Source of the DNA: an uncultured Bacteroidia bacterium
GTDB lineage: Bacteria; Bacteroidota; Bacteroidia; Bacteroidales; Prolixibacteraceae
Direction of reading: 5' to 3'
DNA length: 64,000 nucleotides
NCBI GenBank assembly: GCA_903918045.1
Contig: CAIXCY010000234.1
Span: 1-64,000 of the forward strand
Shown here piece after piece: positions 1-64,000 of this stretch. Both the position numbers and the translations under genes were made by a program. The notes under the pieces are model-generated. The model was given only the letters and a program-made list of their open reading frames with translations, was not told the DNA's origin and ran no database searches. The first letter of the stretch is position 1, and each line of letters opens with the position of its first letter.

Positions 1-513
1 TTTCTCAAGTATCTCAATTTCATGTAGTTCCTGCTCGAGTTTATTCTGGCCATTCTTTTCAATAAGATGAAAATCTATACCAAAACTCTGAGCTACAGGT
101 CTAAGCATCTCATGGTTACTAATAATTAACGGAATCTCTGTGTCCCAGTCACCCGCGGTATACCTTGAAAGAATATCGAAAAGACAATGAGACATTTTCG
201 AAACGAAAACTGCCATTCTGGGCTTTTTGTCTGAAAAATGAAGTGAAAAGGTAATATCAAATTTACGGGCAATGAGGGTCTGAAAATAATCGGAGATTTT
301 CTCCCGGGGAATGGCAAATTTATCCAGTTCCCATTCGACACGCATGTAAAAGAGACCTTCTTCGTGATCGACATGCTGATCAAGGTAAATAATATTTCCA
401 CGATTTTCATTAAGAAATTCGGTAACAGCTGCTAAAATCCCCTGTTTATCCTGACAGTGAATAAGTAAAATAGCAGTATTACTTATCCCGGAAACTTTAC
501 GAATAGATTGCAT
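1..513 (-). CDS. purU: Formyltetrahydrofolate deformylase, 3' part cut by window edge
   Basis: The first 171 codons of a minus-strand gene are present; the frame is open to the window edge. Translation begins MQSIRKVSGISNTAILLIHC and shows an N-terminal ACT-type domain (about residues 12-90, with CQDKQGILAAVTEFL and EGLFYMRVEW), followed by the start of the formyltransferase-like domain (KPRMAVFVSKMSHCLFDIL). This order is that of PurU, which hydrolyses 10-formyltetrahydrofolate to formate and tetrahydrofolate in the cytoplasm. The catalytic Asn/His/Asp residues lie outside the window, so completeness cannot be judged. It lies downstream of hisB with a 51-base gap, possibly as the last gene of the same transcript. 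Confidence 0.85.
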   Translation of the reverse strand, partial: MQSIRKVSGISNTAILLIHCQDKQGILAAVTEFLNENRGNIIYLDQHVDHEEGLFYMRVEWELDKFAIPREKISDYFQTLIARKFDITFSLHFSDKKPRMAVFVSKMSHCLFDILSRYTAGDWDTEIPLIISNHEMLRPVAQSFGIDFHLIEKNGQNKLEQELHEIEILEK

Positions 514-564
514 ATAAAAAGTATATTGGTGTAAGTTGTTATATCGTCACTAATGTTACCCTGT

Positions 565-1689
565 TTAAAGAACCCCTTTGGTACTTGGAAGGGATTGAAC
601 AAAAGGATCTTTTCGGATCGCCATCTTCAATGCACGGGCAAAAGCCTTGAAAATCCCCTCAATCTTATGATGTTCATTGGTCCCCTGAGCCTGAATGTTG
701 AGATTTGCCAATGCAGAATCGGATAATGATTTAAAGAAATGATAAAACATTTCGGTTGGCATCTCTCCTACTTTCTCGCGTTTAAATTCAGCGTTCCATA
801 CGATCCATGGTCGTCCTCCGAAATCGAGCGCTACCTGGGCCAGACAGTCATCCATAGGAAGACAATAACCGTAACGTTCAATACCACGCTTATCACCCAG
901 GGCTTTACGGATGGCTTCCCCAAGAGCAATACCTGTATCTTCGATGGTATGATGCTCATCAACAGCCAGATCACCTTTGACCCTTATTGTCAGATCACAT
1001 CCGGAATGGCGACCAATCTGATCAAGCATATGGTCAAAGAAAGCCAAACCTGTACTTACCTGACACATGCCAGAGCCATCCAATTTCAGTTCAACAAAGA
1101 TATCGGTTTCGGCAGTTTTTCTGCTCACTGTTCCTGTACGTTCTCCGATCGCCAGAAAATTAAAGATAGTATCCCATTTATCAGTAATCAATGCACAGTG
1201 CTGATCCAGGCCAAAATCCTTAAGCTTGGATTCCTCTTCCGAAGAGCCAAAAAATATGCCGCGTGCCCCCAGATTTTTAGCCAATTCAATATCTGTAATG
1301 CGATCGCCTATCACAAAGGAACCGGCGAGATCATAATCGGGTGAAAAATATTCTTTTAACATTCCGGTGCCCGGCTTTCTATTGGGTGATTTCTCTTCTG
1401 GAAAAGTGGGATCAATATGAATCCGGGTAAAAGTTACCCCTTCGTTTTCAAAGGCCTTTAACATCATCTGCTGAGCAGGCCAGAAAGTCTCCTCGGGATA
1501 GGCCGGTGTACCCAATCCATCCTGATTCGAAACGATGACCAACTCAAAATCGGTAAGCTTTTGAATATTATATAGGTTTCGGAAAACACCCGGAATAAAT
1601 TCAAGCTTATCGAGCGAATCGACCTGCATATCGGTGGTTGGCTCAACAATGAGTGTTCCGTCACGATCTATAAATAGAATCTTTTTCAT
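565..1689 (-). CDS. hisB: Bifunctional histidinol-phosphatase / imidazoleglycerol-phosphate dehydratase
   Basis: A 374-residue fusion catalysing two histidine-pathway steps. The N-terminal half is a HAD phosphatase: DRDGT at 8-12 gives the nucleophile Asp8 and acid Asp10, and GDRITDIE at 128-135 is the magnesium motif. The C-terminal half from about residue 187 is the dehydratase, with metal-binding FFDHML (217-222), DEHHTIED (244-251) and a later EHHKIEG. Length matches bifunctional HisB of enterobacteria (about 355). Unlike Escherichia coli HisB, the loop at about 91-106 ([15 protein letters not shown]) has no cysteines, so the structural zinc site is missing. It follows hisC after a 145-base gap and is the last his gene visible. 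Confidence 0.95.
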
Positions 1690-1834
1690 TCTAACTCTTA
1701 TTTTATCAAAGCACCATTCTTCTAAGCCCGAAAAATTTCATTCTGTTTAAAGATAAGAAATCGTCACCAGAAAAAACGTGTTTCGTTTGAATATTTTTAA
1801 ATTATTAACCATTAAAGGCAAAATATAAAGCCCT

Positions 1835-2872
1835 TTAAATCAACTGATCGAATGCCTCCATCAATGAAGCATTTTCTTCCGGTGAACCAACACTGATGCG
1901 CAGACACCCTTCACAAAGTGCAATAGCGGAGCGATCGCGAACGATAATCTTCTCCTCAACAAGGTAATTGTAAATCCCGCGCGGATCGTGCATTTGAACA
2001 AGCACAAAATTGGCATCTGTAGGAAAAACCTTAACTACAAACGGATATTTCACCAGATTGCTTACCATCTTCTCCCGTTCCTTAAGAATCGTTTCGACCC
2101 ATTCTGATTTTAAATGATCATCAGCCAAAAGTTCAAGACCCTTTTGTTGAGTCATAATATTGAGGTTATAAGGATATTTAATACGGCTCAATACTTCAAT
2201 AATATGTTCAGAGGCAAAGGCCATTCCCAGCCGCAACCCAGCCATTCCCCATGCCTTGGAAAACGTCTGAAGAATGACAAGATTGGGATATTTATCGACA
2301 TCCGGAAGGAGCGACTTCTCCGGACAAAAATCGATGTAGGCTTCATCAACAACTACAAGACCTTGAAAGTTGTTGATAATTTGCAACATACCACTCTTAT
2401 CCAACGCATTGCCTGTTGGATTATTTGGTGAGCACAGGAAAATCAGTTTGGTGTCAGGAGTGACTGCCGCCAGAACAGCTACGGTATCAAGTTCAAAATT
2501 GGCATTGAGTGAAACCAGATTTACTGCGATATTATTTGTATCAGCTGCCACCCGGTACATTCCATATGTGGGATTTATAGAGACAACATTATCCTTTCCG
2601 GGTTCACAAAAGGCACGAAACAATAGGTCGATCGGCTCGTCACTTCCGTTACCGAGAAATATTTTTTGTACAGGTATATTCTTAATCTCGCCCACCTTCG
2701 TCTTTAAAACCCGCTGATGCGGATCGGGGTAACGGTTCCAGGGGGCGTTAAACGGATTTTCGTTGGCATCCAGGAAAACGGCTGCATCACCCGAAAATTC
2801 ATCCCTTGCGCTTGAATATGGTTTAAGGTTTCGGATGTTCTCTCTCAGCAACTTATTAATATCTATATTCAT
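1835..2872 (-). CDS. hisC: Histidinol-phosphate aminotransferase
   Basis: A 345-residue fold-type I aminotransferase that converts imidazole-acetol phosphate and glutamate to histidinol phosphate and 2-oxoglutarate. Visible landmarks are LGNGSDEPIDLL (73-84, phosphate cup), SPNNPTGN (148-155), DEAYIDF (176-182, Asp contacting the pyridine nitrogen) and TFSKAWGMAGLRLG with the PLP lysine at Lys206. The C-terminal LRISVG carries the substrate-carboxylate arginine. Length is normal for HisC. It starts 5 bases after the hisD stop, so the two are surely co-transcribed. Substrate assignment rests on the his operon context as well as on the sequence. Confidence 0.95.
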   Translation of the reverse strand: MNIDINKLLRENIRNLKPYSSARDEFSGDAAVFLDANENPFNAPWNRYPDPHQRVLKTKVGEIKNIPVQKIFLGNGSDEPIDLLFRAFCEPGKDNVVSINPTYGMYRVAADTNNIAVNLVSLNANFELDTVAVLAAVTPDTKLIFLCSPNNPTGNALDKSGMLQIINNFQGLVVVDEAYIDFCPEKSLLPDVDKYPNLVILQTFSKAWGMAGLRLGMAFASEHIIEVLSRIKYPYNLNIMTQQKGLELLADDHLKSEWVETILKEREKMVSNLVKYPFVVKVFPTDANFVLVQMHDPRGIYNYLVEEKIIVRDRSAIALCEGCLRISVGSPEENASLMEAFDQLI

Positions 2873-2877
2873 AATTT

Positions 2878-4152
2878 TTATTTCATTCTGAGTGTTGCTG
2901 CATTTTTATGGGCGAAGAGTTGTTCAGCCTGAGCCATCTCTTCAATCACAGGCCCCAACAACCGGAAACCCTCTTTTGTGATGTGCTGGAAGGTTATTTT
3001 CTTGCAAAAACTGTCCAATCCGATCCCGCTGAATGACTTAGCCCAGCCATTTGTAGGTAGGGTATGGTTAGTCCCTGAGGCATAATCTCCGGCACTCTCA
3101 GGGGTGTAATTTCCAATAAAAACAGATCCTGCATTGGTGATTCGTTCGGCAAGTTCCCCCGCGTCTTTTGTTGCAATAATCAAATGTTCCGGAGCATAGT
3201 AATTCATCAGACCGATCATCTCCTCCACATCTTTCACAAGTATTGCACGGCTGTTTTCAAGCGCTTTGGCGGCAATTTCAGATCGGGGCAGTTCTTTAAG
3301 CTGTTTCCCCATTATTTTTATAACCTCTTTAATCAGATGTTCCTGGGTTGTAATAAGAATGACCTGACTGTCGGGGCCATGTTCAGCCTGTGACAGCAAA
3401 TCGGCTGCCACAAAGGCCGGGTTTGCAGTCTCGTCAGCCATTACGGCCACCTCTGAGGGGCCAGCAGGCATATCTATTGCACAGTCGCCATTTGCGACAA
3501 ATTGCTTAGCTGCAGTGACCCAGGAGTTTCCAGGACCGAAGATTTTGTCAACCTTCGGAACCGTCTCCGAACCATAAGCCATCGCGCCAATTGCCTGCAT
3601 ACCGCCGATTTTATAGATTTCAGTGATGTGGCAAACAGATGCCGCATAAAGTATCGCGGGGTGAATATTCCCTTTTTTATCGGGTGGCGTACAAAGAATT
3701 ACATTATGACACCCGGCAATCATCGCGGGGATTCCAAGCATTAGAACGGTTGAAAAAAGTGGTGCAGATCCGCCGGGGATATACAAACCCACCCGTTCGA
3801 TAGGCAGTGCTTTCTGCCAGCACTTCACCCCTGGCATAGTCTCTATGACGCGGGAGGAGAATTTCTGAGCCACATGAAACGTGTCGATATTTTGTGCTGC
3901 AATAAGGATTGCATTTTTCAGGGAGGGTTCAATACGATTGATTGCCTCGTTTATTTCGGTTTCGGAAACTTTAAAATCTTCAATATCTGCGTGATCGAAC
4001 TGTTTGGTGAACTTCCGTATGGCAGCATCACCTTCAGACCGAATTTTAGACATCACCTTACTAACCGTTTCTATTTTTTCGAGAAAATCGGCAGAAGGGC
4101 GTTTGGTAATTTCCGGCCACGAATTAAGCAGAGGGTAACGGTAGATTTGCAT
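2878..4152 (-). CDS. hisD: Histidinol dehydrogenase
   Basis: A 424-residue zinc enzyme that oxidises histidinol to histidine in two NAD-dependent steps, the last steps of histidine synthesis. Recognisable blocks are GLYIPGGSAPLFSTVLMLG, GPGNSWVTAAKQFV, the metal-binding stretch SQAEHGPDSQ and YAPEHLIIAT with the catalytic His, plus a glycine-rich GSVFIGNYTPESAGDYASG segment near the C terminus. Length equals the family norm (about 430). It lies 11 bases downstream of hisG and 5 bases upstream of hisC in one operon controlled by the leader at about 5033-5160. Confidence 0.96.
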   Translation of the reverse strand: MQIYRYPLLNSWPEITKRPSADFLEKIETVSKVMSKIRSEGDAAIRKFTKQFDHADIEDFKVSETEINEAINRIEPSLKNAILIAAQNIDTFHVAQKFSSRVIETMPGVKCWQKALPIERVGLYIPGGSAPLFSTVLMLGIPAMIAGCHNVILCTPPDKKGNIHPAILYAASVCHITEIYKIGGMQAIGAMAYGSETVPKVDKIFGPGNSWVTAAKQFVANGDCAIDMPAGPSEVAVMADETANPAFVAADLLSQAEHGPDSQVILITTQEHLIKEVIKIMGKQLKELPRSEIAAKALENSRAILVKDVEEMIGLMNYYAPEHLIIATKDAGELAERITNAGSVFIGNYTPESAGDYASGTNHTLPTNGWAKSFSGIGLDSFCKKITFQHITKEGFRLLGPVIEEMAQAEQLFAHKNAATLRMK

Positions 4153-4163
4153 AAACTTTAACT

Positions 4164-5024
4164 TTAAAGGATCATTTTCTCAATCGGTAAAACCAGGATT
4201 CCTTCAGCGCCATTTTTCTTCAGGTTTCCGATCACAACCCAAAATTCACTTTCGTTGATTACAGAGTGCAGCGAACTCCAGCCGTTTCGTGCCAAAGGCA
4301 TAATTGTCGGTGAGGTCATACCGGGAAGTACTTTGATGATTTGCTCCAGCTTATCGTTTGGGGCATTCAGCATGATATATTTTTTCCCTCTCCCCTTCTC
4401 GACTGCCTCAATGCGAAAGATTAATTCATCGAGAATATGTTGTTTTTCCTTTGAGAGGTTTGGGGTTGCTACGAGGACCGCTTCAGAATCCATAATGTTG
4501 TGAACCTCCTTCAGCCGGTTACTTACCAGTGTGCTTCCGGAACTTACGATGTCAAATATGGCATCTGCAAGACCAATCCCCGGAGCAATTTCTACTGAAC
4601 CTGCGATAAAATGAGTATTGGCAACAAGGTTGTTTTCGGCTAAAAAGCTTTTTAAAATTCTTGGATAGGAGGTTGCAATTTTCTTTCCCGAGAACCATTC
4701 AAGACCGTCGTATTCGGAATCTTTTGGAATGGCCAGAGAGAGGCGGCATTTACTAAAACCCAGATGTTTAATAATATCGACATTTTGTTGTTGCTCACTA
4801 ACCTCATTTTTGCCTACTATTCCAATATCGGATACGCCATCTGCAACACATTGGGGAATATCATCATCACGCAGGAACAACGCTTCCAGGGGGAAGTTCT
4901 TTGCGGCAGAAATCAATCTGCGGCTGCTTGAAACTAGCTTGATCCCTGTCTCAGCAAGCAGCGACATTGAATCTTCGTTTAACCGACCTTTGGTCTGTAT
5001 TGCAATTCTTAAAATCGAATCCAT
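4164..5024 (-). CDS. hisG: ATP phosphoribosyltransferase, long form
   Basis: The committed step of histidine synthesis, joining ATP and PRPP. The 286-residue product begins MDSILRIAIQTKGRLNEDSM, typical of HisG, with DIGIVGKNEV in the first domain and a PRPP-binding SGSTLVSNRL segment. Its length and the C-terminal part from about residue 210 (PNDKLEQIIKVLPGMTSPTI) mark it as the long, hexameric, histidine-inhibited form that does not need HisZ. It is the first gene of the operon. The attenuator terminator ends only about 9 bases upstream of its start codon, so hisG translation begins immediately beyond the decision point. Confidence 0.96.
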   Translation of the reverse strand: MDSILRIAIQTKGRLNEDSMSLLAETGIKLVSSSRRLISAAKNFPLEALFLRDDDIPQCVADGVSDIGIVGKNEVSEQQQNVDIIKHLGFSKCRLSLAIPKDSEYDGLEWFSGKKIATSYPRILKSFLAENNLVANTHFIAGSVEIAPGIGLADAIFDIVSSGSTLVSNRLKEVHNIMDSEAVLVATPNLSKEKQHILDELIFRIEAVEKGRGKKYIMLNAPNDKLEQIIKVLPGMTSPTIMPLARNGWSSLHSVINESEFWVVIGNLKKNGAEGILVLPIEKMIL

Positions 5025-5032
5025 TGTTTAAA

Positions 5033-5067
5033 ATTAAAAAAGGCTCACCTGATAGTAAGGTAAGCCT
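5033..5067 (-). terminator. Histidine attenuator terminator hairpin
   Basis: Read on the minus strand, AGGCTTACCT (5067-5058) pairs fully with AGGTGAGCCT (5050-5041), ten pairs including one G-U, around a 7-base loop, and is followed directly by six T. This is a textbook intrinsic terminator placed between the leader peptide and hisG. Its 5' arm is also complementary to a segment just after the leader peptide (antiterminator, see separate entry), so the two structures exclude each other. Confidence 0.8.
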
Positions 5068-5113
5068 GAGTTTTGGTCAAATGATTTTGGACACACCAAC
5101 GCAAGCTTACCTT
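5057..5113 (-). promoter_or_regulatory. Histidine antiterminator pairing
   Basis: AAGGTAAGC at 5113-5105 (minus strand, overlapping the leader stop codon) is perfectly complementary over nine bases to GCTTACCTT at 5065-5057, the 5' arm of the terminator. A third, earlier hairpin is possible: CTTGCC-TTAA-GGTAAG at 5121-5106, which would sequester the antiterminator strand. Together they form the 1:2 / 2:3 / 3:4 logic of ribosome-mediated attenuation. A ribosome stalled on the histidine codons frees strand 2 to pair with strand 3 and lets transcription reach hisG. A possible -7 box with one mismatch (TAATATTG) lies at 5183-5176; no good -33 box is seen. Confidence 0.7.
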
Positions 5114-5159
5114 AAGGCAAGTGATGATGTAGTCCGTTATGTAAACTGATTTTTGTCAT
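5112..5159 (-). CDS. hisL: his operon leader peptide (15 aa)
   Basis: A 16-codon ORF, MTKISLHNGLHHHLP followed by TAA, lies 135 bases upstream of hisG. Four of its 15 residues are histidine, three of them consecutive just before the stop. That is the hallmark of a his leader peptide whose translation senses charged tRNA-His. It sits directly in front of the alternative hairpins described in neighbouring entries, with the stop codon inside the antiterminator strand. The symbol follows the enterobacterial his leader by role, not by homology. Confidence 0.75.
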   Translation of the reverse strand: MTKISLHNGLHHHLP

Positions 5160-5287
5160 AATTATTTTAATAGTGCAATATTAAGAAAAAAACAGATTGA
5201 ATCGACTAAATTGGGGTTTGAAATGTTAAATTTAAATTAATTGTGTTTCCCCATTTGGGATCTGCATTCTGTGTCCATTTAATTGCT

Positions 5288-6352
5288 CTAGAATTTCAAG
5301 CCATCCAGCAAATTGATATACGTTTCGATTCCCGCGGCTATTTCAGAGATCAGAATATATTCATTTGCAGTATGCGACCGTGCAGAATCACCAGGACCCA
5401 TTTTGATGGAGGGGTACGGGATAACAGCCTGATCAGAGGTTGTAGGGGAACCATAGGTATTTAGGCCCATCGCTATTCCCCGTTTTACTAACGGATGATC
5501 CGGACTTATTCCCGACGAATTAAGTCTGAATGATCGTGGGTTTACTTCGGCGTTGATTAATTCTTCAATTTTGTGGAATACTTCATCGTTTGAATAAAAC
5601 TCATTTGTACGTACATCGATCACAAAACGGCACGAATCGGGCACCACATTGTGCTGGCTCCCAGCTTCAATCTGAGTAACAGTCATTTTCACAGGGCCCA
5701 GAAGCGGTGACTCAAGAGGAAATTTATAATTCTCCAGAATCTGAATATCAATAATTGCCTTATAAATGGCATTATCTCCTTCATCCCTTGCTGCATGGCC
5801 GGCTCTCCCCTTTGCTTCGCAGTCGAGAACAATTAATCCCTTTTCGGCAATGGCAATATGCATCTGAGTAGGCTCACCCACAATTGCCAAATCGATTTTA
5901 CCTAATTGATCAAGGACAGAGGCAACACCGTTCTGACCCGAAATTTCCTCTTCGGCACTTGCACAATAGATCAGATTATAAGGGAGGTTTTCGGCATTAT
6001 AGAAATAGCGGAATGCTCCAAGTAAAGCTACAACCGATGCCCCGGCATCGTTACTGCCCAGACCCGTTAACCTATCGTGCTCAACGGTTGCTTTAAATGG
6101 ATCGTAGGTCCACCCTTTACCGGAACGGACAGTATCGACATGTGAATTAAACAGGATTACAGGTTTCCCTTCGGACCAGTTCGCATTTCGGATCCAGATA
6201 TTATTAAGACTGCGGTTTGTTACAAGACCCCAGGAATTAAATTTTTCAATCAGATAATTACATACATCATTCTCCTCACGACTCAACGAAGGAATTTCGA
6301 TCATCGCTTTTAACAACTCAATACTATCTGAAATTATTCGGTTCTTCTGCAT
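5288..6352 (-). CDS. argE: M20 deacylase of arginine synthesis (N-acetyl/succinyl-citrulline or -ornithine deacylase)
   Basis: A 354-residue M20-family metallohydrolase. Metal and catalytic motifs are FNSHVDTV (His and Asp), GLGSNDAGASVVAL (bridging Asp) and SAEEEISGQNG (general base Glu plus metal Glu), followed by a dimerisation domain and the C-terminal DSARSHTANEY metal His. It is the last gene of the arginine block, 3 bases after argB. Because the neighbouring carbamoyltransferase acts on acylated ornithine, the natural substrate is probably N-succinyl- or N-acetyl-citrulline rather than acetylornithine. Family and pathway are clear; the acyl group is inferred. Confidence 0.88.
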   Translation of the reverse strand: MQKNRIISDSIELLKAMIEIPSLSREENDVCNYLIEKFNSWGLVTNRSLNNIWIRNANWSEGKPVILFNSHVDTVRSGKGWTYDPFKATVEHDRLTGLGSNDAGASVVALLGAFRYFYNAENLPYNLIYCASAEEEISGQNGVASVLDQLGKIDLAIVGEPTQMHIAIAEKGLIVLDCEAKGRAGHAARDEGDNAIYKAIIDIQILENYKFPLESPLLGPVKMTVTQIEAGSQHNVVPDSCRFVIDVRTNEFYSNDEVFHKIEELINAEVNPRSFRLNSSGISPDHPLVKRGIAMGLNTYGSPTTSDQAVIPYPSIKMGPGDSARSHTANEYILISEIAAGIETYINLLDGLKF

Positions 6353-6355
6353 CTT

Positions 6356-7132
6356 CTAAAGTACTAGTCTGGTTCCTCTTAGCCCTCCGGATATTCCCTG
6401 GGCATTTGTAATTACAACAGCGCTTACACCTCGTCGAAGTGCATTAAAGCCACTGTCCAGTTTAGGAATCATCCCCCCTGTTATAATTCCCTTAGCTTTT
6501 AATTCTTCAAATAAAGTGGGATTGATTTCGGGGATAATGGAATTATCATCTGCTTCGTTTAACAAAACGCCCTGTTTTTCAAAGCAATAGATTAGCCGCA
6601 ATTCATATCTTCCGCATAAAGATCTAGCCAATTCGGAGGCGATATTGTCTGCATTTGTATTTAATAATGAACCTTTCCCGTCGTGCGTAATGGGCGCCAC
6701 AACAGGAACTGCTCCATTATCAATCAAATCGTATAATGCCTGGGCATTCACCCAGTTAATATCTCCAACAAATCCGTAATCGACTGCACCAACAGGCCGT
6801 TTAACAGCCCTGATAATGTCAAGGTCGGCGCCACAGAGCCCAATTGCATTTGTTCCAAATGCCTGCAAGCCAGCCACAATATTTTTATTTACCAATCCGG
6901 CATAGACCATCGTAGCAACTTTCAATGTTTCCGCATCGGTAATACGGCGTCCTTCGACCATTTTTGTTTCGATTCCAAGCTTTTCAGCCAAAGCTGTAGC
7001 GCTCTTACCTCCCCCATGAACAAGAATTTTACCACCTGCAATGCGTGAAAAGTCTTTTAACAGCATGCGCAGGGAAGCCTCCTCTTCAACGATCTGGCCT
7101 CCTACCTTTATGATTATCAAATGTTCTCTCAT
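6356..7132 (-). CDS. argB: N-acetylglutamate (N-acylglutamate) kinase
   Basis: A 258-residue amino acid kinase phosphorylating N-acylglutamate, the second step of arginine synthesis. Motifs are KVGGQIVEEEASL near the N terminus, HGGGKSATALAEKLG (substrate and phosphate loop), and NTNADNIASELARSL with a lysine-containing ITGGMIPKLDSG nucleotide-site block. There is no N-terminal helix of the type found in hexameric arginine-inhibited kinases, so feedback inhibition is not predicted. It begins 1 base after argF' ends. Whether it prefers succinyl- or acetylglutamate cannot be read from the sequence, but context favours succinylglutamate. Confidence 0.93.
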   Translation of the reverse strand: MREHLIIIKVGGQIVEEEASLRMLLKDFSRIAGGKILVHGGGKSATALAEKLGIETKMVEGRRITDAETLKVATMVYAGLVNKNIVAGLQAFGTNAIGLCGADLDIIRAVKRPVGAVDYGFVGDINWVNAQALYDLIDNGAVPVVAPITHDGKGSLLNTNADNIASELARSLCGRYELRLIYCFEKQGVLLNEADDNSIIPEINPTLFEELKAKGIITGGMIPKLDSGFNALRRGVSAVVITNAQGISGGLRGTRLVL

Positions 7133-7133
7133 A

Positions 7134-8078
7134 CTACCCTTCCAAAATCATTTTTAAAATTGTCTGTGCCGAATATACACGATTTTCTGCTTCGTCAACC
7201 ACGATGGATGATGGTCCATCAAGAACTTCATCCGAGACGATCATATTTCGGCGTACCGGAAGACAATGCATAAATTTTGCATTATTTGTAAGTGCCATTT
7301 TTTCGGGGGTAACTGTCCACGACCTGTCCCTTGAAAGTATTTCTCCATATTCGGTATACGAAGACCAGTTTTTGGCATAAATAAAGTCAGCTCCCTGGAA
7401 CGCTTTATCCTGATCATATTCAACCTGCAGACCTCCCATAAATTTTGCATCCAGTTCATATCCTTTAGGGTGAGTAACGACCAGTTCATAGTCTGTTTGA
7501 CGCATCCATTCGACAAATGAATTAGGTACAGCCTGGGGAAGCGCTTTGGGATGGGGTGCCCAGCTCAATACTACTTTAGGGCAAGGTTTTGTCTTATACT
7601 CTTCGATGGTCAGATGGTCGGCAAAACTTTGTAAGGGGTGACGTGTTGCGGCCTCCATGCTTACCACGGGGACTCCGGCAAAATCTATAAATTGGTTCAG
7701 TATTTTTTCATTGTAATCATCCTCTTTATCTTCGAGGTTTGCAAATGCCCTGACACCAATGATATCACAATATCTGCCGATCACAGGAATTGCCTCACGC
7801 ATGTGTTCAGGTTTATCCCCATCCATTATTACGCCTAACTCATTCTCCATGCGCCACCCATCCTGGTTTACATTCAGCACCATCGTATTCATTCCAAGGT
7901 TCATTGCTGCTTTCTGGGTGCTCAGTCGTGTCCGGAGGCTCGAATTGAAAAAAATCAGCACAATCGTCTTATTCTTCCCCAGGTGCTGGAAACCATAAGG
8001 ATTGCTTTTAATATCGCGGGCTGTTTTAATTGCCTCCGACAGATTTGGAAGGTCATAAACTGAAGTAAAATGTCGCAT
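7134..8078 (-). CDS. argF': N-succinylornithine carbamoyltransferase (acylornithine type)
   Basis: A carbamoyltransferase of the acylornithine branch: FFNSSLRTRLSTQKAAMNLG is the carbamoyl-phosphate site, MEAATRHPLQSFAD and FMHCLPVRRNMIVSDEV are diagnostic of the AOTC/SOTC group rather than ordinary OTCase. Counting from MRHFTSV, the key 80s-loop residue is Pro90 (MDGDKPEH), as in the succinylornithine enzyme of Bacteroides fragilis; acetylornithine enzymes have Glu there. I chose this start (314 residues) because it aligns with that protein. An in-frame ATG 11 codons upstream (8111) is also possible. Product is N-succinylcitrulline, passed to the deacylase at 5288-6352. Confidence 0.9.
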   Translation of the reverse strand: MRHFTSVYDLPNLSEAIKTARDIKSNPYGFQHLGKNKTIVLIFFNSSLRTRLSTQKAAMNLGMNTMVLNVNQDGWRMENELGVIMDGDKPEHMREAIPVIGRYCDIIGVRAFANLEDKEDDYNEKILNQFIDFAGVPVVSMEAATRHPLQSFADHLTIEEYKTKPCPKVVLSWAPHPKALPQAVPNSFVEWMRQTDYELVVTHPKGYELDAKFMGGLQVEYDQDKAFQGADFIYAKNWSSYTEYGEILSRDRSWTVTPEKMALTNNAKFMHCLPVRRNMIVSDEVLDGPSSIVVDEAENRVYSAQTILKMILEG

Positions 8079-8128
8079 ATTGGATGATAAATATTTAAAA
8101 TCGTTTAGCATAAATCTTTAAAGCAATA

Positions 8129-9376
8129 TTACGGACGTATTTGTCCGTCCCCTTCGATCAGCCATTTATAACTGGTAAGCTCCTCGAGGGCCATCGGACC
8201 ACGGGCATGTAATTTCTGAGTGCTAATTCCAATTTCTGCCCCTAATCCAAATTGCGAACCATCGGTAAAGGCGGTACTTGCATTCACATAAACAGCGCCA
8301 GCATCCACAACTTTAAGGAATTTTTCACAATTTTCCATGTTTTCCGAGATTATTGCTTCACTGTGTTTAGAGCCATATTTAGTGATATGTGCCACCGCTT
8401 CGTCGAAGGAACTGACCGTTTTGAGCGCCATCTTATAGGAGAGAAATTCGGTTCCAAATGAATCACTCGTAGCGTTTTTTAACAAGTGTTCCGGGTATAC
8501 TCCATCGAGCATATCGTAGGATATCTTATCTGCATAAATCTCAACTTCATTCTTCTTAAGTGGAAGGGTAATCTCCTTTAGATCATGAAGCCGTGAATCA
8601 TGAATAATCAGGCAATCAAGGGCATTGCAAACACTTACCCGACGTGTCTTTGCATTATTCACAATCCCGATCCCTTTGGCAAGGTCGCCAAACTCATCAA
8701 AATAGGTATGGCAAATTCCGGCCCCGGTTTCAATCACCGGTATTGTAGCATGTTGCCGTACATAATCGATCAGTCCCTGGCTACCCCGTGGTATAATTAA
8801 ATCAACATAACCCCGTGCATTGAGCAATTCGGTTGTCGCTTCGCGCCCTGCAGGTAGCAATGCGAGTATATTTTGGTTTATATGATTAATATCAAGCACA
8901 TTATGAATGATACTTGCAATTGCCTGATTTGAATAGAGTGCGTCACTTCCCCCCTTTAGAATGCACGCGTTTCCCGATTTAAGACAGAGCGAGAAAACGT
9001 CGAAGGTAACATTCGGGCGGGCCTCATAAACAATTCCGATTACCCCGAAAGGGACAGTCACCCGGGTAATCTTTAATCCGTTCGGCCGGACAGTTTCAGA
9101 GATCACCCGTGCCAGTGGGGAGGGGAGAAAGGCCACATTACGTATATCATCTGCAATATTTTTAATCCGTTCGGCAGTAAGCTTCAACCGGTCATATTTT
9201 GGATCAGATTCCTCCATTCTGGCGAGGTCTTTTTGGTTCTCACGAAGAATAAATGCGGTACTCTTTTCAGCTGCAACCGCAATTTTCAGAAGAATTTCAT
9301 TGACCTTTTCGAGGCTCAGCAGGTTTAATTCCCGGCTGGCTGCTAATGTATTTTCAAATTGCTGATGAAAGTTCAT
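8129..9376 (-). CDS. proA: Glutamate-5-semialdehyde dehydrogenase (gamma-glutamyl phosphate reductase)
   Basis: An aldehyde-dehydrogenase-fold enzyme reducing gamma-glutamyl phosphate with NADPH in proline synthesis. Motifs are [43 protein letters not shown] and [12 protein letters not shown] with the catalytic cysteine, ending in [18 protein letters not shown] prefer the ATG at 9376, which gives 415 residues (normal length) and starts 10 bases after proB. The longer frame from 9409 would overlap proB and add an odd leader [11 protein letters not shown]. It is followed by argF' after 50 bases. Confidence 0.93.
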
Positions 9377-9386
9377 AGAATTAGTT

Positions 9387-10472
9387 TTAGAACAGGTATA
9401 AATAATCATAATGAATAAATGGTTTCGACCGCTTGCCGCCCATCTCTTTTAACACTTCTTCCGAAGAGTAAGAGGCTTTTCCGAGCCCTAATAATTCTCC
9501 GTTCACATCTTTTACCCGGACAATGTCCCCCTCCTTGAAATACCCGGTCACTTCTGTAATTCCGATAAGCAACAAACTTACGGCCTGGTCTGAAAGGAGT
9601 GCATCTTTAGCGCCGTAATTAATAATCACCTCACCCTTTGCAAAATCATCCGAATGAGCCAGCCATTTACGCACACCTGTCGATCTCTTTTTGGATGGTA
9701 AAAAATGGGTCTGCACCGCAGCCTCACCCTCCAATAAAATTTTCGATAAAGTATTCTCCTTTATTCCATTTGTAATATGAACTGAAATACCTTGCCCGGC
9801 AAGTTTTGAAGCAATATGAAACTTAGTTAGCATTCCACCTCTTCCAAAGTTAGATCTTTTTCCGGAAATAGCTTCAATATTAAGTGTTTCTCCCTGATTT
9901 ATTTTAGTTATCAATTCACTTTCAGGTTCTTCGGGCGAACCGGTATAAACACCATCTACATTTGTGAGGATAACAAGTGCCTCCATATCCATCATTGAAG
10001 CGATCAATCCGGAGAGTTCGTCATTATCGGTAAACATTAGTTCAGTAACCGAGATTGTATCGTTTTCATTAACCACCGGAACCACATCGTTTTCCAGTAA
10101 AGTTGTCATGCAGTTGCGCATATTAAGGTAATGAAGCCTGTCGCTAAAATTTTCCTTCGTTGTTAGAACCTGCGCACATAGTATTCCACGTTCCCGGAAA
10201 AGGTCTGCATATTGATTGATAAGCTTTACCTGGCCCACTGCCGACCATAGCTGCCGACTTGACACCGGATCCAGTTTACGTTGCGGTTCAACCTCCGCGC
10301 GTCCGGCAGCCACAGCGCCTGAGGTAACAAGAATGACCTGAAGGCCTGCATTGCGAAGAGAAGCCAGTTGATCAACGATGTGAGCCATCCGTTCAACATT
10401 AAGCATCCCGTCTTCCCGCGTTAACACATTGCTCCCAACCTTAACTACGATTCTATTATATAGTAATGACAT
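9387..10472 (-). CDS. proB: Glutamate 5-kinase with PUA domain
   Basis: The first proline-specific step, phosphorylating glutamate. The 361-residue product has an amino acid kinase domain ([13 protein letters not shown] at the N terminus, [50 protein letters not shown]) and a C-terminal PUA domain from about 270 ([24 protein letters not shown]). That is the enterobacterial architecture, usually proline-inhibited. It is coupled with proA and lies 82 bases downstream of the acyl-CoA synthetase gene, the widest gap in this stretch, which contains an inverted repeat. Confidence 0.94.
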
Positions 10473-10525
10473 AAAAATTAATTTTAAGATCGGGAAATCA
10501 GAAAATCTGCTCCGATCCTTTAAAC

Positions 10526-10554
10526 GATATTCAGCAATTATTTAGCAGAATATC
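10526..10554. repeat. Imperfect inverted repeat between acyl-CoA synthetase gene and proB
   Basis: GATATTCAGC (10526-10535) and GCAGAATATC (10545-10554) form a ten-base inverted repeat with one mismatch and a 9-base loop, directly next to the stop codon of the upstream gene. It has no T-run, so it is not an obvious terminator. It may be an operator, an RNA-processing hairpin or chance. Confidence 0.3.
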
Positions 10555-12216
10555 CTACTTCTGTTCACTTTTTTCCCTGATCTCAACTCTCCGGATCTTG
10601 CCACTGATGGTTTTTGGCAATTCCGTCACGAATTCTACGATCCTTGGATATTTATAGGGAGCGGTAACTGTTTTAACATGTTCCTGAATCTCCTTTGCGA
10701 GTTCTTCACTTCCCGGCCTGTAATCGGGAGCCAAAATAATTGTAGCCTTAACTACCTGACCACGAATCTCATCCGGAGCTCCTGTAACTGCACACTCAAT
10801 AACGGCAGGGTGAGTCATCAGGGCGCTCTCAACTTCAAAAGGCCCAATGCGATAACCGGAGGATTTAATCACATCATCGACACGTCCCACAAACCAGTAA
10901 TACCCATCTTCGTCCCGCCATGCAAGGTCGCCGGTATAATATAAACCACCATAATGGCATGACGCGGTTTTTTCCTCATCCTTATAATAACCCGAAAACA
11001 ATCCCACAGGGTTTTTTTCACTGGTACAGATCACAATTTGCCCAACTTCGCCATCCTCGCAACTGCGGTTTTCGCCATCAATAAGCTTCACATCGAACTG
11101 CGGTGAAGGGACACCCATCGAACCTGGCTTTGGCTCCATCCATGGAAAGGTCGCAATTTGAAGTGTTGTTTCAGTCTGACCAAACCCTTCGCGCAACTTT
11201 AATCCGGTAACCTGATAAAAAGTGTCATATACGACCGGATTCAAGGGTTCACCGGCTACTGCTGCCCATTTTAATTTGGAAAGATCATACTTCGAAAAAT
11301 CCTCCCGAATAAGATACCGATAAATAGTGGGGGGTGCGCAAAAACTGGTTACCCCGAAAGCGCTGATTTTGTTCAGCATATCGTCCGGAATAAACTTCTC
11401 AAAATCGTAAACAAAGACTGCGGCACCAGCCAGCCACTGACCATAGATCTTTCCCCATACCGACTTGGCCCACCCCGAATCGGAAACTGTAAAATGGAGG
11501 CCGTCGTTTTCGACATTCTGCCAGTATTTTGCAGTTACAATGTGTCCCAGCGGATAGGTAAAATCATGAACAACCATTTTGGGATTTGCAGTTGTTCCCG
11601 ATGTAAAATACAACAAGGAGATGTCGCTGTTTTTAGGGGCATATTCCCCCTGCGGTGGTACAAAAGGGGCGGAATCTTTCTGACCATCGCGAAAGGAGAT
11701 CCATCCATCAGGTGTAGGATCTCCAACAGTCACCAATTTCTCAACGGTTGGCGACTTCGTAATTGCCTCATTAATATTTGTTATAATTTCCGGCTCCGAA
11801 ACGGTAATGATCATTTTGACACCTGCTGCATTATTGCGATAGATCAAATCTTTAGGTGTCAATAAATGGGTTGCCGGAATGCCAATGGCACCAATTTTAT
11901 GCAATGCAAGAATTGAAAACCAGAATTCATACCTCCTTTTCAAAATCATCATCACCTTATCACCACGCCCGATTCCAAGCGACTGGAAGAAGGAGGCCGT
12001 TTCGTCACTTCGCTGTTTCAGCTCGGCAAAAGTAAAATCATGGGTTTCACCTTTGTCATTTACCCAACAGATCGCCCGTTTGGAAGGATTTGTCCGGGCG
12101 TATTCGTCAACGACATCATAAGCAAAATTAAAATGCTCAGGTACAATAATTTCAAAGTTTTGTTTAAAATCTTCAAGGGATTCAAAAGCTGATTTTTTTA
12201 AATATTTCTCAAACAT
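10555..12216 (-). CDS. AMP-forming acyl-CoA synthetase (acetyl/medium-chain type)
   Basis: A 553-residue ANL-superfamily ligase that activates a carboxylic acid as acyl-AMP and then acyl-CoA. The P-loop-like motif [15 protein letters not shown], the adenylate motif GFGQTETTL, the hinge [30 protein letters not shown] and the catalytic lysine in [14 protein letters not shown] are all intact. The overall pattern resembles medium-chain acyl-CoA synthetases found in Bacteroides. The gene starts 12 bases after a XRE-cupin regulator with which it forms a fixed pair. Its place inside an arginine/proline block is unexplained; the acid substrate cannot be read from the sequence. Confidence 0.85.
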
Positions 12217-12228
12217 GCAGACTCGGCG

Positions 12229-12780
12229 TTAAAGGATTATAGCTATAAATTTGGCTGATTTGTTGTCCAGAGAGAGCATTCCATGTGGTAGCCCTGCATC
12301 GAAATAGATCGAATCGCCAGGTTCAAGAATCATCTCTTTAATACCAATGAAAAACTTAAGTCTCCCTTCGAGTAAATAAATAAATTCCTGGCCGGGATGT
12401 GTATTGAAACTTGCATTTAAATCTTCTTTAGGTTCCACAATTACGACAAAGGGATCCCCTTTCCGGTTCAGGTAATTCCCCGCAAGTGCCTGATATTTAT
12501 AGGCCTTTTGACGCTCAACGCTAATCCCCTTATCCTTTCGGGTTAAGGTATAGGAGTGCATATGAGGCTCTTCACCAGTAAGAAGGGTTGTGAGATCAAG
12601 ATTTAGTTTCTGAGCCATTCGATGCAGAATGCTCACCGGGATATCCACGGTCCCACTTTCGATCTGCTCATACTGTGCTATTGAGGTTGCACAGGCTATT
12701 GCAGCCTCTTCTGTTGATATTCCAAGCACGTCACGCATTCCGCGCAGACGGTCGGCTATTCGTTTAATCTGTTCATCCAT
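12229..12780 (-). CDS. XRE-family regulator with C-terminal cupin domain
   Basis: A 183-residue protein with a helix-turn-helix at about 8-64 (DRLRGMRDVLGISTEEAAIA, ASIAQYEQIESG) and a cupin_2 barrel at about 110-180 (HPGQEFIYLLEGRLKF, PGDSIYFDAGLPHGM). This two-domain build is typical of small-molecule-sensing regulators of the SutR/PuuR type. The gene immediately precedes the acyl-CoA synthetase, so it probably senses a metabolite linked to that enzyme. Binding ligand and operator are unknown. Confidence 0.85.
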   Translation of the reverse strand: MDEQIKRIADRLRGMRDVLGISTEEAAIACATSIAQYEQIESGTVDIPVSILHRMAQKLNLDLTTLLTGEEPHMHSYTLTRKDKGISVERQKAYKYQALAGNYLNRKGDPFVVIVEPKEDLNASFNTHPGQEFIYLLEGRLKFFIGIKEMILEPGDSIYFDAGLPHGMLSLDNKSAKFIAIIL

Positions 12781-12809
12781 AACTCAAAGAATTTAGGAAT
12801 GCGATTAGG

Positions 12810-13613
12810 TTATTTTGCGTTGTTAATTTTATTGTAAGATACCAATAATCCCCTGATCAAAGATGAGGAAAACCCCTGATGTTCCATCTCGTTTAAACCC
12901 GATATTGTAATCCCCTTGGGGGTAGTAACCTTGTCAATTTCCTGTTCGGGATGATGACCGGTTTGCAGAATAAGTTCAGAAGCCCCTTTAACTGTCTGCG
13001 CCACAATTTGCTGCGCCACATCTGCACCGAACCCGATTTCAACACCCCCCTGAATCGCTGCCCGGATAAAACGAAGTGCAAAAGCAATTCCGCAAGCTCC
13101 TAAAACAGTTGCCGCAGCCATCAACTCCTCATTGATAAAGATCACTTTACCCAACGATTCAAAGAGTTCCTGAACCAAGTCAATTTGCGCAGGAGAACAA
13201 TCAGGAGCTGCAATCAGGGTCATTGATTCCTGCAAGGCTACGGCAGTATTAGGCATTACCCTCAGTGGGATTACCTCTGAAGGTAAAATCTCCTTCATTT
13301 GAGCAATGCTGAATCCTGTCATCAGCGAAGCGATTAACTGACCCGGTTTGAGGCTTGTCTTAATTTCGGCAAAAACCTCAACAGCCTGATAGGGTTTTAC
13401 GGCAATTATGATCATGTCAGCCTCCGCAACCGCAGCTTTATTATCCTGAACAATCCGGATACCTTTGGCCGCAAGATCATCCAGCAGTTGAATACGACGG
13501 CGTGAAACGGTAAGTTTTGAAGCAGCGATCCCTGACTTCAAAAAACCATCAGCGACAGACCTTCCCAGGTTGCCACCACCAACGATAGCAATTTTTAAAT
13601 TTTGTATCTCCAT
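12810..13613 (-). CDS. proC: Pyrroline-5-carboxylate reductase
   Basis: The last step of proline synthesis, reducing pyrroline-5-carboxylate with NADPH. The 267-residue product has the Rossmann motif IAIVGGGNLGRSVADGF, IIIAVKPYQAVEVF, MPNTAVAL and the C-terminal helical domain ending in KVTTPKGITISGLNEMEHQG, a ProC signature. Length is normal. It lies 41 bases after argD and 29 before the XRE-cupin regulator. Together with proB and proA it shows that proline and arginine genes share this block. Confidence 0.94.
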   Translation of the reverse strand: MEIQNLKIAIVGGGNLGRSVADGFLKSGIAASKLTVSRRRIQLLDDLAAKGIRIVQDNKAAVAEADMIIIAVKPYQAVEVFAEIKTSLKPGQLIASLMTGFSIAQMKEILPSEVIPLRVMPNTAVALQESMTLIAAPDCSPAQIDLVQELFESLGKVIFINEELMAAATVLGACGIAFALRFIRAAIQGGVEIGFGADVAQQIVAQTVKGASELILQTGHHPEQEIDKVTTPKGITISGLNEMEHQGFSSSLIRGLLVSYNKINNAK

Positions 13614-13654
13614 GAGATTCTATTTGCAATTTTTTTAGGCAACGCAATTTACAA

Positions 13655-14800
13655 TTATTTCAGCAGCTTTATCAACGCATCTACAAAAAGATCGCATTGA
13701 GCCGATGTCAGAGTTAGCGGGGGTAGGATGCGAATCACGTGGCTACCGGTAACCCCAGTAAATATTTTCTCTTCAAAAAGAAGCTGTTTACGTAGCGTTG
13801 CAATCGGAAAATCAAACTCTATTCCGATCATCAATCCCTTGCCCCGCAGCTCCTTAATCTGAGGAATCGCTGCAAGTTTTCCGAATAAATAATTTCCAAC
13901 TTCAAAGGCGTTTTCAACCAGGTGTTCCCCCTTCATAATATCAAGTACCGCAATTCCGGCCGCGCAGGCGAGGTAATTTCCCCCAAACGTTGTCCCCAGC
14001 ATTCCTGACCAGGGTTTAAGATCGGGACTGATCAGAATTCCACCGATCGGAAAACCATTTCCCATCCCCTTTGCAACTGAAATAATATCCGGACGGATAC
14101 TGGCATACTGATGGGCAAAAAACTTTCCGCTACGACCGTAACCCGATTGTATTTCATCAAGGATCAATAATGCACCGTATTTTTTGCATAATACAGACGT
14201 CTCCTGAAGAAATTCAGCTTCAGGAACAACACATCCACCCACACCCTGGATCCCCTCAACAATCACAGCTGCCACATCACCCTTTTGCAAGGCCGACTCA
14301 AGAAGATCAGCCCTATTCAACGGGAGCAGCGTTCTTAAAACTGTATCATTAAGCGGTGAAATAATTTTTGGGTTATCCGTAATGGCAACTGCAGCGGAGG
14401 TTCTGCCATGAAAGGCTTTCTCAAAGGCAATGATTCTCCCTTTTCCGGTATGAAAAGAGGCAAGTTTTAGTGCATTTTCATTAGCTTCGGCACCTGAGTT
14501 GCAGAAGAAGAGTGAATAATCAGGATAACCTGAAAGTTCACCTAACTTATATGCCAGCTCTTCCTGCATTGGATTCTGAACCGAATTGGAGTAAAATCCG
14601 ATTTGCTGAAGCTGTTCCGTAATTTTCTGCACATAAACGGGATGTGAATGTCCGACCGAGATTACCGCATGTCCGCCATATAAATCGAGATATTCAATCC
14701 CATCCTGATCAGTAATATAACAACCATTTCCCGATACCGGTACAATATCAAAAAGGGGGTATACATCAAATAGTTTCATTTTTTCTGTTTTAAGATTCAA
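13655..14800 (-). CDS. argD: Acetylornithine (acylornithine) aminotransferase
   Basis: A 381-residue class III aminotransferase that makes N-acylornithine from N-acylglutamate semialdehyde. Landmarks are FCNSGAEANENALKLA (pyridoxal phosphate contact), GRIIAFEKAFHGRTSAAVAIT, LILDEIQSGYGRSGKFFAHQ and ISVAKGMGNGFPIGG with the PLP lysine. Length is normal. Upstream of it is argC (104 bases), downstream proC. Substrate acyl group is inferred to be succinyl from the carbamoyltransferase in the same block. Confidence 0.92.
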   Translation of the reverse strand: MNLKTEKMKLFDVYPLFDIVPVSGNGCYITDQDGIEYLDLYGGHAVISVGHSHPVYVQKITEQLQQIGFYSNSVQNPMQEELAYKLGELSGYPDYSLFFCNSGAEANENALKLASFHTGKGRIIAFEKAFHGRTSAAVAITDNPKIISPLNDTVLRTLLPLNRADLLESALQKGDVAAVIVEGIQGVGGCVVPEAEFLQETSVLCKKYGALLILDEIQSGYGRSGKFFAHQYASIRPDIISVAKGMGNGFPIGGILISPDLKPWSGMLGTTFGGNYLACAAGIAVLDIMKGEHLVENAFEVGNYLFGKLAAIPQIKELRGKGLMIGIEFDFPIATLRKQLLFEEKIFTGVTGSHVIRILPPLTLTSAQCDLFVDALIKLLK

Positions 14801-14904
14801 TAATTTAAATGATTTTTGAATCTGTTATAGTTTCCTGTATTAATTTGCAGTTGGAGACCAGCAGCTGCCGGCTGGCGACTGATTGAGTTTGCAAAAAATG
14901 AATT

Positions 14905-15885
14905 CTAAAACCCGATAGCCTTCAAATTCAAGCCGCATCGCTCATCGAGACCAAACATCAGGTTCATATTTTGAATTGCCTGTCCGGATGCCCCTTTAAT
15001 CAGATTGTCAATGCACGAAATAATCATCAGTTTATTCCCGTGTTTTTCGAGGAAAAGCAACCCTTTATTTGTATTAACCACCTGTTTCATATCGGGATTT
15101 TCGGTAGCCATGTTTACAAAAGGATGGGTTGCATAAAAATCCGAATAAAGCTTGTTTGCCTCCGTAAGCGTCCCCTCAAAGCGGGTATAGGCCGTGACAA
15201 AGATTCCGCGCGTATGATTCCCCCGCACCGGAATAAAATTGACATCCATCTCAAAACCTGGCTGAGCCTGCCGCAAACTTTGGCATATTTCACCAAGATG
15301 CTGATGTTCAAAGGCTTTATACACTGAAAGGTTATTGTCGCGCCAGCTAAAATGGGAGGTCTTAGTAGGTGCCTGACCAGCCCCTGTAGATCCCGTGATC
15401 GCATTGATATGCACTTCATCGATCAGTAATCCTGCCGAAGCAAGCGGTATTAATGCAAGCTGGATTGCAGTTGCAAAACAACCGGGATTGGCAATTTTGG
15501 AAGCCTGCCTGATCTGAGCACGGTTGAGCTCCGGCAAACCATAGACGAAATTATTTCCGGCTCGGTTTAACCTGAAATCATGACTCAGATCGATGAGCTT
15601 AACATGATCCGGGATCTCCGTTTTATTGAGATATTCGACAGACTTACCATGACCGGAACACAAAAAGAGAACATCGACCTCCTCAAAATTGATATCATTG
15701 AATACCATTGTTGTATCTCCAATCAGATCGGTGTGGATGGAGGAGATTAATTGTCCATTATTGCTGCCGCTTTGAATGTGGGTCAACACAGCCGAAGGAT
15801 GGTAAAGTAAAATACGGATGAGTTCTCCGGCAGTATATCCCGCCCCGCCAACAATCGCGACTTTGATCTTTTCGCTGTAAGCCAT
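14905..15885 (-). CDS. argC: N-acetyl-gamma-glutamyl-phosphate reductase (N-acyl type)
   Basis: A 326-residue NADPH-dependent reductase, third step of arginine synthesis. GGAGYTAGE (13-21) is the nucleotide site and NPGCFAT with Cys136 the catalytic nucleophile; HRGIF-like VRGNHTRGIFVTAYTRF carries the conserved His/Arg. Its start codon overlaps the argG stop by one base (TAATG), which indicates translational coupling. Confidence 0.95.
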   Translation of the reverse strand: MAYSEKIKVAIVGGAGYTAGELIRILLYHPSAVLTHIQSGSNNGQLISSIHTDLIGDTTMVFNDINFEEVDVLFLCSGHGKSVEYLNKTEIPDHVKLIDLSHDFRLNRAGNNFVYGLPELNRAQIRQASKIANPGCFATAIQLALIPLASAGLLIDEVHINAITGSTGAGQAPTKTSHFSWRDNNLSVYKAFEHQHLGEICQSLRQAQPGFEMDVNFIPVRGNHTRGIFVTAYTRFEGTLTEANKLYSDFYATHPFVNMATENPDMKQVVNTNKGLLFLEKHGNKLMIISCIDNLIKGASGQAIQNMNLMFGLDERCGLNLKAIGF

Positions 15886-17075
15886 TATTTCTGATTTACA
15901 GAGTGATAGATTTTCAGCTGATTAGCAAGAATTTTTGTAAACCCTTTTGCATCGTCGGCTGTCCAACCTTTGTTCATCTCGCCATACTGACCAAATTCAG
16001 ATTTCATCAGGTCGTGTTCCGATTCGATTCCAACCAATTGAAAATGGTAAGGCATCAATTTTATGATTACTTTTCCTGAGACATTTTCCTGACTGTTTTC
16101 AAGGAATTTTTCGATGTCGCGCATTACTGGCTCGAGGTACATTGCCTCGTGTAAGAACATCCCATACCAGTTTCCGAGCTGTTCTTTCCAGTATTGTTGC
16201 CATTTGGTAAGTGTATGTTTTTCAAGCATCTGATGTGCCTTGATTATCAACATTGGAGCGGCTGCTTCGAACCCAACGCGTCCCTTTATACCTATTATAG
16301 TATCTCCAATATGCATATCACGACCAATTGCCCAGGCTGAACCTAACTTTTCAACATCGTTGATTGAGTCAACCGGATCGCGGTGAGTTCTTCCGTTTAC
16401 GCCCCTGAGTTGTCCTTTTAAGAATTCGAGGGTTATCGTTTCTTCACCCTCTTTCTGAAGGTGTGTAGGATATGCCTCCTCGGGTAGGGTCTGATTACTG
16501 TGCAGCGTCTCCTTACCTCCTATGCTTGTTCCCCAAAGCCCTTTATTTACGGAATAGGCCATCTTCTCAAAATTGTCTACCACGCCGTGTTCGCGCAAAT
16601 AGGCAATTTCGGCATCACGTGATAATTCAAGATCACGCGTTGGAGTTATTATTTTAATTTCGGGGGCCAGCACTTCGAATGCCAGGTCAAAACGGATCTG
16701 GTCATTCCCGGCCCCGGTACTTCCATGAGCCACATGCGTAGCACCGATACTCTTGGCATATTCAATTACAGCAAGTGCCTGGAAAATGCGCTCAGAACTC
16801 ACCGAAATCGGGTAAGTGTTGTTTCTAAGAACATTGCCATAGACCATATAGCGTATTCCTTTGTTGTAATATTCACTTGTAACATCGAGCAACTTATGTG
16901 ATTTTACCCCCAATGAATAAGCTTTCTTCTCGATAAGGTCCAACTCTTCTTTCGAAAATCCCCCGGTATTGGCAATGGCCGTATGAACTTCCATCCCTTT
17001 ATCCACTGACAGATAAATTGCACAAAACGAAGTATCCAATCCTCCGCTAAATGCCAGAACTACCTTTTCTTTCAT
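15885..17075 (-). CDS. argG: Argininosuccinate synthase
   Basis: A 396-residue enzyme joining citrulline and aspartate with ATP. The PP-loop motif FSGGLDTSFC lies near the N terminus, and HVAHGSTGAGNDQIRF, TPTRDLELSRDAEIAYL and VNKGLWG follow as expected for ArgG. It shares one base with argC downstream and lies 54 bases after the GNAT gene. The usual partner argH (argininosuccinate lyase) is not in this window. Confidence 0.95.
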   Translation of the reverse strand: MKEKVVLAFSGGLDTSFCAIYLSVDKGMEVHTAIANTGGFSKEELDLIEKKAYSLGVKSHKLLDVTSEYYNKGIRYMVYGNVLRNNTYPISVSSERIFQALAVIEYAKSIGATHVAHGSTGAGNDQIRFDLAFEVLAPEIKIITPTRDLELSRDAEIAYLREHGVVDNFEKMAYSVNKGLWGTSIGGKETLHSNQTLPEEAYPTHLQKEGEETITLEFLKGQLRGVNGRTHRDPVDSINDVEKLGSAWAIGRDMHIGDTIIGIKGRVGFEAAAPMLIIKAHQMLEKHTLTKWQQYWKEQLGNWYGMFLHEAMYLEPVMRDIEKFLENSQENVSGKVIIKLMPYHFQLVGIESEHDLMKSEFGQYGEMNKGWTADDAKGFTKILANQLKIYHSVNQK

Positions 17076-17129
17076 GACAAATATTTTTATTGATAAATTA
17101 TTTCAATTCTTAAAATTAATTATGCAAAA

Positions 17130-17822
17130 CTATCCCCGACCCAGAATAATTATCTTTTTCCAGTCAATGGCCGAGAAAGATAATTTTTCATTCTTCCGTT
17201 TTTCAAGCCACTCCTTATAGATTTTGAACGGAGTTTTGGGTTTTTGCTTTTTTGCCTCCCATGCCGGATCATAGATCATTCCGGTACATAAACATTTGGT
17301 TTTATTCATCCGCAGCAGGATATCGTAGTTCACGCAGCTTTGACACCCTTTCCAGAATTGTTCATCATCGGTAAGTTCTGAGAAAGTCACCGGACGATAA
17401 CCGAGTTCCGAGTTAATTTTCATTACCGCCAGACCGGTAGTCAATCCAAAAAGCTTTGCAGTGGGAAACTTTGAGCGCGACAATTCGAACGCCTTCATTT
17501 TTATACTGCGTGCCAGGCCGTGACCACGGTAATCCCAATGGACGATAAGTCCTGAATTTGCCACATATTTGGCATCATTCCAGGTCTCAATATAGCAAAA
17601 ACCGGCAAATTTTTCACCTTCAATGGCAATAATTGCCTTCCCCTCCGAGATTTTAGAGGCAATATACTCATGCGAACGGCGGGCAATCCCCGTCCCACGT
17701 TCCAAAGAGGCTTTTTCAATCGTATCGTTGATTTCGTCAACAAAACGAAGATGCTCCTCGCCTGCTACCAAAACCTGAATATTAGGTTTCTCAGCTTCAG
17801 ACTCCATTTTCTTAAATATCAT
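17130..17822 (-). CDS. GNAT acetyltransferase, candidate N-acylglutamate synthase
   Basis: A 230-residue protein with a GNAT fold at about 15-170: EGEKFAGFCYIETW, then SGLIVHWDYRGHGLARSIK, which is the acyl-CoA pyrophosphate loop (R-G-H-G-L-A). The C-terminal part is unusual: GCQSCVNYDILLR followed by KCLCTGMIYDP, a CxxC ... CxC set that could bind a metal. No other gene in the block supplies the first acylation of glutamate, and the gene sits between argR and argG. Related Bacteroides proteins have, to my recollection, been linked genetically to N-acylglutamate synthesis. Function is therefore inferred from context; acyl donor unknown. Confidence 0.75.
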   Translation of the reverse strand: MIFKKMESEAEKPNIQVLVAGEEHLRFVDEINDTIEKASLERGTGIARRSHEYIASKISEGKAIIAIEGEKFAGFCYIETWNDAKYVANSGLIVHWDYRGHGLARSIKMKAFELSRSKFPTAKLFGLTTGLAVMKINSELGYRPVTFSELTDDEQFWKGCQSCVNYDILLRMNKTKCLCTGMIYDPAWEAKKQKPKTPFKIYKEWLEKRKNEKLSFSAIDWKKIIILGRG

Positions 17823-17843
17823 AATCTTATAATGCTTCTACAG

Positions 17844-18329
17844 TTAAATTTTATTCTCAAGTTTTGGCATGATCGATTTCAGAACCTGAATCACATCACT
17901 CCTTCCAATTCCATCCCTCATTATTAAAAGGATCGTATCATCACCGGCTACAGTTCCAAGAATCTCATAAGGATTCACCTTATCAATCAGTATTGCAACA
18001 CTATTGGCATATCCGGGTAGGGTTTTTATAACCCCGAGGCTGGCCGAAAATTCAATCCCTACAACACCATCGGCCATATAATCCCGTTGTAAGGCCGCTG
18101 ATGCCAGCTGTCCGCTTACCAACTCATTGCCCGCCAAGCGGTAGATATACCCGTTTTTATCATCGCTGGCCTTAATTACATGCATCGATTTCAAATCACG
18201 CGACAAGGTGGCCTGGGTCACCTCGCACCCCCGCTGCTGCAACCTGATCTGTAACTCATCCTGACTACTGATTACCTCTTCCGAGATAATCTTCTGAATT
18301 AAAAGAATTCTTTGCGACCGGTTTTTCAT
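17844..18329 (-). CDS. argR: Arginine repressor ArgR
   Basis: A 161-residue regulator: an N-terminal winged helix (about 1-75; ISSQDELQIRLQQRGCEVTQ, ATLSRDLKSMHVIK) binding ARG boxes, and a C-terminal oligomerisation and arginine-binding domain (GYANSVAILIDKV, ILGTVAGDDTILLIMRD; the GDDT motif contacts arginine). It is the first gene of the arginine block and is divergent from carAB. Palindromes in the 324-base intergenic region are likely its targets, which would couple arginine supply to carbamoyl phosphate supply. Confidence 0.94.
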   Translation of the reverse strand: MKNRSQRILLIQKIISEEVISSQDELQIRLQQRGCEVTQATLSRDLKSMHVIKASDDKNGYIYRLAGNELVSGQLASAALQRDYMADGVVGIEFSASLGVIKTLPGYANSVAILIDKVNPYEILGTVAGDDTILLIMRDGIGRSDVIQVLKSIMPKLENKI

Positions 18330-18346
18330 TAATTATTCGATATCAA

Positions 18347-18464
18347 TGAATATTTATTCCATTAAAGAGTGCAATTTTATGCATTTTATTTGATAATTAT
18401 GCACATAATTGCATATTTATCAAATAAAGAGTCTATTTATTAAATTAATATGAATATTTATAAA
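18347..18464. promoter_or_regulatory. ARG-box-like operator cluster between argR and carA
   Basis: TGAATATTTATTCC at 18347-18360 matches nine of the ten fixed bases of the ArgR consensus TGAAT-n4-ATTCA. Weaker copies are TGCAATTTTATGCA at 18370-18383 (a perfect dyad) and TGAATATTTATAAA at 18451-18464, with TGCATATTTATCAA near 18410. The cluster lies in front of argR and overlaps the region upstream of the carA promoter. A minus-strand promoter for argR (TTTG, 21 bases, TAATTATC) may overlap it but is only a partial match. Confidence 0.5.
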
Positions 18465-18478
18465 TTTTCACAAATGAT

Positions 18479-18510
18479 TTTGCGAGATTCACATAATTAG
18501 ATTACTTTTG
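18479..18510 (+). promoter_or_regulatory. carAB promoter (Bacteroidota sigma factor type)
   Basis: TTTG at 18479-18482, a 20-base spacer and TACTTTTG at 18503-18510 match the Bacteroidota housekeeping promoter (TTTG / TAnnTTTG) exactly. Transcription should begin near 18517, about 135 bases before the carA start codon, so the strong terminator at 18555-18605 lies inside the mRNA leader. Confidence 0.7.
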
Positions 18511-18539
18511 CAGCTGTGCGACATCAACTAAGAATATCG

Positions 18540-18587
18540 ATGAACAAGACGCAGAAAAATGCGTTTTTACTACTGATAAAAAAGTAG
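18540..18587 (+). CDS. Possible carA leader ORF (15 aa)
   Basis: ATG at 18540 opens a 15-codon frame, MNKTQKNAFLLLIKK, ending with TAG at 18585-18587. The frame runs through the whole 5' arm of the terminator hairpin and stops at the first bases of its 3' arm, so a translating ribosome would prevent the hairpin. It has no arginine run. The arrangement recalls the enterobacterial pyrBI leader, where translation close behind RNA polymerase suppresses termination. Coding status is a hypothesis based on position. Confidence 0.35.
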   Translation: MNKTQKNAFLLLIKK

Positions 18588-18605
18588 TGAAAACGCATTT
18601 TTTTT
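18555..18605 (+). terminator. Intrinsic terminator in the carAB mRNA leader
   Basis: AATGCGTTTTTACTAC (18558-18573) pairs over all 16 bases (one G-U) with GTAGTGAAAACGCATT (18584-18599) around a 10-base loop and is followed by a T-run to 18605. It is one of the strongest terminators in the window, yet it lies between a consensus promoter and the carA start. Nothing upstream on this strand needs terminating, since argR is divergent, so regulation of carAB by premature termination is the simplest reading. Confidence 0.8.
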
Positions 18606-18653
18606 GAGAATTAAGTGTTGAAATTAAGTTAACCTGAGAAAAACAAGCGTATA

Positions 18654-19733
18654 ATGCGAAAAGTAAAACTGATTCTTGAGGATGGAACAGTATTGGAAGG
18701 AAAATCTTTCGGCTATGAAAAGTCTGTTGCCGGAGAGGTTGTTTTTTATACCGCGATGACCGGATACCCTGAAAGCCTTACGGATCCCTCCTACACGGGA
18801 CAAATACTGGTTTCAACCTATCCGTTGATCGGGAACTATGGCGTACCGAAAGATCTGATGGAGAATGGAATTCATAAACACTTCGAATCCAATAAGATTC
18901 ATATTACAGGATTGATTGTATCCGATTATTCTGTTGGATTCAGTCACTGGAATGCAATGATGAGTCTGGGTGACTGGTTGAAATCTCAGCATATTCCTGG
19001 ACTCTATGATATTGACACCCGCCTGTTGACTAAAATTCTCCGCGAGAAGGGTTCGTTGCTGGGAAAAATCGAATTCGAAGGTGAAAAGATTGAATTCTTC
19101 GATCCAAATCTTGTAAATCTGGTTGCAATTGCCAGTACCGACACCGTTGAGACATACGGTGACGGGGAGTACAAAATTGTAATGGTTGATTGTGGCGTGA
19201 AAAATAATATCATCCGTTGTCTGCTCGATAGAAACGCAACGGTTGTCAGAGTACCCTGGGATTACGATTTCACTCAACTTCAATACGACGGACTCTTTCT
19301 GACTAACGGTCCTGGTGACCCGGCCATGTGCGCTGTAACAGTTAAGCATATCAAAACAGCGATTAAACAGGAAAAACCAATCATGGGTATTTGCCTTGGA
19401 AATCAGCTACTTGGATTGGCCGCCGGAGCAGAAACCTACAAGCTGAAATACGGTCATCGCAGCCATAATCAACCTGTTCTGCTAAAAGGCACCAACCGTT
19501 GTTTTATAACATCTCAGAATCATGGTTTTGCAATTGCTGACGAAACACTTCCGGAAGGTTGGGAATCGTTGTTTGTGAATGTGAATGATAATACAAATGA
19601 GGGGATCAGACATCAGTCAAAACCGTTCTTCTCCACACAATTCCATCCCGAAGCCTCTTCCGGTCCGGTAGACACGGAATTTCTGTTTGATGATTTCATT
19701 GCAAGTGTAAAAAAAAACAAATCAGATAAATGA
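18654..19733 (+). CDS. carA: Carbamoyl-phosphate synthase small subunit
   Basis: A 359-residue glutamine amidotransferase subunit supplying ammonia to CarB for carbamoyl phosphate (arginine and pyrimidines). The N-terminal CarA domain has AMTGYPESLTDPSYTGQ; the class I amidotransferase half has LTNGPGDP, nucleophile Cys247 in GICLGNQLLGLA, and the His/Glu pair in FHPEASSGP. Its end overlaps carB by four bases (ATGA). Control is probably by ArgR sites and the leader terminator upstream. Confidence 0.96.
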   Translation: MRKVKLILEDGTVLEGKSFGYEKSVAGEVVFYTAMTGYPESLTDPSYTGQILVSTYPLIGNYGVPKDLMENGIHKHFESNKIHITGLIVSDYSVGFSHWNAMMSLGDWLKSQHIPGLYDIDTRLLTKILREKGSLLGKIEFEGEKIEFFDPNLVNLVAIASTDTVETYGDGEYKIVMVDCGVKNNIIRCLLDRNATVVRVPWDYDFTQLQYDGLFLTNGPGDPAMCAVTVKHIKTAIKQEKPIMGICLGNQLLGLAAGAETYKLKYGHRSHNQPVLLKGTNRCFITSQNHGFAIADETLPEGWESLFVNVNDNTNEGIRHQSKPFFSTQFHPEASSGPVDTEFLFDDFIASVKKNKSDK

Positions 19734-22700
19734 TCAACTCATCTATAAAAAAAGTAATTGTCCTGGGCTCGGGGGCATTGAAAATCGGTGAAGCGGGAGA
19801 ATTCGACTATTCAGGTTCACAGGCGCTTAAAGCGTTGAAGGAAGAGGGTGTCTATACAATCCTGATTAACCCAAATATAGCCACCATCCAGACTTCTGAA
19901 GAGATAGCCGATAAAATCTATTTCCTCCCTGTAACAGCCACATTTGTTGAAAAAGTGATTGAAAAGGAGAAGCCGGACGGCATTCTGCTCGCTTTCGGAG
20001 GACAAACGGCCCTCAACTGCGGGGTGGACCTTTTCAGACAGGGAATCCTTGAGAAGCACAATATTAAAGTTGTCGGAACCCCGGTTCAGTCAATTATCAA
20101 CACCGAAGACCGTCAGATATTCTCAGATATCCTTCACGAAATAGATGTTCTCACACCCAAAAGTGTCGCCTGCGACACAATCGAAAAAGCACGGGAAGCT
20201 GCCATAAAACTTGGATTTCCTTTAATCATCAGGGCCGCTTATACCCTTGGAGGGTTAGGCTCCGGATTCTGTTCAAACGAAGAAGAACTCAATAAACTGG
20301 CCGAGAATGCATTCAGTTATTCTCCCCAGATCCTTGTCGAAGAATCGATCAAAGGATGGAAAGAGGTTGAATATGAAGTTGTCCGCGATATTTACGACAA
20401 TTGTATCACCGTTTGCAACATGGAAAACTTCGATCCGCTGGGAATTCATACCGGTGAGTCGATTGTTGTTGCCCCCTCTCAGACACTGTCAAATGCGGAA
20501 TACCATAAGTTACGCGCACTCTCGATTAAGATCATCCGCAAAATCGGAGTGATTGGGGAATGTAACGTTCAGTTTGCCCTGGATCCCAATTCAGAGGACT
20601 ACCGTGTAATCGAAGTGAATGCACGTCTCTCTCGTTCTTCGGCCCTCGCCTCTAAAGCTACAGGTTATCCGCTGGCATTTGTGGCTGCCAAACTTGGTCT
20701 TGGTTATGGACTGCATGAATTGAAAAATTCGGTTACTAAGGTTACCACTGCCTGTTTCGAACCTGCTCTTGACTATGTTGTCGTTAAAATTCCCCGCTGG
20801 GATTTGAATAAATTCGAGGGCGTATCCAAAACACTCGGATCGAGCATGAAATCGGTTGGTGAGATCATGGCCATCGGGCGCTCATTCGAAGAGGCGATTC
20901 AGAAAGGGATCCGCATGGTCGGTGCAGGAATGCACGGCTTTGTCGGCAACCGTGGAGAGATGGAGATCACCGATATTGACGGAGAATTAAAAAACCCGAC
21001 AGACCGCCGGATCTTTGCTATCGCCGAGGCGATGCACAAAGGGTATTCCGTTGACAAAATCTGGGAGATCACCAGGATTGACAAATGGTTTCTTCAGAAG
21101 CTTAATAATATTTATGAGCTGCGGAATAAACTCATGGAATTTAATACCCTCGAAGAGTTACCAAATGACCTATTGTTACTTGCCAAAAAACAGGGATATT
21201 CAGATTTCCAGATTGCACGGCTGGTATTAAAAACAAGTGATAAGCATATCCAGGCAGACCTTCTTAAAGTAAGGGCTCACCGGAAAAGTCTGGGGATTGT
21301 TCCGGTTATTAAACAGATCGACACCCTTGCCGGTGAATACCCTGCCCTGACAAATTATCTTTATGTCACCTATAACGGAACAGAGCATGATGTCGAGTTT
21401 CAGCACGACAACAAATCGGTTATTGTGCTTGGTTCAGGAGCCTATCGCATCGGCTCCTCGGTCGAATTTGACTGGTGTTCCGTCAATGCGGTAAATACAA
21501 TCCGGAAGGAGGGTTTTCGTTCGATTATGATCAACTATAACCCTGAAACGGTTTCAACGGACTACGATACCTGCGACAGGCTCTATTTTGACGAACTCAC
21601 CCTTGAGCGGGTACTTGACATTTGCGATCTGGAACTGCCTTTGGGAACTGTCCTTTCAATGGGTGGTCAGATTCCGAACAACCTTGCAATGCGTTTGCAT
21701 AAACAAGGAATTCCTATTCTTGGGACCACCGCCGAAAAGATTGATAATGCCGAAGACCGTAATAAATTTTCGGCTATGCTCGACCGTCTTGAGGTTGATC
21801 AGCCCCGCTGGAGCCAGCTCACTACAATCGAAGATATAAACCGGTTTGTCGACGAGGTTGGCTTTCCTGTTTTAATCCGCCCTTCCTACGTCCTTTCCGG
21901 AGCTGCAATGAATGTTGTTTCGAACAAAGATCAGCTACACCACTTCCTTACCCTGGCCACTAAGGTCTCAAAGGAACACCCTGTAGTTGTTTCCGAGTTT
22001 ATTGAGAATGCGAAGGAGATTGAAGTAGATGCTGTTGCTAAAAACGGTGAGATTGTCGCTTATGCGATCTCTGAACATGTCGAATTTGCAGGGGTCCATT
22101 CGGGTGATGCAACGATTGTTTTCCCTCCCCAGAAACTCTACATCGAGACGATCAGAAGGGTCAAAAAAATATCGCGAAAAATTGCCAAAGCACTTGAGAT
22201 CACAGGACCATTTAACATTCAGTATCTTGCAAAAGACAATGATATCAAAGTAATCGAATGTAATCTGCGGGCTTCACGCTCCTTCCCTTTCGTCTCAAAG
22301 GTGTTGCGCACGAATCTAATCGAGATTGCCACCAAGGCAATGCTGGATGTCCCCTTTGAGAAACCGGACAAATCATTATTCGAGCTTGATTATGTAGGAG
22401 TTAAAGCGCCACAATTCTCCTTTCACCGCCTTTTAAATGCCGATCCTGTTACAGGCGTTGATATGGCTTCAACCGGAGAGGTCGCTTGTATTGGCGAGAA
22501 CTTCTACGAAGCCCTGCTTAAATCGATGTTGTCTGTCGGGTACCGCATTCCAAAGAAGACAATCCTGATCTCCTCCGGACCAACGCGCGGCAAAGTTGAG
22601 CTTCTTGAAAGTGCACGAATGTTAAAAGAACGCGGATTTACGATCTATGCAACAGGCGGCACACACCACTTCTTCCGGGAAAACGGCATTGAGACTGAAC

Positions 22701-22957
22701 AGGTTTTCTGGCCCGACGAAGACAAGCAGCCAAACACGTTGGACCTGATTAAAAACAGAAATATAGAGATGGTTATCAATATCCCAAAAGATCACACAAC
22801 CCGCGAAATATCAAATGGTTACAGAATCCGAAGGAATGCCATTGACTTCAATATTCCACTGATTACAAATGCAAGAGTCGCAAGCGCATTTATTTATGCA
22901 ATCTGCAAACTCGATTTGAATGCAATTCCAATCAAAGCCTGGAACGAGTATAAATAA
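19730..22957 (+). CDS. carB: Carbamoyl-phosphate synthase large subunit
   Basis: A 1075-residue enzyme with two homologous ATP-grasp halves. The first (from GSGALKIGEAGEFDYSGSQA, about 12-400) makes carboxyphosphate and carbamate; the second (from GSGAYRIGSSVEFDWCSVNA, about 560-930) phosphorylates carbamate. An oligomerisation region lies between, and the C-terminal MGS-like domain (LISSGPTRGKVELLESARML, ATGGTHHFF) is the usual allosteric site for UMP or ornithine. Length equals the family norm. It is followed by a good terminator. Confidence 0.96.
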   Translation: MINSSIKKVIVLGSGALKIGEAGEFDYSGSQALKALKEEGVYTILINPNIATIQTSEEIADKIYFLPVTATFVEKVIEKEKPDGILLAFGGQTALNCGVDLFRQGILEKHNIKVVGTPVQSIINTEDRQIFSDILHEIDVLTPKSVACDTIEKAREAAIKLGFPLIIRAAYTLGGLGSGFCSNEEELNKLAENAFSYSPQILVEESIKGWKEVEYEVVRDIYDNCITVCNMENFDPLGIHTGESIVVAPSQTLSNAEYHKLRALSIKIIRKIGVIGECNVQFALDPNSEDYRVIEVNARLSRSSALASKATGYPLAFVAAKLGLGYGLHELKNSVTKVTTACFEPALDYVVVKIPRWDLNKFEGVSKTLGSSMKSVGEIMAIGRSFEEAIQKGIRMVGAGMHGFVGNRGEMEITDIDGELKNPTDRRIFAIAEAMHKGYSVDKIWEITRIDKWFLQKLNNIYELRNKLMEFNTLEELPNDLLLLAKKQGYSDFQIARLVLKTSDKHIQADLLKVRAHRKSLGIVPVIKQIDTLAGEYPALTNYLYVTYNGTEHDVEFQHDNKSVIVLGSGAYRIGSSVEFDWCSVNAVNTIRKEGFRSIMINYNPETVSTDYDTCDRLYFDELTLERVLDICDLELPLGTVLSMGGQIPNNLAMRLHKQGIPILGTTAEKIDNAEDRNKFSAMLDRLEVDQPRWSQLTTIEDINRFVDEVGFPVLIRPSYVLSGAAMNVVSNKDQLHHFLTLATKVSKEHPVVVSEFIENAKEIEVDAVAKNGEIVAYAISEHVEFAGVHSGDATIVFPPQKLYIETIRRVKKISRKIAKALEITGPFNIQYLAKDNDIKVIECNLRASRSFPFVSKVLRTNLIEIATKAMLDVPFEKPDKSLFELDYVGVKAPQFSFHRLLNADPVTGVDMASTGEVACIGENFYEALLKSMLSVGYRIPKKTILISSGPTRGKVELLESARMLKERGFTIYATGGTHHFFRENGIETEQVFWPDEDKQPNTLDLIKNRNIEMVINIPKDHTTREISNGYRIRRNAIDFNIPLITNARVASAFIYAICKLDLNAIPIKAWNEYK

Positions 22958-22988
22958 AGTTTAAATTCAGTTCTTAAACTGTTTAAAA

Positions 22989-23026
22989 GGAAGAGGGTGT
23001 CGGTTCAGGCATCCTCTTCCTTTTTT
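22989..23026 (+). terminator. Intrinsic terminator after carAB
   Basis: GGAAGAGGGTG (22989-22999) pairs over 11 bases with CATCCTCTTCC (23010-23020), one G-U pair, followed by six T. It ends the carAB transcript 32 bases after the carB stop. Confidence 0.85.
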
Positions 23027-23152
23027 CAGATTGACTGATTTAACTATAATCCATTTAAGTGAATTTTCAGTATTCTTCGAATCGTTTGATTTTTTTAGTA
23101 AATTCGTCCATTTTGCATACTGACTCTCAATATAATATCGATTAAGAACAGT
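23027..23152. other. Intergenic stretch, no gene seen
   Basis: AT-rich sequence between the carAB terminator and the next promoter. I see no reading frame of note, repeat or RNA signature in it. Confidence 0.5.
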
Positions 23153-23186
23153 TTTGGATTTTCAGCCGGCAACTAAGATAGGTTTG
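23153..23186 (+). promoter_or_regulatory. Candidate promoter for the SDR/TspO/SRPBCC genes
   Basis: TTTG at 23153-23156 and TAGGTTTG at 23179-23186, spaced by 22 bases (slightly long), fit the Bacteroidota promoter pattern. The leader to the start codon at 23263 would be about 70 bases. Confidence 0.5.
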
Positions 23187-23262
23187 CTCCCGTTATCGCT
23201 TGTATAAATTGAGGTCCTGAAACAAAAATGCTCATTCTTATGTTACAATAAAAAACGCTCTG

Positions 23263-24693
23263 ATGAAGATTCTCCTTACAGGTGCTACCGGATATATAGC
23301 CCAGCGATTACTTCCAGTCTTGCTGGAAAATGGCCATCAGGTTGTTTGTTGTGTCCGGGATAAATCGAGGTTCAACCGGGAGCGTTATACGACAACAGAA
23401 CTCATTGTAATTGAGGTTAATTTTCTGGACGAGCAGACACTAGACCGGATTCCCGTTGATATTGACGCCGCCTATTACCTGATCCATTCAATGTCGACCA
23501 GTGTGGGTGATTTCGCAAAAATGGAAGATGTTTCAGCCCGTAATTTCAGATCACGAATCGAACAGACCAGAGCTTCACAGGTAATTTACCTGAGCGGAAT
23601 TACAAATAATAAGCAGCTTTCCAAGCATCTAAATTCACGCAAAAATGTAGAGGAGATTCTGCGTTCCGACAAATATGCCCTAACAACCCTCAAAGCTGGT
23701 ATAATAATCGGATCCGGAAGCGCTTCTTTCGAAATAATCCGCGATTTGGTTGAAAAACTCCCGATGATAATCGGTCCTAAATGGCTAAGTACACGCTCAC
23801 AGCCGATTGCCATTCGCAATGTACTCCAATATTTACTAGGGGTACTCCATAATCAGCCAACCTATAACAACAGCTATGATATCGGTGGGACGAAGGTGCT
23901 CACCTATAAAGAGATGTTACTTCGGTTTGCCAAAGTGCGGGGACTGAAACGGGTGATCTGGGTCGTTCCTGTAATGACTCCGCGCCTCTCCTCCTATTGG
24001 CTCTATTTTGTAACTTCCACCTCCTACTCGCTGGCAAGCCATCTGGTAAACAGCATGAAGGTAGAGGTGGTCTGCAAAGAAAATAACCTCAACGAACTAA
24101 TCGGTGGAATTGAACTGATCGGATATAACAAGGCCATTCAGCTTGCTTTTGGTAAAATCGAACAGAATCAGGTTGTATCGAGCTGGAAAGATGCACTAAC
24201 GAGCTCGATCCTTTTAAACGGTATATCGCCACACATTCAGGTACCAAAATATGGATGCTTCATCGATAAGCGAAGGTTTAAAATTACACAGGATGTCGAC
24301 AGGGTTTTGCAAAATATCTGGTCGATCGGAGGAATCAGGGGATGGTATCACGCCAATTGGCTTTGGGAAATCAGGGGCGCCATGGACCGGCTTACAGGAG
24401 GTGTCGGCCTGCGTAGAGGCAGAAAAAATCCAATGGAAATTTCTGCCGGCGAATCACTCGATTTCTGGCGGGTTTTACTGGCCAATAAATCGGAGAAGCG
24501 GCTACTGCTCTATGCGGAGATGAAACTTCCCGGCGAAGCCTGGCTGGAATTTAAAATAGTCAATAACAATGAAATTGTCCAAACAGCAACATTCAGACCA
24601 TTAGGAATATGGGGGAGACTTTATTGGTACTCCGTACTCCCTTTTCATGGATATATCTTCAGTGGAATGATTCGGAAAATTGCTAATTCTTAA
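23263..24693 (+). CDS. SDR-family NAD(P)-binding protein with DUF2867 domain (YbjT-like)
   Basis: A 476-residue protein with an N-terminal NAD(P)-binding Rossmann domain (LLTGATGYIAQRLLPVLLENG; about 1-250, with YYLIHSMST and TTLKAGIIIGSG) and a C-terminal DUF2867 domain (about 320-476, with WRVLLANKSEKRLLLYAEMK). The architecture and length match E. coli YbjT, whose function is not well defined. It heads a group with TspO and a SRPBCC protein, a combination found in light- or oxidative-stress-linked clusters of Bacteroidota. Enzymatic activity and substrate are unknown. Confidence 0.85.
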   Translation: MKILLTGATGYIAQRLLPVLLENGHQVVCCVRDKSRFNRERYTTTELIVIEVNFLDEQTLDRIPVDIDAAYYLIHSMSTSVGDFAKMEDVSARNFRSRIEQTRASQVIYLSGITNNKQLSKHLNSRKNVEEILRSDKYALTTLKAGIIIGSGSASFEIIRDLVEKLPMIIGPKWLSTRSQPIAIRNVLQYLLGVLHNQPTYNNSYDIGGTKVLTYKEMLLRFAKVRGLKRVIWVVPVMTPRLSSYWLYFVTSTSYSLASHLVNSMKVEVVCKENNLNELIGGIELIGYNKAIQLAFGKIEQNQVVSSWKDALTSSILLNGISPHIQVPKYGCFIDKRRFKITQDVDRVLQNIWSIGGIRGWYHANWLWEIRGAMDRLTGGVGLRRGRKNPMEISAGESLDFWRVLLANKSEKRLLLYAEMKLPGEAWLEFKIVNNNEIVQTATFRPLGIWGRLYWYSVLPFHGYIFSGMIRKIANS

Positions 24694-24717
24694 ACTGAAA
24701 AATTTAAAAGATAGACC

Positions 24718-25194
24718 ATGAGATCTGCAAAAACCACAATTACATTTTTAATCTGCCTGATACTCCCCCTTATCGTAGGAGGGATTTCAGGATATGCCAC
24801 CGCCTCAGGAATCCAAAGCTGGTATGTAACGCTGCAAAAGCCATCGTTTAATCCGCCAAACTACCTTTTTGGTCCGGTATGGACATTTCTTTATGTCCTG
24901 ATGGGTATTTCATTGTTCATAATCTGGAGATCGAAGCAGGGTATAAAGCGGAGTGATGCACTGAAGATATTTTCCCTCCAGCTCACCCTGAATTTCCTTT
25001 GGAGTTTTCTGTTTTTTAAATTCTATCTGATCGGGTTGGCCTTTTTGGAGATTGTTTTAATTTGGTTAAGCATACTCTATATGATCATCCTCTTCAGTCG
25101 TTTAAGTAAACCTGCAGCATATCTTCAGATTCCATACCTGTTATGGGTTACCTTTGCGACGATACTCAATGGTGCAATATGGCTGTTGAATTAA
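24718..25194 (+). CDS. tspO: TspO/MBR family membrane protein
   Basis: A 158-residue tryptophan-rich protein with five hydrophobic segments. KPSFNPPNYLFGPVWTFLY is the TspO signature and WSFLFFKFYLIGLAFLEIV the fourth-helix region. TspO proteins bind tetrapyrroles and influence porphyrin handling and oxidative or light stress responses. It starts 24 bases after the SDR gene, in the same transcript. Confidence 0.93.
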   Translation: MRSAKTTITFLICLILPLIVGGISGYATASGIQSWYVTLQKPSFNPPNYLFGPVWTFLYVLMGISLFIIWRSKQGIKRSDALKIFSLQLTLNFLWSFLFFKFYLIGLAFLEIVLIWLSILYMIILFSRLSKPAAYLQIPYLLWVTFATILNGAIWLLN

Positions 25195-25216
25195 AATTAA
25201 TCTTATAATTAAATCT

Positions 25217-25681
25217 ATGCCGGTATATACTTTTCGGGAAACACAATTTATCCCAACAACCCTCGATGTTCTGTGGGATTTCATCTCTTCACCGCAAAAC
25301 CTCAGGAAAATAACACCTCCCTCCATGGGATTCGATGTGATCACCAGCGACCTTCCTGAAAAAATGTATGCAGGAATGATCATCGCCTACCATGTCAGGC
25401 CCTTGTTTGGAATTAAAACGACATGGGTCACCGAAATAACCCATGTCAATGAGTTTAAATATTTTGTTGACGAACAACGTTTTGGTCCCTATACGATGTG
25501 GCATCACCAACATCTTATTGAACCTGTCGAAGGGGGTATTCTAATGACTGATATCATTGACTATCAACCGCCAATGGGATTCCTTGGGGCAATTGCAAAT
25601 AAGCTTGTTATCCGAAAAACCCTGAAGGAAATTTTCGCTTTCAGAAAAATTAAACTGGAAGCGTATTTCGGGAAACCCTGA
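25217..25681 (+). CDS. SRPBCC-family ligand-binding protein
   Basis: A 154-residue protein with the START-like SRPBCC fold: N-terminal strand YTFRETQFIPTTLDVLWDF, helix ISSPQNLRKITPPSMGF and the long C-terminal helix IRKTLKEIFAFRKIKLEAYF. The fold encloses a hydrophobic cavity. Its ligand is unknown. It follows tspO by 22 bases and completes the three-gene group. Confidence 0.8.
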   Translation: MPVYTFRETQFIPTTLDVLWDFISSPQNLRKITPPSMGFDVITSDLPEKMYAGMIIAYHVRPLFGIKTTWVTEITHVNEFKYFVDEQRFGPYTMWHHQHLIEPVEGGILMTDIIDYQPPMGFLGAIANKLVIRKTLKEIFAFRKIKLEAYFGKP

Positions 25682-25773
25682 ACATAAAAAATAGTGTAAA
25701 AAAATCCACTTTTCCTCCATTATATGCCAAAATTTAATCAATTTCGTACTCTGTTAAACGAAATTGTTGCTGC

Positions 25774-26748
25774 ATGTTTTTGGAGCAGGGAAATGAAGGG
25801 AAAAACGACATTGGGAGATGGATAGCCATGATAATTCTGGCGGCGGTGGTATCCCAATTTATCGGAGCGATACCGCTTCAAATCCTGATTTTTCAGAAGA
25901 TGACTGCGAATCCCGATCTTCAGCCAAATCCTGATAATTCACTCGACCTTTCTGCTTACGACATTTCTCCAATCACAGGCTTTGCTTTGATGATCATACC
26001 CTTTGTCATGGGGTTGATTACTCTGCTTTTCCTTATGAAACCGATCCACGAAAGGCCTATGCTTTCGATAGTGACCAGTCATCCCACCTTCCGTTGGAAA
26101 AGATTTTTCTGGAGCGCTCGGGTTTGGTTTATCCTCATGGTTATTTACGCCGTTTTCGCCACAATTACCGGCTTTCAAAAAATAGAATTACAATTCAATC
26201 CTTTGACGCTGATGCAGCTCTCCCTGGTATCGGTAGCGCTAATCCCTTTGCAGGCAGGATTCGAAGAGGTTTTTTTCAGGGGCTACCTGATGCAGGGATT
26301 TTCCCAGGTATTAAAATATAAATGGTTAACTTTGCTTATGACCTCCATAATCTTCGGAGGGCTTCATTTTTTCAATCCTGAAGTTAAGGAATTTGGTGCG
26401 ATGATAACCCTCCCCCAATATTTCTGGTTTGGACTTATCCTTGGAATTTGTACCCTGATGGATCAAGGTGTTGAACTGGCACTGGGTGTGCATGCAATGA
26501 ACAATATTTTCTTATCTGTATTTTTCACACAGGATTCAAGCGCTGTACAAACACCGGCATTATTCCGGATTACTGCCTTTAATCCGATTTTTGATCTGAT
26601 TGCAATTATCTTAATATCTGCACTTTTCCTCTTTTTTGCCCGGAAAGAATTCCGATGGCCGGAATGGAGCACTTTGTTATCCAGGGTTGAGAATCCGAAT
26701 CTCCCGGAAGAAGAGCTCACTGGGTACCTGGAGGATGAATATGAATAG
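25774..26748 (+). CDS. CPBP-family intramembrane metalloprotease
   Basis: A 324-residue membrane protein with about eight hydrophobic segments. The Abi/CPBP motifs are present: FEEVFFRGYLMQGF (paired glutamates and Arg), FGGLHFF (His) and HAMNNIF (His plus Asn), which together form the intramembrane active site related to Rce1. Natural substrates are unknown; roles in processing of small peptides or membrane proteins are known for the family. The start MFLEQGNEGKND is the only ATG near the conserved region. Confidence 0.85.
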   Translation: MFLEQGNEGKNDIGRWIAMIILAAVVSQFIGAIPLQILIFQKMTANPDLQPNPDNSLDLSAYDISPITGFALMIIPFVMGLITLLFLMKPIHERPMLSIVTSHPTFRWKRFFWSARVWFILMVIYAVFATITGFQKIELQFNPLTLMQLSLVSVALIPLQAGFEEVFFRGYLMQGFSQVLKYKWLTLLMTSIIFGGLHFFNPEVKEFGAMITLPQYFWFGLILGICTLMDQGVELALGVHAMNNIFLSVFFTQDSSAVQTPALFRITAFNPIFDLIAIILISALFLFFARKEFRWPEWSTLLSRVENPNLPEEELTGYLEDEYE

Positions 26749-26821
26749 AGTTGATTGAACAATAACTTTCTGATAATGAGAATCAGAAAAACAATAAATA
26801 GAAATTTAACCTATTTGAGCT

Positions 26822-27739
26822 ATGGAATTATTTTCAGCAAAAGATGTTTCGAAAACCTATGCCAGCCAGCAGGCCTTGACGAACGTTTCAATCGCAGTTG
26901 AGGAAGGGACTATTTTTGGTCTTCTGGGGCCTAATGGTGCGGGTAAGACAACCCTCATCCGGATTATTAATCAGATTACGGCACCAGACAGTGGTTCTGT
27001 CTGGTTCGATGGCCGACCCTTAAAACCGGCAGACATTAGTCAGATCGGTTACCTTCCAGAAGAACGCGGCCTCTACAAAAAGATGAAGGTTGGCGAGCAA
27101 GCCCTTTATCTTGGACAATTGAAGGGGTTATCACGCCACGATGCGATGCGGGAACTTAAAATGTGGTTTGAGAGATTTGAAATTACCGCCTGGTGGGATA
27201 AAAAAGTGATGGAACTCTCAAAGGGGATGCAGCAAAAAGTGCAGTTCATCTGCACTGTTCTACACAAACCGCGGTTACTTATCTTCGATGAACCATTCAG
27301 CGGTTTCGATCCAATCAATGCTGATATTGTAACACAACAAATCCTGCAAATGAAGAAAAACGGTGCAACAATCATTTTCTCTACCCACAATATGGAATCA
27401 GTAGAGCAGCTATGCGACCATATTGCACTGATTGACAAGTCCCGTAAAATTCTTGATGGTCCGACAAAACAAATCAGGGAACAATACAAATCAAACATCT
27501 ATGATATTACGTATCGGGGGGAATTTGATGTCAACACGCATGATATGGCCAATAAATACAATATTATCACCCACTCCCAAAATGGAAATGGCAATAAATT
27601 ATGCATTCAATATCCCGAAGGAAGTAATTCGCGTGAACTTATAAAAGATCTCGTAGAGCAGGTTGAGATTATTTCATTCAATGAAGTAATCCCAAGTATG
27701 AACGAAGTATTTATTAAAGTCGTCAAACAAAACTCCTAA
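26822..27739 (+). CDS. ABC transporter ATP-binding protein (NatA-like)
   Basis: A 305-residue ATPase with Walker A LLGPNGAGKTTLIR, signature MELSKGMQQKVQ, Walker B RLLIFDEPFSGFDP and H-loop STHNME, then a C-terminal extension of about 90 residues typical of NatA/DrrA-type exporters. It is coupled to the permease gene 11 bases downstream. Such pairs export sodium, drugs or peptides; the substrate here is not determined. Confidence 0.93.
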   Translation: MELFSAKDVSKTYASQQALTNVSIAVEEGTIFGLLGPNGAGKTTLIRIINQITAPDSGSVWFDGRPLKPADISQIGYLPEERGLYKKMKVGEQALYLGQLKGLSRHDAMRELKMWFERFEITAWWDKKVMELSKGMQQKVQFICTVLHKPRLLIFDEPFSGFDPINADIVTQQILQMKKNGATIIFSTHNMESVEQLCDHIALIDKSRKILDGPTKQIREQYKSNIYDITYRGEFDVNTHDMANKYNIITHSQNGNGNKLCIQYPEGSNSRELIKDLVEQVEIISFNEVIPSMNEVFIKVVKQNS

Positions 27740-27750
27740 AATTATTTAAC

Positions 27751-29085
27751 ATGCATAAGATATTACTGATCATTCAAAGAGAATATACAACACGGGTTCA
27801 GAAAAAATCATTTATAATCCTCACTTTGCTGATGCCAATTCTGATGTCGGCAATGATGTTCCTTCCCGGTTATTTCATGTCAATGGACGATGAGCAATCC
27901 AGAACAATTGGCGTATATGATGGTTCTGCCGTATTTCTCGGAAGGCTTGAGAGCTCTGCATTCACAAAATTCAAATTTATACCCAAAGAGGAATACCTCT
28001 CCGCGAAAAGTGATCTTAAACAATCAACTTACTACGCCCTTCTGTCTATTGAACCTAATTTTCTGATAACCAAGACAGTACAGGTCATTTCGCAAAGCAA
28101 TATTCCGTGGGATGTTAAATCGCAGATCCAGGATAAGATTCAGGGTGTCGTAGAAAAGGATAAGATGGCAGAGGTAGTGCGTCAGACTGCCATTCCCGAT
28201 CTGGAGCAAAAAATTGCAGCAACAAAAACACATATCAATGTAGATACGATCAAAGTTGGAATCAGTGGTGAAGCGAAAAAGAGCTCAACCGAAATTGGAA
28301 TGGTGCTTGGTTACATTTTTGGGTTTATGATCTATATGTTTATATTTATCTACGGCACAATGGTGATGCAAGGGGTAATGGAAGAGAAGCAAAGCCGGAT
28401 TGTAGAGGTAATCATTTCAAGTGTGAGACCCTTTCAGCTCATGATGGGTAAAATTGTTGGTATTGCACTGGTAGGACTGACCCAATTCGCATTGTGGGTA
28501 ATCCTGGGCGTAGCAATCTTCTCTGCCTCCAAAAGTTTCTATCCCGGAGCCTCCAAGGCACAGCAAATCCAAAGTGTCATGGCTCAAAGTCAGGATGCTG
28601 CACAACAGGCTGCCCCACAGATGGATAAAATGCACGAGATTTTTTCTATGATTGATACAATTAATTTCCCGTTACTGATCGGCTGTTTTATCTTTTTCTT
28701 TATTGGAGGATACCTCCTTTACAGCTCGATGTTTGCGGCTGTCGGCTCTGCCATTGATGCACAGGAAGATGCGCAGCAGTTTATGCTTCCAATAACCCTG
28801 CCGATTATCCTATCCATTATGGTTATGATGAGCGCTATAAAAAGCCCTGAAGGACCGATTGCATTCTGGTTCAGCATTATTCCGTTCACTTCACCAATTG
28901 TAATGATGGCGCGAATACCATTTGGAGTACCTGTCTGGCAATTAGCCCTTTCAATGATTCTATTAGTGGCAACATTTGTGGGTATGGTTTGGGTGACCGG
29001 CAAAATCTACAGGACCGGTATTCTGATGTACGGCAAAAAACCATCCTGGAAAGAGATTGGCAAATGGCTTATGTACAAATCATAA
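27751..29085 (+). CDS. ABC-2 type permease (NatB-like)
   Basis: A 444-residue permease. A first membrane helix (LTLLMPILMSAMMFLPGYF) is followed by a periplasmic domain of about 150 residues and then a C-terminal bundle of about five helices with MEEKQSRIVEVIISS, the conserved coupling segment of ABC-2 exporters. It pairs with the ATPase upstream; a terminator follows. Confidence 0.9.
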   Translation: MHKILLIIQREYTTRVQKKSFIILTLLMPILMSAMMFLPGYFMSMDDEQSRTIGVYDGSAVFLGRLESSAFTKFKFIPKEEYLSAKSDLKQSTYYALLSIEPNFLITKTVQVISQSNIPWDVKSQIQDKIQGVVEKDKMAEVVRQTAIPDLEQKIAATKTHINVDTIKVGISGEAKKSSTEIGMVLGYIFGFMIYMFIFIYGTMVMQGVMEEKQSRIVEVIISSVRPFQLMMGKIVGIALVGLTQFALWVILGVAIFSASKSFYPGASKAQQIQSVMAQSQDAAQQAAPQMDKMHEIFSMIDTINFPLLIGCFIFFFIGGYLLYSSMFAAVGSAIDAQEDAQQFMLPITLPIILSIMVMMSAIKSPEGPIAFWFSIIPFTSPIVMMARIPFGVPVWQLALSMILLVATFVGMVWVTGKIYRTGILMYGKKPSWKEIGKWLMYKS

Positions 29086-29136
29086 GAACAAAAAAAAGAC
29101 AAAAGAGATAACTGGAAACAGATAGAAATAAAAGTG

Positions 29137-29168
29137 ACAGGTACATTTTCGGTGTACCTGTTTTTTTT
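29137..29168 (+). terminator. Intrinsic terminator after the ABC exporter operon
   Basis: ACAGGTACA (29137-29145) pairs perfectly with TGTACCTGT (29153-29161), loop of 7, followed by a T-run to 29168. Confidence 0.85.
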
Positions 29169-29268
29169 GCAATAAAGATTATTAACGGTTTCGGGATTCC
29201 GGATTTCCGCATGTAGGATAAGTTATGTAAATTTACCTGATCGATAAATAGTTTTAAAAGGTAATAAT

Positions 29269-30552
29269 ATGGTTCTGCTTTTAATTGCAGCTTTTATTTT
29301 AGGGTACTCCTTGATAGCCTTTGAGGAGGCAATTAAAATAAATAAATCTGCCATAGCCTTAATTACAGGGGTGCTCTGCTGGACAATTTACAGCTTATTA
29401 TCTCCGGATTCATCGGTTGTCAATGAACAACTCACTCAACACCTGGGAAAACTTTCAGGAATTTTGTTTTTCCTCTTAGGGGCTATGACAATTGTCGAAA
29501 TGATCGATTCACACGATGGCTTTGACCTCATAACTACCCGAATTTCACAGACCGATAAACGAAAACTCCTTTGGATTATCGCATTCATCACCTTTTTTTT
29601 ATCTGCGGTTCTGGATAACCTGACTACGACCATTGTTATCGTTTCATTGTTGAGAAAACTCATTAAAAACCAACACGACAGACTCTTCTTTGCAGGAATT
29701 GTAGTGATCGCAGCAAATGCCGGAGGAGCCTGGACCCCCATTGGCGACGTAACAACCACCATGCTTTGGATTGGTGGACAAATTACCACAATGAATATAA
29801 TGCTCAAACTTTTTCTCCCAAGTATCGCCGCCATTGTCGTACCGCTAATTGTCATTTCTTTCAAATTTAAAGGCATAATTGTTCGTCCAGCCATAGCAGA
29901 AAAGGAAAGTTCAGGAACACTGACCTCTTTTGAAAGATCAACGATATTCTTTTCAGGAATTTCAATTTTAATTTTAGTTCCTGTCTTTAAGACATTCACC
30001 CACCTTCCGCCCTACATGGCCATTCTGGGGGGATTGGGAATACTATGGGTGGTAACTGAGCTAATCCACGGTCAAAAAACCGAGACCGTAAAACACTCCT
30101 ATTCAGTTGTTCTGGCACTACGTAAAATCGACACGGCAAGTATCTTGTTCTTTTTCGGCATACTTGTTAGTATTGCAGCGCTCGAATCTTCAGGTGTTTT
30201 AACCGGTCTGGCACAATGGATTACCAAAGTGACGGACAACCTAAATGTTGTGGTTCTCTCCTTTGGATTACTCTCCTCCATAGTCGACAACGTCCCCTTG
30301 GTTGCCGCTGCGCAAGGAATGTACAGCATGGCTCAATTTCCAACTGATCACTATTTCTGGGAATTCCTGGCCTACTGTTCCGGAACAGGGGGGAGTATGC
30401 TTATCATTGGCTCTGCGGCAGGTGTTGCAGCAATGGGAATGGAGAAAATTGATTTTCTATGGTATCTGAAAAAAATCAGCTTGCTCGCAGTACTGGGTTA
30501 TTTTTCAGGTGCAGTTGTGTATATCTTGCAAAATGAGTTGTCAGGATTATAA
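29269..30552 (+). CDS. nhaD: Na+/H+ antiporter NhaD
   Basis: A 427-residue membrane protein with about a dozen hydrophobic segments. FFLSAVLDNLTTTIVIVSLL and NAGGAWTPIGDVTTTMLW are characteristic of NhaD in the ion-transporter superfamily, and the second half repeats the pattern with SSIVDNVPLVAAAQGMY and CSGTGGSMLIIGSAAGVAAM. It exports sodium or lithium in exchange for protons, which suggests adaptation to saline or alkaline conditions. Confidence 0.92.
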   Translation: MVLLLIAAFILGYSLIAFEEAIKINKSAIALITGVLCWTIYSLLSPDSSVVNEQLTQHLGKLSGILFFLLGAMTIVEMIDSHDGFDLITTRISQTDKRKLLWIIAFITFFLSAVLDNLTTTIVIVSLLRKLIKNQHDRLFFAGIVVIAANAGGAWTPIGDVTTTMLWIGGQITTMNIMLKLFLPSIAAIVVPLIVISFKFKGIIVRPAIAEKESSGTLTSFERSTIFFSGISILILVPVFKTFTHLPPYMAILGGLGILWVVTELIHGQKTETVKHSYSVVLALRKIDTASILFFFGILVSIAALESSGVLTGLAQWITKVTDNLNVVVLSFGLLSSIVDNVPLVAAAQGMYSMAQFPTDHYFWEFLAYCSGTGGSMLIIGSAAGVAAMGMEKIDFLWYLKKISLLAVLGYFSGAVVYILQNELSGL

Positions 30553-30563
30553 TACAGGAATAA

Positions 30564-31211
30564 ATGAAGATTCGAAGATTCATATTGGCAATGGGCTGCA
30601 TAATTTATTCATTGGCGTGTTTTCCGGAGAATAAGGGTCCAGATGGCAAAGTTGATACTTCACTAAACCTTAAGTTATCGTATAATAGCTCTCTGATCTA
30701 TCCGGGCGGACGGTTGGGAATTGAATTTCCTGTAAAATCATTTATTTCAACCAGGATGAAAAAATCGGGCAAGGAAAAGGAGCTGATCAAAGACCGTTTT
30801 ATTGCACTTAATCTGAGCTGGTATCATCATCCCTCCTTTCATGATAACCTTTATCTGACAGCAGGGTGGACAATGAGACGCACACGAAAAAGTGGCTTTT
30901 TTACCGAATTTTCACCCGAAATGGGGGTAAGTCGCACATTTATTGGCGGAACGACCTATCGGGTTGACGATAGCGGAAATGTTTCACTGGAAAAATTTGC
31001 CGGCTATTTCTATGCCCTGGTTTCAGTTGGCGGAGGAATCGGTTATGATTTTTCAATAACCCATTCAAAACCAATCATGGTTTTTTATAAATTAAATCTT
31101 CTATCAATGTATCCTTATAACAGCACAATCTATTTGCGACCAGCGATGGAAATCGGATTAACCTGGAAACTCTGCGGCATTCATTTAACAAAAAAATGGC
31201 GGAAAACATAG
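30564..31211 (+). CDS. Hypothetical exported protein, possible small outer-membrane barrel
   Basis: A 215-residue protein that I do not recognise. The N terminus MKIRRFILAMGCIIYSLACF is a signal sequence; LAC could be a lipobox but the -3 position is not ideal. The rest alternates hydrophobic residues in strands rich in Tyr and Gly (LKLSYNSSLIYPGGRLGIEF, LYLTAGWTMRRT, SVGGGIGYDFS, AMEIGLTWKLC), suggesting an eight-stranded barrel or beta-sandwich. It follows nhaD by 11 bases, and its stop codon directly abuts the next start. Confidence 0.6.
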   Translation: MKIRRFILAMGCIIYSLACFPENKGPDGKVDTSLNLKLSYNSSLIYPGGRLGIEFPVKSFISTRMKKSGKEKELIKDRFIALNLSWYHHPSFHDNLYLTAGWTMRRTRKSGFFTEFSPEMGVSRTFIGGTTYRVDDSGNVSLEKFAGYFYALVSVGGGIGYDFSITHSKPIMVFYKLNLLSMYPYNSTIYLRPAMEIGLTWKLCGIHLTKKWRKT

Positions 31212-32339
31212 ATGAGACAGGAAAAATTAATACTCTTCAAAAGAACAATTGCACAGAGAAAATACGCCTTTCAAAAAACGTATTCAAAGTGCTCACAATT
31301 CGTACGCCTGATATCCTCAATTCTATTTTTAGGTTATATTGTCTCCTGCCAAAAAGAGAAAATCTCAATAGGTACAAATGTGTCAGACACTTTTTATCTG
31401 GACAATGCCGGGGCATCAATGCGCATTCTTATCGAGGGGAATACCTTAAGCCATACCTTCCTGATTATCGTACATGGAGGGCCTGGAACAGGTTCTTCAT
31501 TCTATAATACGGACTATATCAGTCAAAATATTGAGGATAAGTATGCAGTTGTTTATTGGGATCAACGAAATTCAGGCGCTTCTCAGGGAAATTCAAACGG
31601 AAATAATCTGAATCTGACACAAATGACTGACGATCTGAAGAAGGTAATTCAGGTTATTAAGAGCCGGTATGGTACTGATGGCGCTGTCTTCATCCTTGGA
31701 CATAGTTTTGGAGGGCTACTCGCCACTTCATTTATGACATCCGGTAACAACCAATCGATGGTTAAGGGATGGATTTTCGTGGATGGATCTCACAACTATC
31801 CATTAAATGATACATTAACCAGACAAATGTTACAGACAACAGGACAGCAGCAAATTGACCTGAATAAAAATGCTGACAAATGGAGTCCTATCCTCACTTG
31901 GTGCAATGCCCACCCGGGGAATTTCACCCTCGCTGAATCAGACCAATTGGCAACTTTTGCAACCAGCGCAGAGACTTATATGGACGAAGTGAATCAGTTT
32001 GACTATTTAACCTATATCAAAGAGCATCTTTTTAGTGATAATTTGACCCTTACAGCACTATTATTTAATCACTTATATTCCGAAAACGCAACTTTTAATA
32101 ATGAACTTGCAAAAACAGAATTCTCATCCACACTTTATAAAGTAATAAAACCCACTTTGATTTTATTTGGTCAATATGACTTTATTTGCCCTAAAGGTTT
32201 GGGGGATGATGTTTTTAAACGGATTAGTTCCCCTCAAAAACGAATGGTAATTTCAACAGTAAGCGGGTATAATTTCATGTTCCAGGATGAGGGACTATTT
32301 TGTTATGAAGTCAATAATTTTATTCAACAGTTTAAATAG
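31212..32339 (+). CDS. Alpha/beta hydrolase lipoprotein (prolyl aminopeptidase-like)
   Basis: A 375-residue protein with a lipoprotein-type signal: a basic N terminus, hydrophobic ISSILFLGYIVSC and Cys at about 46, so it is probably anchored in the envelope. The hydrolase domain follows: oxyanion motif IVHGGPGTGSSFY, VVYWDQRNSG, nucleophile elbow GHSFGG, and a late Asp in FGQYDFICP. The HGGPG and DQRGSG-like motifs point to the proline iminopeptidase branch. A catalytic His is not clear: the C-terminal region reads VSGYNFMFQDE, where a His would be expected. The N terminus before the signal is unusually long. Confidence 0.75.
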   Translation: MRQEKLILFKRTIAQRKYAFQKTYSKCSQFVRLISSILFLGYIVSCQKEKISIGTNVSDTFYLDNAGASMRILIEGNTLSHTFLIIVHGGPGTGSSFYNTDYISQNIEDKYAVVYWDQRNSGASQGNSNGNNLNLTQMTDDLKKVIQVIKSRYGTDGAVFILGHSFGGLLATSFMTSGNNQSMVKGWIFVDGSHNYPLNDTLTRQMLQTTGQQQIDLNKNADKWSPILTWCNAHPGNFTLAESDQLATFATSAETYMDEVNQFDYLTYIKEHLFSDNLTLTALLFNHLYSENATFNNELAKTEFSSTLYKVIKPTLILFGQYDFICPKGLGDDVFKRISSPQKRMVISTVSGYNFMFQDEGLFCYEVNNFIQQFK

Positions 32340-32355
32340 AAAACAAAAATTAAAT

Positions 32356-33282
32356 ATGAGTCATTATGCCATCATAGACCTCGGAACTAATACTTGTAAT
32401 TTACTAATATCCAGATTATTACCTAACGGAAAAACCGAAACATTATATGATCGTAAACTTCCTGTTAAACTTGGGCGGGGCGGGATTCATAAGAACATCC
32501 TCCTTCCCGATGCCATCGAACGGGGAATAAAGGTCTTGCAAAACCATGCGATTACAATCGCGACCTATGGTGTAAGTAATATCAAAGTGATCGGTACTTC
32601 GGCTTTACGGGGCGCTGCCAACAGGAACGAATTTCTGCTTTTAGTAAAGGAAATGCTAGGCTGGGAGATCGAAATCATCGACGGTGAGCTCGAAGCAGCT
32701 TTGATATTCAGAGGAGTAACATTAACATTACCTGAGAGTATCGGGAAATACCTGATTGTGGACATCGGTGGCGGAAGTACGGAATTTATTCTGGCACAGG
32801 ACAATCGTATGATTTGGAAAAAAAGTTTCAACATCGGCATCGCCAGGGCACTCGAAACAATTCAGATGTCAGATCCTCTAACATCTGACGAAATCACAAA
32901 GTTTGAGAACTGGTTCGACGACCATCTCACAGAGTTATGGGATATCTGTAAACAACATCACCCCTCGATACTGGTTGGATGTTCCGGGGCATTTGACACC
33001 TTCATGGATATTTACGAACAAGAGGAACCCGATTTAAAGATCAGAAATATTTCAGAATTTCCATTGGTAAATTACCGGAAAATTCACGAACAACTGATAA
33101 AATCAGATCATGAAACCAGAGCAAAGATGAGGGGAATGGACAAAATGCGCGTCGAGATGATTGTCATTGCCTCAGTTTTCACTAATTTCATCCTCCAAAG
33201 ATTGCAGATCAATAAACTGCTACATACCCATAACTCACTGAAAGAGGGAGCCATGGATCGATTTATTACTAACGGAATATAA
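32356..33282 (+). CDS. Ppx/GppA family phosphatase
   Basis: A member of the ASKHA superfamily acting on polyphosphate or pppGpp. From the chosen ATG the product begins MSHYAIIDLGTNTCNLLISR (phosphate-1 motif), with IVDIGGGSTEFILA (phosphate-2) and TSALRGAANRNEF in between; about 308 residues, the size of the short form without a C-terminal HD domain. An upstream in-frame ATG at 32287 would overlap the hydrolase gene and adds non-conserved residues, so I prefer 32356. It lies 9 bases upstream of the sigma-54 activator. Confidence 0.9.
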   Translation: MSHYAIIDLGTNTCNLLISRLLPNGKTETLYDRKLPVKLGRGGIHKNILLPDAIERGIKVLQNHAITIATYGVSNIKVIGTSALRGAANRNEFLLLVKEMLGWEIEIIDGELEAALIFRGVTLTLPESIGKYLIVDIGGGSTEFILAQDNRMIWKKSFNIGIARALETIQMSDPLTSDEITKFENWFDDHLTELWDICKQHHPSILVGCSGAFDTFMDIYEQEEPDLKIRNISEFPLVNYRKIHEQLIKSDHETRAKMRGMDKMRVEMIVIASVFTNFILQRLQINKLLHTHNSLKEGAMDRFITNGI

Positions 33283-33291
33283 ATTATAAAT

Positions 33292-34467
33292 ATGGTCAAA
33301 ATATTGGTTATTGACGACGAAAGGAGTATACGTAATACGCTTAAAGAGATTTTGGGATTTGAAGGTTACTCGGTTGAGGTAGCTGAAAACGGAATTCTCG
33401 GACTGGAAATAGTCAAAAATGCTGATTTTGATATCATACTTTGTGATATTAAAATGCCTGAAATGGATGGAATTGAGGTTCTTGGAAAGATTCTGGAAAT
33501 TAAACCCGAAACGACTGTTGTGATGATCTCCGGGCATGGGAACATTGACACAGCAGTAGAAGCCATAAAGAAAGGGGCATTTGATTTTATTGTTAAACCC
33601 TTGGATTTAAACCGGCTATTAATTACGATACGAAATGCAGGAGATAAGTCGCTTTTGGTGAAAGAGACTATCGTTCTGAAACAAAAGATCTTTAAGCAAT
33701 ATGAAATAATTGGTGAATCAACACTGATTAAAAAAGTGCTTGAAATGACTGACCGTGTTGCCCCCACTGATGCCAAGGTTCTGATTACCGGGGCTAACGG
33801 AACCGGGAAAGAACTTGTTGCAAGACGCTTGCACCAATTATCAGCCCGCGCAGAAGCCCCGTTCATTGAAGTTAACTGTGCTGCAATTCCTTCAGAATTA
33901 ATTGAAAGTGAATTATTTGGCCACGAGAAGGGAGCCTTCACCTCGGCAATAAGACAACGTAAAGGCAAATTTGAACAGGCCGACGGAGGGACACTCTTTC
34001 TGGATGAAATCGGTGATATGAGCTATTCTGCCCAGTCAAAGGTGTTGCGTGCCTTACAGGAAAACATCATCACGCGTGTAGGAAGTGATACGGCTATTAA
34101 AGTAAACGTAAGGGTGATTGCTGCGACTAACAAAGACCTTGCCGAAGAGATTAAAAATGGCAATTTCCGCGAGGATTTGTACCATCGTCTGAGCGTAATA
34201 CTGATAAATGTTCCATCACTTGAAAGCCGAAAGGAGGACATACCCCTGTTAGCCAGCTATTTCATCGAACAGATTTGCAGCGAATATGGTCAGCCCCCAA
34301 AAGATATTGAACCAGAAGCAATTGCAGAGTTACAAAGCCATCAGTGGACCGGAAACATCCGCGAATTCCGGAATGTAATCGAACGATTAATAATCCTTTG
34401 CAATAAAACAATAACCCGGGAAGAGGTGAGACTTTATGCACCACCGGGAAATTCTGCTATTGAATAA
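33292..34467 (+). CDS. Sigma-54-dependent response regulator without DNA-binding domain
   Basis: A 391-residue NtrC-type protein. The receiver domain (1-120) has phospho-acceptor Asp52 in LCDIKMPEMDG and VKPLDL. The AAA+ domain (about 137-370) has Walker A GANGTGKELVARRLH, the sigma-54 contact motif as GAFTSA instead of GAFTGA, Walker B GGTLFLDEIGDM and the arginine finger region FREDLYHRLSV. It ends about 20 residues after the AAA+ lid with no Fis-type helix-turn-helix. It could act from solution, as some FlgR-like activators do. The cognate histidine kinase is not in the window. Confidence 0.9.
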   Translation: MVKILVIDDERSIRNTLKEILGFEGYSVEVAENGILGLEIVKNADFDIILCDIKMPEMDGIEVLGKILEIKPETTVVMISGHGNIDTAVEAIKKGAFDFIVKPLDLNRLLITIRNAGDKSLLVKETIVLKQKIFKQYEIIGESTLIKKVLEMTDRVAPTDAKVLITGANGTGKELVARRLHQLSARAEAPFIEVNCAAIPSELIESELFGHEKGAFTSAIRQRKGKFEQADGGTLFLDEIGDMSYSAQSKVLRALQENIITRVGSDTAIKVNVRVIAATNKDLAEEIKNGNFREDLYHRLSVILINVPSLESRKEDIPLLASYFIEQICSEYGQPPKDIEPEAIAELQSHQWTGNIREFRNVIERLIILCNKTITREEVRLYAPPGNSAIE

Positions 34468-34756
34468 TTTCGGATGAAAAATTTCGCTTAATGAAAAGCT
34501 GCTCCCTTCAAATCGATTCGCCACTTATCTTAAAATGGCAAATCCGGGAAGGTCAAACTTCGATTTATAGTACGATTTTCGAACAAGAGTTGTGTGTAAA
34601 TAGAAACCTGGAAAAACCGATGAACAATATATTTTTTAAAAATAGTCGCCAAAATATTAATTTTCAGCCATATAGACGCCTTGAAGTTATTAACAATTGT
34701 TGATAATAATGGTTGAATTTAAGTTGATACATAGTTGATACAAAAACCTTAAAATA
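34468..34756. other. Intergenic stretch, no convincing gene
   Basis: AT-rich sequence between the sigma-54 activator and the non-coding RNA promoter. A 70-codon frame at 34491-34703 exists but has no recognisable domain or conserved-looking pattern, so I do not call it. Confidence 0.4.
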
Positions 34757-34789
34757 GTTGCAATCAGGGCTATTTCTGTTGTATATTTG
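34757..34789 (+). promoter_or_regulatory. Promoter of the 550-base non-coding RNA
   Basis: GTTG at 34757-34760, a 21-base spacer and TATATTTG at 34782-34789, a perfect -7 box. The same GTTG / TATATTTG pair occurs in front of the HU gene. Transcription is expected to start near 34795. Confidence 0.6.
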
Positions 34790-34794
34790 AAATA

Positions 34795-35346
34795 TCAGGT
34801 AAGCGATAAAAGGTTACTCTGAAGTAGTGGAGACGGGGAGAGACTCTTAGCTGAGTAAGGAATCGGATCATTCAAACCCTCGGGTTTGCACGACGGAAGG
34901 GTCAGAGGTTGGACGAAAGGAGGTGATCCGATCGAACAATCAGCCGGAAATAACGCCAGTCGTTCATTAGAAGGTTGAGTTTAAGACCGAAAGAAAAAAG
35001 AGACGAAAGTTTTTTGTAATAAATTCGGAGAACAGGAAAACTGAAAAGCCAGTACTTTCCATGCAGATGAAGAACCGATCGAAAGAGAGGAACCGCCCTG
35101 TATGCTCAAAACACTCCGTCCGGGAAAGTTAACCGCAAGGAAAACTGAAGGGACAGCAGGAGGATAATGCCTTAAACAGCAAAATCCGAAAGCGATGGGT
35201 TGCAAAATTAATCTGCACAATGCGCAAGCACAAAGGAGATCAAATTGCAGCCAACCACGATAACAGTAGCCTGACGCCACAAGTGAAGCAATTCATTAGC
35301 GACGAAATGGGAACAACTTGAAAGAGTGGTTCCCATTTGTGTTTTT
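34795..35346 (+). ncRNA. Large structured non-coding RNA candidate, family unknown
   Basis: About 550 bases bounded by a consensus promoter and an intrinsic terminator, purine-rich and without a convincing ORF. Many local helices can be drawn: TTACTC (34814-34819) with GAGTAA (34853-34858); ATCGGATCA (34862-34870) with TGATCCGAT (34924-34932), enclosing the hairpin CAAACC-CTCG-GGTTTG (34873-34888); AACG-CCAGT-CGTT (34952-34964); CCGAA (34987-34991) with TTCGG (35024-35028), enclosing an A6/T6 helix; and TGC-GCAA-GCA (35221-35230). The hexamer CGAAAG occurs five times, as expected for C-GAAA-G tetraloops. It lacks the core signatures of RNase P RNA, tmRNA, 6S and SRP RNA. Strand and limits are well supported; function is unknown. 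Confidence 0.6.
35305..35346 (+). terminator. Terminator of the non-coding RNA
   Basis: AAATGGGAAC (35305-35314) pairs with GTTCCCATTT (35329-35338). After one A-G mismatch the stem continues ACTT/GAGT and is capped by a GAAA tetraloop. A T5 run follows at 35342-35346. It may also serve the convergent ThuA-like gene. Confidence 0.8.
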
Positions 35347-35361
35347 ATACCTTTCTGTAAC

Positions 35362-36213
35362 TTACTTCTGCTTGCCCAACCACTTCAGAGCATCAATCAC
35401 AAGTTTATTCTGAATATCATTTGTAAAAGTTTGCGACAGATCCCTGTTCATCTTCCCTTCATAATCAATATCATTATGCCCCATATTGATATAAAGCATC
35501 CTGTATTTTCTGTTAGTCCATACAACTGGATAGTCCCCTTTATGCCAGATTTCCCATGCCTTCGGACCCGTTCCTAATGGGAAACTCGATGGGTCGATGG
35601 ATAGTAAAATATCGATATCCGGGTTCTTCCTCAAATCATTCTTCCAGCTGTACCATTCATTTGGCGAAGCTTTGAATGTAGGGGGCAAATGCTGAGACGC
35701 CGGATGATGAGGCCTCTCCACTCGCAATATCGCGGCTGTTGGACGCCAGGTATTCCCTTTATATTCACCGGCTCCCAAAAACTCATTGTGATACCAATTC
35801 CAGTTCTGAGGAAAATCGGACGGAGTAAGGGCAAAAGCTGCAAAATGAAATCCCATCCATGCCCCTCCACCCTTCATAAACTGCTCAAAGGCAACACGCT
35901 GTTCTTGCTTATCAGGACGCGAATCGAGGAAAAGGACAATTTCATAATTTTTTAAAAATTCAGAATTCAGGTTCTCCCAGTTTTTGGTTGAATCGTAAGA
36001 AAATTGCATCTTTCGGGCAAGACCTGCAAACCAGCGATTGGCTTCATGAACAAAACTGACATGAGCCTTGTCGTTTATACCCGTATAAAAACCAATTACC
36101 CTGAATTTGGGTTTCAGAGATTGTGCAGAGAGCGAAAAACTAAAGAGCATCAGGAGCGCTAAAAGATTCAGCCTGATTAAGAAGGTTATTTTACAACAAT
36201 TTATCCGGATCAT
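35362..36213 (-). CDS. Exported ThuA-like domain protein
   Basis: A 283-residue protein with a signal peptide (IRLNLLALLMLFSFSLSAQ, cleavage near 31) and a ThuA / class I amidotransferase-like fold: FRVIGFYTGIND at the start of the domain, NYEIVLFLDSRP, FMKGGGAWMGFHFAAF, and PVVWTNRKYRMLYINMGHND near the end. ThuA-like proteins in Bacteroidota are usually exported and occur with sugar-metabolism genes; the catalytic role is unproved. The gene converges on the non-coding RNA and lies 54 bases downstream of the creatininase-like gene. Confidence 0.8.
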   Translation of the reverse strand: MIRINCCKITFLIRLNLLALLMLFSFSLSAQSLKPKFRVIGFYTGINDKAHVSFVHEANRWFAGLARKMQFSYDSTKNWENLNSEFLKNYEIVLFLDSRPDKQEQRVAFEQFMKGGGAWMGFHFAAFALTPSDFPQNWNWYHNEFLGAGEYKGNTWRPTAAILRVERPHHPASQHLPPTFKASPNEWYSWKNDLRKNPDIDILLSIDPSSFPLGTGPKAWEIWHKGDYPVVWTNRKYRMLYINMGHNDIDYEGKMNRDLSQTFTNDIQNKLVIDALKWLGKQK

Positions 36214-36267
36214 GACTTAGCTACTCAATTAAATTTTTAAAATGCGCGTTCTAAACTTCTGAATGGA

Positions 36268-37041
36268 TTAGCAAAGCTTATCTTTATAAAAGTCAGCAGG
36301 ATTCAGAACAGCAAGTTCATAAAGGAATCCACCTATTTTTTCGGTCACAACATTAAAAAAGGATTCCCCTTTTTCAGCGGTAGCAAGTGCAGGATTCCCA
36401 ATACCGGTATCGTTGGTAACCCGGGTCCATTCCCGCTCGGCCCACGCCCACCCCTGATTTAGCGCTGGAATAGCAAAAATACGAGCCTTACCATCGCCTG
36501 CCTCGGCTAAAGGAAGGACAAGCTCCGGAGCTAAATACATCATAAAACTGGTCTCAACCTCCCCTGCATGTTCCCCCAAATCGGAAAAATAATCCTCTGC
36601 CCCGGGAATTTTAAACCAGTTGCACTGACAAAGAAACATTTCAGGAAATATCAGATTTAACTCCCTGATGATCTGTCTGAAATCGTTTCCCCCGTGTGCA
36701 TTTAAAATAACCATTTTATGAATCCCCTGGCGATTTAAAACGGTAATCAGATCTCTTAAAATCATCATTTGGGTCCCCGGATTTAGGTTCATATCGAGTT
36801 TAACATCCGGCTGTCCTGTATTTACACCAAAAGGAATCGCCGGAAGTACGATAACTCTCCCTCCAAGATTTGTAGCCAAAGCAGCAGCCTTAGCAGCAAT
36901 GCGTTCTGCAATAATATTATCGGTACCATAGGGTAGATGATAATTATGAGCCTCCGTAGCCCCCCATGGCAAAACTGCAACCTGGAAATCAGTTTGCTTC
37001 ACTCCCTTCCAGTTTGTTTCATTTAAAATATAAGATCGCAT
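36268..37041 (-). CDS. Creatininase-family amidohydrolase
   Basis: A 257-residue cytoplasmic metal-dependent amidohydrolase. Metal-binding residues are visible in WGATEAHNYHLPYGTDN (Glu, His, Asp), NAHGGND (His) and DLGEHAGEVETSFMM (Glu). Family members include creatininase and FAPy deformylase of riboflavin/F420 synthesis (ArfB); nothing in the neighbourhood supports either, so the substrate is open. It is transcribed divergently from the PhzF-like gene. Confidence 0.85.
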   Translation of the reverse strand: MRSYILNETNWKGVKQTDFQVAVLPWGATEAHNYHLPYGTDNIIAERIAAKAAALATNLGGRVIVLPAIPFGVNTGQPDVKLDMNLNPGTQMMILRDLITVLNRQGIHKMVILNAHGGNDFRQIIRELNLIFPEMFLCQCNWFKIPGAEDYFSDLGEHAGEVETSFMMYLAPELVLPLAEAGDGKARIFAIPALNQGWAWAEREWTRVTNDTGIGNPALATAEKGESFFNVVTEKIGGFLYELAVLNPADFYKDKLC

Positions 37042-37094
37042 ATGTTCAAATTATTAAAAACATAAAAATAATAAAACTTAGTTAAATTAAACCC

Positions 37095-37126
37095 GTTGGA
37101 TTTGTATATCCGATCGATTATCTTTG
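37095..37126 (+). promoter_or_regulatory. Promoter for the PhzF-like gene
   Basis: GTTG at 37095-37098, 20 bases, TATCTTTG at 37119-37126, matching the Bacteroidota promoter pattern; the start codon at 37165 is 39 bases further on. Confidence 0.6.
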
Positions 37127-37164
37127 AAAAATAATACACTTAAAAATAGCAACTATCCTCAACT

Positions 37165-37968
37165 ATGATCATTCCATTTTATCAGGTCGATGCCTTTACG
37201 GACCAGTTGTTTAGTGGTAATCCTGCAGCTATCTCTCCACTTGATTATTGGCTATCCGACGAACAGCTCCAGAATATTGCCGCAGAAAACAACCTTTCCG
37301 AAACGGCCTTTATCAGAAAACGGGATCACCTTTACGAGATCAGGTGGTTTACCCCAAATTCTGAGGTCGAATTGTGCGGTCATGCTACGCTGGCGGCGGC
37401 TCATGTGCTCTTCAAACATCTCCAAACAAAGGGAGATCATTTGATATTCGAATCTGCTTACAGCGGATTACTTGAAGTTACAAGAGATAACGAAATGCTC
37501 ACCTTGAACTTCCCAATTGATCATATCGAACCGGCTTTACCACCCGATCACCTCTTTGAAGGGTTGGGTAAAAGAGCACAGGAAGTCTGGAAAGGAAAAA
37601 CAGATTACCTGCTTTTCTACCCTTCTCAGGAGGATATTGAGGAGATTATGCCTGATTTTGGAATACTTAAAAAAATTGACGCACGCGGGATAATGATTAC
37701 CGCACCGGGATATGACTGCGATTTTGTGTCACGATTCTTTGCCCCGCGGGTTGCAGTTAATGAAGACCCTGTGACCGGTTCTGCCCATACGACACTTGTC
37801 CCCTTTTGGGCCCACCGGATGAATAAACTCAACTTTGATGCACGACAGCTTTCTGCAAGGGGCGGCAACCTAAAATGTAAGCTTATGGGGGACCGGGTTT
37901 TGATTTCAGGTCAGGCAATCACCTATCTGACAGGCTCAATCAATCTTTCCTTTTCAAAATCCGAATAA
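37165..37968 (+). CDS. PhzF-family isomerase/epimerase
   Basis: A 267-residue protein of the diaminopimelate-epimerase fold. PFYQVDAFTDQLFSGNPAA, the catalytic-glutamate segment NNLSETAFI, ELCGHATLAAAHVLF and DPVTGSAHTTLVPFW are PhzF-family signatures. Related proteins in non-phenazine producers (such as E. coli YddE) have unknown substrates. No phenazine or other secondary-metabolite genes are nearby, so a phenazine role is unlikely. Confidence 0.88.
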   Translation: MIIPFYQVDAFTDQLFSGNPAAISPLDYWLSDEQLQNIAAENNLSETAFIRKRDHLYEIRWFTPNSEVELCGHATLAAAHVLFKHLQTKGDHLIFESAYSGLLEVTRDNEMLTLNFPIDHIEPALPPDHLFEGLGKRAQEVWKGKTDYLLFYPSQEDIEEIMPDFGILKKIDARGIMITAPGYDCDFVSRFFAPRVAVNEDPVTGSAHTTLVPFWAHRMNKLNFDARQLSARGGNLKCKLMGDRVLISGQAITYLTGSINLSFSKSE

Positions 37969-38129
37969 ACGGTTCATAACTAACACCTGTCGAGTTAAGT
38001 AATCGGAATGATTTATAGCCTAAATCAGGCTTATATTAATTGTAAACAAATCATTGACAAGGAATTCAAAAATTGCGCTTTATACATTTATAATCTCTTA
38101 ATTTAAAACCACTAAAACAAATTCTGAAA

Positions 38130-39572
38130 ATGAAAATTAACGTTTTGAAAATTTCGATTTTCACCTTGCTGCTGATGATCTCCTTTACCGGCATTTCAAA
38201 GGTAACCCTTCCTCCGCTTTTTAACTGTAATATGGTATTACAGCAGGGAATCGCGATCCCTGTCTGGGGATGGGCATCTGCCGGGGAAAAGATTACTGTG
38301 ACACTCGATAAAAATGTGGTGACTACACGCACCGGTAAAAACGGAAAATGGCGGGTTGATCTCCCTAAAATGAATTATGGAGGTCCATTTAAGATGACAA
38401 TCAAGGGGAACGACCTTCACACTTTCGGAAATATTATGATTGGGGAGGTATGGATATGCTCCGGACAATCAAATATGGAATTTAAAGTTGCCTCTGCAAA
38501 AAACGGGGCGGCAGAGATTGCCGCAGCTAATTACAAAGATATCAGGTCATTTACAGTAAAAAAACGAATTTCAAAGGAGACTCAACAGAATCTTGAAGAG
38601 GGTGAATGGTGGGAGTGTTCACCCCAAACCGTCGCTGATTTCACTGCTGTGGGTTATTTTTTTGCCAGAGACCTCTACGAAAAATTAAAAGTTCCAATCG
38701 GTATAATCCATACTTCATGGGGTGGAACGGTTGCCGAAACCTGGATGAGCCCTGAGGCAATCGCCTCAGATCCCGACTTTTCACCTATGCTCGAAAAGCT
38801 CAATGCTGTCGATCTGAATACTGCAAAAATTGGTCCAAATAACTATCCTACCCTTCTTTTTAACGGGATGTTGAGTCCTATTATCCCCTACGGGATTAGA
38901 GGGGCTATCTGGTATCAGGGTGAATCAAATGCTTCCCGTGCACAACAATATAAAAGGGTATTCCCAAATTTAATAAAAGACTGGAGAGAAAAATGGGGTG
39001 AAGGAAATTTCCCATTCCTGTTTGTCCAACTTGCCAATTTCAAAAAAGCGGACATGGAACCCGCGGAGAGTGAATGGGCGGAATTACGCGAGGCACAGAC
39101 TCAAACACTTCACCTTGAAAATACTGGTATGGCAACGATCATCGATGTTGGAGATGCCATCGATATTCACCCAACAGACAAACAAACCGTCGGATATCGC
39201 CTCTCTTTGGCTGCCCGAAAAGTGGCTTACGGTGAAACCCTGGTCTATACCGGGCCATCCTATAAAACCATGAGATGTGAGAATAATAAATTACTGATCA
39301 CATTCGATCAGGTAGGCAACGGACTTCAGGTACACGATAAATACGGCTATATTAAAGGATTTACAATCGCCTCCGCAGATGGAGACTTCAAATGGGCAAA
39401 AGCAACCCTTATGAACAACAATACGGTGATGGTGACAAGCGATAAGGTTGCTAATCCAACCGCGATCAGATATGGATGGGCTGATAATCCCGATGATCTG
39501 AATCTTTATAATTCAGAAGGATTGCCTGCCAATCCATTCCGGACAGATTCCCGTCCGGGCATAACAAAATAG
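38130..39572 (+). CDS. Exported sialate O-acetylesterase
   Basis: A 480-residue enzyme with a signal peptide (LKISIFTLLLMISFTGISK). SGQSNMEFKVA carries the catalytic serine of the SASA/SGNH hydrolase family, IWYQGESNASR the conserved Gln-Gly-Glu block, and GDAIDIHPTDK the Asp/His pair. It removes O-acetyl groups from sialic acids or plant polysaccharides in the periplasm. There is no SusC/SusD pair or other glycosidase beside it. A weak hairpin follows the gene. Confidence 0.9.
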   Translation: MKINVLKISIFTLLLMISFTGISKVTLPPLFNCNMVLQQGIAIPVWGWASAGEKITVTLDKNVVTTRTGKNGKWRVDLPKMNYGGPFKMTIKGNDLHTFGNIMIGEVWICSGQSNMEFKVASAKNGAAEIAAANYKDIRSFTVKKRISKETQQNLEEGEWWECSPQTVADFTAVGYFFARDLYEKLKVPIGIIHTSWGGTVAETWMSPEAIASDPDFSPMLEKLNAVDLNTAKIGPNNYPTLLFNGMLSPIIPYGIRGAIWYQGESNASRAQQYKRVFPNLIKDWREKWGEGNFPFLFVQLANFKKADMEPAESEWAELREAQTQTLHLENTGMATIIDVGDAIDIHPTDKQTVGYRLSLAARKVAYGETLVYTGPSYKTMRCENNKLLITFDQVGNGLQVHDKYGYIKGFTIASADGDFKWAKATLMNNNTVMVTSDKVANPTAIRYGWADNPDDLNLYNSEGLPANPFRTDSRPGITK

Positions 39573-39591
39573 GATAATCAGATAAACGAAA

Positions 39592-39615
39592 CAGGCGGTC
39601 AATAATGATCGCCTG
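39592..39615 (+). terminator. Hairpin after the sialate O-acetylesterase gene
   Basis: CAGGCGGTC (39592-39600) pairs with GATCGCCTG (39607-39615), nine pairs with one G-U and a 6-base loop. The following bases are only moderately T-rich, so termination is uncertain. Confidence 0.4.
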
Positions 39616-39690
39616 CTTAGTTATCCTTAGCATAAATATTGATTTGCTAAAAGAATAGCTAACCATTTTATAATTATGATATCCGATAGG

Positions 39691-40218
39691 CTATTCCAAA
39701 AGAAAAGGCCACAACCTGCCGGATAGCATTGCACTTTCCCAGATTTTAAACGGCTTGCCCGAAAGCGATAATCCATATTCTTCCGCCCCCTGGGCAAAAC
39801 TAACCCCCTTCTTAAAAAGCCAATACAAGTGGCTTTCAAATAATTGAGAAGCCGTAATCTTTCGGTTCATAATCACTGCCAGATCAAAAAGATCCTTTCT
39901 GAGAATCGTGTCAGAAATAGGCTGGTTTTTATCACGGTGAAGAACCGTTTCATGGTCCTGCAATTTATTCAGAACCCTGTAAAATACCCTGTAATTTTCA
40001 TATTGAATTTTATAGGTATGACTCTTGCCTGTTAACTTGCGTGTAAAATTAAAAAGAAGGTAATCAGGCTTTTTCATAAATTGCCCGGATTTGATTTCCA
40101 ATGCCTCGTCAGCAGTTAAACCATAATTATAAAGCAGAAATAAAATAACACGCTGACGATCAGTCTCACACCTGCTCATAACCGTCCGGATCTCTTCCGG
40201 AGAAAAATAATCATCCAT
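39691..40218 (-). CDS. Degenerate tyrosine-recombinase-like protein
   Basis: A 175-residue protein whose layout follows the catalytic domain of tyrosine integrases: FSPEEIRTVMSRCETDRQRVILFLLYNYGLTADEALEIK aligns by eye with the helix bearing the first catalytic Arg (usually GLRxSEL), and ESHLYWLFKKGVSFAQGAEEYGLS with HxxRHTFATHLLxxGxxxxxIQxxLGH. The catalytic residues are missing: Thr-Ala-Asp-Glu replaces Arg-x-x-Glu, Trp replaces the Arg of HxxR, and no C-terminal Tyr nucleophile is seen. It may be a domesticated DNA-binding protein or a decayed integrase. The frame is intact, and no mobile element or attachment site is seen around it. Confidence 0.55.
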   Translation of the reverse strand: MDDYFSPEEIRTVMSRCETDRQRVILFLLYNYGLTADEALEIKSGQFMKKPDYLLFNFTRKLTGKSHTYKIQYENYRVFYRVLNKLQDHETVLHRDKNQPISDTILRKDLFDLAVIMNRKITASQLFESHLYWLFKKGVSFAQGAEEYGLSLSGKPFKIWESAMLSGRLWPFLLE

Positions 40219-40416
40219 AGTGATTCCAATTAAAAAATAATGCCCTGGATAAGATATGGTAGAATAGACAAAAGACTAATTCGACTTAAACCCGCTTCAA
40301 CAATTAAAACAGCATATTCTTAATAAAACCAAAGTCCGGAGGTTGAACTTTTCTCTCTCTATTTACATTACAAATATACGGTATTAGTTATACAATTAAT
40401 AATTATTTAGCTAAAT

Positions 40417-41259
40417 CTATCTTATTAAGGAATATAATAACCGGATCTCCTCTGCCCAGATCGTATCATCAGGTGTTTCAAGAATAATTGGCATATTATC
40501 AAAATGGGAATCATTCATGATCAACTCAAAAAGTTCCATTCCAATGAAGCCCTGCCCAACACTGTGGTGTCTGTCAACCCGCGTAGCAAGCTCTTTTTTG
40601 GAATCATTTAAATGGATGGCCCGAAGGTAATTCCATCCCACAACCTCACCGAATTTTGCAAAAGTCTGCTCATAAACCTCTTTCGTCCTTAAATCATAGC
40701 CTGAAGTAAAAGTGTGACAGGTATCAATGCACACCCCAACCCTTGTCTTATCCTCAACCTGACTGATAATTTCCGCAATCTGGTCAAAGGCATAACCCAT
40801 ATTGGTTCCCTGTCCTGCCGTATTTTCAATAACCGCAGTAACATCCGAAGTCACCTCTAATGCGATATTAATAGATTCGGCAATCCTTCTGAGACATTCG
40901 GAGGGAGATATTTTATTCAGGTGACTTCCAGGATGGAAATTTAGCATTTTCAGACCAAGTTGTTGACAACGGGTCATCTCGTCATTAAATGCTTCCCGTG
41001 ACTTAGAAAGCCCCTCCTCTTCAGGATGCCCCAGATTTATCAAATAGCTGTCATGCGGCAGAATCATCCCGGAAAGAAAACCGTTATCCGAACAGTTTTT
41101 TTTAAAGGCAGCAATGCTCTTTTCGGTCAGAGGAGATGCATTCCATTGTTTTTGATTCTTGGTAAATAGTGCAAAGGCTTTTGCACCAATCTCTTTCGCA
41201 TTTAAAGGGGCATTTTCAACACCACCACCTGCACTGACATGTGCTCCAATATATTTCAT
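40417..41259 (-). CDS. nfo: Endonuclease IV (AP endonuclease)
   Basis: A 280-residue TIM-barrel nuclease that incises DNA at abasic sites using three zinc ions. Signatures are GAHVSAGGG at the N terminus, [35 protein letters not shown] and [20 protein letters not shown], which provide the His, Glu and Asp ligands. Length is normal. It is transcribed alone. Confidence 0.95.
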
Positions 41260-41658
41260 TCGATTAAATTTAATTTATCTTATTATTACGAGAATTTTGA
41301 TCCCAAAGAAACCACTGTTGAATCATATATAATCGCTGGAAATCCTTTTCCGCGAAGGGTTTTTATACATTAATAATCCCATATCAGGAGATCGAATAGA
41401 ACAAAAGTCACTGATCATCGATTCGGTGTAGTTAATTTATAATCCCTGATGAGTTTCAAAAAACATACTCACCTAATCTGTAAAATGCTTAAATTTGATA
41501 TTAATGAATCAAATTATTCGATCCCGGGCGCCTAAATTCTTGCAAATATGGTGAATAAAAGGATTATAAACCCAATGACTATTTAAGATTCTACAAATAT
41601 CAGGATAAAAGATTTACATTAGCAGAGTTAAACTAATTTACTGAAAAACCTGTCCTAT
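41260..41658. other. Divergent intergenic region, nothing identified
   Basis: About 400 AT-rich bases between nfo and the outer-membrane barrel gene. The longest ATG frame I notice is 28 codons (near 41449) and unconvincing. No consensus promoter, strong hairpin or repeat was found. Confidence 0.4.
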
Positions 41659-43014
41659 ATGAAACAGATACTTCTTGTTTTTGTTTGCTTATTTTTATTT
41701 GTGATCCCACCTGCCGTTTTTGCAAAGGATTTTAAAGTAAAAACAGATTCGGTCAGGATAAAAACAGGATGGAATTTTGGCGCCATTCCTACCATTACCT
41801 TTGATACTGATCAGGGGTTCCAATATGGTGCCGCCGTTAATTTCTATAATTTCGGAGACGGCAGCTCCTTTCCAAAATACAAACATTCCCTGTATTTTGA
41901 AGTTTCGCATTTTACAAAAGGAAGTGGGATCTATCGCTTTTACTATGATTCCGAGTCACTCCTAAAAGGAATCCGTATAACTACAGATTTAAGCTATCTT
42001 CCTGATGAAGCTTATGACTTTTATGGATTCAATGGCTATGAATCGGTGTTAAACAAAGAGTGGGAAAAACAAAATAGTGATATTTATAAAACACGGATGT
42101 TTTATAAATATCAACAGAAACTATTTCGGTTTAAGACTGATTTACAGGGAAAGTTTCGTGATTCCAGCTTTGGCTGGATCTTCGGAGTTAACTTGCTGAA
42201 TTACCAGAATGCATCCGTAGATATTAATAAGCTAAACAAAGGATTGAGTGGTGCCGATAAGTTACCCACAGTTGAAGAACAACCAGGCCTTTACGAAAAA
42301 TATATCCAATGGGGTCTGATCACTCCCCGTGAGGCAAAGGGTGGATTTATTCCCGAAATTAAAGCAGGTATTGTTTATGATACCCGCGATAATCAACCCA
42401 ACCCAATGAAGGGAATCTGGACAGAAGTGGTGATCGCTACTGCTCCTCAGTTTCTGGGTGCAGGAAGCGGTTTTTCAAAGTTTTCATTTACCCACCGGCA
42501 ATATTTCACACTAATCAAAGATGATCTGTCGTTTGGTTACCGGATTAACTGGCAGCAAACTATCAGCGGCCATGTTCCCTATTATTATGAACCTCAAATC
42601 ATATCATCAGTTATGACAGGAGCCTCCTCAACGGGACTTGGAGGAGCAAAAAATCTGAGGGGGGTACGACGAAACAGAGTTGTTGGCGACGGATATATCC
42701 TTGGGAACCTTGAATTAAGGTGGAAATTTACCCGTTTTAAAATGATCAAACAAAACTTCTATTTAGCATTGAATAGCTTTGTCGATTTCGGTCAGGTGAC
42801 CAAAAAAATTGACACTTCGAATATGCAGCTCCCTCCATCGGTAATCAGGTCAGACTATTTTAATCCAGGGGCAGAAAAACTTCATACCAGTTATGGAGCA
42901 GGATTACGACTTGTAATGAACTACAATTTCGTGATCGCAATGGATTATGGAATCGCCACCAACAAGCAGGATGGAGATTCAGGGATTTATATCGGATTGA
43001 ACTATCTTTTTTAA
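41659..43014 (+). CDS. BamA/TamA-type outer membrane beta-barrel protein
   Basis: A 451-residue protein with signal peptide (LLVFVCLFLFVIPPAVFA) and the C-terminal surface-antigen (Omp85) barrel: VYDTRDNQPNPMKGIWTEV, then GGAKNLRGVRRNRVVGDGY, which contains the conserved loop-6 RG motif, NLELRWKF and a final strand ending in NYLF with terminal Phe. No POTRA repeat is evident in the roughly 200 residues before the barrel motifs, so it is not BamA itself. Similar POTRA-less proteins are common in Bacteroidota; their role is unknown. Confidence 0.8.
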   Translation: MKQILLVFVCLFLFVIPPAVFAKDFKVKTDSVRIKTGWNFGAIPTITFDTDQGFQYGAAVNFYNFGDGSSFPKYKHSLYFEVSHFTKGSGIYRFYYDSESLLKGIRITTDLSYLPDEAYDFYGFNGYESVLNKEWEKQNSDIYKTRMFYKYQQKLFRFKTDLQGKFRDSSFGWIFGVNLLNYQNASVDINKLNKGLSGADKLPTVEEQPGLYEKYIQWGLITPREAKGGFIPEIKAGIVYDTRDNQPNPMKGIWTEVVIATAPQFLGAGSGFSKFSFTHRQYFTLIKDDLSFGYRINWQQTISGHVPYYYEPQIISSVMTGASSTGLGGAKNLRGVRRNRVVGDGYILGNLELRWKFTRFKMIKQNFYLALNSFVDFGQVTKKIDTSNMQLPPSVIRSDYFNPGAEKLHTSYGAGLRLVMNYNFVIAMDYGIATNKQDGDSGIYIGLNYLF

Positions 43015-43082
43015 TTGCGGATTATGCCACCCTTTTCGGGTTGTGATGGATGATATTATCTGATTTCTTCTATAATCATTTT

Positions 43083-43095
43083 ACCCCTTCGGGGT
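43083..43095 (+). terminator. Weak hairpin after the barrel gene
   Basis: ACCCC and GGGGT form a five-pair stem around TTC, followed by TT and a mixed sequence. It may serve as a weak terminator or be chance. Confidence 0.25.
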
Positions 43096-43222
43096 TTGGT
43101 CGTTAGGCCCTTGTTTACTCATGCAATCGTGCAGTCGTGTAAAATCTCTCCTCATCTCCAATTCGCCAATACCCACGATTTCAGGACTAAACATGCTGTT
43201 ATGTTGACTTCTAGACAATATC

Positions 43223-43284
43223 GTCGTACTATCGTATAGTCGTGCTATCGTGTAGTCGTGTGTCGTGTAGTCGTGAGTCGTGCC
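43223..43284. repeat. Tandem repeat of a 15-16 base unit, four copies
   Basis: Four consecutive units begin with GTCGT: 43223-43238, 43239-43254 (16 bases each, two differences), 43255-43269 and 43270-43284 (15 bases, more diverged). All are variants of GTCGTGCTATCGTGTA. A partial extra copy occurs near 43125-43140. On the minus strand it would read as a Tyr/Asp/Thr/His-rich repeat, but there is no plausible gene. It lies between convergent genes. Confidence 0.75.
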
Positions 43285-43316
43285 ATTCATAATCTTCTCC
43301 CTCTTCTATCCAACGC

Positions 43317-44210
43317 TCAGTCGTATTCCTGCAGAACTGCAACCTTTTTCTTAAACATCTTTTTGTTTACAAGAAAGATTCCGGTAAGCACAATCATCGC
43401 GCCAAATACCTCTTCAATAGTTAACTTTTCACCAAGAACCGGAATTGCTATCAGGGCCGTAAATACCGATTGGCTTAACAGGCTGACTGATGCAACAGTA
43501 GGCGGCATAAATGCAATTGCATAATTAATAGCAAGCCAACCACTTAGCTGGGATATTAATCCAAGTCCGGTCAAAGCCTCCCAGGTCGAAATGGAGAAAC
43601 CAGTCAGGGGCGTGCCGGTTATTAAAGCGACAAAAAAGAGGACGATTGTACTGGAAAGCATTGAAATCATTGTGAAGGTCACCGTGTCAAGCCGAAGTCT
43701 TCCCTTTCGCATGATCAGCAAATAAATGGCATAAAAAAAACTGGCCAGGATAGCCAGAAAATGACCTGCATTCAATTCTGAATTATAGATCTGGTTAATT
43801 CCAACGATTATTGCAACTCCAAACAGGGCAACTGCAGTGCCTGTCCAGAAGATACGGCCTGGCTTTTCCTTTAGAAAAACAATTGCACCAATTCCAACCC
43901 AGACAGGTGCAAGATTTGCAATAAGGGTCGAAATAGCAGCCTTGGTAAGCATAATCGAAAGATTCCAGACTGCGATATCAAATGCAAAAATCAAACCGCA
44001 CAATACGGCCAAAGCGACAGACTTCAGATCAGGAATAGGTCTCCTACGGAACAACCAGAGTGGAAGAACCCCAATAAACCCGATGAACATGCGATAAAAA
44101 GCAGAACTTAGCCCCGAAACATCGGCTAACTTAACAAAAATAGCAGACCAGGATATACATAGTATCCCAAAAAATAAAATAAGATAATGGGTCCAACGGT
44201 TTGGAGGCAT
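43317..44210 (-). CDS. EamA/DMT-family transporter
   Basis: A 297-residue inner-membrane protein with about ten hydrophobic helices and the two EamA repeats: first half SWSAIFVKLADVSGLSSAFYR, LIANLAPVWVGIGAIVFLKE; second half LGLISQLSGWLAINYAIAFM, SLLSQSVFTALIAIPVLGEK. Drug/metabolite exporters of this family move amino acids or other small metabolites; the substrate cannot be inferred. Confidence 0.9.
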   Translation of the reverse strand: MPPNRWTHYLILFFGILCISWSAIFVKLADVSGLSSAFYRMFIGFIGVLPLWLFRRRPIPDLKSVALAVLCGLIFAFDIAVWNLSIMLTKAAISTLIANLAPVWVGIGAIVFLKEKPGRIFWTGTAVALFGVAIIVGINQIYNSELNAGHFLAILASFFYAIYLLIMRKGRLRLDTVTFTMISMLSSTIVLFFVALITGTPLTGFSISTWEALTGLGLISQLSGWLAINYAIAFMPPTVASVSLLSQSVFTALIAIPVLGEKLTIEEVFGAMIVLTGIFLVNKKMFKKKVAVLQEYD

Positions 44211-44695
44211 AATTATTCAGTTAAGTGGTAAACTCTGATGCCTCCAGGTCATAAAATCGATTCCTGTAATTAATATTCAATCAAATAAATAGCAATGCAG
44301 GTGACTCGACAATATCAAATATTGGGCTTAAAATGCAAAGTTAGTTTTTGAAACCAGTTTAAAAAACTTAAAAATGATTTTATTAATGTTAAAATAATAT
44401 TGAACTTAAATAGGAGCCATTTTTTAAATGGGATTCAAAAAAAAAGATTGTTTCAAGGAATCGGACGCGTATCTAATCTGGAATTAGTCTATTTAAAGCA
44501 ATGACTGCCAGCACAATTCCTATTATTCAAAACCAAAAATCAGGTTCACTTTTATACAACTGATTGTTAATAATTTAATATTAAAACGTCACTAATTGGT
44601 CACCCTATTTTTAGGTGTAATCTATTTTTCACACCCTTGTAATCAATTGAATTAAACGATCTCATTTTGGAGGTTTTAACCATCAAATAAATGAC
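44211..44695. other. Intergenic region upstream of typA
   Basis: About 485 AT-rich bases between the divergent EamA gene and the typA promoter. No reading frame, RNA signature or repeat was recognised. Confidence 0.4.
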
Positions 44696-44703
44696 TACCT
44701 TTG
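44696..44703 (+). promoter_or_regulatory. -7 promoter box for typA
   Basis: TACCTTTG is a perfect TAnnTTTG box 17 bases before the typA start codon. No TTTG lies at the normal distance (the nearest is 26 bases upstream), so the promoter is incomplete. The mRNA leader would be very short. Confidence 0.45.
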
Positions 44704-44720
44704 CGGCTCAAAATAAATAA

Positions 44721-46526
44721 ATGCAAAATATCAGAAACATAGCTATTATAGCTCACGTTGACCATGGAAAAACGACGTTGGTTGACAAGATGATCATGGA
44801 TTCGAACATCTTTCGCGGCAACCAGAATCCCGGTGAATTAATCCTCGACAACAACGATCAGGAGCGGGAAAGAGGAATTACAATTCTTGCCAAAAACGTA
44901 TCTGTAGTCTACAATGGTACAAAAATAAACATCATCGACACTCCCGGGCATGCTGACTTCGGCGGGGAGGTTGAACGTGTTTTAAACATGGCTGATGGTG
45001 TACTGCTGCTAGTTGATGCTTTTGAAGGAACAATGCCCCAGACCAGATTCGTACTTCAAAAAGCAATTGCACTGGGATTGAAACCTATCGTAGTGATTAA
45101 CAAGGTCGATAAACCTAATTGCAGACCCGACGTTGTTCATGAACAGGTATTCGAATTGATGTATAGTCTTGATGCAACTGAAGAACAGCTTGATTTTCCA
45201 ACAATTTATGGTTCTGCCAAGCAGAACTGGATGAGCTATGACTGGAAAGTTCGGACTGAAAATATCACTGAATTGTTTGATGCGATCATCGAACATATTC
45301 CAGCCCCGACCGAAAATCCGGGAACACCTCAGATGCTTGTTACTTCACTTGATTATTCCCAATATGTTGGACGTATCGCTATCGGTCGTATCCACAGGGG
45401 AGAACTTAAGGAAGGACAAAATGTTACACTGGTTAAACGGGATGGAACAATCTCCAAAACCAGAATTAAAGAGCTTCATGTCTTTACAGGTTTAGGCAGG
45501 GAAAAGGTCTTAAGTGCCAGTAATGGTGATATTTGCGCCTTGGTTGGTATCGAAGGGTTCGAAATCGGTGATTCAATTTGCGATTATGAGAATCCTGAGC
45601 CGCTTGAGCCAATCTCGATTGATGAACCGACAATGAGCATGTTATTTACAATCAACAACTCGCCATTCTACGGAAAGGAAGGGAAATTTGTAACGAGTCG
45701 TCACATTCATGACAGGTTGATGCGTGAGTTGGAAAAAAACCTTGCATTACATGTTGAAACAACTGATTCGGCCGATGCATGGAACGTTCATGGCCGTGGT
45801 GTTCTCCATCTTTCAGTTTTAATCGAAACGATGCGTCGTGAAGGTTATGAATTACAGGTAGGACAACCACAGGTATTGTTTAAAGAGATCGACGGTGAGA
45901 AATTTGAGCCGATCGAGATGTTGCATATTGACCTTCCGGAAGAATTAAGTGGTACTGCAATCGATCTTGTAACACGTCGTAAAGGTGAAATGTTAAATAT
46001 GGAGAAAAAGGGTGACCGTATCAACCTTGAATTCCATATCCCTTCACGCGGAATAATTGGGTTGCGGACCACAATGATGACCTCGACTCAGGGTGAAGCC
46101 GTTATGGCTCATCGCTTTATCAAATATGACAAATTCAAGGGCCCCATTGAAACACGGCTTAACGGATCATTGGTTGCACTTGAAACAGGAACAGCTTTTG
46201 CTTATGCCTTAAATAAACTTCAGGACAGAGGAAAATACTTTATCGATCCACAGGAAGAGATTTATGAAGGACAGGTAGTGGGAGAAAGTAGTCGCGAAGG
46301 TGACCTTGCTATGAACCTCACTAAATCCAAAAAGCTGACCAATATGCGTGCATCAGGTTCTGACGATAAGGTAAGGCTTGCTCCACCAATTAAATTCAGC
46401 CTTGAAGAAGCGCTCGAATACATTCAAAAAGACGAATATGTGGAGGTAACTCCAAAGTCAATCAGGCTCCGCAAAATTATGCTAAATGAAAATGACCGCA
46501 AACGTGCTTCAAAAAAGGTCGTATAA
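44721..46526 (+). CDS. typA: Ribosome-associated GTPase TypA/BipA
   Basis: A 601-residue translational GTPase. The G domain has [15 protein letters not shown] (G1), RGITI (G2), [14 protein letters not shown] (G3) and NKVDKPNC (G4); an EF-Tu-like domain II, EF-G-like domains III and V and the TypA-specific C-terminal domain follow. It binds the ribosome and aids 50S assembly and growth under stress and cold. Length equals the family norm. Confidence 0.96.
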
Positions 46527-46542
46527 TCAATAAGATAATAGT

Positions 46543-46613
46543 TAAACAGGAAATCCCTGAATTGCAAGAAATTGCGAATCAGGGATTTCCTGTTTAAAGG
46601 CGGGCCTTTTTTT
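46543..46613. terminator. Long perfect inverted repeat and terminator between typA and pgl
   Basis: TAAACAGGAAATCCCTGA (46543-46560) and TCAGGGATTTCCTGTTTA (46579-46596) pair over 18 bases without a mismatch. A second small stem, AAGGC-GG-GCCTT, followed by seven T, ends at 46613 on the plus strand. The two genes converge, so the element probably ends both transcripts. Confidence 0.75.
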
Positions 46614-47331
46614 AGCTTATTGCCGCACATTCCTTATCAATAAACCAGTGTAATTCTCCGGAAGGTTTAATATGTGCTGCAGGGAAGCGTAATGAACCCT
46701 GGGCATCATGAATAATAGCGTTGTAAATAGTTGATTTTGAATTCCCCGCCGCTAAAAAAGCAACTCTTTTAGCATTGTTTAAGACCTTTCCCGTAAGGGT
46801 AATCCGTTGCTGCCCGGTTTCTGGGTGTAACGCGACTGCAGTGATCCGATCCGATTCGAGCAGCTCCAATTCATTAGGAAATATGGATGCGGTATGGCCG
46901 TCGTCACCCAATCCAAGCATAATCAGATCAAAACATGGCCAGCCGTTAACACGAGTGATTTCCGACTGAATCTCCGTGCTATAGTTTTGAACCTCCAGAT
47001 TTATTTCCACTTCCCCTTTAATCCGGTGAATTTGGTTAGGTGGCAAGCCCACTTTTAAAAATAGAAGCTTATTAACAACGCCATAATTACTTTCGCCATC
47101 TTCAGCTGGAACCATCCGTTCATCACCCCACCAGAAATGGATTTTCCGCCATGAAATAGCGTCTCTGTATTTTCCTGCAAGAAGCGTAAAAAGAAGCGAG
47201 GGAGTTTTACCACCCGAAAGCGCCAGGTGAAAGGTATCCTCCTGAGAACTATCCACCCATTTAATAAGTTGAATTGCAAATCTATCGGCCAGATCTTCAG
47301 GAGAATCAGCTATATGTATAATTGGAGTCAT
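46612..47331 (-). CDS. pgl: 6-phosphogluconolactonase
   Basis: A 239-residue DevB/NagB-fold enzyme hydrolysing 6-phosphogluconolactone in the oxidative pentose phosphate pathway. Motifs are ALSGGKTPSLLFTLL (phosphate loop), FWWGDERMVP and LGLGDDGHTASIFP with catalytic His, plus LTGKVLNNAKRVAFL. It follows zwf in the same operon, 41 bases downstream. 6-phosphogluconate dehydrogenase, the usual third partner, is not in the window. Confidence 0.95.
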   Translation of the reverse strand: MTPIIHIADSPEDLADRFAIQLIKWVDSSQEDTFHLALSGGKTPSLLFTLLAGKYRDAISWRKIHFWWGDERMVPAEDGESNYGVVNKLLFLKVGLPPNQIHRIKGEVEINLEVQNYSTEIQSEITRVNGWPCFDLIMLGLGDDGHTASIFPNELELLESDRITAVALHPETGQQRITLTGKVLNNAKRVAFLAAGNSKSTIYNAIIHDAQGSLRFPAAHIKPSGELHWFIDKECAAIS

Positions 47332-47372
47332 AATAAAAAATAAAGAGGGTGGCTACCGGATGTTTTCAGTTC

Positions 47373-48878
47373 TTACAATTCACAATATAGACCGTCATCA
47401 GCAAGATTTTTACAGGGATACCGCCAGTTTGTGTCCCCGTCGATTAATTGGTCCGATTCGTGAGGTCCCCAGGTTCCCGCAGGGTAACCATAGATTGGGA
47501 TAGAGGGATAATTACTCCATGCATCCAGGATAGGCTGAATAAAACTCCAGGCGGCTTCTACGGTATCACCACGCGAATAGAGTGTTGCATCACCCATTAA
47601 ACAATCGAGTAACAGACGCTCATAAGCAGCAGGCAATTCGACGTCAGCCAGATCAGAATAATGAAAATCCATGTTCACCTGATTAACTTTGAACCCTGCA
47701 CCCGGCTCCTTCATGGCAAGCTTCAATAAGATTCCCTCATCGGGTTGTATTCTAATTATAAGTTGATTGGCATTAGTAATATTAAACGAATTCTTTTCAA
47801 AGAGATGATGGGGTGTAGGTTTGAATTCGATCACAATCTCTGTTACCCTGGTAGGAAGTTTTTTCCCGGTACGGATAAAAAACGGGACTCCTGCCCAACG
47901 CCAATTGTCAATATAAAACTTCATTGCTACATAGGTCTCAGTATGAGAGGCCGCATCTACGCCGGGCTCCTCGCGATACCCGGCAACAGTATTACCCTTA
48001 ATGGTTGATCCGGTATATTGACCCCTGACGACCTGATTTTGCATATCCTCCGGCTTAATAGGTCGCAACGATTGGAACACTTTCATCACCTCATGACGTA
48101 TCGCATCAGCTTCAATAACAACAGGCGGCTCCATGGCAACCAGTCCCACCATTTGAAGAAGGTGATTTTGCACCATGTCACGCATAGCACCCGAATGGTC
48201 GTAATAACCTCCCCGCCCCTCAACTCCGAGACTCTCCGCAGAGGTTATTTCGATACGCCCAATAAAATTACGGTTCCAAATTGGTTCAAAAATCCCATTG
48301 GCAAACCTGGTTACCATGAGATTCTGAACGGTCTCCTTCCCCAGATAATGATCTATACGGTAAATCTGATTCTCCTGATAATTATTCAAAAGACTAATGT
48401 TTAATAGTCTGGCACTCTCCAGACTATTTCCAAACGGCTTTTCAATGATCAATCGTTTAAATCCATCCGTTTGGATATGAAGATCGGCAAACGCTAGCTT
48501 CTCCGGTATCAGATCATAGAGATTTGGTGGTGTAGAGAGATAAAAAAGATAATTTTCGGGAATGTGAAGTGCCTCCGTTAATCCGATCAAGCGCTCTTTT
48601 AACCTTACATAATCCTCGTTTAGGTCGTAATCAATCTTTTGATAATAAATATTATTTAGAAATGAAGAAACCTGTTCCTGACCGGACGGGAGGAATTCAG
48701 TGATTCGTGTCCGAAATTCGTCATCGGTAAGCAAGGTTCTGCTTACCCCAACGACTGCAAAATTCTTCGGGAGGTGATGATTGATATATAATTGATAAAT
48801 GGCCGGGATCAGCTTTCGTTTAGTCAGATCACCTGAAGCGCCAAAAATTACAATAATATGCGATTCTGGAGTTTTCAT
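47373..48878 (-). CDS. zwf: Glucose-6-phosphate 1-dehydrogenase
   Basis: The first enzyme of the oxidative pentose phosphate pathway, making NADPH. From the chosen ATG the product has 501 residues and begins MKTPESHIIVIFGASGDLTK, with the dinucleotide motif GASGDLTKRKL right at the normal distance. RIDHYLGKETVQNLMV carries the catalytic His and Lys. A 13-residue longer start at 48917 is possible but has no family counterpart. It is coupled with pgl. Confidence 0.95.
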   Translation of the reverse strand: MKTPESHIIVIFGASGDLTKRKLIPAIYQLYINHHLPKNFAVVGVSRTLLTDDEFRTRITEFLPSGQEQVSSFLNNIYYQKIDYDLNEDYVRLKERLIGLTEALHIPENYLFYLSTPPNLYDLIPEKLAFADLHIQTDGFKRLIIEKPFGNSLESARLLNISLLNNYQENQIYRIDHYLGKETVQNLMVTRFANGIFEPIWNRNFIGRIEITSAESLGVEGRGGYYDHSGAMRDMVQNHLLQMVGLVAMEPPVVIEADAIRHEVMKVFQSLRPIKPEDMQNQVVRGQYTGSTIKGNTVAGYREEPGVDAASHTETYVAMKFYIDNWRWAGVPFFIRTGKKLPTRVTEIVIEFKPTPHHLFEKNSFNITNANQLIIRIQPDEGILLKLAMKEPGAGFKVNQVNMDFHYSDLADVELPAAYERLLLDCLMGDATLYSRGDTVEAAWSFIQPILDAWSNYPSIPIYGYPAGTWGPHESDQLIDGDTNWRYPCKNLADDGLYCEL

Positions 48879-48963
48879 TTTAATAATATTTTCTAAAAGT
48901 GATTTACAAGGAGACATATTTTAGCTGCGATTGTTCAACGCGGCTAAAAAAAATTTATTTTTT

Positions 48964-49626
48964 TTATTGTCCGATTTGATTTACTTCCGGGGTACAGCCC
49001 CAAACAAGGATTACCTCCTTTTCTTCAAGAAATTCAAGCTGGATGAGAAATTCTTCCAACTTCCATTTAAAAAATCCATGAAAGGAACCTGAATTATGCG
49101 TTGCATCATTTAAGCTTACCAGAATGTCGGTTGAAAACTCGATATTACTGAAAGGAACCATTTTAAAAATCGCCTCTTTAGCACACCAGTGTATGAGTAA
49201 TTTACGATTTGACAATTCAGGTTCTGAGGTGCAAAATTCCAACTCCTCAGGTGAAAGAAAACGTCGGGCAACCCGGCCCACCTGACGCGACAAACACTCG
49301 ATATCAATACCTGGAAGGGAGATCTCATGCAGCATAATAGCGACAAAACCAGTAGTATGTGAGATGCTTATATTTAGGTGGCTGTTTTCAAGAAAAGGTC
49401 TGCCATCATTGTGATAATTTATCTGTGTCCCCTTTCCCATCATCAGGTTGAGCAATGATCGCGTTGCCAGCCACTCCTTTTTGCGATGGAGGGGAGAAAT
49501 CTCTGAATAAGTGATCAGGTCGTCAGTCGATAATCCTGCCAACTGACTTAAATCTTCAAGCTCTTCGGTAATTTTCCAAAGTGCAATCGCTCCGTTCTCA
49601 ATCGTTCTATGAAGTATTAGTGGCAT
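48964..49626 (-). CDS. 4'-phosphopantetheinyl transferase
   Basis: A 220-residue Sfp-type enzyme that attaches phosphopantetheine to carrier proteins. GIDIECLSRQVGRVARRF is the magnesium motif and HWCAKEAIFKM the W-C-x-K-E-A-x-x-K motif; HLNISISHTTGFVAIML precedes them. It is translationally coupled to gldD (one-base overlap), as in many Bacteroidota. The carrier-protein target is not apparent here; it is likely to be the acyl carrier protein. Confidence 0.9.
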   Translation of the reverse strand: MPLILHRTIENGAIALWKITEELEDLSQLAGLSTDDLITYSEISPLHRKKEWLATRSLLNLMMGKGTQINYHNDGRPFLENSHLNISISHTTGFVAIMLHEISLPGIDIECLSRQVGRVARRFLSPEELEFCTSEPELSNRKLLIHWCAKEAIFKMVPFSNIEFSTDILVSLNDATHNSGSFHGFFKWKLEEFLIQLEFLEEKEVILVWGCTPEVNQIGQ

Positions 49627-50207
49627 TATTTAACCTTTTTCCACTGGGTGGTTTTTATAAGCTGCAAAACATCCTGAGTGAGAAACCGAATAACAGGCTG
49701 CAAACTATCGCTGTTTGGTATCTCTTTGATATAAAGCGATCCGCGCAAAAAATTCCCGACACTGTCGGTCAGATAGAACTGTATTGGAGAAGCGGCATTC
49801 CCCTTGATGTTATAAATCGTGCCATACACCCGTTTCGATGGATTTATGAAAACCTGTTCGTCAATAGAGCTGGCCTTTTGCGAATGTTTATAAGCCAGGC
49901 TATGAGATTCTTCAATATATTTTCCGAGGTTATTGCGGATCAACCTGTAGCTCAGATGTATCTGTGCATGATTAGCAGGAACGTCAATAGTAACCCAATT
50001 TGACTGGTCAGGACTTAACAGATCAGGACCTACTGTTGCATAGACCGGCACCTGGAAAGAATAAGGGAGAGGTAATTCCAGGGTCTTATAGATTTTTGCA
50101 GGAAATGAGATTCTGAAATATCCCCTGGGCCTGGGGGTAAAATCTTTTTTGCATGTTGCAAAAAGAAACAGCACAACAGCCAAAATTGAAAGTAGTTGAT
50201 ATCTCAT
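49626..50207 (-). CDS. gldD: Gliding motility lipoprotein GldD
   Basis: A 193-residue lipoprotein with signal LSILAVVLFLFATC, Cys at 19 as the lipidated residue, and the conserved start of the mature part, PRPRGYFRISFP. In Flavobacterium johnsoniae GldD is needed for gliding and probably for type 9 secretion, and it is also kept in non-gliding relatives. Its stop overlaps the start of the phosphopantetheinyl transferase. Its usual upstream partner gldE is missing between here and ssb. Confidence 0.88.
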   Translation of the reverse strand: MRYQLLSILAVVLFLFATCKKDFTPRPRGYFRISFPAKIYKTLELPLPYSFQVPVYATVGPDLLSPDQSNWVTIDVPANHAQIHLSYRLIRNNLGKYIEESHSLAYKHSQKASSIDEQVFINPSKRVYGTIYNIKGNAASPIQFYLTDSVGNFLRGSLYIKEIPNSDSLQPVIRFLTQDVLQLIKTTQWKKVK

Positions 50208-50264
50208 ACTTTTCCGATGAATTGAGGAAGTCCGTGAGCCCCTATTCCGGAAGCGGTTTTCGAT

Positions 50265-50714
50265 TTAGAATGGCAGATCATCACCCTCCTTATCTCCATT
50301 CCCACTGTAGGAACCCTGACCACCCCCAGGTTCACTAAGGTGTGTCGGCTCATTTACCTTCGTCCCTTCATTGGCCGACCCATCAGCTCTTTTACCTAAA
50401 AGTTGAATTGAGTCAGCATATATTTCGGTGATATATCTTTTTGAACCATCCTGAGCATCGTAACTGCGGGTTCTGATTCTCCCATCAATATAAATCTGAG
50501 ACCCTTTCCGGATATAATTCTCAGCAAGTGTAGCCTGATTTCTCCAGCAGACGATATTGTGCCACTCAGTTGTTGTCACCTTCTCACCGTTTTTATTCGT
50601 GTAATTTTCAGAAGTAGCGAGGGGAAAATTAGCAACAGAAACATTGCTCTCAAGATGCTTTACCTCAGGATCTTTTCCTACATTCCCAACCAGAATTACT
50701 TTATTTACTGACAT
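50265..50714 (-). CDS. ssb: Single-stranded DNA-binding protein
   Basis: A 149-residue SSB with OB fold (MSVNKVILVGNVGKDPEVKH, TEWHNIVCWRNQATLAENYI, KGSQIYIDGRIRTRSYDAQD) and a glycine-rich tail ending in the acidic DDLPF, the partner-protein docking tip. Position next to mutY is typical of Bacteroidota. Confidence 0.96.
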   Translation of the reverse strand: MSVNKVILVGNVGKDPEVKHLESNVSVANFPLATSENYTNKNGEKVTTTEWHNIVCWRNQATLAENYIRKGSQIYIDGRIRTRSYDAQDGSKRYITEIYADSIQLLGKRADGSANEGTKVNEPTHLSEPGGGQGSYSGNGDKEGDDLPF

Positions 50715-50811
50715 GACTTAAAAGATTATAGTTTTAAACCTCAATTTGCAATTTTCCAATTACGGATACAATACTTCAAAGGTATAAAATTACCCGGTCA
50801 TTTGAAGACTG

Positions 50812-51873
50812 TTAATCCATTTTGTTCCTGTTTTTTTCCATTAGAAAGTTGTCGATTAATTTGGGAATCGGGTATTCAGACAGCGCCTCGGGAACAATTT
50901 TTATCCAACCTGTTCCGGCTTGATTCTTTGAAATTGAAATTTCAAAAAATCTGACGTGCAATTTCTGATGAGATAAAATGTGGAGGATTTCACTGCTAAC
51001 CGATTCAATGACAATTGGGTCTTTTTCAAACAATAACTTGAATTTTTCATCCAAAAGCAGCTCCTCGGTAGTTATTGCCTTAATTGACTCAATTAGTGGT
51101 AGTTGATACATATTCTGCCAGATGTCATTTCCTTCCCGCTTCTCGAGAATAATCGATTTATCATGTTTCAGATAGAGGTAATTAAAGAACCGGTGTCGCA
51201 CCTTCACTTTGATTGATTTAACCGGTAGCGCTGCAATTTCAGAGCGGCTGAAAGCAATGCATTGATTTTGAAAAGGACAAACAGTGCAATCCGGATTTCG
51301 GGGAACGCACTGCAAGGCTCCAAATTCCATGAGAGCTTCGTTGTAAGCACCGGGATTGTCCCTTTCAATCAGAAACGTTGACAGCTCAAGGAATTCACGC
51401 TTTCCTTGTGTTGAATCGATTGGGGTATGTATTCCAAAGATTCTCGATAAGACACGATAGACATTTCCATCGATCGCGGCGTGCGGCAATCCAAATGCAA
51501 TAGAAGCGATTGCCGCGGCAGTGTAATCACCAACCCCCTTAAGTTTTAAAATATCATTATGAGAATCGGGAAACCGTCCATTGAAGTGGTTCATGATTTG
51601 CCCGGCAGCGACATAAATATTCCTTGCCCTGGAATAATACCCTAAACCCTGCCACATTTTTAAGACCTCATTTTCGGAGGAGCCAGCAAGAGAAGCTATA
51701 TTTGGAAACTGTTCTATGAATCGAACGAAATATTCGATACCCTGATCGACCCGTGTTTGTTGAAGAATAATTTCGGAAATCCAAACATAATATGGATCCC
51801 GATTTGATCGCCAGGGAAGATCGCGTTTATTGTGTTTGTACCAATCGCTCAATATTTTATGAAATTCAGACAT
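50812..51873 (-). CDS. mutY: A/G-specific adenine glycosylase
   Basis: A 353-residue base-excision repair enzyme that removes adenine opposite 8-oxoguanine. WISEIILQQTRVDQ contains the catalytic Glu, LKGVGDYTAAAIASIAFG the helix-hairpin-helix and IDGNVYRVLSRIF the catalytic Asp. The [4Fe-4S] cluster cysteines have exact C-x6-C-x2-C-x5-C spacing in CVPRNPDCTVCPFQNQC. A NUDIX-like C-terminal domain (about 225-345) recognises 8-oxoguanine. Confidence 0.96.
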   Translation of the reverse strand: MSEFHKILSDWYKHNKRDLPWRSNRDPYYVWISEIILQQTRVDQGIEYFVRFIEQFPNIASLAGSSENEVLKMWQGLGYYSRARNIYVAAGQIMNHFNGRFPDSHNDILKLKGVGDYTAAAIASIAFGLPHAAIDGNVYRVLSRIFGIHTPIDSTQGKREFLELSTFLIERDNPGAYNEALMEFGALQCVPRNPDCTVCPFQNQCIAFSRSEIAALPVKSIKVKVRHRFFNYLYLKHDKSIILEKREGNDIWQNMYQLPLIESIKAITTEELLLDEKFKLLFEKDPIVIESVSSEILHILSHQKLHVRFFEISISKNQAGTGWIKIVPEALSEYPIPKLIDNFLMEKNRNKMD

Positions 51874-51929
51874 AATCTTTATGATTTTGAAAATTTTTCA
51901 CCAAAAGTGGAAAAAATATTGATTAGTAT

Positions 51930-51960
51930 GTTGTTGGTTAATTCAAAAGCTATATATTTG
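51930..51960 (+). promoter_or_regulatory. Promoter for the HU gene
   Basis: GTTG at 51930-51933, 19 bases, TATATTTG at 51953-51960. The start codon of the HU gene follows 47 bases later. Confidence 0.6.
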
Positions 51961-52006
51961 TGCACCAAAATTGAAATAAAAGGTCGAATCATTTAAATTT
52001 TTAGTA

Positions 52007-52291
52007 ATGACAAAAGCAGATATCGTAAACGAGATTTCAAAAAACACCGGTATTGAAAAAGTAACTGTTCAGAAGGCAGTTGAGGCATTCATGGATACAG
52101 TATCCGGTTCGCTTGCAGAGGGAAACAATGTTTACCTTCGTGGATTTGGTAGTTTTATCGTGAAAAAACGCGCTGAGAAAACAGCCCGTAATATCTCACG
52201 TAATACAACAATCATCATTCCTGAACATTTCATTCCATCTTTTAAGCCAGCTAAAACTTTTGTTGGTCGTGTAAAGAATAATGTAAAATAA
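52007..52291 (+). CDS. HU/IHF-family DNA-binding protein
   Basis: A 94-residue nucleoid protein with the full HU fold: helices MTKADIVNEISKNTGIEK and VTVQKAVEAFMDTVSG, strand RGFGSFIVKKRAEKTARN and the DNA-embracing arm, here STTIIIPEH-like (RNTTIIIPEHFIPSFKP) instead of the usual NPxTG; the Pro that kinks DNA is present. It is conserved upstream of rng in Bacteroidota. Confidence 0.93.
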   Translation: MTKADIVNEISKNTGIEKVTVQKAVEAFMDTVSGSLAEGNNVYLRGFGSFIVKKRAEKTARNISRNTTIIIPEHFIPSFKPAKTFVGRVKNNVK

Positions 52292-52310
52292 TTAAAACGA
52301 ATTCAAAATT

Positions 52311-52403
52311 ATGCCAAGCGGTAAAAAAAGAAAAGGACATAAAATGGCTACCCACAAACGGAAAAAGCGTTTGAGGAAAAATCGCCACAAAAAGAAGAAA
52401 TAA
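52311..52403 (+). CDS. Small AURKAIP1/COX24-domain ribosomal protein (mS38-like), 30 aa
   Basis: A 30-codon gene beginning MPSGKKRKGHKMATHKRKKR; 20 of its 30 residues are Lys, Arg or His. The KKRKxHKMxxHKxxK pattern is that of the AURKAIP1/COX24 domain, found in mitochondrial ribosomal protein mS38 and in tiny bacterial counterparts. In Bacteroidota such a gene is regularly found between HU and rng, exactly as here. It is expected to bind 16S rRNA in the small subunit. It is easily missed because of its size. Confidence 0.85.
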   Translation: MPSGKKRKGHKMATHKRKKRLRKNRHKKKK

Positions 52404-52430
52404 TTTCTTTGTGGTAGGAAAAGAATTTTG

Positions 52431-52462
52431 AACCTAAAGTGCTTTTGCACTTTAGGTTTGTT
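52431..52462 (+). terminator. Intrinsic terminator between the small ribosomal protein gene and rng
   Basis: AACCTAAAGTGC (52431-52442) and GCACTTTAGGTT (52447-52458) pair over 12 bases around a TTTT loop. The downstream tail is TTTGTTG-like at the stem base, so termination may be partial, allowing some read-through into rng. Confidence 0.7.
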
Positions 52463-52500
52463 GTATTTATAAATATTTATTTAAGTTAAGAGTAGAGATC

Positions 52501-54048
52501 GTGAGCAATGAACTGATTATTGATGTATCGCCCTCACATGTTGAAATCGCTTTACTCGAAAACAAAAAACTGGTAGAACTTAACAGGGAAAGCAGTGATC
52601 TGAAATTCTCGGTAGGAGATATTTATCTTGCAAAGGTAAAGAAGATCATGCCCGGACTAAACGCTGCTTTTGTTGATGTAGGCTATGAGAAAGATGCGTT
52701 CCTTCATTATTTGGATTTAGGACCACAATTCCAAACTTTAAACAAGTTTCTGAAACAGTCAGTCTCCAAAAAGATTAAGTTAACCTCTGAGTTACGAATC
52801 CAACCGGAACCTGACATACAGAAAGACGGAAAGATTTCCGACGTTCTTAAAACCGGACAGACCATTCTTGTGCAAATTGCAAAAGAACCGATCTCGACAA
52901 AAGGACCAAGGCTCACCTCCGAACTGTCTGTCGCAGGAAGAAACATGGTTTTGATCCCTTTTAGCAACAAAATTTCAGTTTCTCAAAAAATCGAATCGAC
53001 TGAAGAGAAAAGTCGTTTAAAAAAATTGGTTCAAAGCATTTGCCCAAAAAACTACGGGGTCATTGTTAGAACAGCTGCTGAAGGGAAAAGGGTTGCGGAA
53101 TTAGATCCTGAATTAAGAAGACTGGTGACTAAATTTGAGAATGCAGTAGTCAAACTCGAAAAACAGGTTGCCCCTTCACTGATTCTTGGCGAACTCGATC
53201 GCACAATAGGGATGATCCGGGATTTATATAACCCCGATTTTTCCAATATTTTTGTGAATAACGAGGAGATTGCGGCCGAAATTAAGGAGTATGTAGGAAC
53301 TATCGATCCCGAAAAGAAAAAAGTAGTCAAATACTACAATGGCAAAATGCCAATTCTTGAATATTTCGGAATCGATAAACAAATTAAAGCATCTTTTGGT
53401 AAAACGGTCTCCTTTAGGAGCGGCGCCTACCTGATCATTGAACACACTGAAGCTTTTCATGTTATTGATGTGAACAGCGGAAACCGGTCAAAAACCGGTG
53501 ATCAGGAGACAAATGCCCTGGAGGTCAATCTCGCTGCAGCAGAGGAAGTTGCCAGCCAATTACGCCTTCGCGATATGGGAGGTATAATTGTGATCGATTT
53601 TATCGATATGCACGGGAACGAAAACCGGCAGAAAGTTTTCGAGAAGATGAAGGAAGCAATGTCTTCCGACAGAACAAAGCACAATATTTTGCCATTGAGC
53701 AAGTTTTGTTTAATGCAAATTACACGGCAGCGGGTTCGCCAGGAGATGGCGATTGAAACTGCTGAAATTTGCCCGGTTTGCAAAGGTTCAGGGAAGGTTA
53801 CCCCGACCCTGTTATTCATCGAAGAGATAGAACAAAAAGTGAGGTATATCTTCGAAGAATTACACAAACAAAAACTGACTATCAAATTGCACCCTTTTGT
53901 GGGCGCCTTTCTTACAAGAGGTTTCCCATCCAAAGCCTTAAAATGGAGATGGAAATACCATAAGAGGGTAAGAATAGAAGAGATCAATGCAATGAGTTTC
54001 CTCGACTCAAAGTTCTATGACGAGAACGCTGAAGAAATTATCTTTTAG
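52501..54048 (+). CDS. rng: Ribonuclease G/E family protein
   Basis: A 515-residue endoribonuclease starting with GTG; the product begins (M)SNELIIDVSPSHVEIALLE, so the GTG start fits family alignment. An S1 domain (AKVKKIMPGLNAAFVDVGYE, about 40-135) is followed by the catalytic core with magnesium Asp residues in VIDVNSGN and GIIVIDFIDM, and the zinc-link CPVCKGSG for dimerisation. It processes rRNA and mRNA; there is no long C-terminal degradosome scaffold as in RNase E. Confidence 0.94.
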   Translation: MSNELIIDVSPSHVEIALLENKKLVELNRESSDLKFSVGDIYLAKVKKIMPGLNAAFVDVGYEKDAFLHYLDLGPQFQTLNKFLKQSVSKKIKLTSELRIQPEPDIQKDGKISDVLKTGQTILVQIAKEPISTKGPRLTSELSVAGRNMVLIPFSNKISVSQKIESTEEKSRLKKLVQSICPKNYGVIVRTAAEGKRVAELDPELRRLVTKFENAVVKLEKQVAPSLILGELDRTIGMIRDLYNPDFSNIFVNNEEIAAEIKEYVGTIDPEKKKVVKYYNGKMPILEYFGIDKQIKASFGKTVSFRSGAYLIIEHTEAFHVIDVNSGNRSKTGDQETNALEVNLAAAEEVASQLRLRDMGGIIVIDFIDMHGNENRQKVFEKMKEAMSSDRTKHNILPLSKFCLMQITRQRVRQEMAIETAEICPVCKGSGKVTPTLLFIEEIEQKVRYIFEELHKQKLTIKLHPFVGAFLTRGFPSKALKWRWKYHKRVRIEEINAMSFLDSKFYDENAEEIIF

Positions 54049-54056
54049 ACAATAGG

Positions 54057-54086
54057 AGCTCATGCCAAAATGCATGAGCTTTTTTT
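54057..54086 (+). terminator. Intrinsic terminator after rng
   Basis: AGCTCATGC (54057-54065) pairs perfectly with GCATGAGCT (54072-54080), loop of 6, followed by six more T. The next start codon is only 28 bases away. Confidence 0.8.
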
Positions 54087-54113
54087 GTAGCTTTGAAATT
54101 TTATGTTTGTAAA

Positions 54114-56114
54114 ATGAAAAAATCCTTACTCCTTCTTTTTCTCTTTCTTTGCACCGGTCTCCAATCTTTCGCCCAATTAACAAAACCGGTGATTTGGAAT
54201 CTAAACCAGCGTTCGCTCTCCAATAAGGGGGAGATTGAGCTCTCTATAACTGCAAAGATCCAATCCGGATGGCATATTTATTCAACTAAACTGCCCGATG
54301 GAGGCCCCGTTAAAACCTCCTTTACTTTTACCCCGGATAGCAGTTGCTTCAGGTTAATCGGAGAGACCACACCACTATCTGCTCCAACCAAAGAATTTGA
54401 CAAGATCTTTAATATGGATCTCGAATTCTTTAGTAAGGAAGTTGTCTTCGTACAGAAAATAAGACTTCTCACTCCAAAGAGCTTTGAAATAAAGGGATCA
54501 GTCGAATATCAAAGCTGTAATGACGAAACATGTACCCTCGATGAGCATGATTTCTCCATGAAAATTCAAGGTACTGAGGATTCTTTGGTAAATAATCCAG
54601 GAAATAAAGATAGTCAGGAAAACACAGGACATGGCCTGTGGTGGTTCCTGATTTTCAGCTTTATTGCCGGATTGGCAGCCATTCTTACTCCATGTGTATT
54701 TCCTATGATACCAATGACGGTATCTTTTTTCATGAACTCCAGCAAATCGAAAGCCCAGGCCCGGATGCAGGCTTTTATCTATGGCGGATCCATAATTTTA
54801 ATCTATACACTCATCGGCACCCTGGTTGCGCTAACTCTGGGAGCCGATTTTGCCAATTGGATAAGTACCCATTGGATACCAAATGTGCTGTTTTTTATCG
54901 TTTTTGTCCTGTTCGCCTTCTCATTTTTCGGAGCTTTTGAAATCATTCTCCCCGGAAGCTGGGGTAACCAAACAGACCGATTTGCTGATAAAGGAGGGAT
55001 AAGCGGTGCATTTTTTATGGCTTTAACATTGGTTTTAGTCTCCTTTAGCTGCACAGGTCCAATTGTGGGCGCCATTCTCGTGGAATCAGCCGGTGGAATG
55101 GTTGTCAAACCTATCATCGGGATGCTTGGATTTTCCCTGGCCTTTGCGCTCCCTTTCACCCTCTTTGCCCTTTTCCCACAGTGGCTCTCTAATTTGCCTA
55201 AATCGGGCGGATGGCTTAATTCGGTTAAGGTCGTTCTCGGTTTTGTGGAATTAGCCCTGGGACTTAAATTTCTGAGTATTGCCGATCAGACCTACCATTG
55301 GCGAATACTGGACCGTGAAGTTTATATCGCCTTCTGGATCGTTATTTTCACAATGATGGGGTTCTATTTGCTTGGAAAAATGAAGTTTGCACACGACAGT
55401 GAAACCAAACATATCACCGTACCCCGATTGATGATGTCAATAATTACTTTCACATTTGTGGTTTATCTGATTCCCGGAATGTTCGGAGCTCCGCTCAAGG
55501 CAATTTCAGGTTACCTTCCCCCAATGACCTCCCACGATTTTGACCTCCATAAGATTATAAGGGATGAAGTCAAACTTGTAGACCACGCGGCGGGAAATGG
55601 ATATCAACTTAATTCGACATCCGCTGTATGCGAAAAACCAAAATTCAGTGAATTTCTCGAGTTGCCCCACGGCCTGGAAGGATTCTTCGATTTTGAACAG
55701 GGATTAGCTTGCGCCAAGGCCAGAAATAAACCAGTATTTATCGACTTCACAGGTCATGGCTGTGTCAATTGCAGGGAAATGGAGGCCAACGTCTGGTCTG
55801 ATCCGCGGGTGTTGGATAAACTCAAAAACGAATTTGTGATCATCGCATTATACGTGGATGATAAGACGGCGCTTCCGGAAAGTGAATGGATTACCTCATC
55901 CTATGACCATAAAGTGAAAAAAAATATCGGTAAAAAATTTGCCGATTTTCAGATTTCAAGATTTGGTGTCAATGCTCAACCTTACTATGTTTTGCTTGAT
56001 CATGACCAGCAACTGCTTATCAAACCAACTGCCCGGGATCTGAATCCAGATCATTTTATAGATTTTCTGGACAGAGGTTTAGCAGAATTTAAGATCCGTC
56101 AGGCTAAAAAATAG
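54114..56114 (+). CDS. dsbD: Thiol:disulfide interchange protein DsbD
   Basis: A 666-residue membrane protein carrying reducing power from cytoplasmic thioredoxin to the periplasm. From ATG 54114 it has a signal peptide (LLLLFLFLCTGLQSFAQ), an N-terminal alpha domain with YQSCNDETC (cysteine pair), a transmembrane domain of about eight helices with ILTPCVFPMIPMTVSFF and VSFSCTGPIVGAILV carrying the two membrane cysteines, and a C-terminal thioredoxin domain with DFTGHGCVNCREMEANVW (CVNC active site). An ATG 7 codons upstream lies before the signal and is less likely. Confidence 0.93.
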   Translation: MKKSLLLLFLFLCTGLQSFAQLTKPVIWNLNQRSLSNKGEIELSITAKIQSGWHIYSTKLPDGGPVKTSFTFTPDSSCFRLIGETTPLSAPTKEFDKIFNMDLEFFSKEVVFVQKIRLLTPKSFEIKGSVEYQSCNDETCTLDEHDFSMKIQGTEDSLVNNPGNKDSQENTGHGLWWFLIFSFIAGLAAILTPCVFPMIPMTVSFFMNSSKSKAQARMQAFIYGGSIILIYTLIGTLVALTLGADFANWISTHWIPNVLFFIVFVLFAFSFFGAFEIILPGSWGNQTDRFADKGGISGAFFMALTLVLVSFSCTGPIVGAILVESAGGMVVKPIIGMLGFSLAFALPFTLFALFPQWLSNLPKSGGWLNSVKVVLGFVELALGLKFLSIADQTYHWRILDREVYIAFWIVIFTMMGFYLLGKMKFAHDSETKHITVPRLMMSIITFTFVVYLIPGMFGAPLKAISGYLPPMTSHDFDLHKIIRDEVKLVDHAAGNGYQLNSTSAVCEKPKFSEFLELPHGLEGFFDFEQGLACAKARNKPVFIDFTGHGCVNCREMEANVWSDPRVLDKLKNEFVIIALYVDDKTALPESEWITSSYDHKVKKNIGKKFADFQISRFGVNAQPYYVLLDHDQQLLIKPTARDLNPDHFIDFLDRGLAEFKIRQAKK

Positions 56115-56143
56115 ACATTTATTAGTAAAATACGATATTGACA

Positions 56144-56776
56144 ATGAATAATAAAAGTATCCTGTTCTGGAATGTGGATACCCAGGAGGATTTTATCGAT
56201 CCGCTAGGGAAGCTATATGTCACTGGAGCTGAAGTAATCAGACCGGTTCTTGAAATAATTACAGCATTGGCAAAATCGAAGGGTATCCGGGTGGTGAATA
56301 CTTGCGATTACCATCAGATTAATGCCTTTGAAATTTCAGATAACCCGGATTTTATAACAAAATTCCCTCAGCATTGCATGGCTGGATCTTCAGGCGCTGA
56401 ATTCATCTCAGAAACAGACCCCGAAACTCCGCTTATTATCGACTGGGATTCTGAACTGAAAATCATCCCTGAATTGGACAACCCTGTTAAATACAGAAAT
56501 ATTATACTTCGGAAAAACGCATTTGATGTATTTGCCGGAAATAGATATACAGAAACAATTTTGCAAATTCTAAATCCTGATCGGGTAATTGTTTACGGAG
56601 TTACGACAAATATCTGTGTCGATAATGCGGTAATGGGATTAACAACACGTGGAATTCAGGTTTATGTGGTGAAAGATGCAATCAAAGAACTTCCAATGTT
56701 ACCCCTTCCCTTTGAGAAATGGAACGAGAATGGGGTGACAATGATTTCATTTTCAGATCTTAAAAGTTATTTGTAA
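56144..56776 (+). CDS. Isochorismatase-family cysteine hydrolase
   Basis: A 210-residue hydrolase with the catalytic triad of the family: Asp in WNVDTQEDFIDP, Lys in LRKNAFDVFAG and Cys in YGVTTNICVDNAVMGL. The layout resembles nicotinamidases, but the zinc-binding D-x-H-x-x-H motif is represented only by CDYHQINAF, so the substrate is uncertain. I chose ATG at 56144; a TTG two codons earlier is also in frame. It follows dsbD by 29 bases. Confidence 0.82.
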   Translation: MNNKSILFWNVDTQEDFIDPLGKLYVTGAEVIRPVLEIITALAKSKGIRVVNTCDYHQINAFEISDNPDFITKFPQHCMAGSSGAEFISETDPETPLIIDWDSELKIIPELDNPVKYRNIILRKNAFDVFAGNRYTETILQILNPDRVIVYGVTTNICVDNAVMGLTTRGIQVYVVKDAIKELPMLPLPFEKWNENGVTMISFSDLKSYL

Positions 56777-56798
56777 CTTGCCTAAACGAATCAATTCA

Positions 56799-57572
56799 CT
56801 AATTGGGATATTCGTTCAGAACATCTGTAAGCACTTCATATCCAGTTTTCGTGACTAAAATAGTATGTTCAAACTGAGCAGATAACTTCCTGTCAACTGT
56901 CCGGGCAGTCCAGCCATCCAATTCATCGACTTTCACCCTGGGCTTTCCTTCGTTGATCATCGGCTCAATGGTAAAGATCATTCCGGGTTTCATAATGGGT
57001 CCGCTATTTTTCCGTGCTGCATGATCAACCTGAGGATCTTCATGAAACTCAATCCCCACACCATGTCCGCAATATTCATAGACTACCGTAAACCCCTGAG
57101 CTATAGCATAACGTGATATTGCATACCCAATATTACCCAGGTAATTCCCGGGTCTTACCTGTTGAATACCAAGGTTCAGGCAATGCTTGGTGGCATTAAC
57201 CAGTCTTTGTGCCGCGTCGGAGGCCTCTCCAACAATAAACATTTTACTTGTATCACCGAAAAAACCACCCAGAATTGTGGTTATATCAATATTGAGGATG
57301 TCTCCGTTCTTTAAAATCACATCATCGGAAGGGATCCCATGACAGATCACATCATTCGGTGAAATGCAACACGATTTTGGAAAACCGCTGTAATTGAGTG
57401 TGGCCGGAATGGCGCCATGTTCTATGGTATAATTATGAATAAGTTGGTCCAGATATCCCGTGGATACCCCCTCTTTAACAAATTCTGAAATATAGTTTAG
57501 TACTTCGCCGGCCAGTTTTGAACTCTTACGGATTCCGTCGATCTGCTCTTCGTTTTTAATAATGATATTCAT
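56799..57572 (-). CDS. map: Methionine aminopeptidase, type I
   Basis: A 257-residue enzyme removing initiator methionine. The five metal ligands are visible: Asp in NIDITTILGGFFGDTSKMF (two), His in CGHGVGIEFHEDP, Glu in FTIEPMINEG and Glu in QFEHTILVT. ICHGIPSDD holds the substrate His. There is no zinc-finger extension, as normal for bacteria. It converges with the isochorismatase-like gene. Confidence 0.95.
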   Translation of the reverse strand: MNIIIKNEEQIDGIRKSSKLAGEVLNYISEFVKEGVSTGYLDQLIHNYTIEHGAIPATLNYSGFPKSCCISPNDVICHGIPSDDVILKNGDILNIDITTILGGFFGDTSKMFIVGEASDAAQRLVNATKHCLNLGIQQVRPGNYLGNIGYAISRYAIAQGFTVVYEYCGHGVGIEFHEDPQVDHAARKNSGPIMKPGMIFTIEPMINEGKPRVKVDELDGWTARTVDRKLSAQFEHTILVTKTGYEVLTDVLNEYPN

Positions 57573-57671
57573 TGAAACTTTCTGATTCTTTTAAAATTTA
57601 TATTTTCGACCAGGTTATATTTTAGTAACGCTCAGATTGATAGTTTTGTTCAGAAGAGGTCGCGGGAACAA

Positions 57672-58595
57672 TTAACCTTCAAGCCATTTAATAATTAGCG
57701 CTGTTTTATCTTCTGTTCTCAATTCGCTATCAATCCATCTAATTTTAAACCCTTCGCGCTCCATCTTGCGGAACCAGGTCATCTGCCTTTTCGCAAACTG
57801 GTGAATAGCAATATTTAATGCCTCAAACAGCTCATCATAAGATAAAAAGCCTGATAAGTAATTAGTTATATATTTATATTCCAGTCCATAATAAGTTAAG
57901 TCATCTGGATGAAGTCCGCCATTAAGTAGTTCCTGAACTTCGTCGATCATCCCATCCGCCAGCCGCTGCTTTAATCTAGCTGTAATTCTTCTCCGGCGAA
58001 CCTCACGTTCGATCCGGACACCAACGATCAGACTATTTATCGGAGGGAATGAGAGATCAGCTTCAGGATGAATGGCACAATACTCTTCGATCTCAATCGC
58101 CCGGACAGCTCTTTTAACATTCTCAATATCACTGGTATTGTGAATTGATTTATAACTCCTTAAGATCTCCTTGAGCGCCTCAAGTGATAAAAGACGAAGT
58201 TCAGAGCGCCGCTCTTCATTGACCGGCACCTGAATCAGTTTGTAACCCTTCAAAATAGCTTCGAGATACATCCCACTTCCGCCACACATTACCGGGAATG
58301 CTCCTTTTTCCTTTAACTGCTGATAAACATTTAAGAAATCGCGCTGAAACTCAAATACATTATACTGATAACCGGGTTCCGCAATATCAATCAGGTGATA
58401 GGGTATTTCAGTTCCATTAATCCTGTATTCGGTAAGATCCTTTCCTGTTCCCAGATCCATTCGGCGGTAAATTTGCCTGGAATCTGCAGATATTACCTCT
58501 CCATTTAGTTTATATGCCAGATTCACAGCTAATTCAGTCTTTCCTGAGGCTGTTGGCCCCAGTATCGTTACCATATCAAATTTGGATCCGGTCAT
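57672..58595 (-). CDS. miaA: tRNA dimethylallyltransferase
   Basis: A 307-residue enzyme that adds dimethylallyl to A37 of tRNAs reading codons starting with U. GPTASGKTELAVNLA is the P-loop, SADSRQIYRRMDLGTGK the catalytic and substrate block, and CGGSGMYLEAIL the dimethylallyl diphosphate region. Length is normal. The start could be the second Met (residue 8), directly before the P-loop strand. It stands apart from the usual hfq neighbourhood. Confidence 0.94.
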   Translation of the reverse strand: MTGSKFDMVTILGPTASGKTELAVNLAYKLNGEVISADSRQIYRRMDLGTGKDLTEYRINGTEIPYHLIDIAEPGYQYNVFEFQRDFLNVYQQLKEKGAFPVMCGGSGMYLEAILKGYKLIQVPVNEERRSELRLLSLEALKEILRSYKSIHNTSDIENVKRAVRAIEIEEYCAIHPEADLSFPPINSLIVGVRIEREVRRRRITARLKQRLADGMIDEVQELLNGGLHPDDLTYYGLEYKYITNYLSGFLSYDELFEALNIAIHQFAKRQMTWFRKMEREGFKIRWIDSELRTEDKTALIIKWLEG

Positions 58596-58652
58596 CAGGA
58601 ATAAGAAATATTTGGCAAATTAGCTTAATTTTGGATATCTAAAAGGATAAAA

Positions 58653-59234
58653 ATGAATTTAAAGCTATTTATTCAGAATTTATACTCGCGGGCGCTAGGA
58701 ATAATAGGATCACCAAAGGAGGAGTGGATCAAAATAAAGGAGGAGAATGCTTCAATTGGCCATTTAATTGTAAACTTTGCCTTGCCCCTTCTTCTGATTA
58801 CCGGCTTGTCATCTACTGTGGGGACTTATATTCATCAGGATGGGAAATCGTTGAGTACCGTATTGCTGGTTATTGCCGGATTAAGACCGATCTTGAGCAT
58901 CACCTTTTCTTTGGGATTTAGTATTCTCTCAATCAGTGCGCTTATCAGGAGCTATGGTGGGAACCCGGATCCCGCTATCGCCACAAAACTCGTATTTTTC
59001 ACTTTCCTGCCGTTGATTCTGGTAACGATAATACTCGGAATGGCACCCGACATCTATTTTGCTGGATTATTTTCCCTCTACTCGTTTTATATTCTGTTTT
59101 TCGGGGCACAGGTATTGCCCGAAATTGAGTCCGAACGACAATTGAATTTCAGCATGCTTTCATCAACGATGATTCTTGCCACATACATTATCCTCAATTA
59201 CATTCTTTCTGCAATCTTTGGAGCAATTCAGTAA
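58653..59234 (+). CDS. YIP1-family membrane protein
   Basis: A 193-residue integral membrane protein with about five hydrophobic segments. The N terminus RALGIIGSPKEEWIKIKEE, with the P-x-x-x-W pattern just before the first helix, is typical of bacterial YIP1-domain proteins. Function is unknown. It lies 62 bases upstream of smpB on the same strand. Confidence 0.75.
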   Translation: MNLKLFIQNLYSRALGIIGSPKEEWIKIKEENASIGHLIVNFALPLLLITGLSSTVGTYIHQDGKSLSTVLLVIAGLRPILSITFSLGFSILSISALIRSYGGNPDPAIATKLVFFTFLPLILVTIILGMAPDIYFAGLFSLYSFYILFFGAQVLPEIESERQLNFSMLSSTMILATYIILNYILSAIFGAIQ

Positions 59235-59263
59235 AGAGGTTAGGGAATCGTTCACGGTTTTGC

Positions 59264-59271
59264 TAAATTTG
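59264..59271 (+). promoter_or_regulatory. -7 promoter box for smpB
   Basis: TAAATTTG is a perfect TAnnTTTG box 25 bases before the smpB start codon. No clear TTTG box is found at the matching distance. Confidence 0.35.
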
Positions 59272-59296
59272 CAGATCGAAATTCCGGAATATAAAA

Positions 59297-59749
59297 ATGA
59301 TCGTTCAACAGCATATCAATATAAAGAATAAGAGGGCCAGCTTCGACTACGAATTTATCGACAAATACGTAGCTGGAATCGTCTTGTTGGGTACCGAAAT
59401 AAAATCGATCAGGTTGGGAAAAGTCAGCATGAATGATGCCTATTGCCATTTTGTTTCGGGTGAGCTCTACATCAAAAACCTGAGTATCTCGGAATACGAT
59501 TTCGGGAACCTTAACAATCACGAGGTTCGTCGGGAACGAAAGCTCCTGATGAGCAGACGTGAACTCAACAAACTTGAACGGAAATTAAAGGAATCGGGCC
59601 TTACAATAGTCCCTGTGAGGTTATTTATGAATGACAAGGGGCTTGCAAAGATGGAGATCGCCCTTGCCCGTGGTAAAGCTAACTACGACAAGCGGCAAAG
59701 CCTAAAATCCAAGGATGCAGAGCGGGAGATGGACAGGGTGAGGAAGTAA
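59297..59749 (+). CDS. smpB: SsrA-binding protein SmpB
   Basis: A 150-residue protein that binds tmRNA and brings it to stalled ribosomes. Signatures are [51 protein letters not shown] and a basic tail with [20 protein letters not shown] that enters the empty mRNA channel. The tmRNA gene itself is not seen near it. Confidence 0.95.
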
Positions 59750-60091
59750 TAACCGGTTCGACCCAATCGAAGACCGGTGACGCTAATTTCACGAATCTTA
59801 TCGGTACATCCCATCAGAAATTTGAGTTGGGCAGAAACAACGATAGTCGTCAGATATTCTGTTCCGGATGGGACGGAACAGAAAGCGACCAACGGTCGTT
59901 ATCTACCCATATTTTATGCCTGACGGCACAATAGAACTAAAAAGATATTTAAATTCAATTCCCGGATCGTTGGCTGTATGGTTCGTTGCCGATTTCAAAG
60001 TGATATCTTATCTAGACACAACAAACTTCGATAAGCGCTAAAACTTTGAAACCCGCACTTAAAATTAATTTTCAATTGTATTGGTCGAAAA
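59750..60091. other. Intergenic region with hairpins and a possible 57-codon ORF
   Basis: After smpB there are inverted repeats: ACCGGTTCGA near 59755 with TCGAAGACCGGT, and TTCTGTTCCG (59857-59866) with CGGAACAGAA (59874-59883). Neither is followed by a T-run. An ORF of 57 codons (59868-60041, MGRNRKRPTVVIYPYFMPDG...) overlaps the second hairpin. It has normal-looking codons but no recognised domain, and may be a gene fragment. Confidence 0.35.
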
Positions 60092-60421
60092 TTAAACACG
60101 TGGAGCAAAATAAATAATGCAAACACCCAACAAAGCAATTGTAGCTCCGATTACATCATATTTGTCTGGTGAGTAATTATCAAATTTCATTGCCCAAAGT
60201 AAAGACATAACAATAAAAAAACCTCCATAAGTAGCATAAACTCTGGCGAAATTCGACGTCTGCCACGTTGCAACTATACCATAAAAAACGAGAATTATAC
60301 CTCCTAAAATTCCATACCAAATGGGCTTTTCACTTTTTAACCAAAGCCAAACTAAATAGCCACCACCAATTTCACAAAGACCAGCAAGTATAAATATTAC
60401 TATAGTTTTTAATACTGACAT
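60092..60421 (-). CDS. YnfA/UPF0060-family small membrane protein
   Basis: A 109-residue protein with four hydrophobic helices. FILAGLCEIGGGYLVWLWLK and the C-terminal YDVIGATIALLGVCIIYF are the UPF0060/YnfA signature. The family is related to small multidrug resistance transporters, and E. coli YnfA has been implicated in efflux. It follows lepB by 19 bases. Confidence 0.9.
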   Translation of the reverse strand: MSVLKTIVIFILAGLCEIGGGYLVWLWLKSEKPIWYGILGGIILVFYGIVATWQTSNFARVYATYGGFFIVMSLLWAMKFDNYSPDKYDVIGATIALLGVCIIYFAPRV

Positions 60422-60440
60422 ATTTTATCGAATTCATCCC

Positions 60441-61781
60441 CTATTTTACCCCCATAAAAAACCTGTTCCATCGGATTTTTGAAAGAAAACTCTTATTCTT
60501 ATCCAACGATAGCCAGACAAATGAGGCTTTACCAACAATATGATCCTCAGGCACAAATCCCCAATACCTTGAGTCCGCCGAGTTGTAGCGGTTATCGCCC
60601 ATCATCCAGTAATAATCCATTTTAAACGTGTAGCTCAAAGCTGGCGATCCGTTAATAAAAATTACCCCATCTTTTACCTCCAAATTATTCCTTTCATAAA
60701 CACCGATTACTCTTTTATAGAAAGGCAGATTGGACAGGGTTAAGTTAATCGTAACCCCTTTTTTGGGAATCCATACAGGGCCAAAATTATCAAGATTCCA
60801 CCCTAGCTTAGGATCATGCGGGAACAAAGCCGGATCACCCTCACCTGCAGGTATAAGATACCTCACCCTGGATTGAATAAATTTTAATCCATCCAACCGC
60901 TCATACTGAGCAGTGGTTAAAGATAACAGATATTGCGCACCATTACCTTCCAGCTCAGAATGGGAAATATCCAATTTCTCAAGAAGAGCCTCGTTTAGAG
61001 CCTCTCCATTAGTCGTAACAAGGTATTTATATTGTATTCCCGGAATTTTTTTCTGCAGCATACCGTTGACAAATACCTCCCCGTTTACAATTTTGAGGGA
61101 ATCCCCCGGAATAGCGATACATCGTTTGATATAGTTTTCCCGTTTATCCACCGGACGGTAAACAATATCCCCAAATGTTCTCTTGTCACTCCAAACCCGG
61201 TCGCGGCCATACAAACGGACCAACTCATAATAACTGCTTGTTTCCTGCAAATTTACTGAAACAGTATCACCTTCAGGGAAATTGAACACCACAACATCGT
61301 CGTTTCTCACCTTCCCCGTTCCTGCAATTCTTCGATATGGATATTGAATAAGAGTTGAATAAGATTGTAAGGACCTGGTATGGGGCATCGTATTGTGGAC
61401 AAATGGAAAAGAGATCGGTGTATTTGGCATCTTAGGGCCATAAGCTGTTTTACTGACAAACAGGTAATCACCAACCATCATCGATTTCTCCATTGAAGAA
61501 GTTGGAATGGTATAAGCCTCTATAAAGAAGAGCTTTATAAATGTGGCTGCAATAACTGCCAATATTAAAGCGTCTACCCATTCCACCAACTTGGTTTGCT
61601 TCCCTCCAGGAGGATTCTTCTTCTTCCAGAATGCCCAGTGAACCCGTTTGGTAATATAGGTATCAAAAATGATTATAAGTCCGATCAACCACCAGAAATT
61701 GCTGAGCCATATTACCCATAACAGATAAACAGAAGCGGTTAGGCCAAACTTAAACCATTTATTGTATACTAGATTACTCAT
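60441..61781 (-). CDS. lepB: Signal peptidase I
   Basis: A membrane-bound serine protease cleaving signal peptides, 446 residues from the ATG at 61781. Two hydrophobic segments precede the catalytic domain (about 100-430). EAYTIPTSSMEKSMMVGDYL carries the nucleophile Ser, and RENYIKRCIAIPGDSL the Lys general base, with MMGDNRYNSADSRYWGFVP as the last conserved box. It is longer than E. coli LepB because of an insertion of about 100 residues between boxes, as in other Bacteroidota. A longer frame to 61892 would overlap the upstream gene by over 100 bases; the chosen start overlaps its stop by 8. Confidence 0.92.
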   Translation of the reverse strand: MSNLVYNKWFKFGLTASVYLLWVIWLSNFWWLIGLIIIFDTYITKRVHWAFWKKKNPPGGKQTKLVEWVDALILAVIAATFIKLFFIEAYTIPTSSMEKSMMVGDYLFVSKTAYGPKMPNTPISFPFVHNTMPHTRSLQSYSTLIQYPYRRIAGTGKVRNDDVVVFNFPEGDTVSVNLQETSSYYELVRLYGRDRVWSDKRTFGDIVYRPVDKRENYIKRCIAIPGDSLKIVNGEVFVNGMLQKKIPGIQYKYLVTTNGEALNEALLEKLDISHSELEGNGAQYLLSLTTAQYERLDGLKFIQSRVRYLIPAGEGDPALFPHDPKLGWNLDNFGPVWIPKKGVTINLTLSNLPFYKRVIGVYERNNLEVKDGVIFINGSPALSYTFKMDYYWMMGDNRYNSADSRYWGFVPEDHIVGKASFVWLSLDKNKSFLSKIRWNRFFMGVK

Positions 61782-62292
61782 TTTCATCCTTTTTTTCAGC
61801 CTGTTTACGGCTGAATTTTTCAAAACTTTTAAGGTCTTCAACCTTGAAATTCCCATAGAATGAAACCAGACAACTGAACTCTTTATCGTCACTGTTGCAA
61901 ACGATTACATGGCACTCTTTGACAGTTTTTGAATTCCCTTCAATCCAGAATTCCACATTCTCGCTTCCTTTGCTATCCGAGGGGTCGATCTTCCGGTAAT
62001 TTAACTTTTCAAACTTCCCTGAGAAGAGCTTGTAAAGTGAACCGATCTCCTTATTTTTCTCACGGTTCACTAACAGAATCCGCACTTCCATGAGATCACC
62101 GGTAACCTTTTTGTTCTCCTCGTCAATTGTTAAGTTTACAGCATCGATCATTGCTTTTGAAAAAGAGAGTGAGATAAACCCTTCACGTTGTGCATATTGG
62201 TCATATATATGATACGATCTGCTTTGGGCAATCACTACTGTAAAAGTAAGCAGAAGAACAATCGTAAGTGCAAAACGGTTTATAGTATTCAT
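61774..62292 (-). CDS. Exported DUF4252-like protein
   Basis: A 172-residue protein with signal peptide (RFALTIVLLLTFTVVIAQ) and a mature part of the DUF4252 type (YAQREGFISLSFSKAMIDAV near its start). Its function is unknown. The highly charged C terminus (KFSRKQAEKKDENE) overlaps the lepB start, and its own start overlaps the stop of the PspC gene by four bases (ATGA), so the three are translated in series. Confidence 0.75.
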   Translation of the reverse strand: MNTINRFALTIVLLLTFTVVIAQSRSYHIYDQYAQREGFISLSFSKAMIDAVNLTIDEENKKVTGDLMEVRILLVNREKNKEIGSLYKLFSGKFEKLNYRKIDPSDSKGSENVEFWIEGNSKTVKECHVIVCNSDDKEFSCLVSFYGNFKVEDLKSFEKFSRKQAEKKDENE

Positions 62293-63875
62293 TTTTTGAT
62301 TTTTTTAGGTGTTACAACAGGGGCTTGTTTTCTTTGTGCAATTTCCAATCCTTCGGGTTTCATGGTCCAGTATTTGCCCCCCATATCACCATCCCACATA
62401 TCGGAGGTATTTTTAATGTCACTAAGAATTTTAACCATTTCGTTGCTTATATAAATGGTTTTATTTTCTGGAACCTTCAGTGTAATTTCGATCTGCTGCA
62501 TGCGCCAAACCGATTTGTCAGGCATCATAAACCACGGTTGGAAAGTGATGAGTGAGTCCCTTAATTCGTACTTATAGTTCATATCACGGGCATTATTCTG
62601 CGCATTATCCAAATTACGACCTCTTGCTTTTGATTTGATAACCAAACTGAAATCGTTCGTTTCACTTTTTACAATATCAAGTTTGGGTTCATACAGGAGA
62701 AATTGTTTTCCATTGAGTGCCGCAATACGAAGACCATCGAAGTTGATATTTGAATCCATGAACTCGCTAAATTCATCGTTTCCAAGTTTAAGATAGAGCG
62801 TATCAGATTTGGTTAATACAACATCCTGTTTTGTGCTCGTTGAAACGCTTTTAAAGTCACCCAGGCCTTTTACAAGGATAAATATCAACAGGATAATACC
62901 AATCACCCAGAGTCCAAGAGAGGTCATTCCAACTGCACCATTACTCGATTTGAACCGAAAGATCAGTTTGGTTCCCAAATAGGCAATCAATAATAAAGGG
63001 ATTCCAACCACTAATCCAATAGCGATCCAGAACCAGAAAAAGGTGTTACCGCTTATAAACAAATCGAGGTATTGGGGTATTCTATGACCAAAGGGGAAAA
63101 CGCCAAGAAATTCATTGGTAACAAACATTGAAGTTACAAGTGCAATAATTGCGAATATCCCGGCAAAGACAAGGGCAATTCCAATAATTACAGCAATTAC
63201 CTTTAAACCTGCGCTAAGGATTGATGAGGCGACAGAACCGGCCTGATCCATCCGATCTCGCCCCTTTCCGCTGGCCTTGAATTTTTCGTAGTTCTCCTTT
63301 ACATCCTGAATCTCTTCTTTAATATTCTTGGATATATTGTTGATATTGACCTCTTCCCCTCTCATCTCCAGGCGTTGGGCCGAATTTGACGCCTTGGGAA
63401 CCACAATCCAGAGAATAATGTAAATTATCAAACTTGAACCGGCTCCAAGAAATACAAGCAGGACAAAGATTAACCGTATAATTACAGGGTCAAAATTAAA
63501 ATATGCACCTAATCCGCTACAAACACCACCCAAGACACGGTCATCAGGATCGCGATACAGTTTTCTCAGCCGGGGACGCGGTGATTTCACCCTGGTCTCC
63601 TCTGCCTCTTTGGCATCATCAAACGCTTCAGGTAATCCCATAATACGGATTATCTCTTCTACATGTTCAATGGTAATGACTTCATTGCCATCTTTTACAC
63701 GCTCCTGAAAAAGCTCGGAAATACGCGATTCGATATCTTCAACGATTTCCTGAGCCTCTGCATCATTACCAAAGTGCTTGTTAATCTGTAAAATATAGCT
63801 ATTAAGTCTTTCATACGCATCATCGTCAATATGAAAAACTGTCCCACTAATGTTGATTGTAAATGTTTTTTTCAT
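62289..63875 (-). CDS. PspC-domain membrane protein
   Basis: A 528-residue protein. The N-terminal 90 residues (INISGTVFHIDDDAYERLNS, then an HVEEIIRIMGLPEAFDDA segment) are a cytoplasmic region common to Bacteroidota homologues. The PspC domain is at about 105-165 (LYRDPDDRVLGGVCSGLGAY, then a transmembrane helix). Three or more further helices and a C-terminal domain of about 180 residues follow. PspC proteins take part in envelope stress sensing. The gene follows a PadR regulator, a standard pairing in this phylum. Confidence 0.85.
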   Translation of the reverse strand: MKKTFTINISGTVFHIDDDAYERLNSYILQINKHFGNDAEAQEIVEDIESRISELFQERVKDGNEVITIEHVEEIIRIMGLPEAFDDAKEAEETRVKSPRPRLRKLYRDPDDRVLGGVCSGLGAYFNFDPVIIRLIFVLLVFLGAGSSLIIYIILWIVVPKASNSAQRLEMRGEEVNINNISKNIKEEIQDVKENYEKFKASGKGRDRMDQAGSVASSILSAGLKVIAVIIGIALVFAGIFAIIALVTSMFVTNEFLGVFPFGHRIPQYLDLFISGNTFFWFWIAIGLVVGIPLLLIAYLGTKLIFRFKSSNGAVGMTSLGLWVIGIILLIFILVKGLGDFKSVSTSTKQDVVLTKSDTLYLKLGNDEFSEFMDSNINFDGLRIAALNGKQFLLYEPKLDIVKSETNDFSLVIKSKARGRNLDNAQNNARDMNYKYELRDSLITFQPWFMMPDKSVWRMQQIEITLKVPENKTIYISNEMVKILSDIKNTSDMWDGDMGGKYWTMKPEGLEIAQRKQAPVVTPKKIKK

Positions 63876-63898
63876 GGTGATATGATTTTCTAAGGTGG

Positions 63899-64000
63899 TT
63901 ATTTTTTAATTTGATTGATTGCTTCGACAAGTTCCCCCCAGGCCATATCAAGTTCATTGAGAAATAACTTTCCATCCTGAGTAAGTTCATAATATTTTCG
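63899..64000 (-). CDS. PadR-family transcriptional regulator, C-terminal end only
   Basis: The last 33 codons of a minus-strand gene, reading RKYYELTQDGKLFLNELDMA and ending AINQIKK. RKYYxLTxxGxxxL is the wing of PadR-type winged helices, and the tail resembles the short C-terminal helix of subfamily-2 members. The rest lies beyond the window. It stands 23 bases upstream of the PspC gene and probably regulates that operon. Confidence 0.8.
   Translation of the reverse strand, partial: RKYYELTQDGKLFLNELDMAWGELVEAINQIKK

Follow-up and report, generated by a model that had tools for sequence, protein, structure and literature searches.

The window, i.e. the whole stretch of 64,000 nucleotides that we analysed, carries on its + strand a structured RNA of about 550 nt at 34793-35346, delimited by alignment and covariation, with the 5′ end placed by the promoter position and the start of the closing helix P1. 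The RNA gene lies between a sigma-54-type response regulator gene (33292-34467, +) and a convergent ThuA-domain gene (35362-36213, −). The original prediction of a free-standing RNA at 34795-35346 had the ends correct within a few bases. The control region reaches upstream to 34687, and a conserved upstream palindrome, tandem copies and a wide length range are features beyond what had been predicted. In the response regulator, we detected a sigma-54 interaction domain and no DNA-binding domain in Pfam at E 0.001.

A Bacteroidota-type promoter of the form TTG-21-TATATTTG occupies 34758-34789 (+), with the TTG at 34758-34760, a 21 nt spacer and TATATTTG at 34782-34789. It was annotated from the sequence, a generic scan and its conservation in the aligned copies; the generic sigma-70-type scan found 4 sites at the locus against 5.1 ± 2.1 by chance, i.e. 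no excess. At the other end, the terminator (35305-35346, +) consists of the hairpin P26 (35305-35338), which is capped by a GAAA loop, and of the GTGTTTTT tract behind it. The outer terminator helix is paired in 100% of the cells of 23 aligned copies in a consensus structure of 73 pairs, and P26 as a whole in 91% of the cells in a structure of 131 pairs; a generic consensus terminator scan did not have the P26 hairpin among its calls. Since neither the promoter nor the terminator was singled out by the generic scans, the support for both is their conservation. The predicted GTTG-21-type promoter and the GAAA-capped terminator were thus both borne out, the former being present and kept among the homologues.

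We also looked for coding potential. No + strand ORF of at least 40 aa lies wholly within the RNA. An 83-aa + strand ORF begins at 35326, and the minus strand carries ORFs of 99 aa (34981-35280) and 42 aa (35208-35336). When the window copy was compared with 22 others, 108 gap lengths were 1 modulo 3, 29 were 2 modulo 3 and 14 were multiples of 3, a gap shared by several copies being counted once for each of them. Nor are the longest stop-free stretches the same from copy to copy. We rejected a protein-coding reading, as the reading frames are not maintained among the copies, in agreement with the earlier view that no credible gene is present.

Upstream of the promoter lies a palindromic element, TTATTAACAATTGTTGATAA (34687-34706, no strand assigned), a putative regulator binding site. 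The palindrome TTATNAACAATTGTTNATAA occurs with 0 mismatches here in the 5.36-Mb draft genome of the window, where this is the sole site with 0-1 mismatch; one other site has 2 mismatches. Of 43 copies selected by RNA sequence similarity alone, i.e. without using the palindrome, 40 have its core 70-125 nt upstream with no more than one mismatch (34 of them exactly), as compared to 0.6% in shuffles. The distance from the core to the RNA in this set was mostly 88-91 nt, and 100-102 nt in others. The palindrome is also present at 15 of 21 loci from other families (L131-L151, picked by a model of the 3′ domain), mostly 92-94 nt before the 5′ motif of the RNA; it was not found at 3 of the 43 copies and at 6 of the 21 loci. 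Because the genome has no second site with fewer than 2 mismatches, the sequence suggests that the palindrome serves a regulator dedicated, or nearly so, to this RNA gene. A literature search for the letters of the palindrome gave no match.

Past the palindrome, the window has three GTTGA-type half-sites with 11 bp spacing, starting at 34712, 34723 and 34734 (34712-34740, +). In the profile of relatives (54 copies), two GTKNATA boxes stand at +20 and +31, counted from where the palindrome core starts, i.e. 13 bp and then a further 11 bp past the right half of the palindrome; the copies in the upstream profile had been selected by end motifs and palindrome, which partly builds in the invariance of those letters. 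The palindrome and the boxes thus stand at near-helical spacing in front of most copies, in an arrangement almost unique in the genome.

Next, we analysed the secondary structure. The single-sequence fold has an MFE z of -3.2, with none of 100 dinucleotide shuffles as stable. For the comparative folds, we used an alignment of 23 full-length copies (A2), omitting the near-duplicate L013, the partial copies L010, L017, L022, L027, L028 and L030, and a second set of cut-off tandem copies; another alignment (A4) contains 28 of 31 copies. RNAalifold on A2 gave 73 pairs, 44 of them with double changes. In this structure, 95.4% of the cells are paired, with 147 compensatory cells against 39.6 in shuffles that ignore kinship (0 of 500 reached this) and 12-41 in slid controls. 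With RIBOSUM scoring, RNAalifold on A2 gave 131 pairs in 26 helices, and 87.9% of the cells are paired. Here, 85 pairs and 278 cells show a double change, as compared to 52.5 and 98.9, respectively, in shuffles (0 of 500, kinship again ignored), and sliding the partners by 1-3 columns left 59-93 compensatory cells. These counts are to be read with two points in mind: both consensus structures were derived from the same alignment on which covariation was counted, and many aligned copies come from related genomes, hence are not independent. The compensatory signal is nevertheless strong in either structure, and the many hairpins of the original prediction reappear as 26 helices with covariation. 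One of its helices did not survive. The nine-pair helix closing a 70-base domain (5′ strand about 34862-34872) exists only in the single-sequence fold, whereas the two structures derived from the alignment have 34863-34869 paired with 34830-34836.

The overall plan comprises P1, which joins the ends, followed by P2, a 5′ domain (P3-P7), a central part (P8-P17) and a 3′ domain (P18-P24), with the hairpin P25 and the terminator hairpin P26 outside P1. All these elements are on the + strand. The helices of the 5′ domain covary (34816-34902). The central domain at 34905-35116 is the most variable part; its helices covary with 72-100% of the cells paired. The 3′ domain begins with P18-P22 at 35118-35193 (GUCCGGG...GGACAGC and the next hairpin), which covary and form part of the covariance model R2 described below, and continues with P23-P24 at 35198-35252 (82-96% of the cells paired). 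P25, between P1 and the terminator (35275-35304), has 9 of 11 pairs changed on both sides and 79% of the cells paired. Among the interior 6-mers of 131 copies, CTTCGG, CCGGAA and CGCAAG are the most enriched, and CGAAAG is enriched too. These words are UUCG and GNRA hairpin loops with their closing pairs, plus CCGGAA; by this measure of sequence, the interior is folded and not repetitive. The interior word GGCAAC recurs in L148, L149, L150 and L151, with a potential partner further on (GTTGCC in L149 and L151, a near variant in L148 and L150), a possible pairing.

The most constant part of the RNA is at its ends. The 5′ strand of P1, UCAGGU (34795-34800, +), pairs with the 3′ strand, GCCUGA (35269-35274, +), in 100% of the cells of the 23 copies, and this closing helix is supported by covariation. 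Next to it lies an internal loop whose 5′ side, AAGCGAUAAAA (34801-34811, +), has eight invariant columns in 23 copies, and whose 3′ side, ACGAUAACAGUA (35257-35268, +), has invariant columns in the alignments of 23 and 28 copies; both are nearly invariant. The loop sides AGCGAUAA and AAUAACNGUA, between P1 and P2, are almost unchanged in the aligned copies. Of the 21 loci L131-L151, 18 have the two end motifs in order, and at all of these 18 the four inner P1 pairs are complementary, alternating between CAAG/CTTG, CAGG/CCTG and CAGA/TCTG; these loci had been retrieved with R2, the model of the 3′ domain, and the end-motif patterns allowed one change and left the varying P1 pair free. The fourth P1 pair is G-C in 41, A-U in 15 and G-U or A-C in 2 of 58 representatives. 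End motifs and palindrome had served to select the 131 copies and the 58 representatives, and the invariance of those letters is therefore partly built in, whereas members of the 23- and 28-copy alignments were chosen by similarity and the palindrome was not used.

In contrast to the ends, the interior varies greatly, and the RNA ranges from about 290 to about 1,100 nt in the family. In 21 compact copies (284-411 nt), P1/P2 with the loop, P25 and P26 align clearly, and the interiors align poorly. The longest copies measure about 900-1,100 nt; L097 (about 1.1 kb) and L110 and L111 (about 0.9 kb) are much enlarged members with extra parts.

We then checked the distribution of the RNA. A DNA search of 61 genomes gave matches in 24, i.e. 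in 15 of 18 genomes of the genus (its own included) and in 9 of 19 in the rest of the family; the 24 genomes from the order's other families had none. Full or near-full copies of the same genus are 72-92% identical, and for eight copies from other genera, which can be aligned almost end to end, the identity is about 57-62%. We built two covariance models, R1 (5′ domain, 21 sequences) and R2 (3′ domain, 28 sequences). Each of them matched 111 of 140 family genomes and 87 of the 103 good ones, and both combined matched 113 of 140. Some near-complete family genomes have no match with R1 and R2, e.g. all four of genus g12 (G028, G129, G130 and G131), so the RNA is not universally needed. Two of these four genomes are single contigs, and the natural contrast between genus g12 and the rest of the family, most of which has the RNA, could help to track down the regulator.

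Beyond the family, 295 genomes of the order were searched with R1 (16 genomes), R2 (38) and an exact pattern of palindrome plus 5′ motif (31); a reversed control pattern had none among the matches listed. The union is 53 of 295 genomes in 27 family-level groups, with 12 genomes entering by weak matches only, and restricting it to a pattern match or an E below 1e-8 leaves 41 genomes in 20 family-level groups. All 10 pattern loci that we looked at further carry the 3′ motif, and 9 of 10 have a terminator-like tract by a simple expression. Copies thus exist in many related genomes, as the original prediction had called for. In 395 genomes of the phylum, R2 found the window's own genome and a marginal match in G471 (E 8.8e-4), and nothing else. 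We took the latter as a chance match; there was no 5′ motif in the 501 bases viewed. Diverged members outside the order are possible, because the phylum was searched by R2 alone, which missed 15 of the 53 order genomes. Finally, a pattern scan of named genomes returned at least 117 stretches. Among the matches listed, the titles were Bacteroidales, Bacteroidia, Bacteroidetes/Bacteroidota, Prolixibacteraceae or named genera including Draconibacterium, Maribellus, Mangrovibacterium, Sunxiuqinia and Tangfeifania, which belong to Prolixibacteraceae, and one was labelled Sphingobacteriia and two Chlorobiota. The RNA is thus present in cultured species, and Draconibacterium orientale has a complete genome.

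Does the RNA belong to a known family? Rfam 15 at gathering scores gave no match in the window and none in 20 loci of other families. A permissive scan of 34600-35450 gave seven sub-threshold matches, three of them wholly inside the RNA. The best was RAGATH-8 (E 0.11, 15.7 bits against 86.7); sR2 and a group II fragment also appeared. The permissive scan of 20 loci (18 from other families and 2 from the window's family) gave four weak matches and no family twice, among them mir-722 (E 2.2) inside the RNA of L144 and CsrC (E 0.026, L131 136-341), which falls outside the RNA of that locus. OLE, ROOL, GOLLD, raiA, HEARO, tmRNA, 6S, SRP and the group II intron all are Rfam families. We rejected RNase P RNA as the identity, because the one RF00010 match of the genome (242 bits) is on another contig, C102; no tmRNA was found in the window. 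The known large bacterial RNAs were therefore not found here, as had been supposed. Table 1 of PMC2864571 lists Bacteroidales-1, Bacteroides-1, Flavo-1 and 6S-flavo as Bacteroidetes non-coding RNA motifs with Rfam models, and it gives no Rfam number for Bacteroides-2 and GUCCY-hairpin, which places these two outside the Rfam comparison. Our literature search found no description of this RNA; part of it may be listed, with no Rfam model, among the 224 candidate RNAs of a 2017 paper. By sequence comparison, the RNA family is absent from Rfam and has no detectable relative, and large ornate RNAs as a phenomenon have precedent (PMC12286853). We consider the existence of the RNA family almost certain.

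The genomic surroundings of the copies were compared as well. The predicted neighbours, a sigma-54 activator and a ThuA-like gene, are present and recur within the genus, but they are incidental, as other genera differ. The response regulator and Ppx are the neighbours in the window's genus and also beside one copy of genus g8. Copies of genus g11 are flanked by an alpha-L-fucosidase-type gene, saccharopine dehydrogenase and DAHP synthase, and UbiD and ArsC-like genes adjoin copies elsewhere. We rejected a functional tie to a neighbour gene for this variation between genera. A constant downstream gene on the same strand, the mark of a cis-regulatory leader or riboswitch, was not found in the genera compared: downstream genes vary by genus and strand, the window has the convergent ThuA gene in this place, and the RNA itself ends in a terminator-like hairpin. 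Some genomes hold several copies. Three tandem copies each were found in G009:C92 and G001:C133, the outermost being cut by the contig ends, and the complete ones each have their own promoter and terminator. Since the neighbours vary between genera and complete tandem copies have their own promoter and terminator, we conclude that the RNA gene is free-standing. Dispersed pairs also occur, e.g. in G061 and G138. Tandem arrays of two or three diverged copies were seen at L008, L006, L085 and L081, where contig ends are often in or near the copies.

These copies raise the question of whether the RNA is a mobile or selfish element, such as an intron, a satellite or an IS remnant, rather than a host gene. 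Tandem and dispersed copies would fit such an element, as would the several copies at contig ends. However, no constant protein gene accompanies the RNA, its location changes little within the genera compared, and family genomes with a match have just one to four matches with R1 and R2. Moreover, phages and plasmids gave no match in a distant blastn search, and viral contigs gave none with one exact pattern. We rejected a phage, plasmid or viral origin on the absence of a match in any of those sets, and we regard the mobile-element reading as very improbable. The least probable reading of all is a site acting at the DNA level, e.g. one of DnaA type for replication or segregation, to which the RNA would be incidental. 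The DnaA box is TGTGNATAA, and the half-sites TGTKNATAA are one position off it. Against this, the compensatory changes select for RNA pairing, and some genomes have several copies. Control of the RNA gene by DnaA, which the likeness of the half-sites might bring to mind, was likewise not supported by our sequence scans: the dnaA locus has no TTATNCACA box and one relaxed TTWTNCACA match, and the paired-box pattern has one match in the genome, on another contig. A replication origin was rejected because the GC skew shows no clean flip at the site.

Three other readings concern what the RNA does. It might act as CsrB/RsmZ or 6S RNAs do, i.e. as a decoy or a global regulator: a dedicated regulator would turn on its gene, and the RNA would titrate RNA polymerase or an RNA-binding protein. 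GacA acts through such an upstream site on rsmY/rsmZ. CsrB/RsmZ RNAs resemble the window RNA in being non-coding genes behind a palindromic site with paralogues in some genomes, and the window RNA is purine-rich (A 36%, G 26%). However, it is longer than they are, and CsrA (PF02599) was not found in its genome, the one genome searched (a 98.8% complete draft); the control was positive in 3 of 14 genomes. GGA-type motifs are just 1.03-1.35-fold over expectation in 58 copies (GGA 1.18-fold and AGGA 1.03-fold, counted over the whole sequence with loops not separated). No single repeated loop motif stands out, the enriched words being mostly structural tetraloops, and no 6S or Csr model matches within the RNA. 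We rejected a CsrA decoy in particular, with CsrA not found in this one genome and GGA only slightly enriched; the decoy reading as a whole is unlikely, and still it is the strongest of the rivals. Ranking slightly below it is a multimer or nanocage made of RNA alone, comparable to those of ROOL and GOLLD. The length of about 290-1,100 nt, the many covarying helices and the enriched GNRA/UUCG loops would suit such an assembly, and for three ornate RNAs (OLE, ROOL and GOLLD) homo-oligomers, i.e. RNA-only complexes, are reported in PMC12286853. According to the same source, raiA is monomeric and HEARO RNA is disordered when protein is absent; an interior of greatly varying length would also be unusual for a closed cage. 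Less probable again is a new ribozyme or ligand-responsive RNA having its active site in the invariant loop beside P1. Both loop sides are nearly invariant in the aligned copies, and the end motifs containing them recur in other families despite differing interiors; yet no known ribozyme or riboswitch model matches significantly, and no consistent gene lies downstream.

We favour a trans-acting ornate RNA that serves as the core or scaffold of a ribonucleoprotein and is governed by a dedicated regulator, ahead of the decoy, the RNA-only multimer and the ribozyme or ligand sensor, in this order; for the whole mechanism, we see about an even chance. Comparison among the copies establishes the conserved sequence, the 26 covarying helices, P1 with its loop, the promoter, the terminator and the palindrome. 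The RNA is probably transcribed, regulated and trans-acting, with its function centred on the P1-side loop and the interior as a scaffold. In the proposed mechanism, a DNA-binding regulator, which the DNA site suggests, would sit on one face of the DNA at the palindrome and the boxes next to it, and thereby control the promoter of the RNA gene. The transcript would end at the P26 hairpin and fold compactly, rich in GNRA and UUCG loops. It would then work in trans, either as a scaffold or as the RNA component at the core of a ribonucleoprotein; the invariant loop beside P1 may be the functional site (binding a protein, an RNA or a ligand) and the interior may be a lineage-variable scaffold. By analogy, it would work like OLE, ROOL and GOLLD without being one of them. 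More tentatively, we picture a new Bacteroidales RNA machine with an apparently dedicated regulator, which keeps an invariant loop clamped by P1 as an active or binding site and has had the rest rebuilt between about 290 and 1,100 nt across families.

Few bacterial RNAs of such size and intricacy are known. At least 20 family-level groups have the unit of operator plus RNA, which points to a regulatory circuit of Bacteroidales that has so far gone unrecognised, and the palindrome-binding protein would be a conserved Bacteroidales regulator. The natural size variants reduce the RNA towards its core. The regulator and the function are both open to direct testing, given the cultured species, the size variants and the conserved control site.

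Among known systems, RNase P RNA, tmRNA and SRP RNA are likewise large conserved bacterial RNAs, and the window RNA has no Rfam match to any of them. Bacteroidales-1, Bacteroides-1, Flavo-1 and 6S-flavo come from the same phylum and were also found by comparison, and none of them reaches its gathering score here. The closest likeness is to the large ornate RNAs. Its great length for a non-coding RNA and its extensive covarying structure (131 pairs in 26 helices, with covariation matched by 0 of 500 shuffles) fit the general description of this class, and OLE, ROOL and GOLLD similarly are several hundred nt long with many covarying helices and a function that is unknown or poorly understood. 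Unlike them, the window RNA shows no significant Rfam match and no phage match, and our searches found it in Bacteroidales-type genomes only. It is set apart from them, too, by its constant ends, its highly variable interior and the conserved palindrome upstream.
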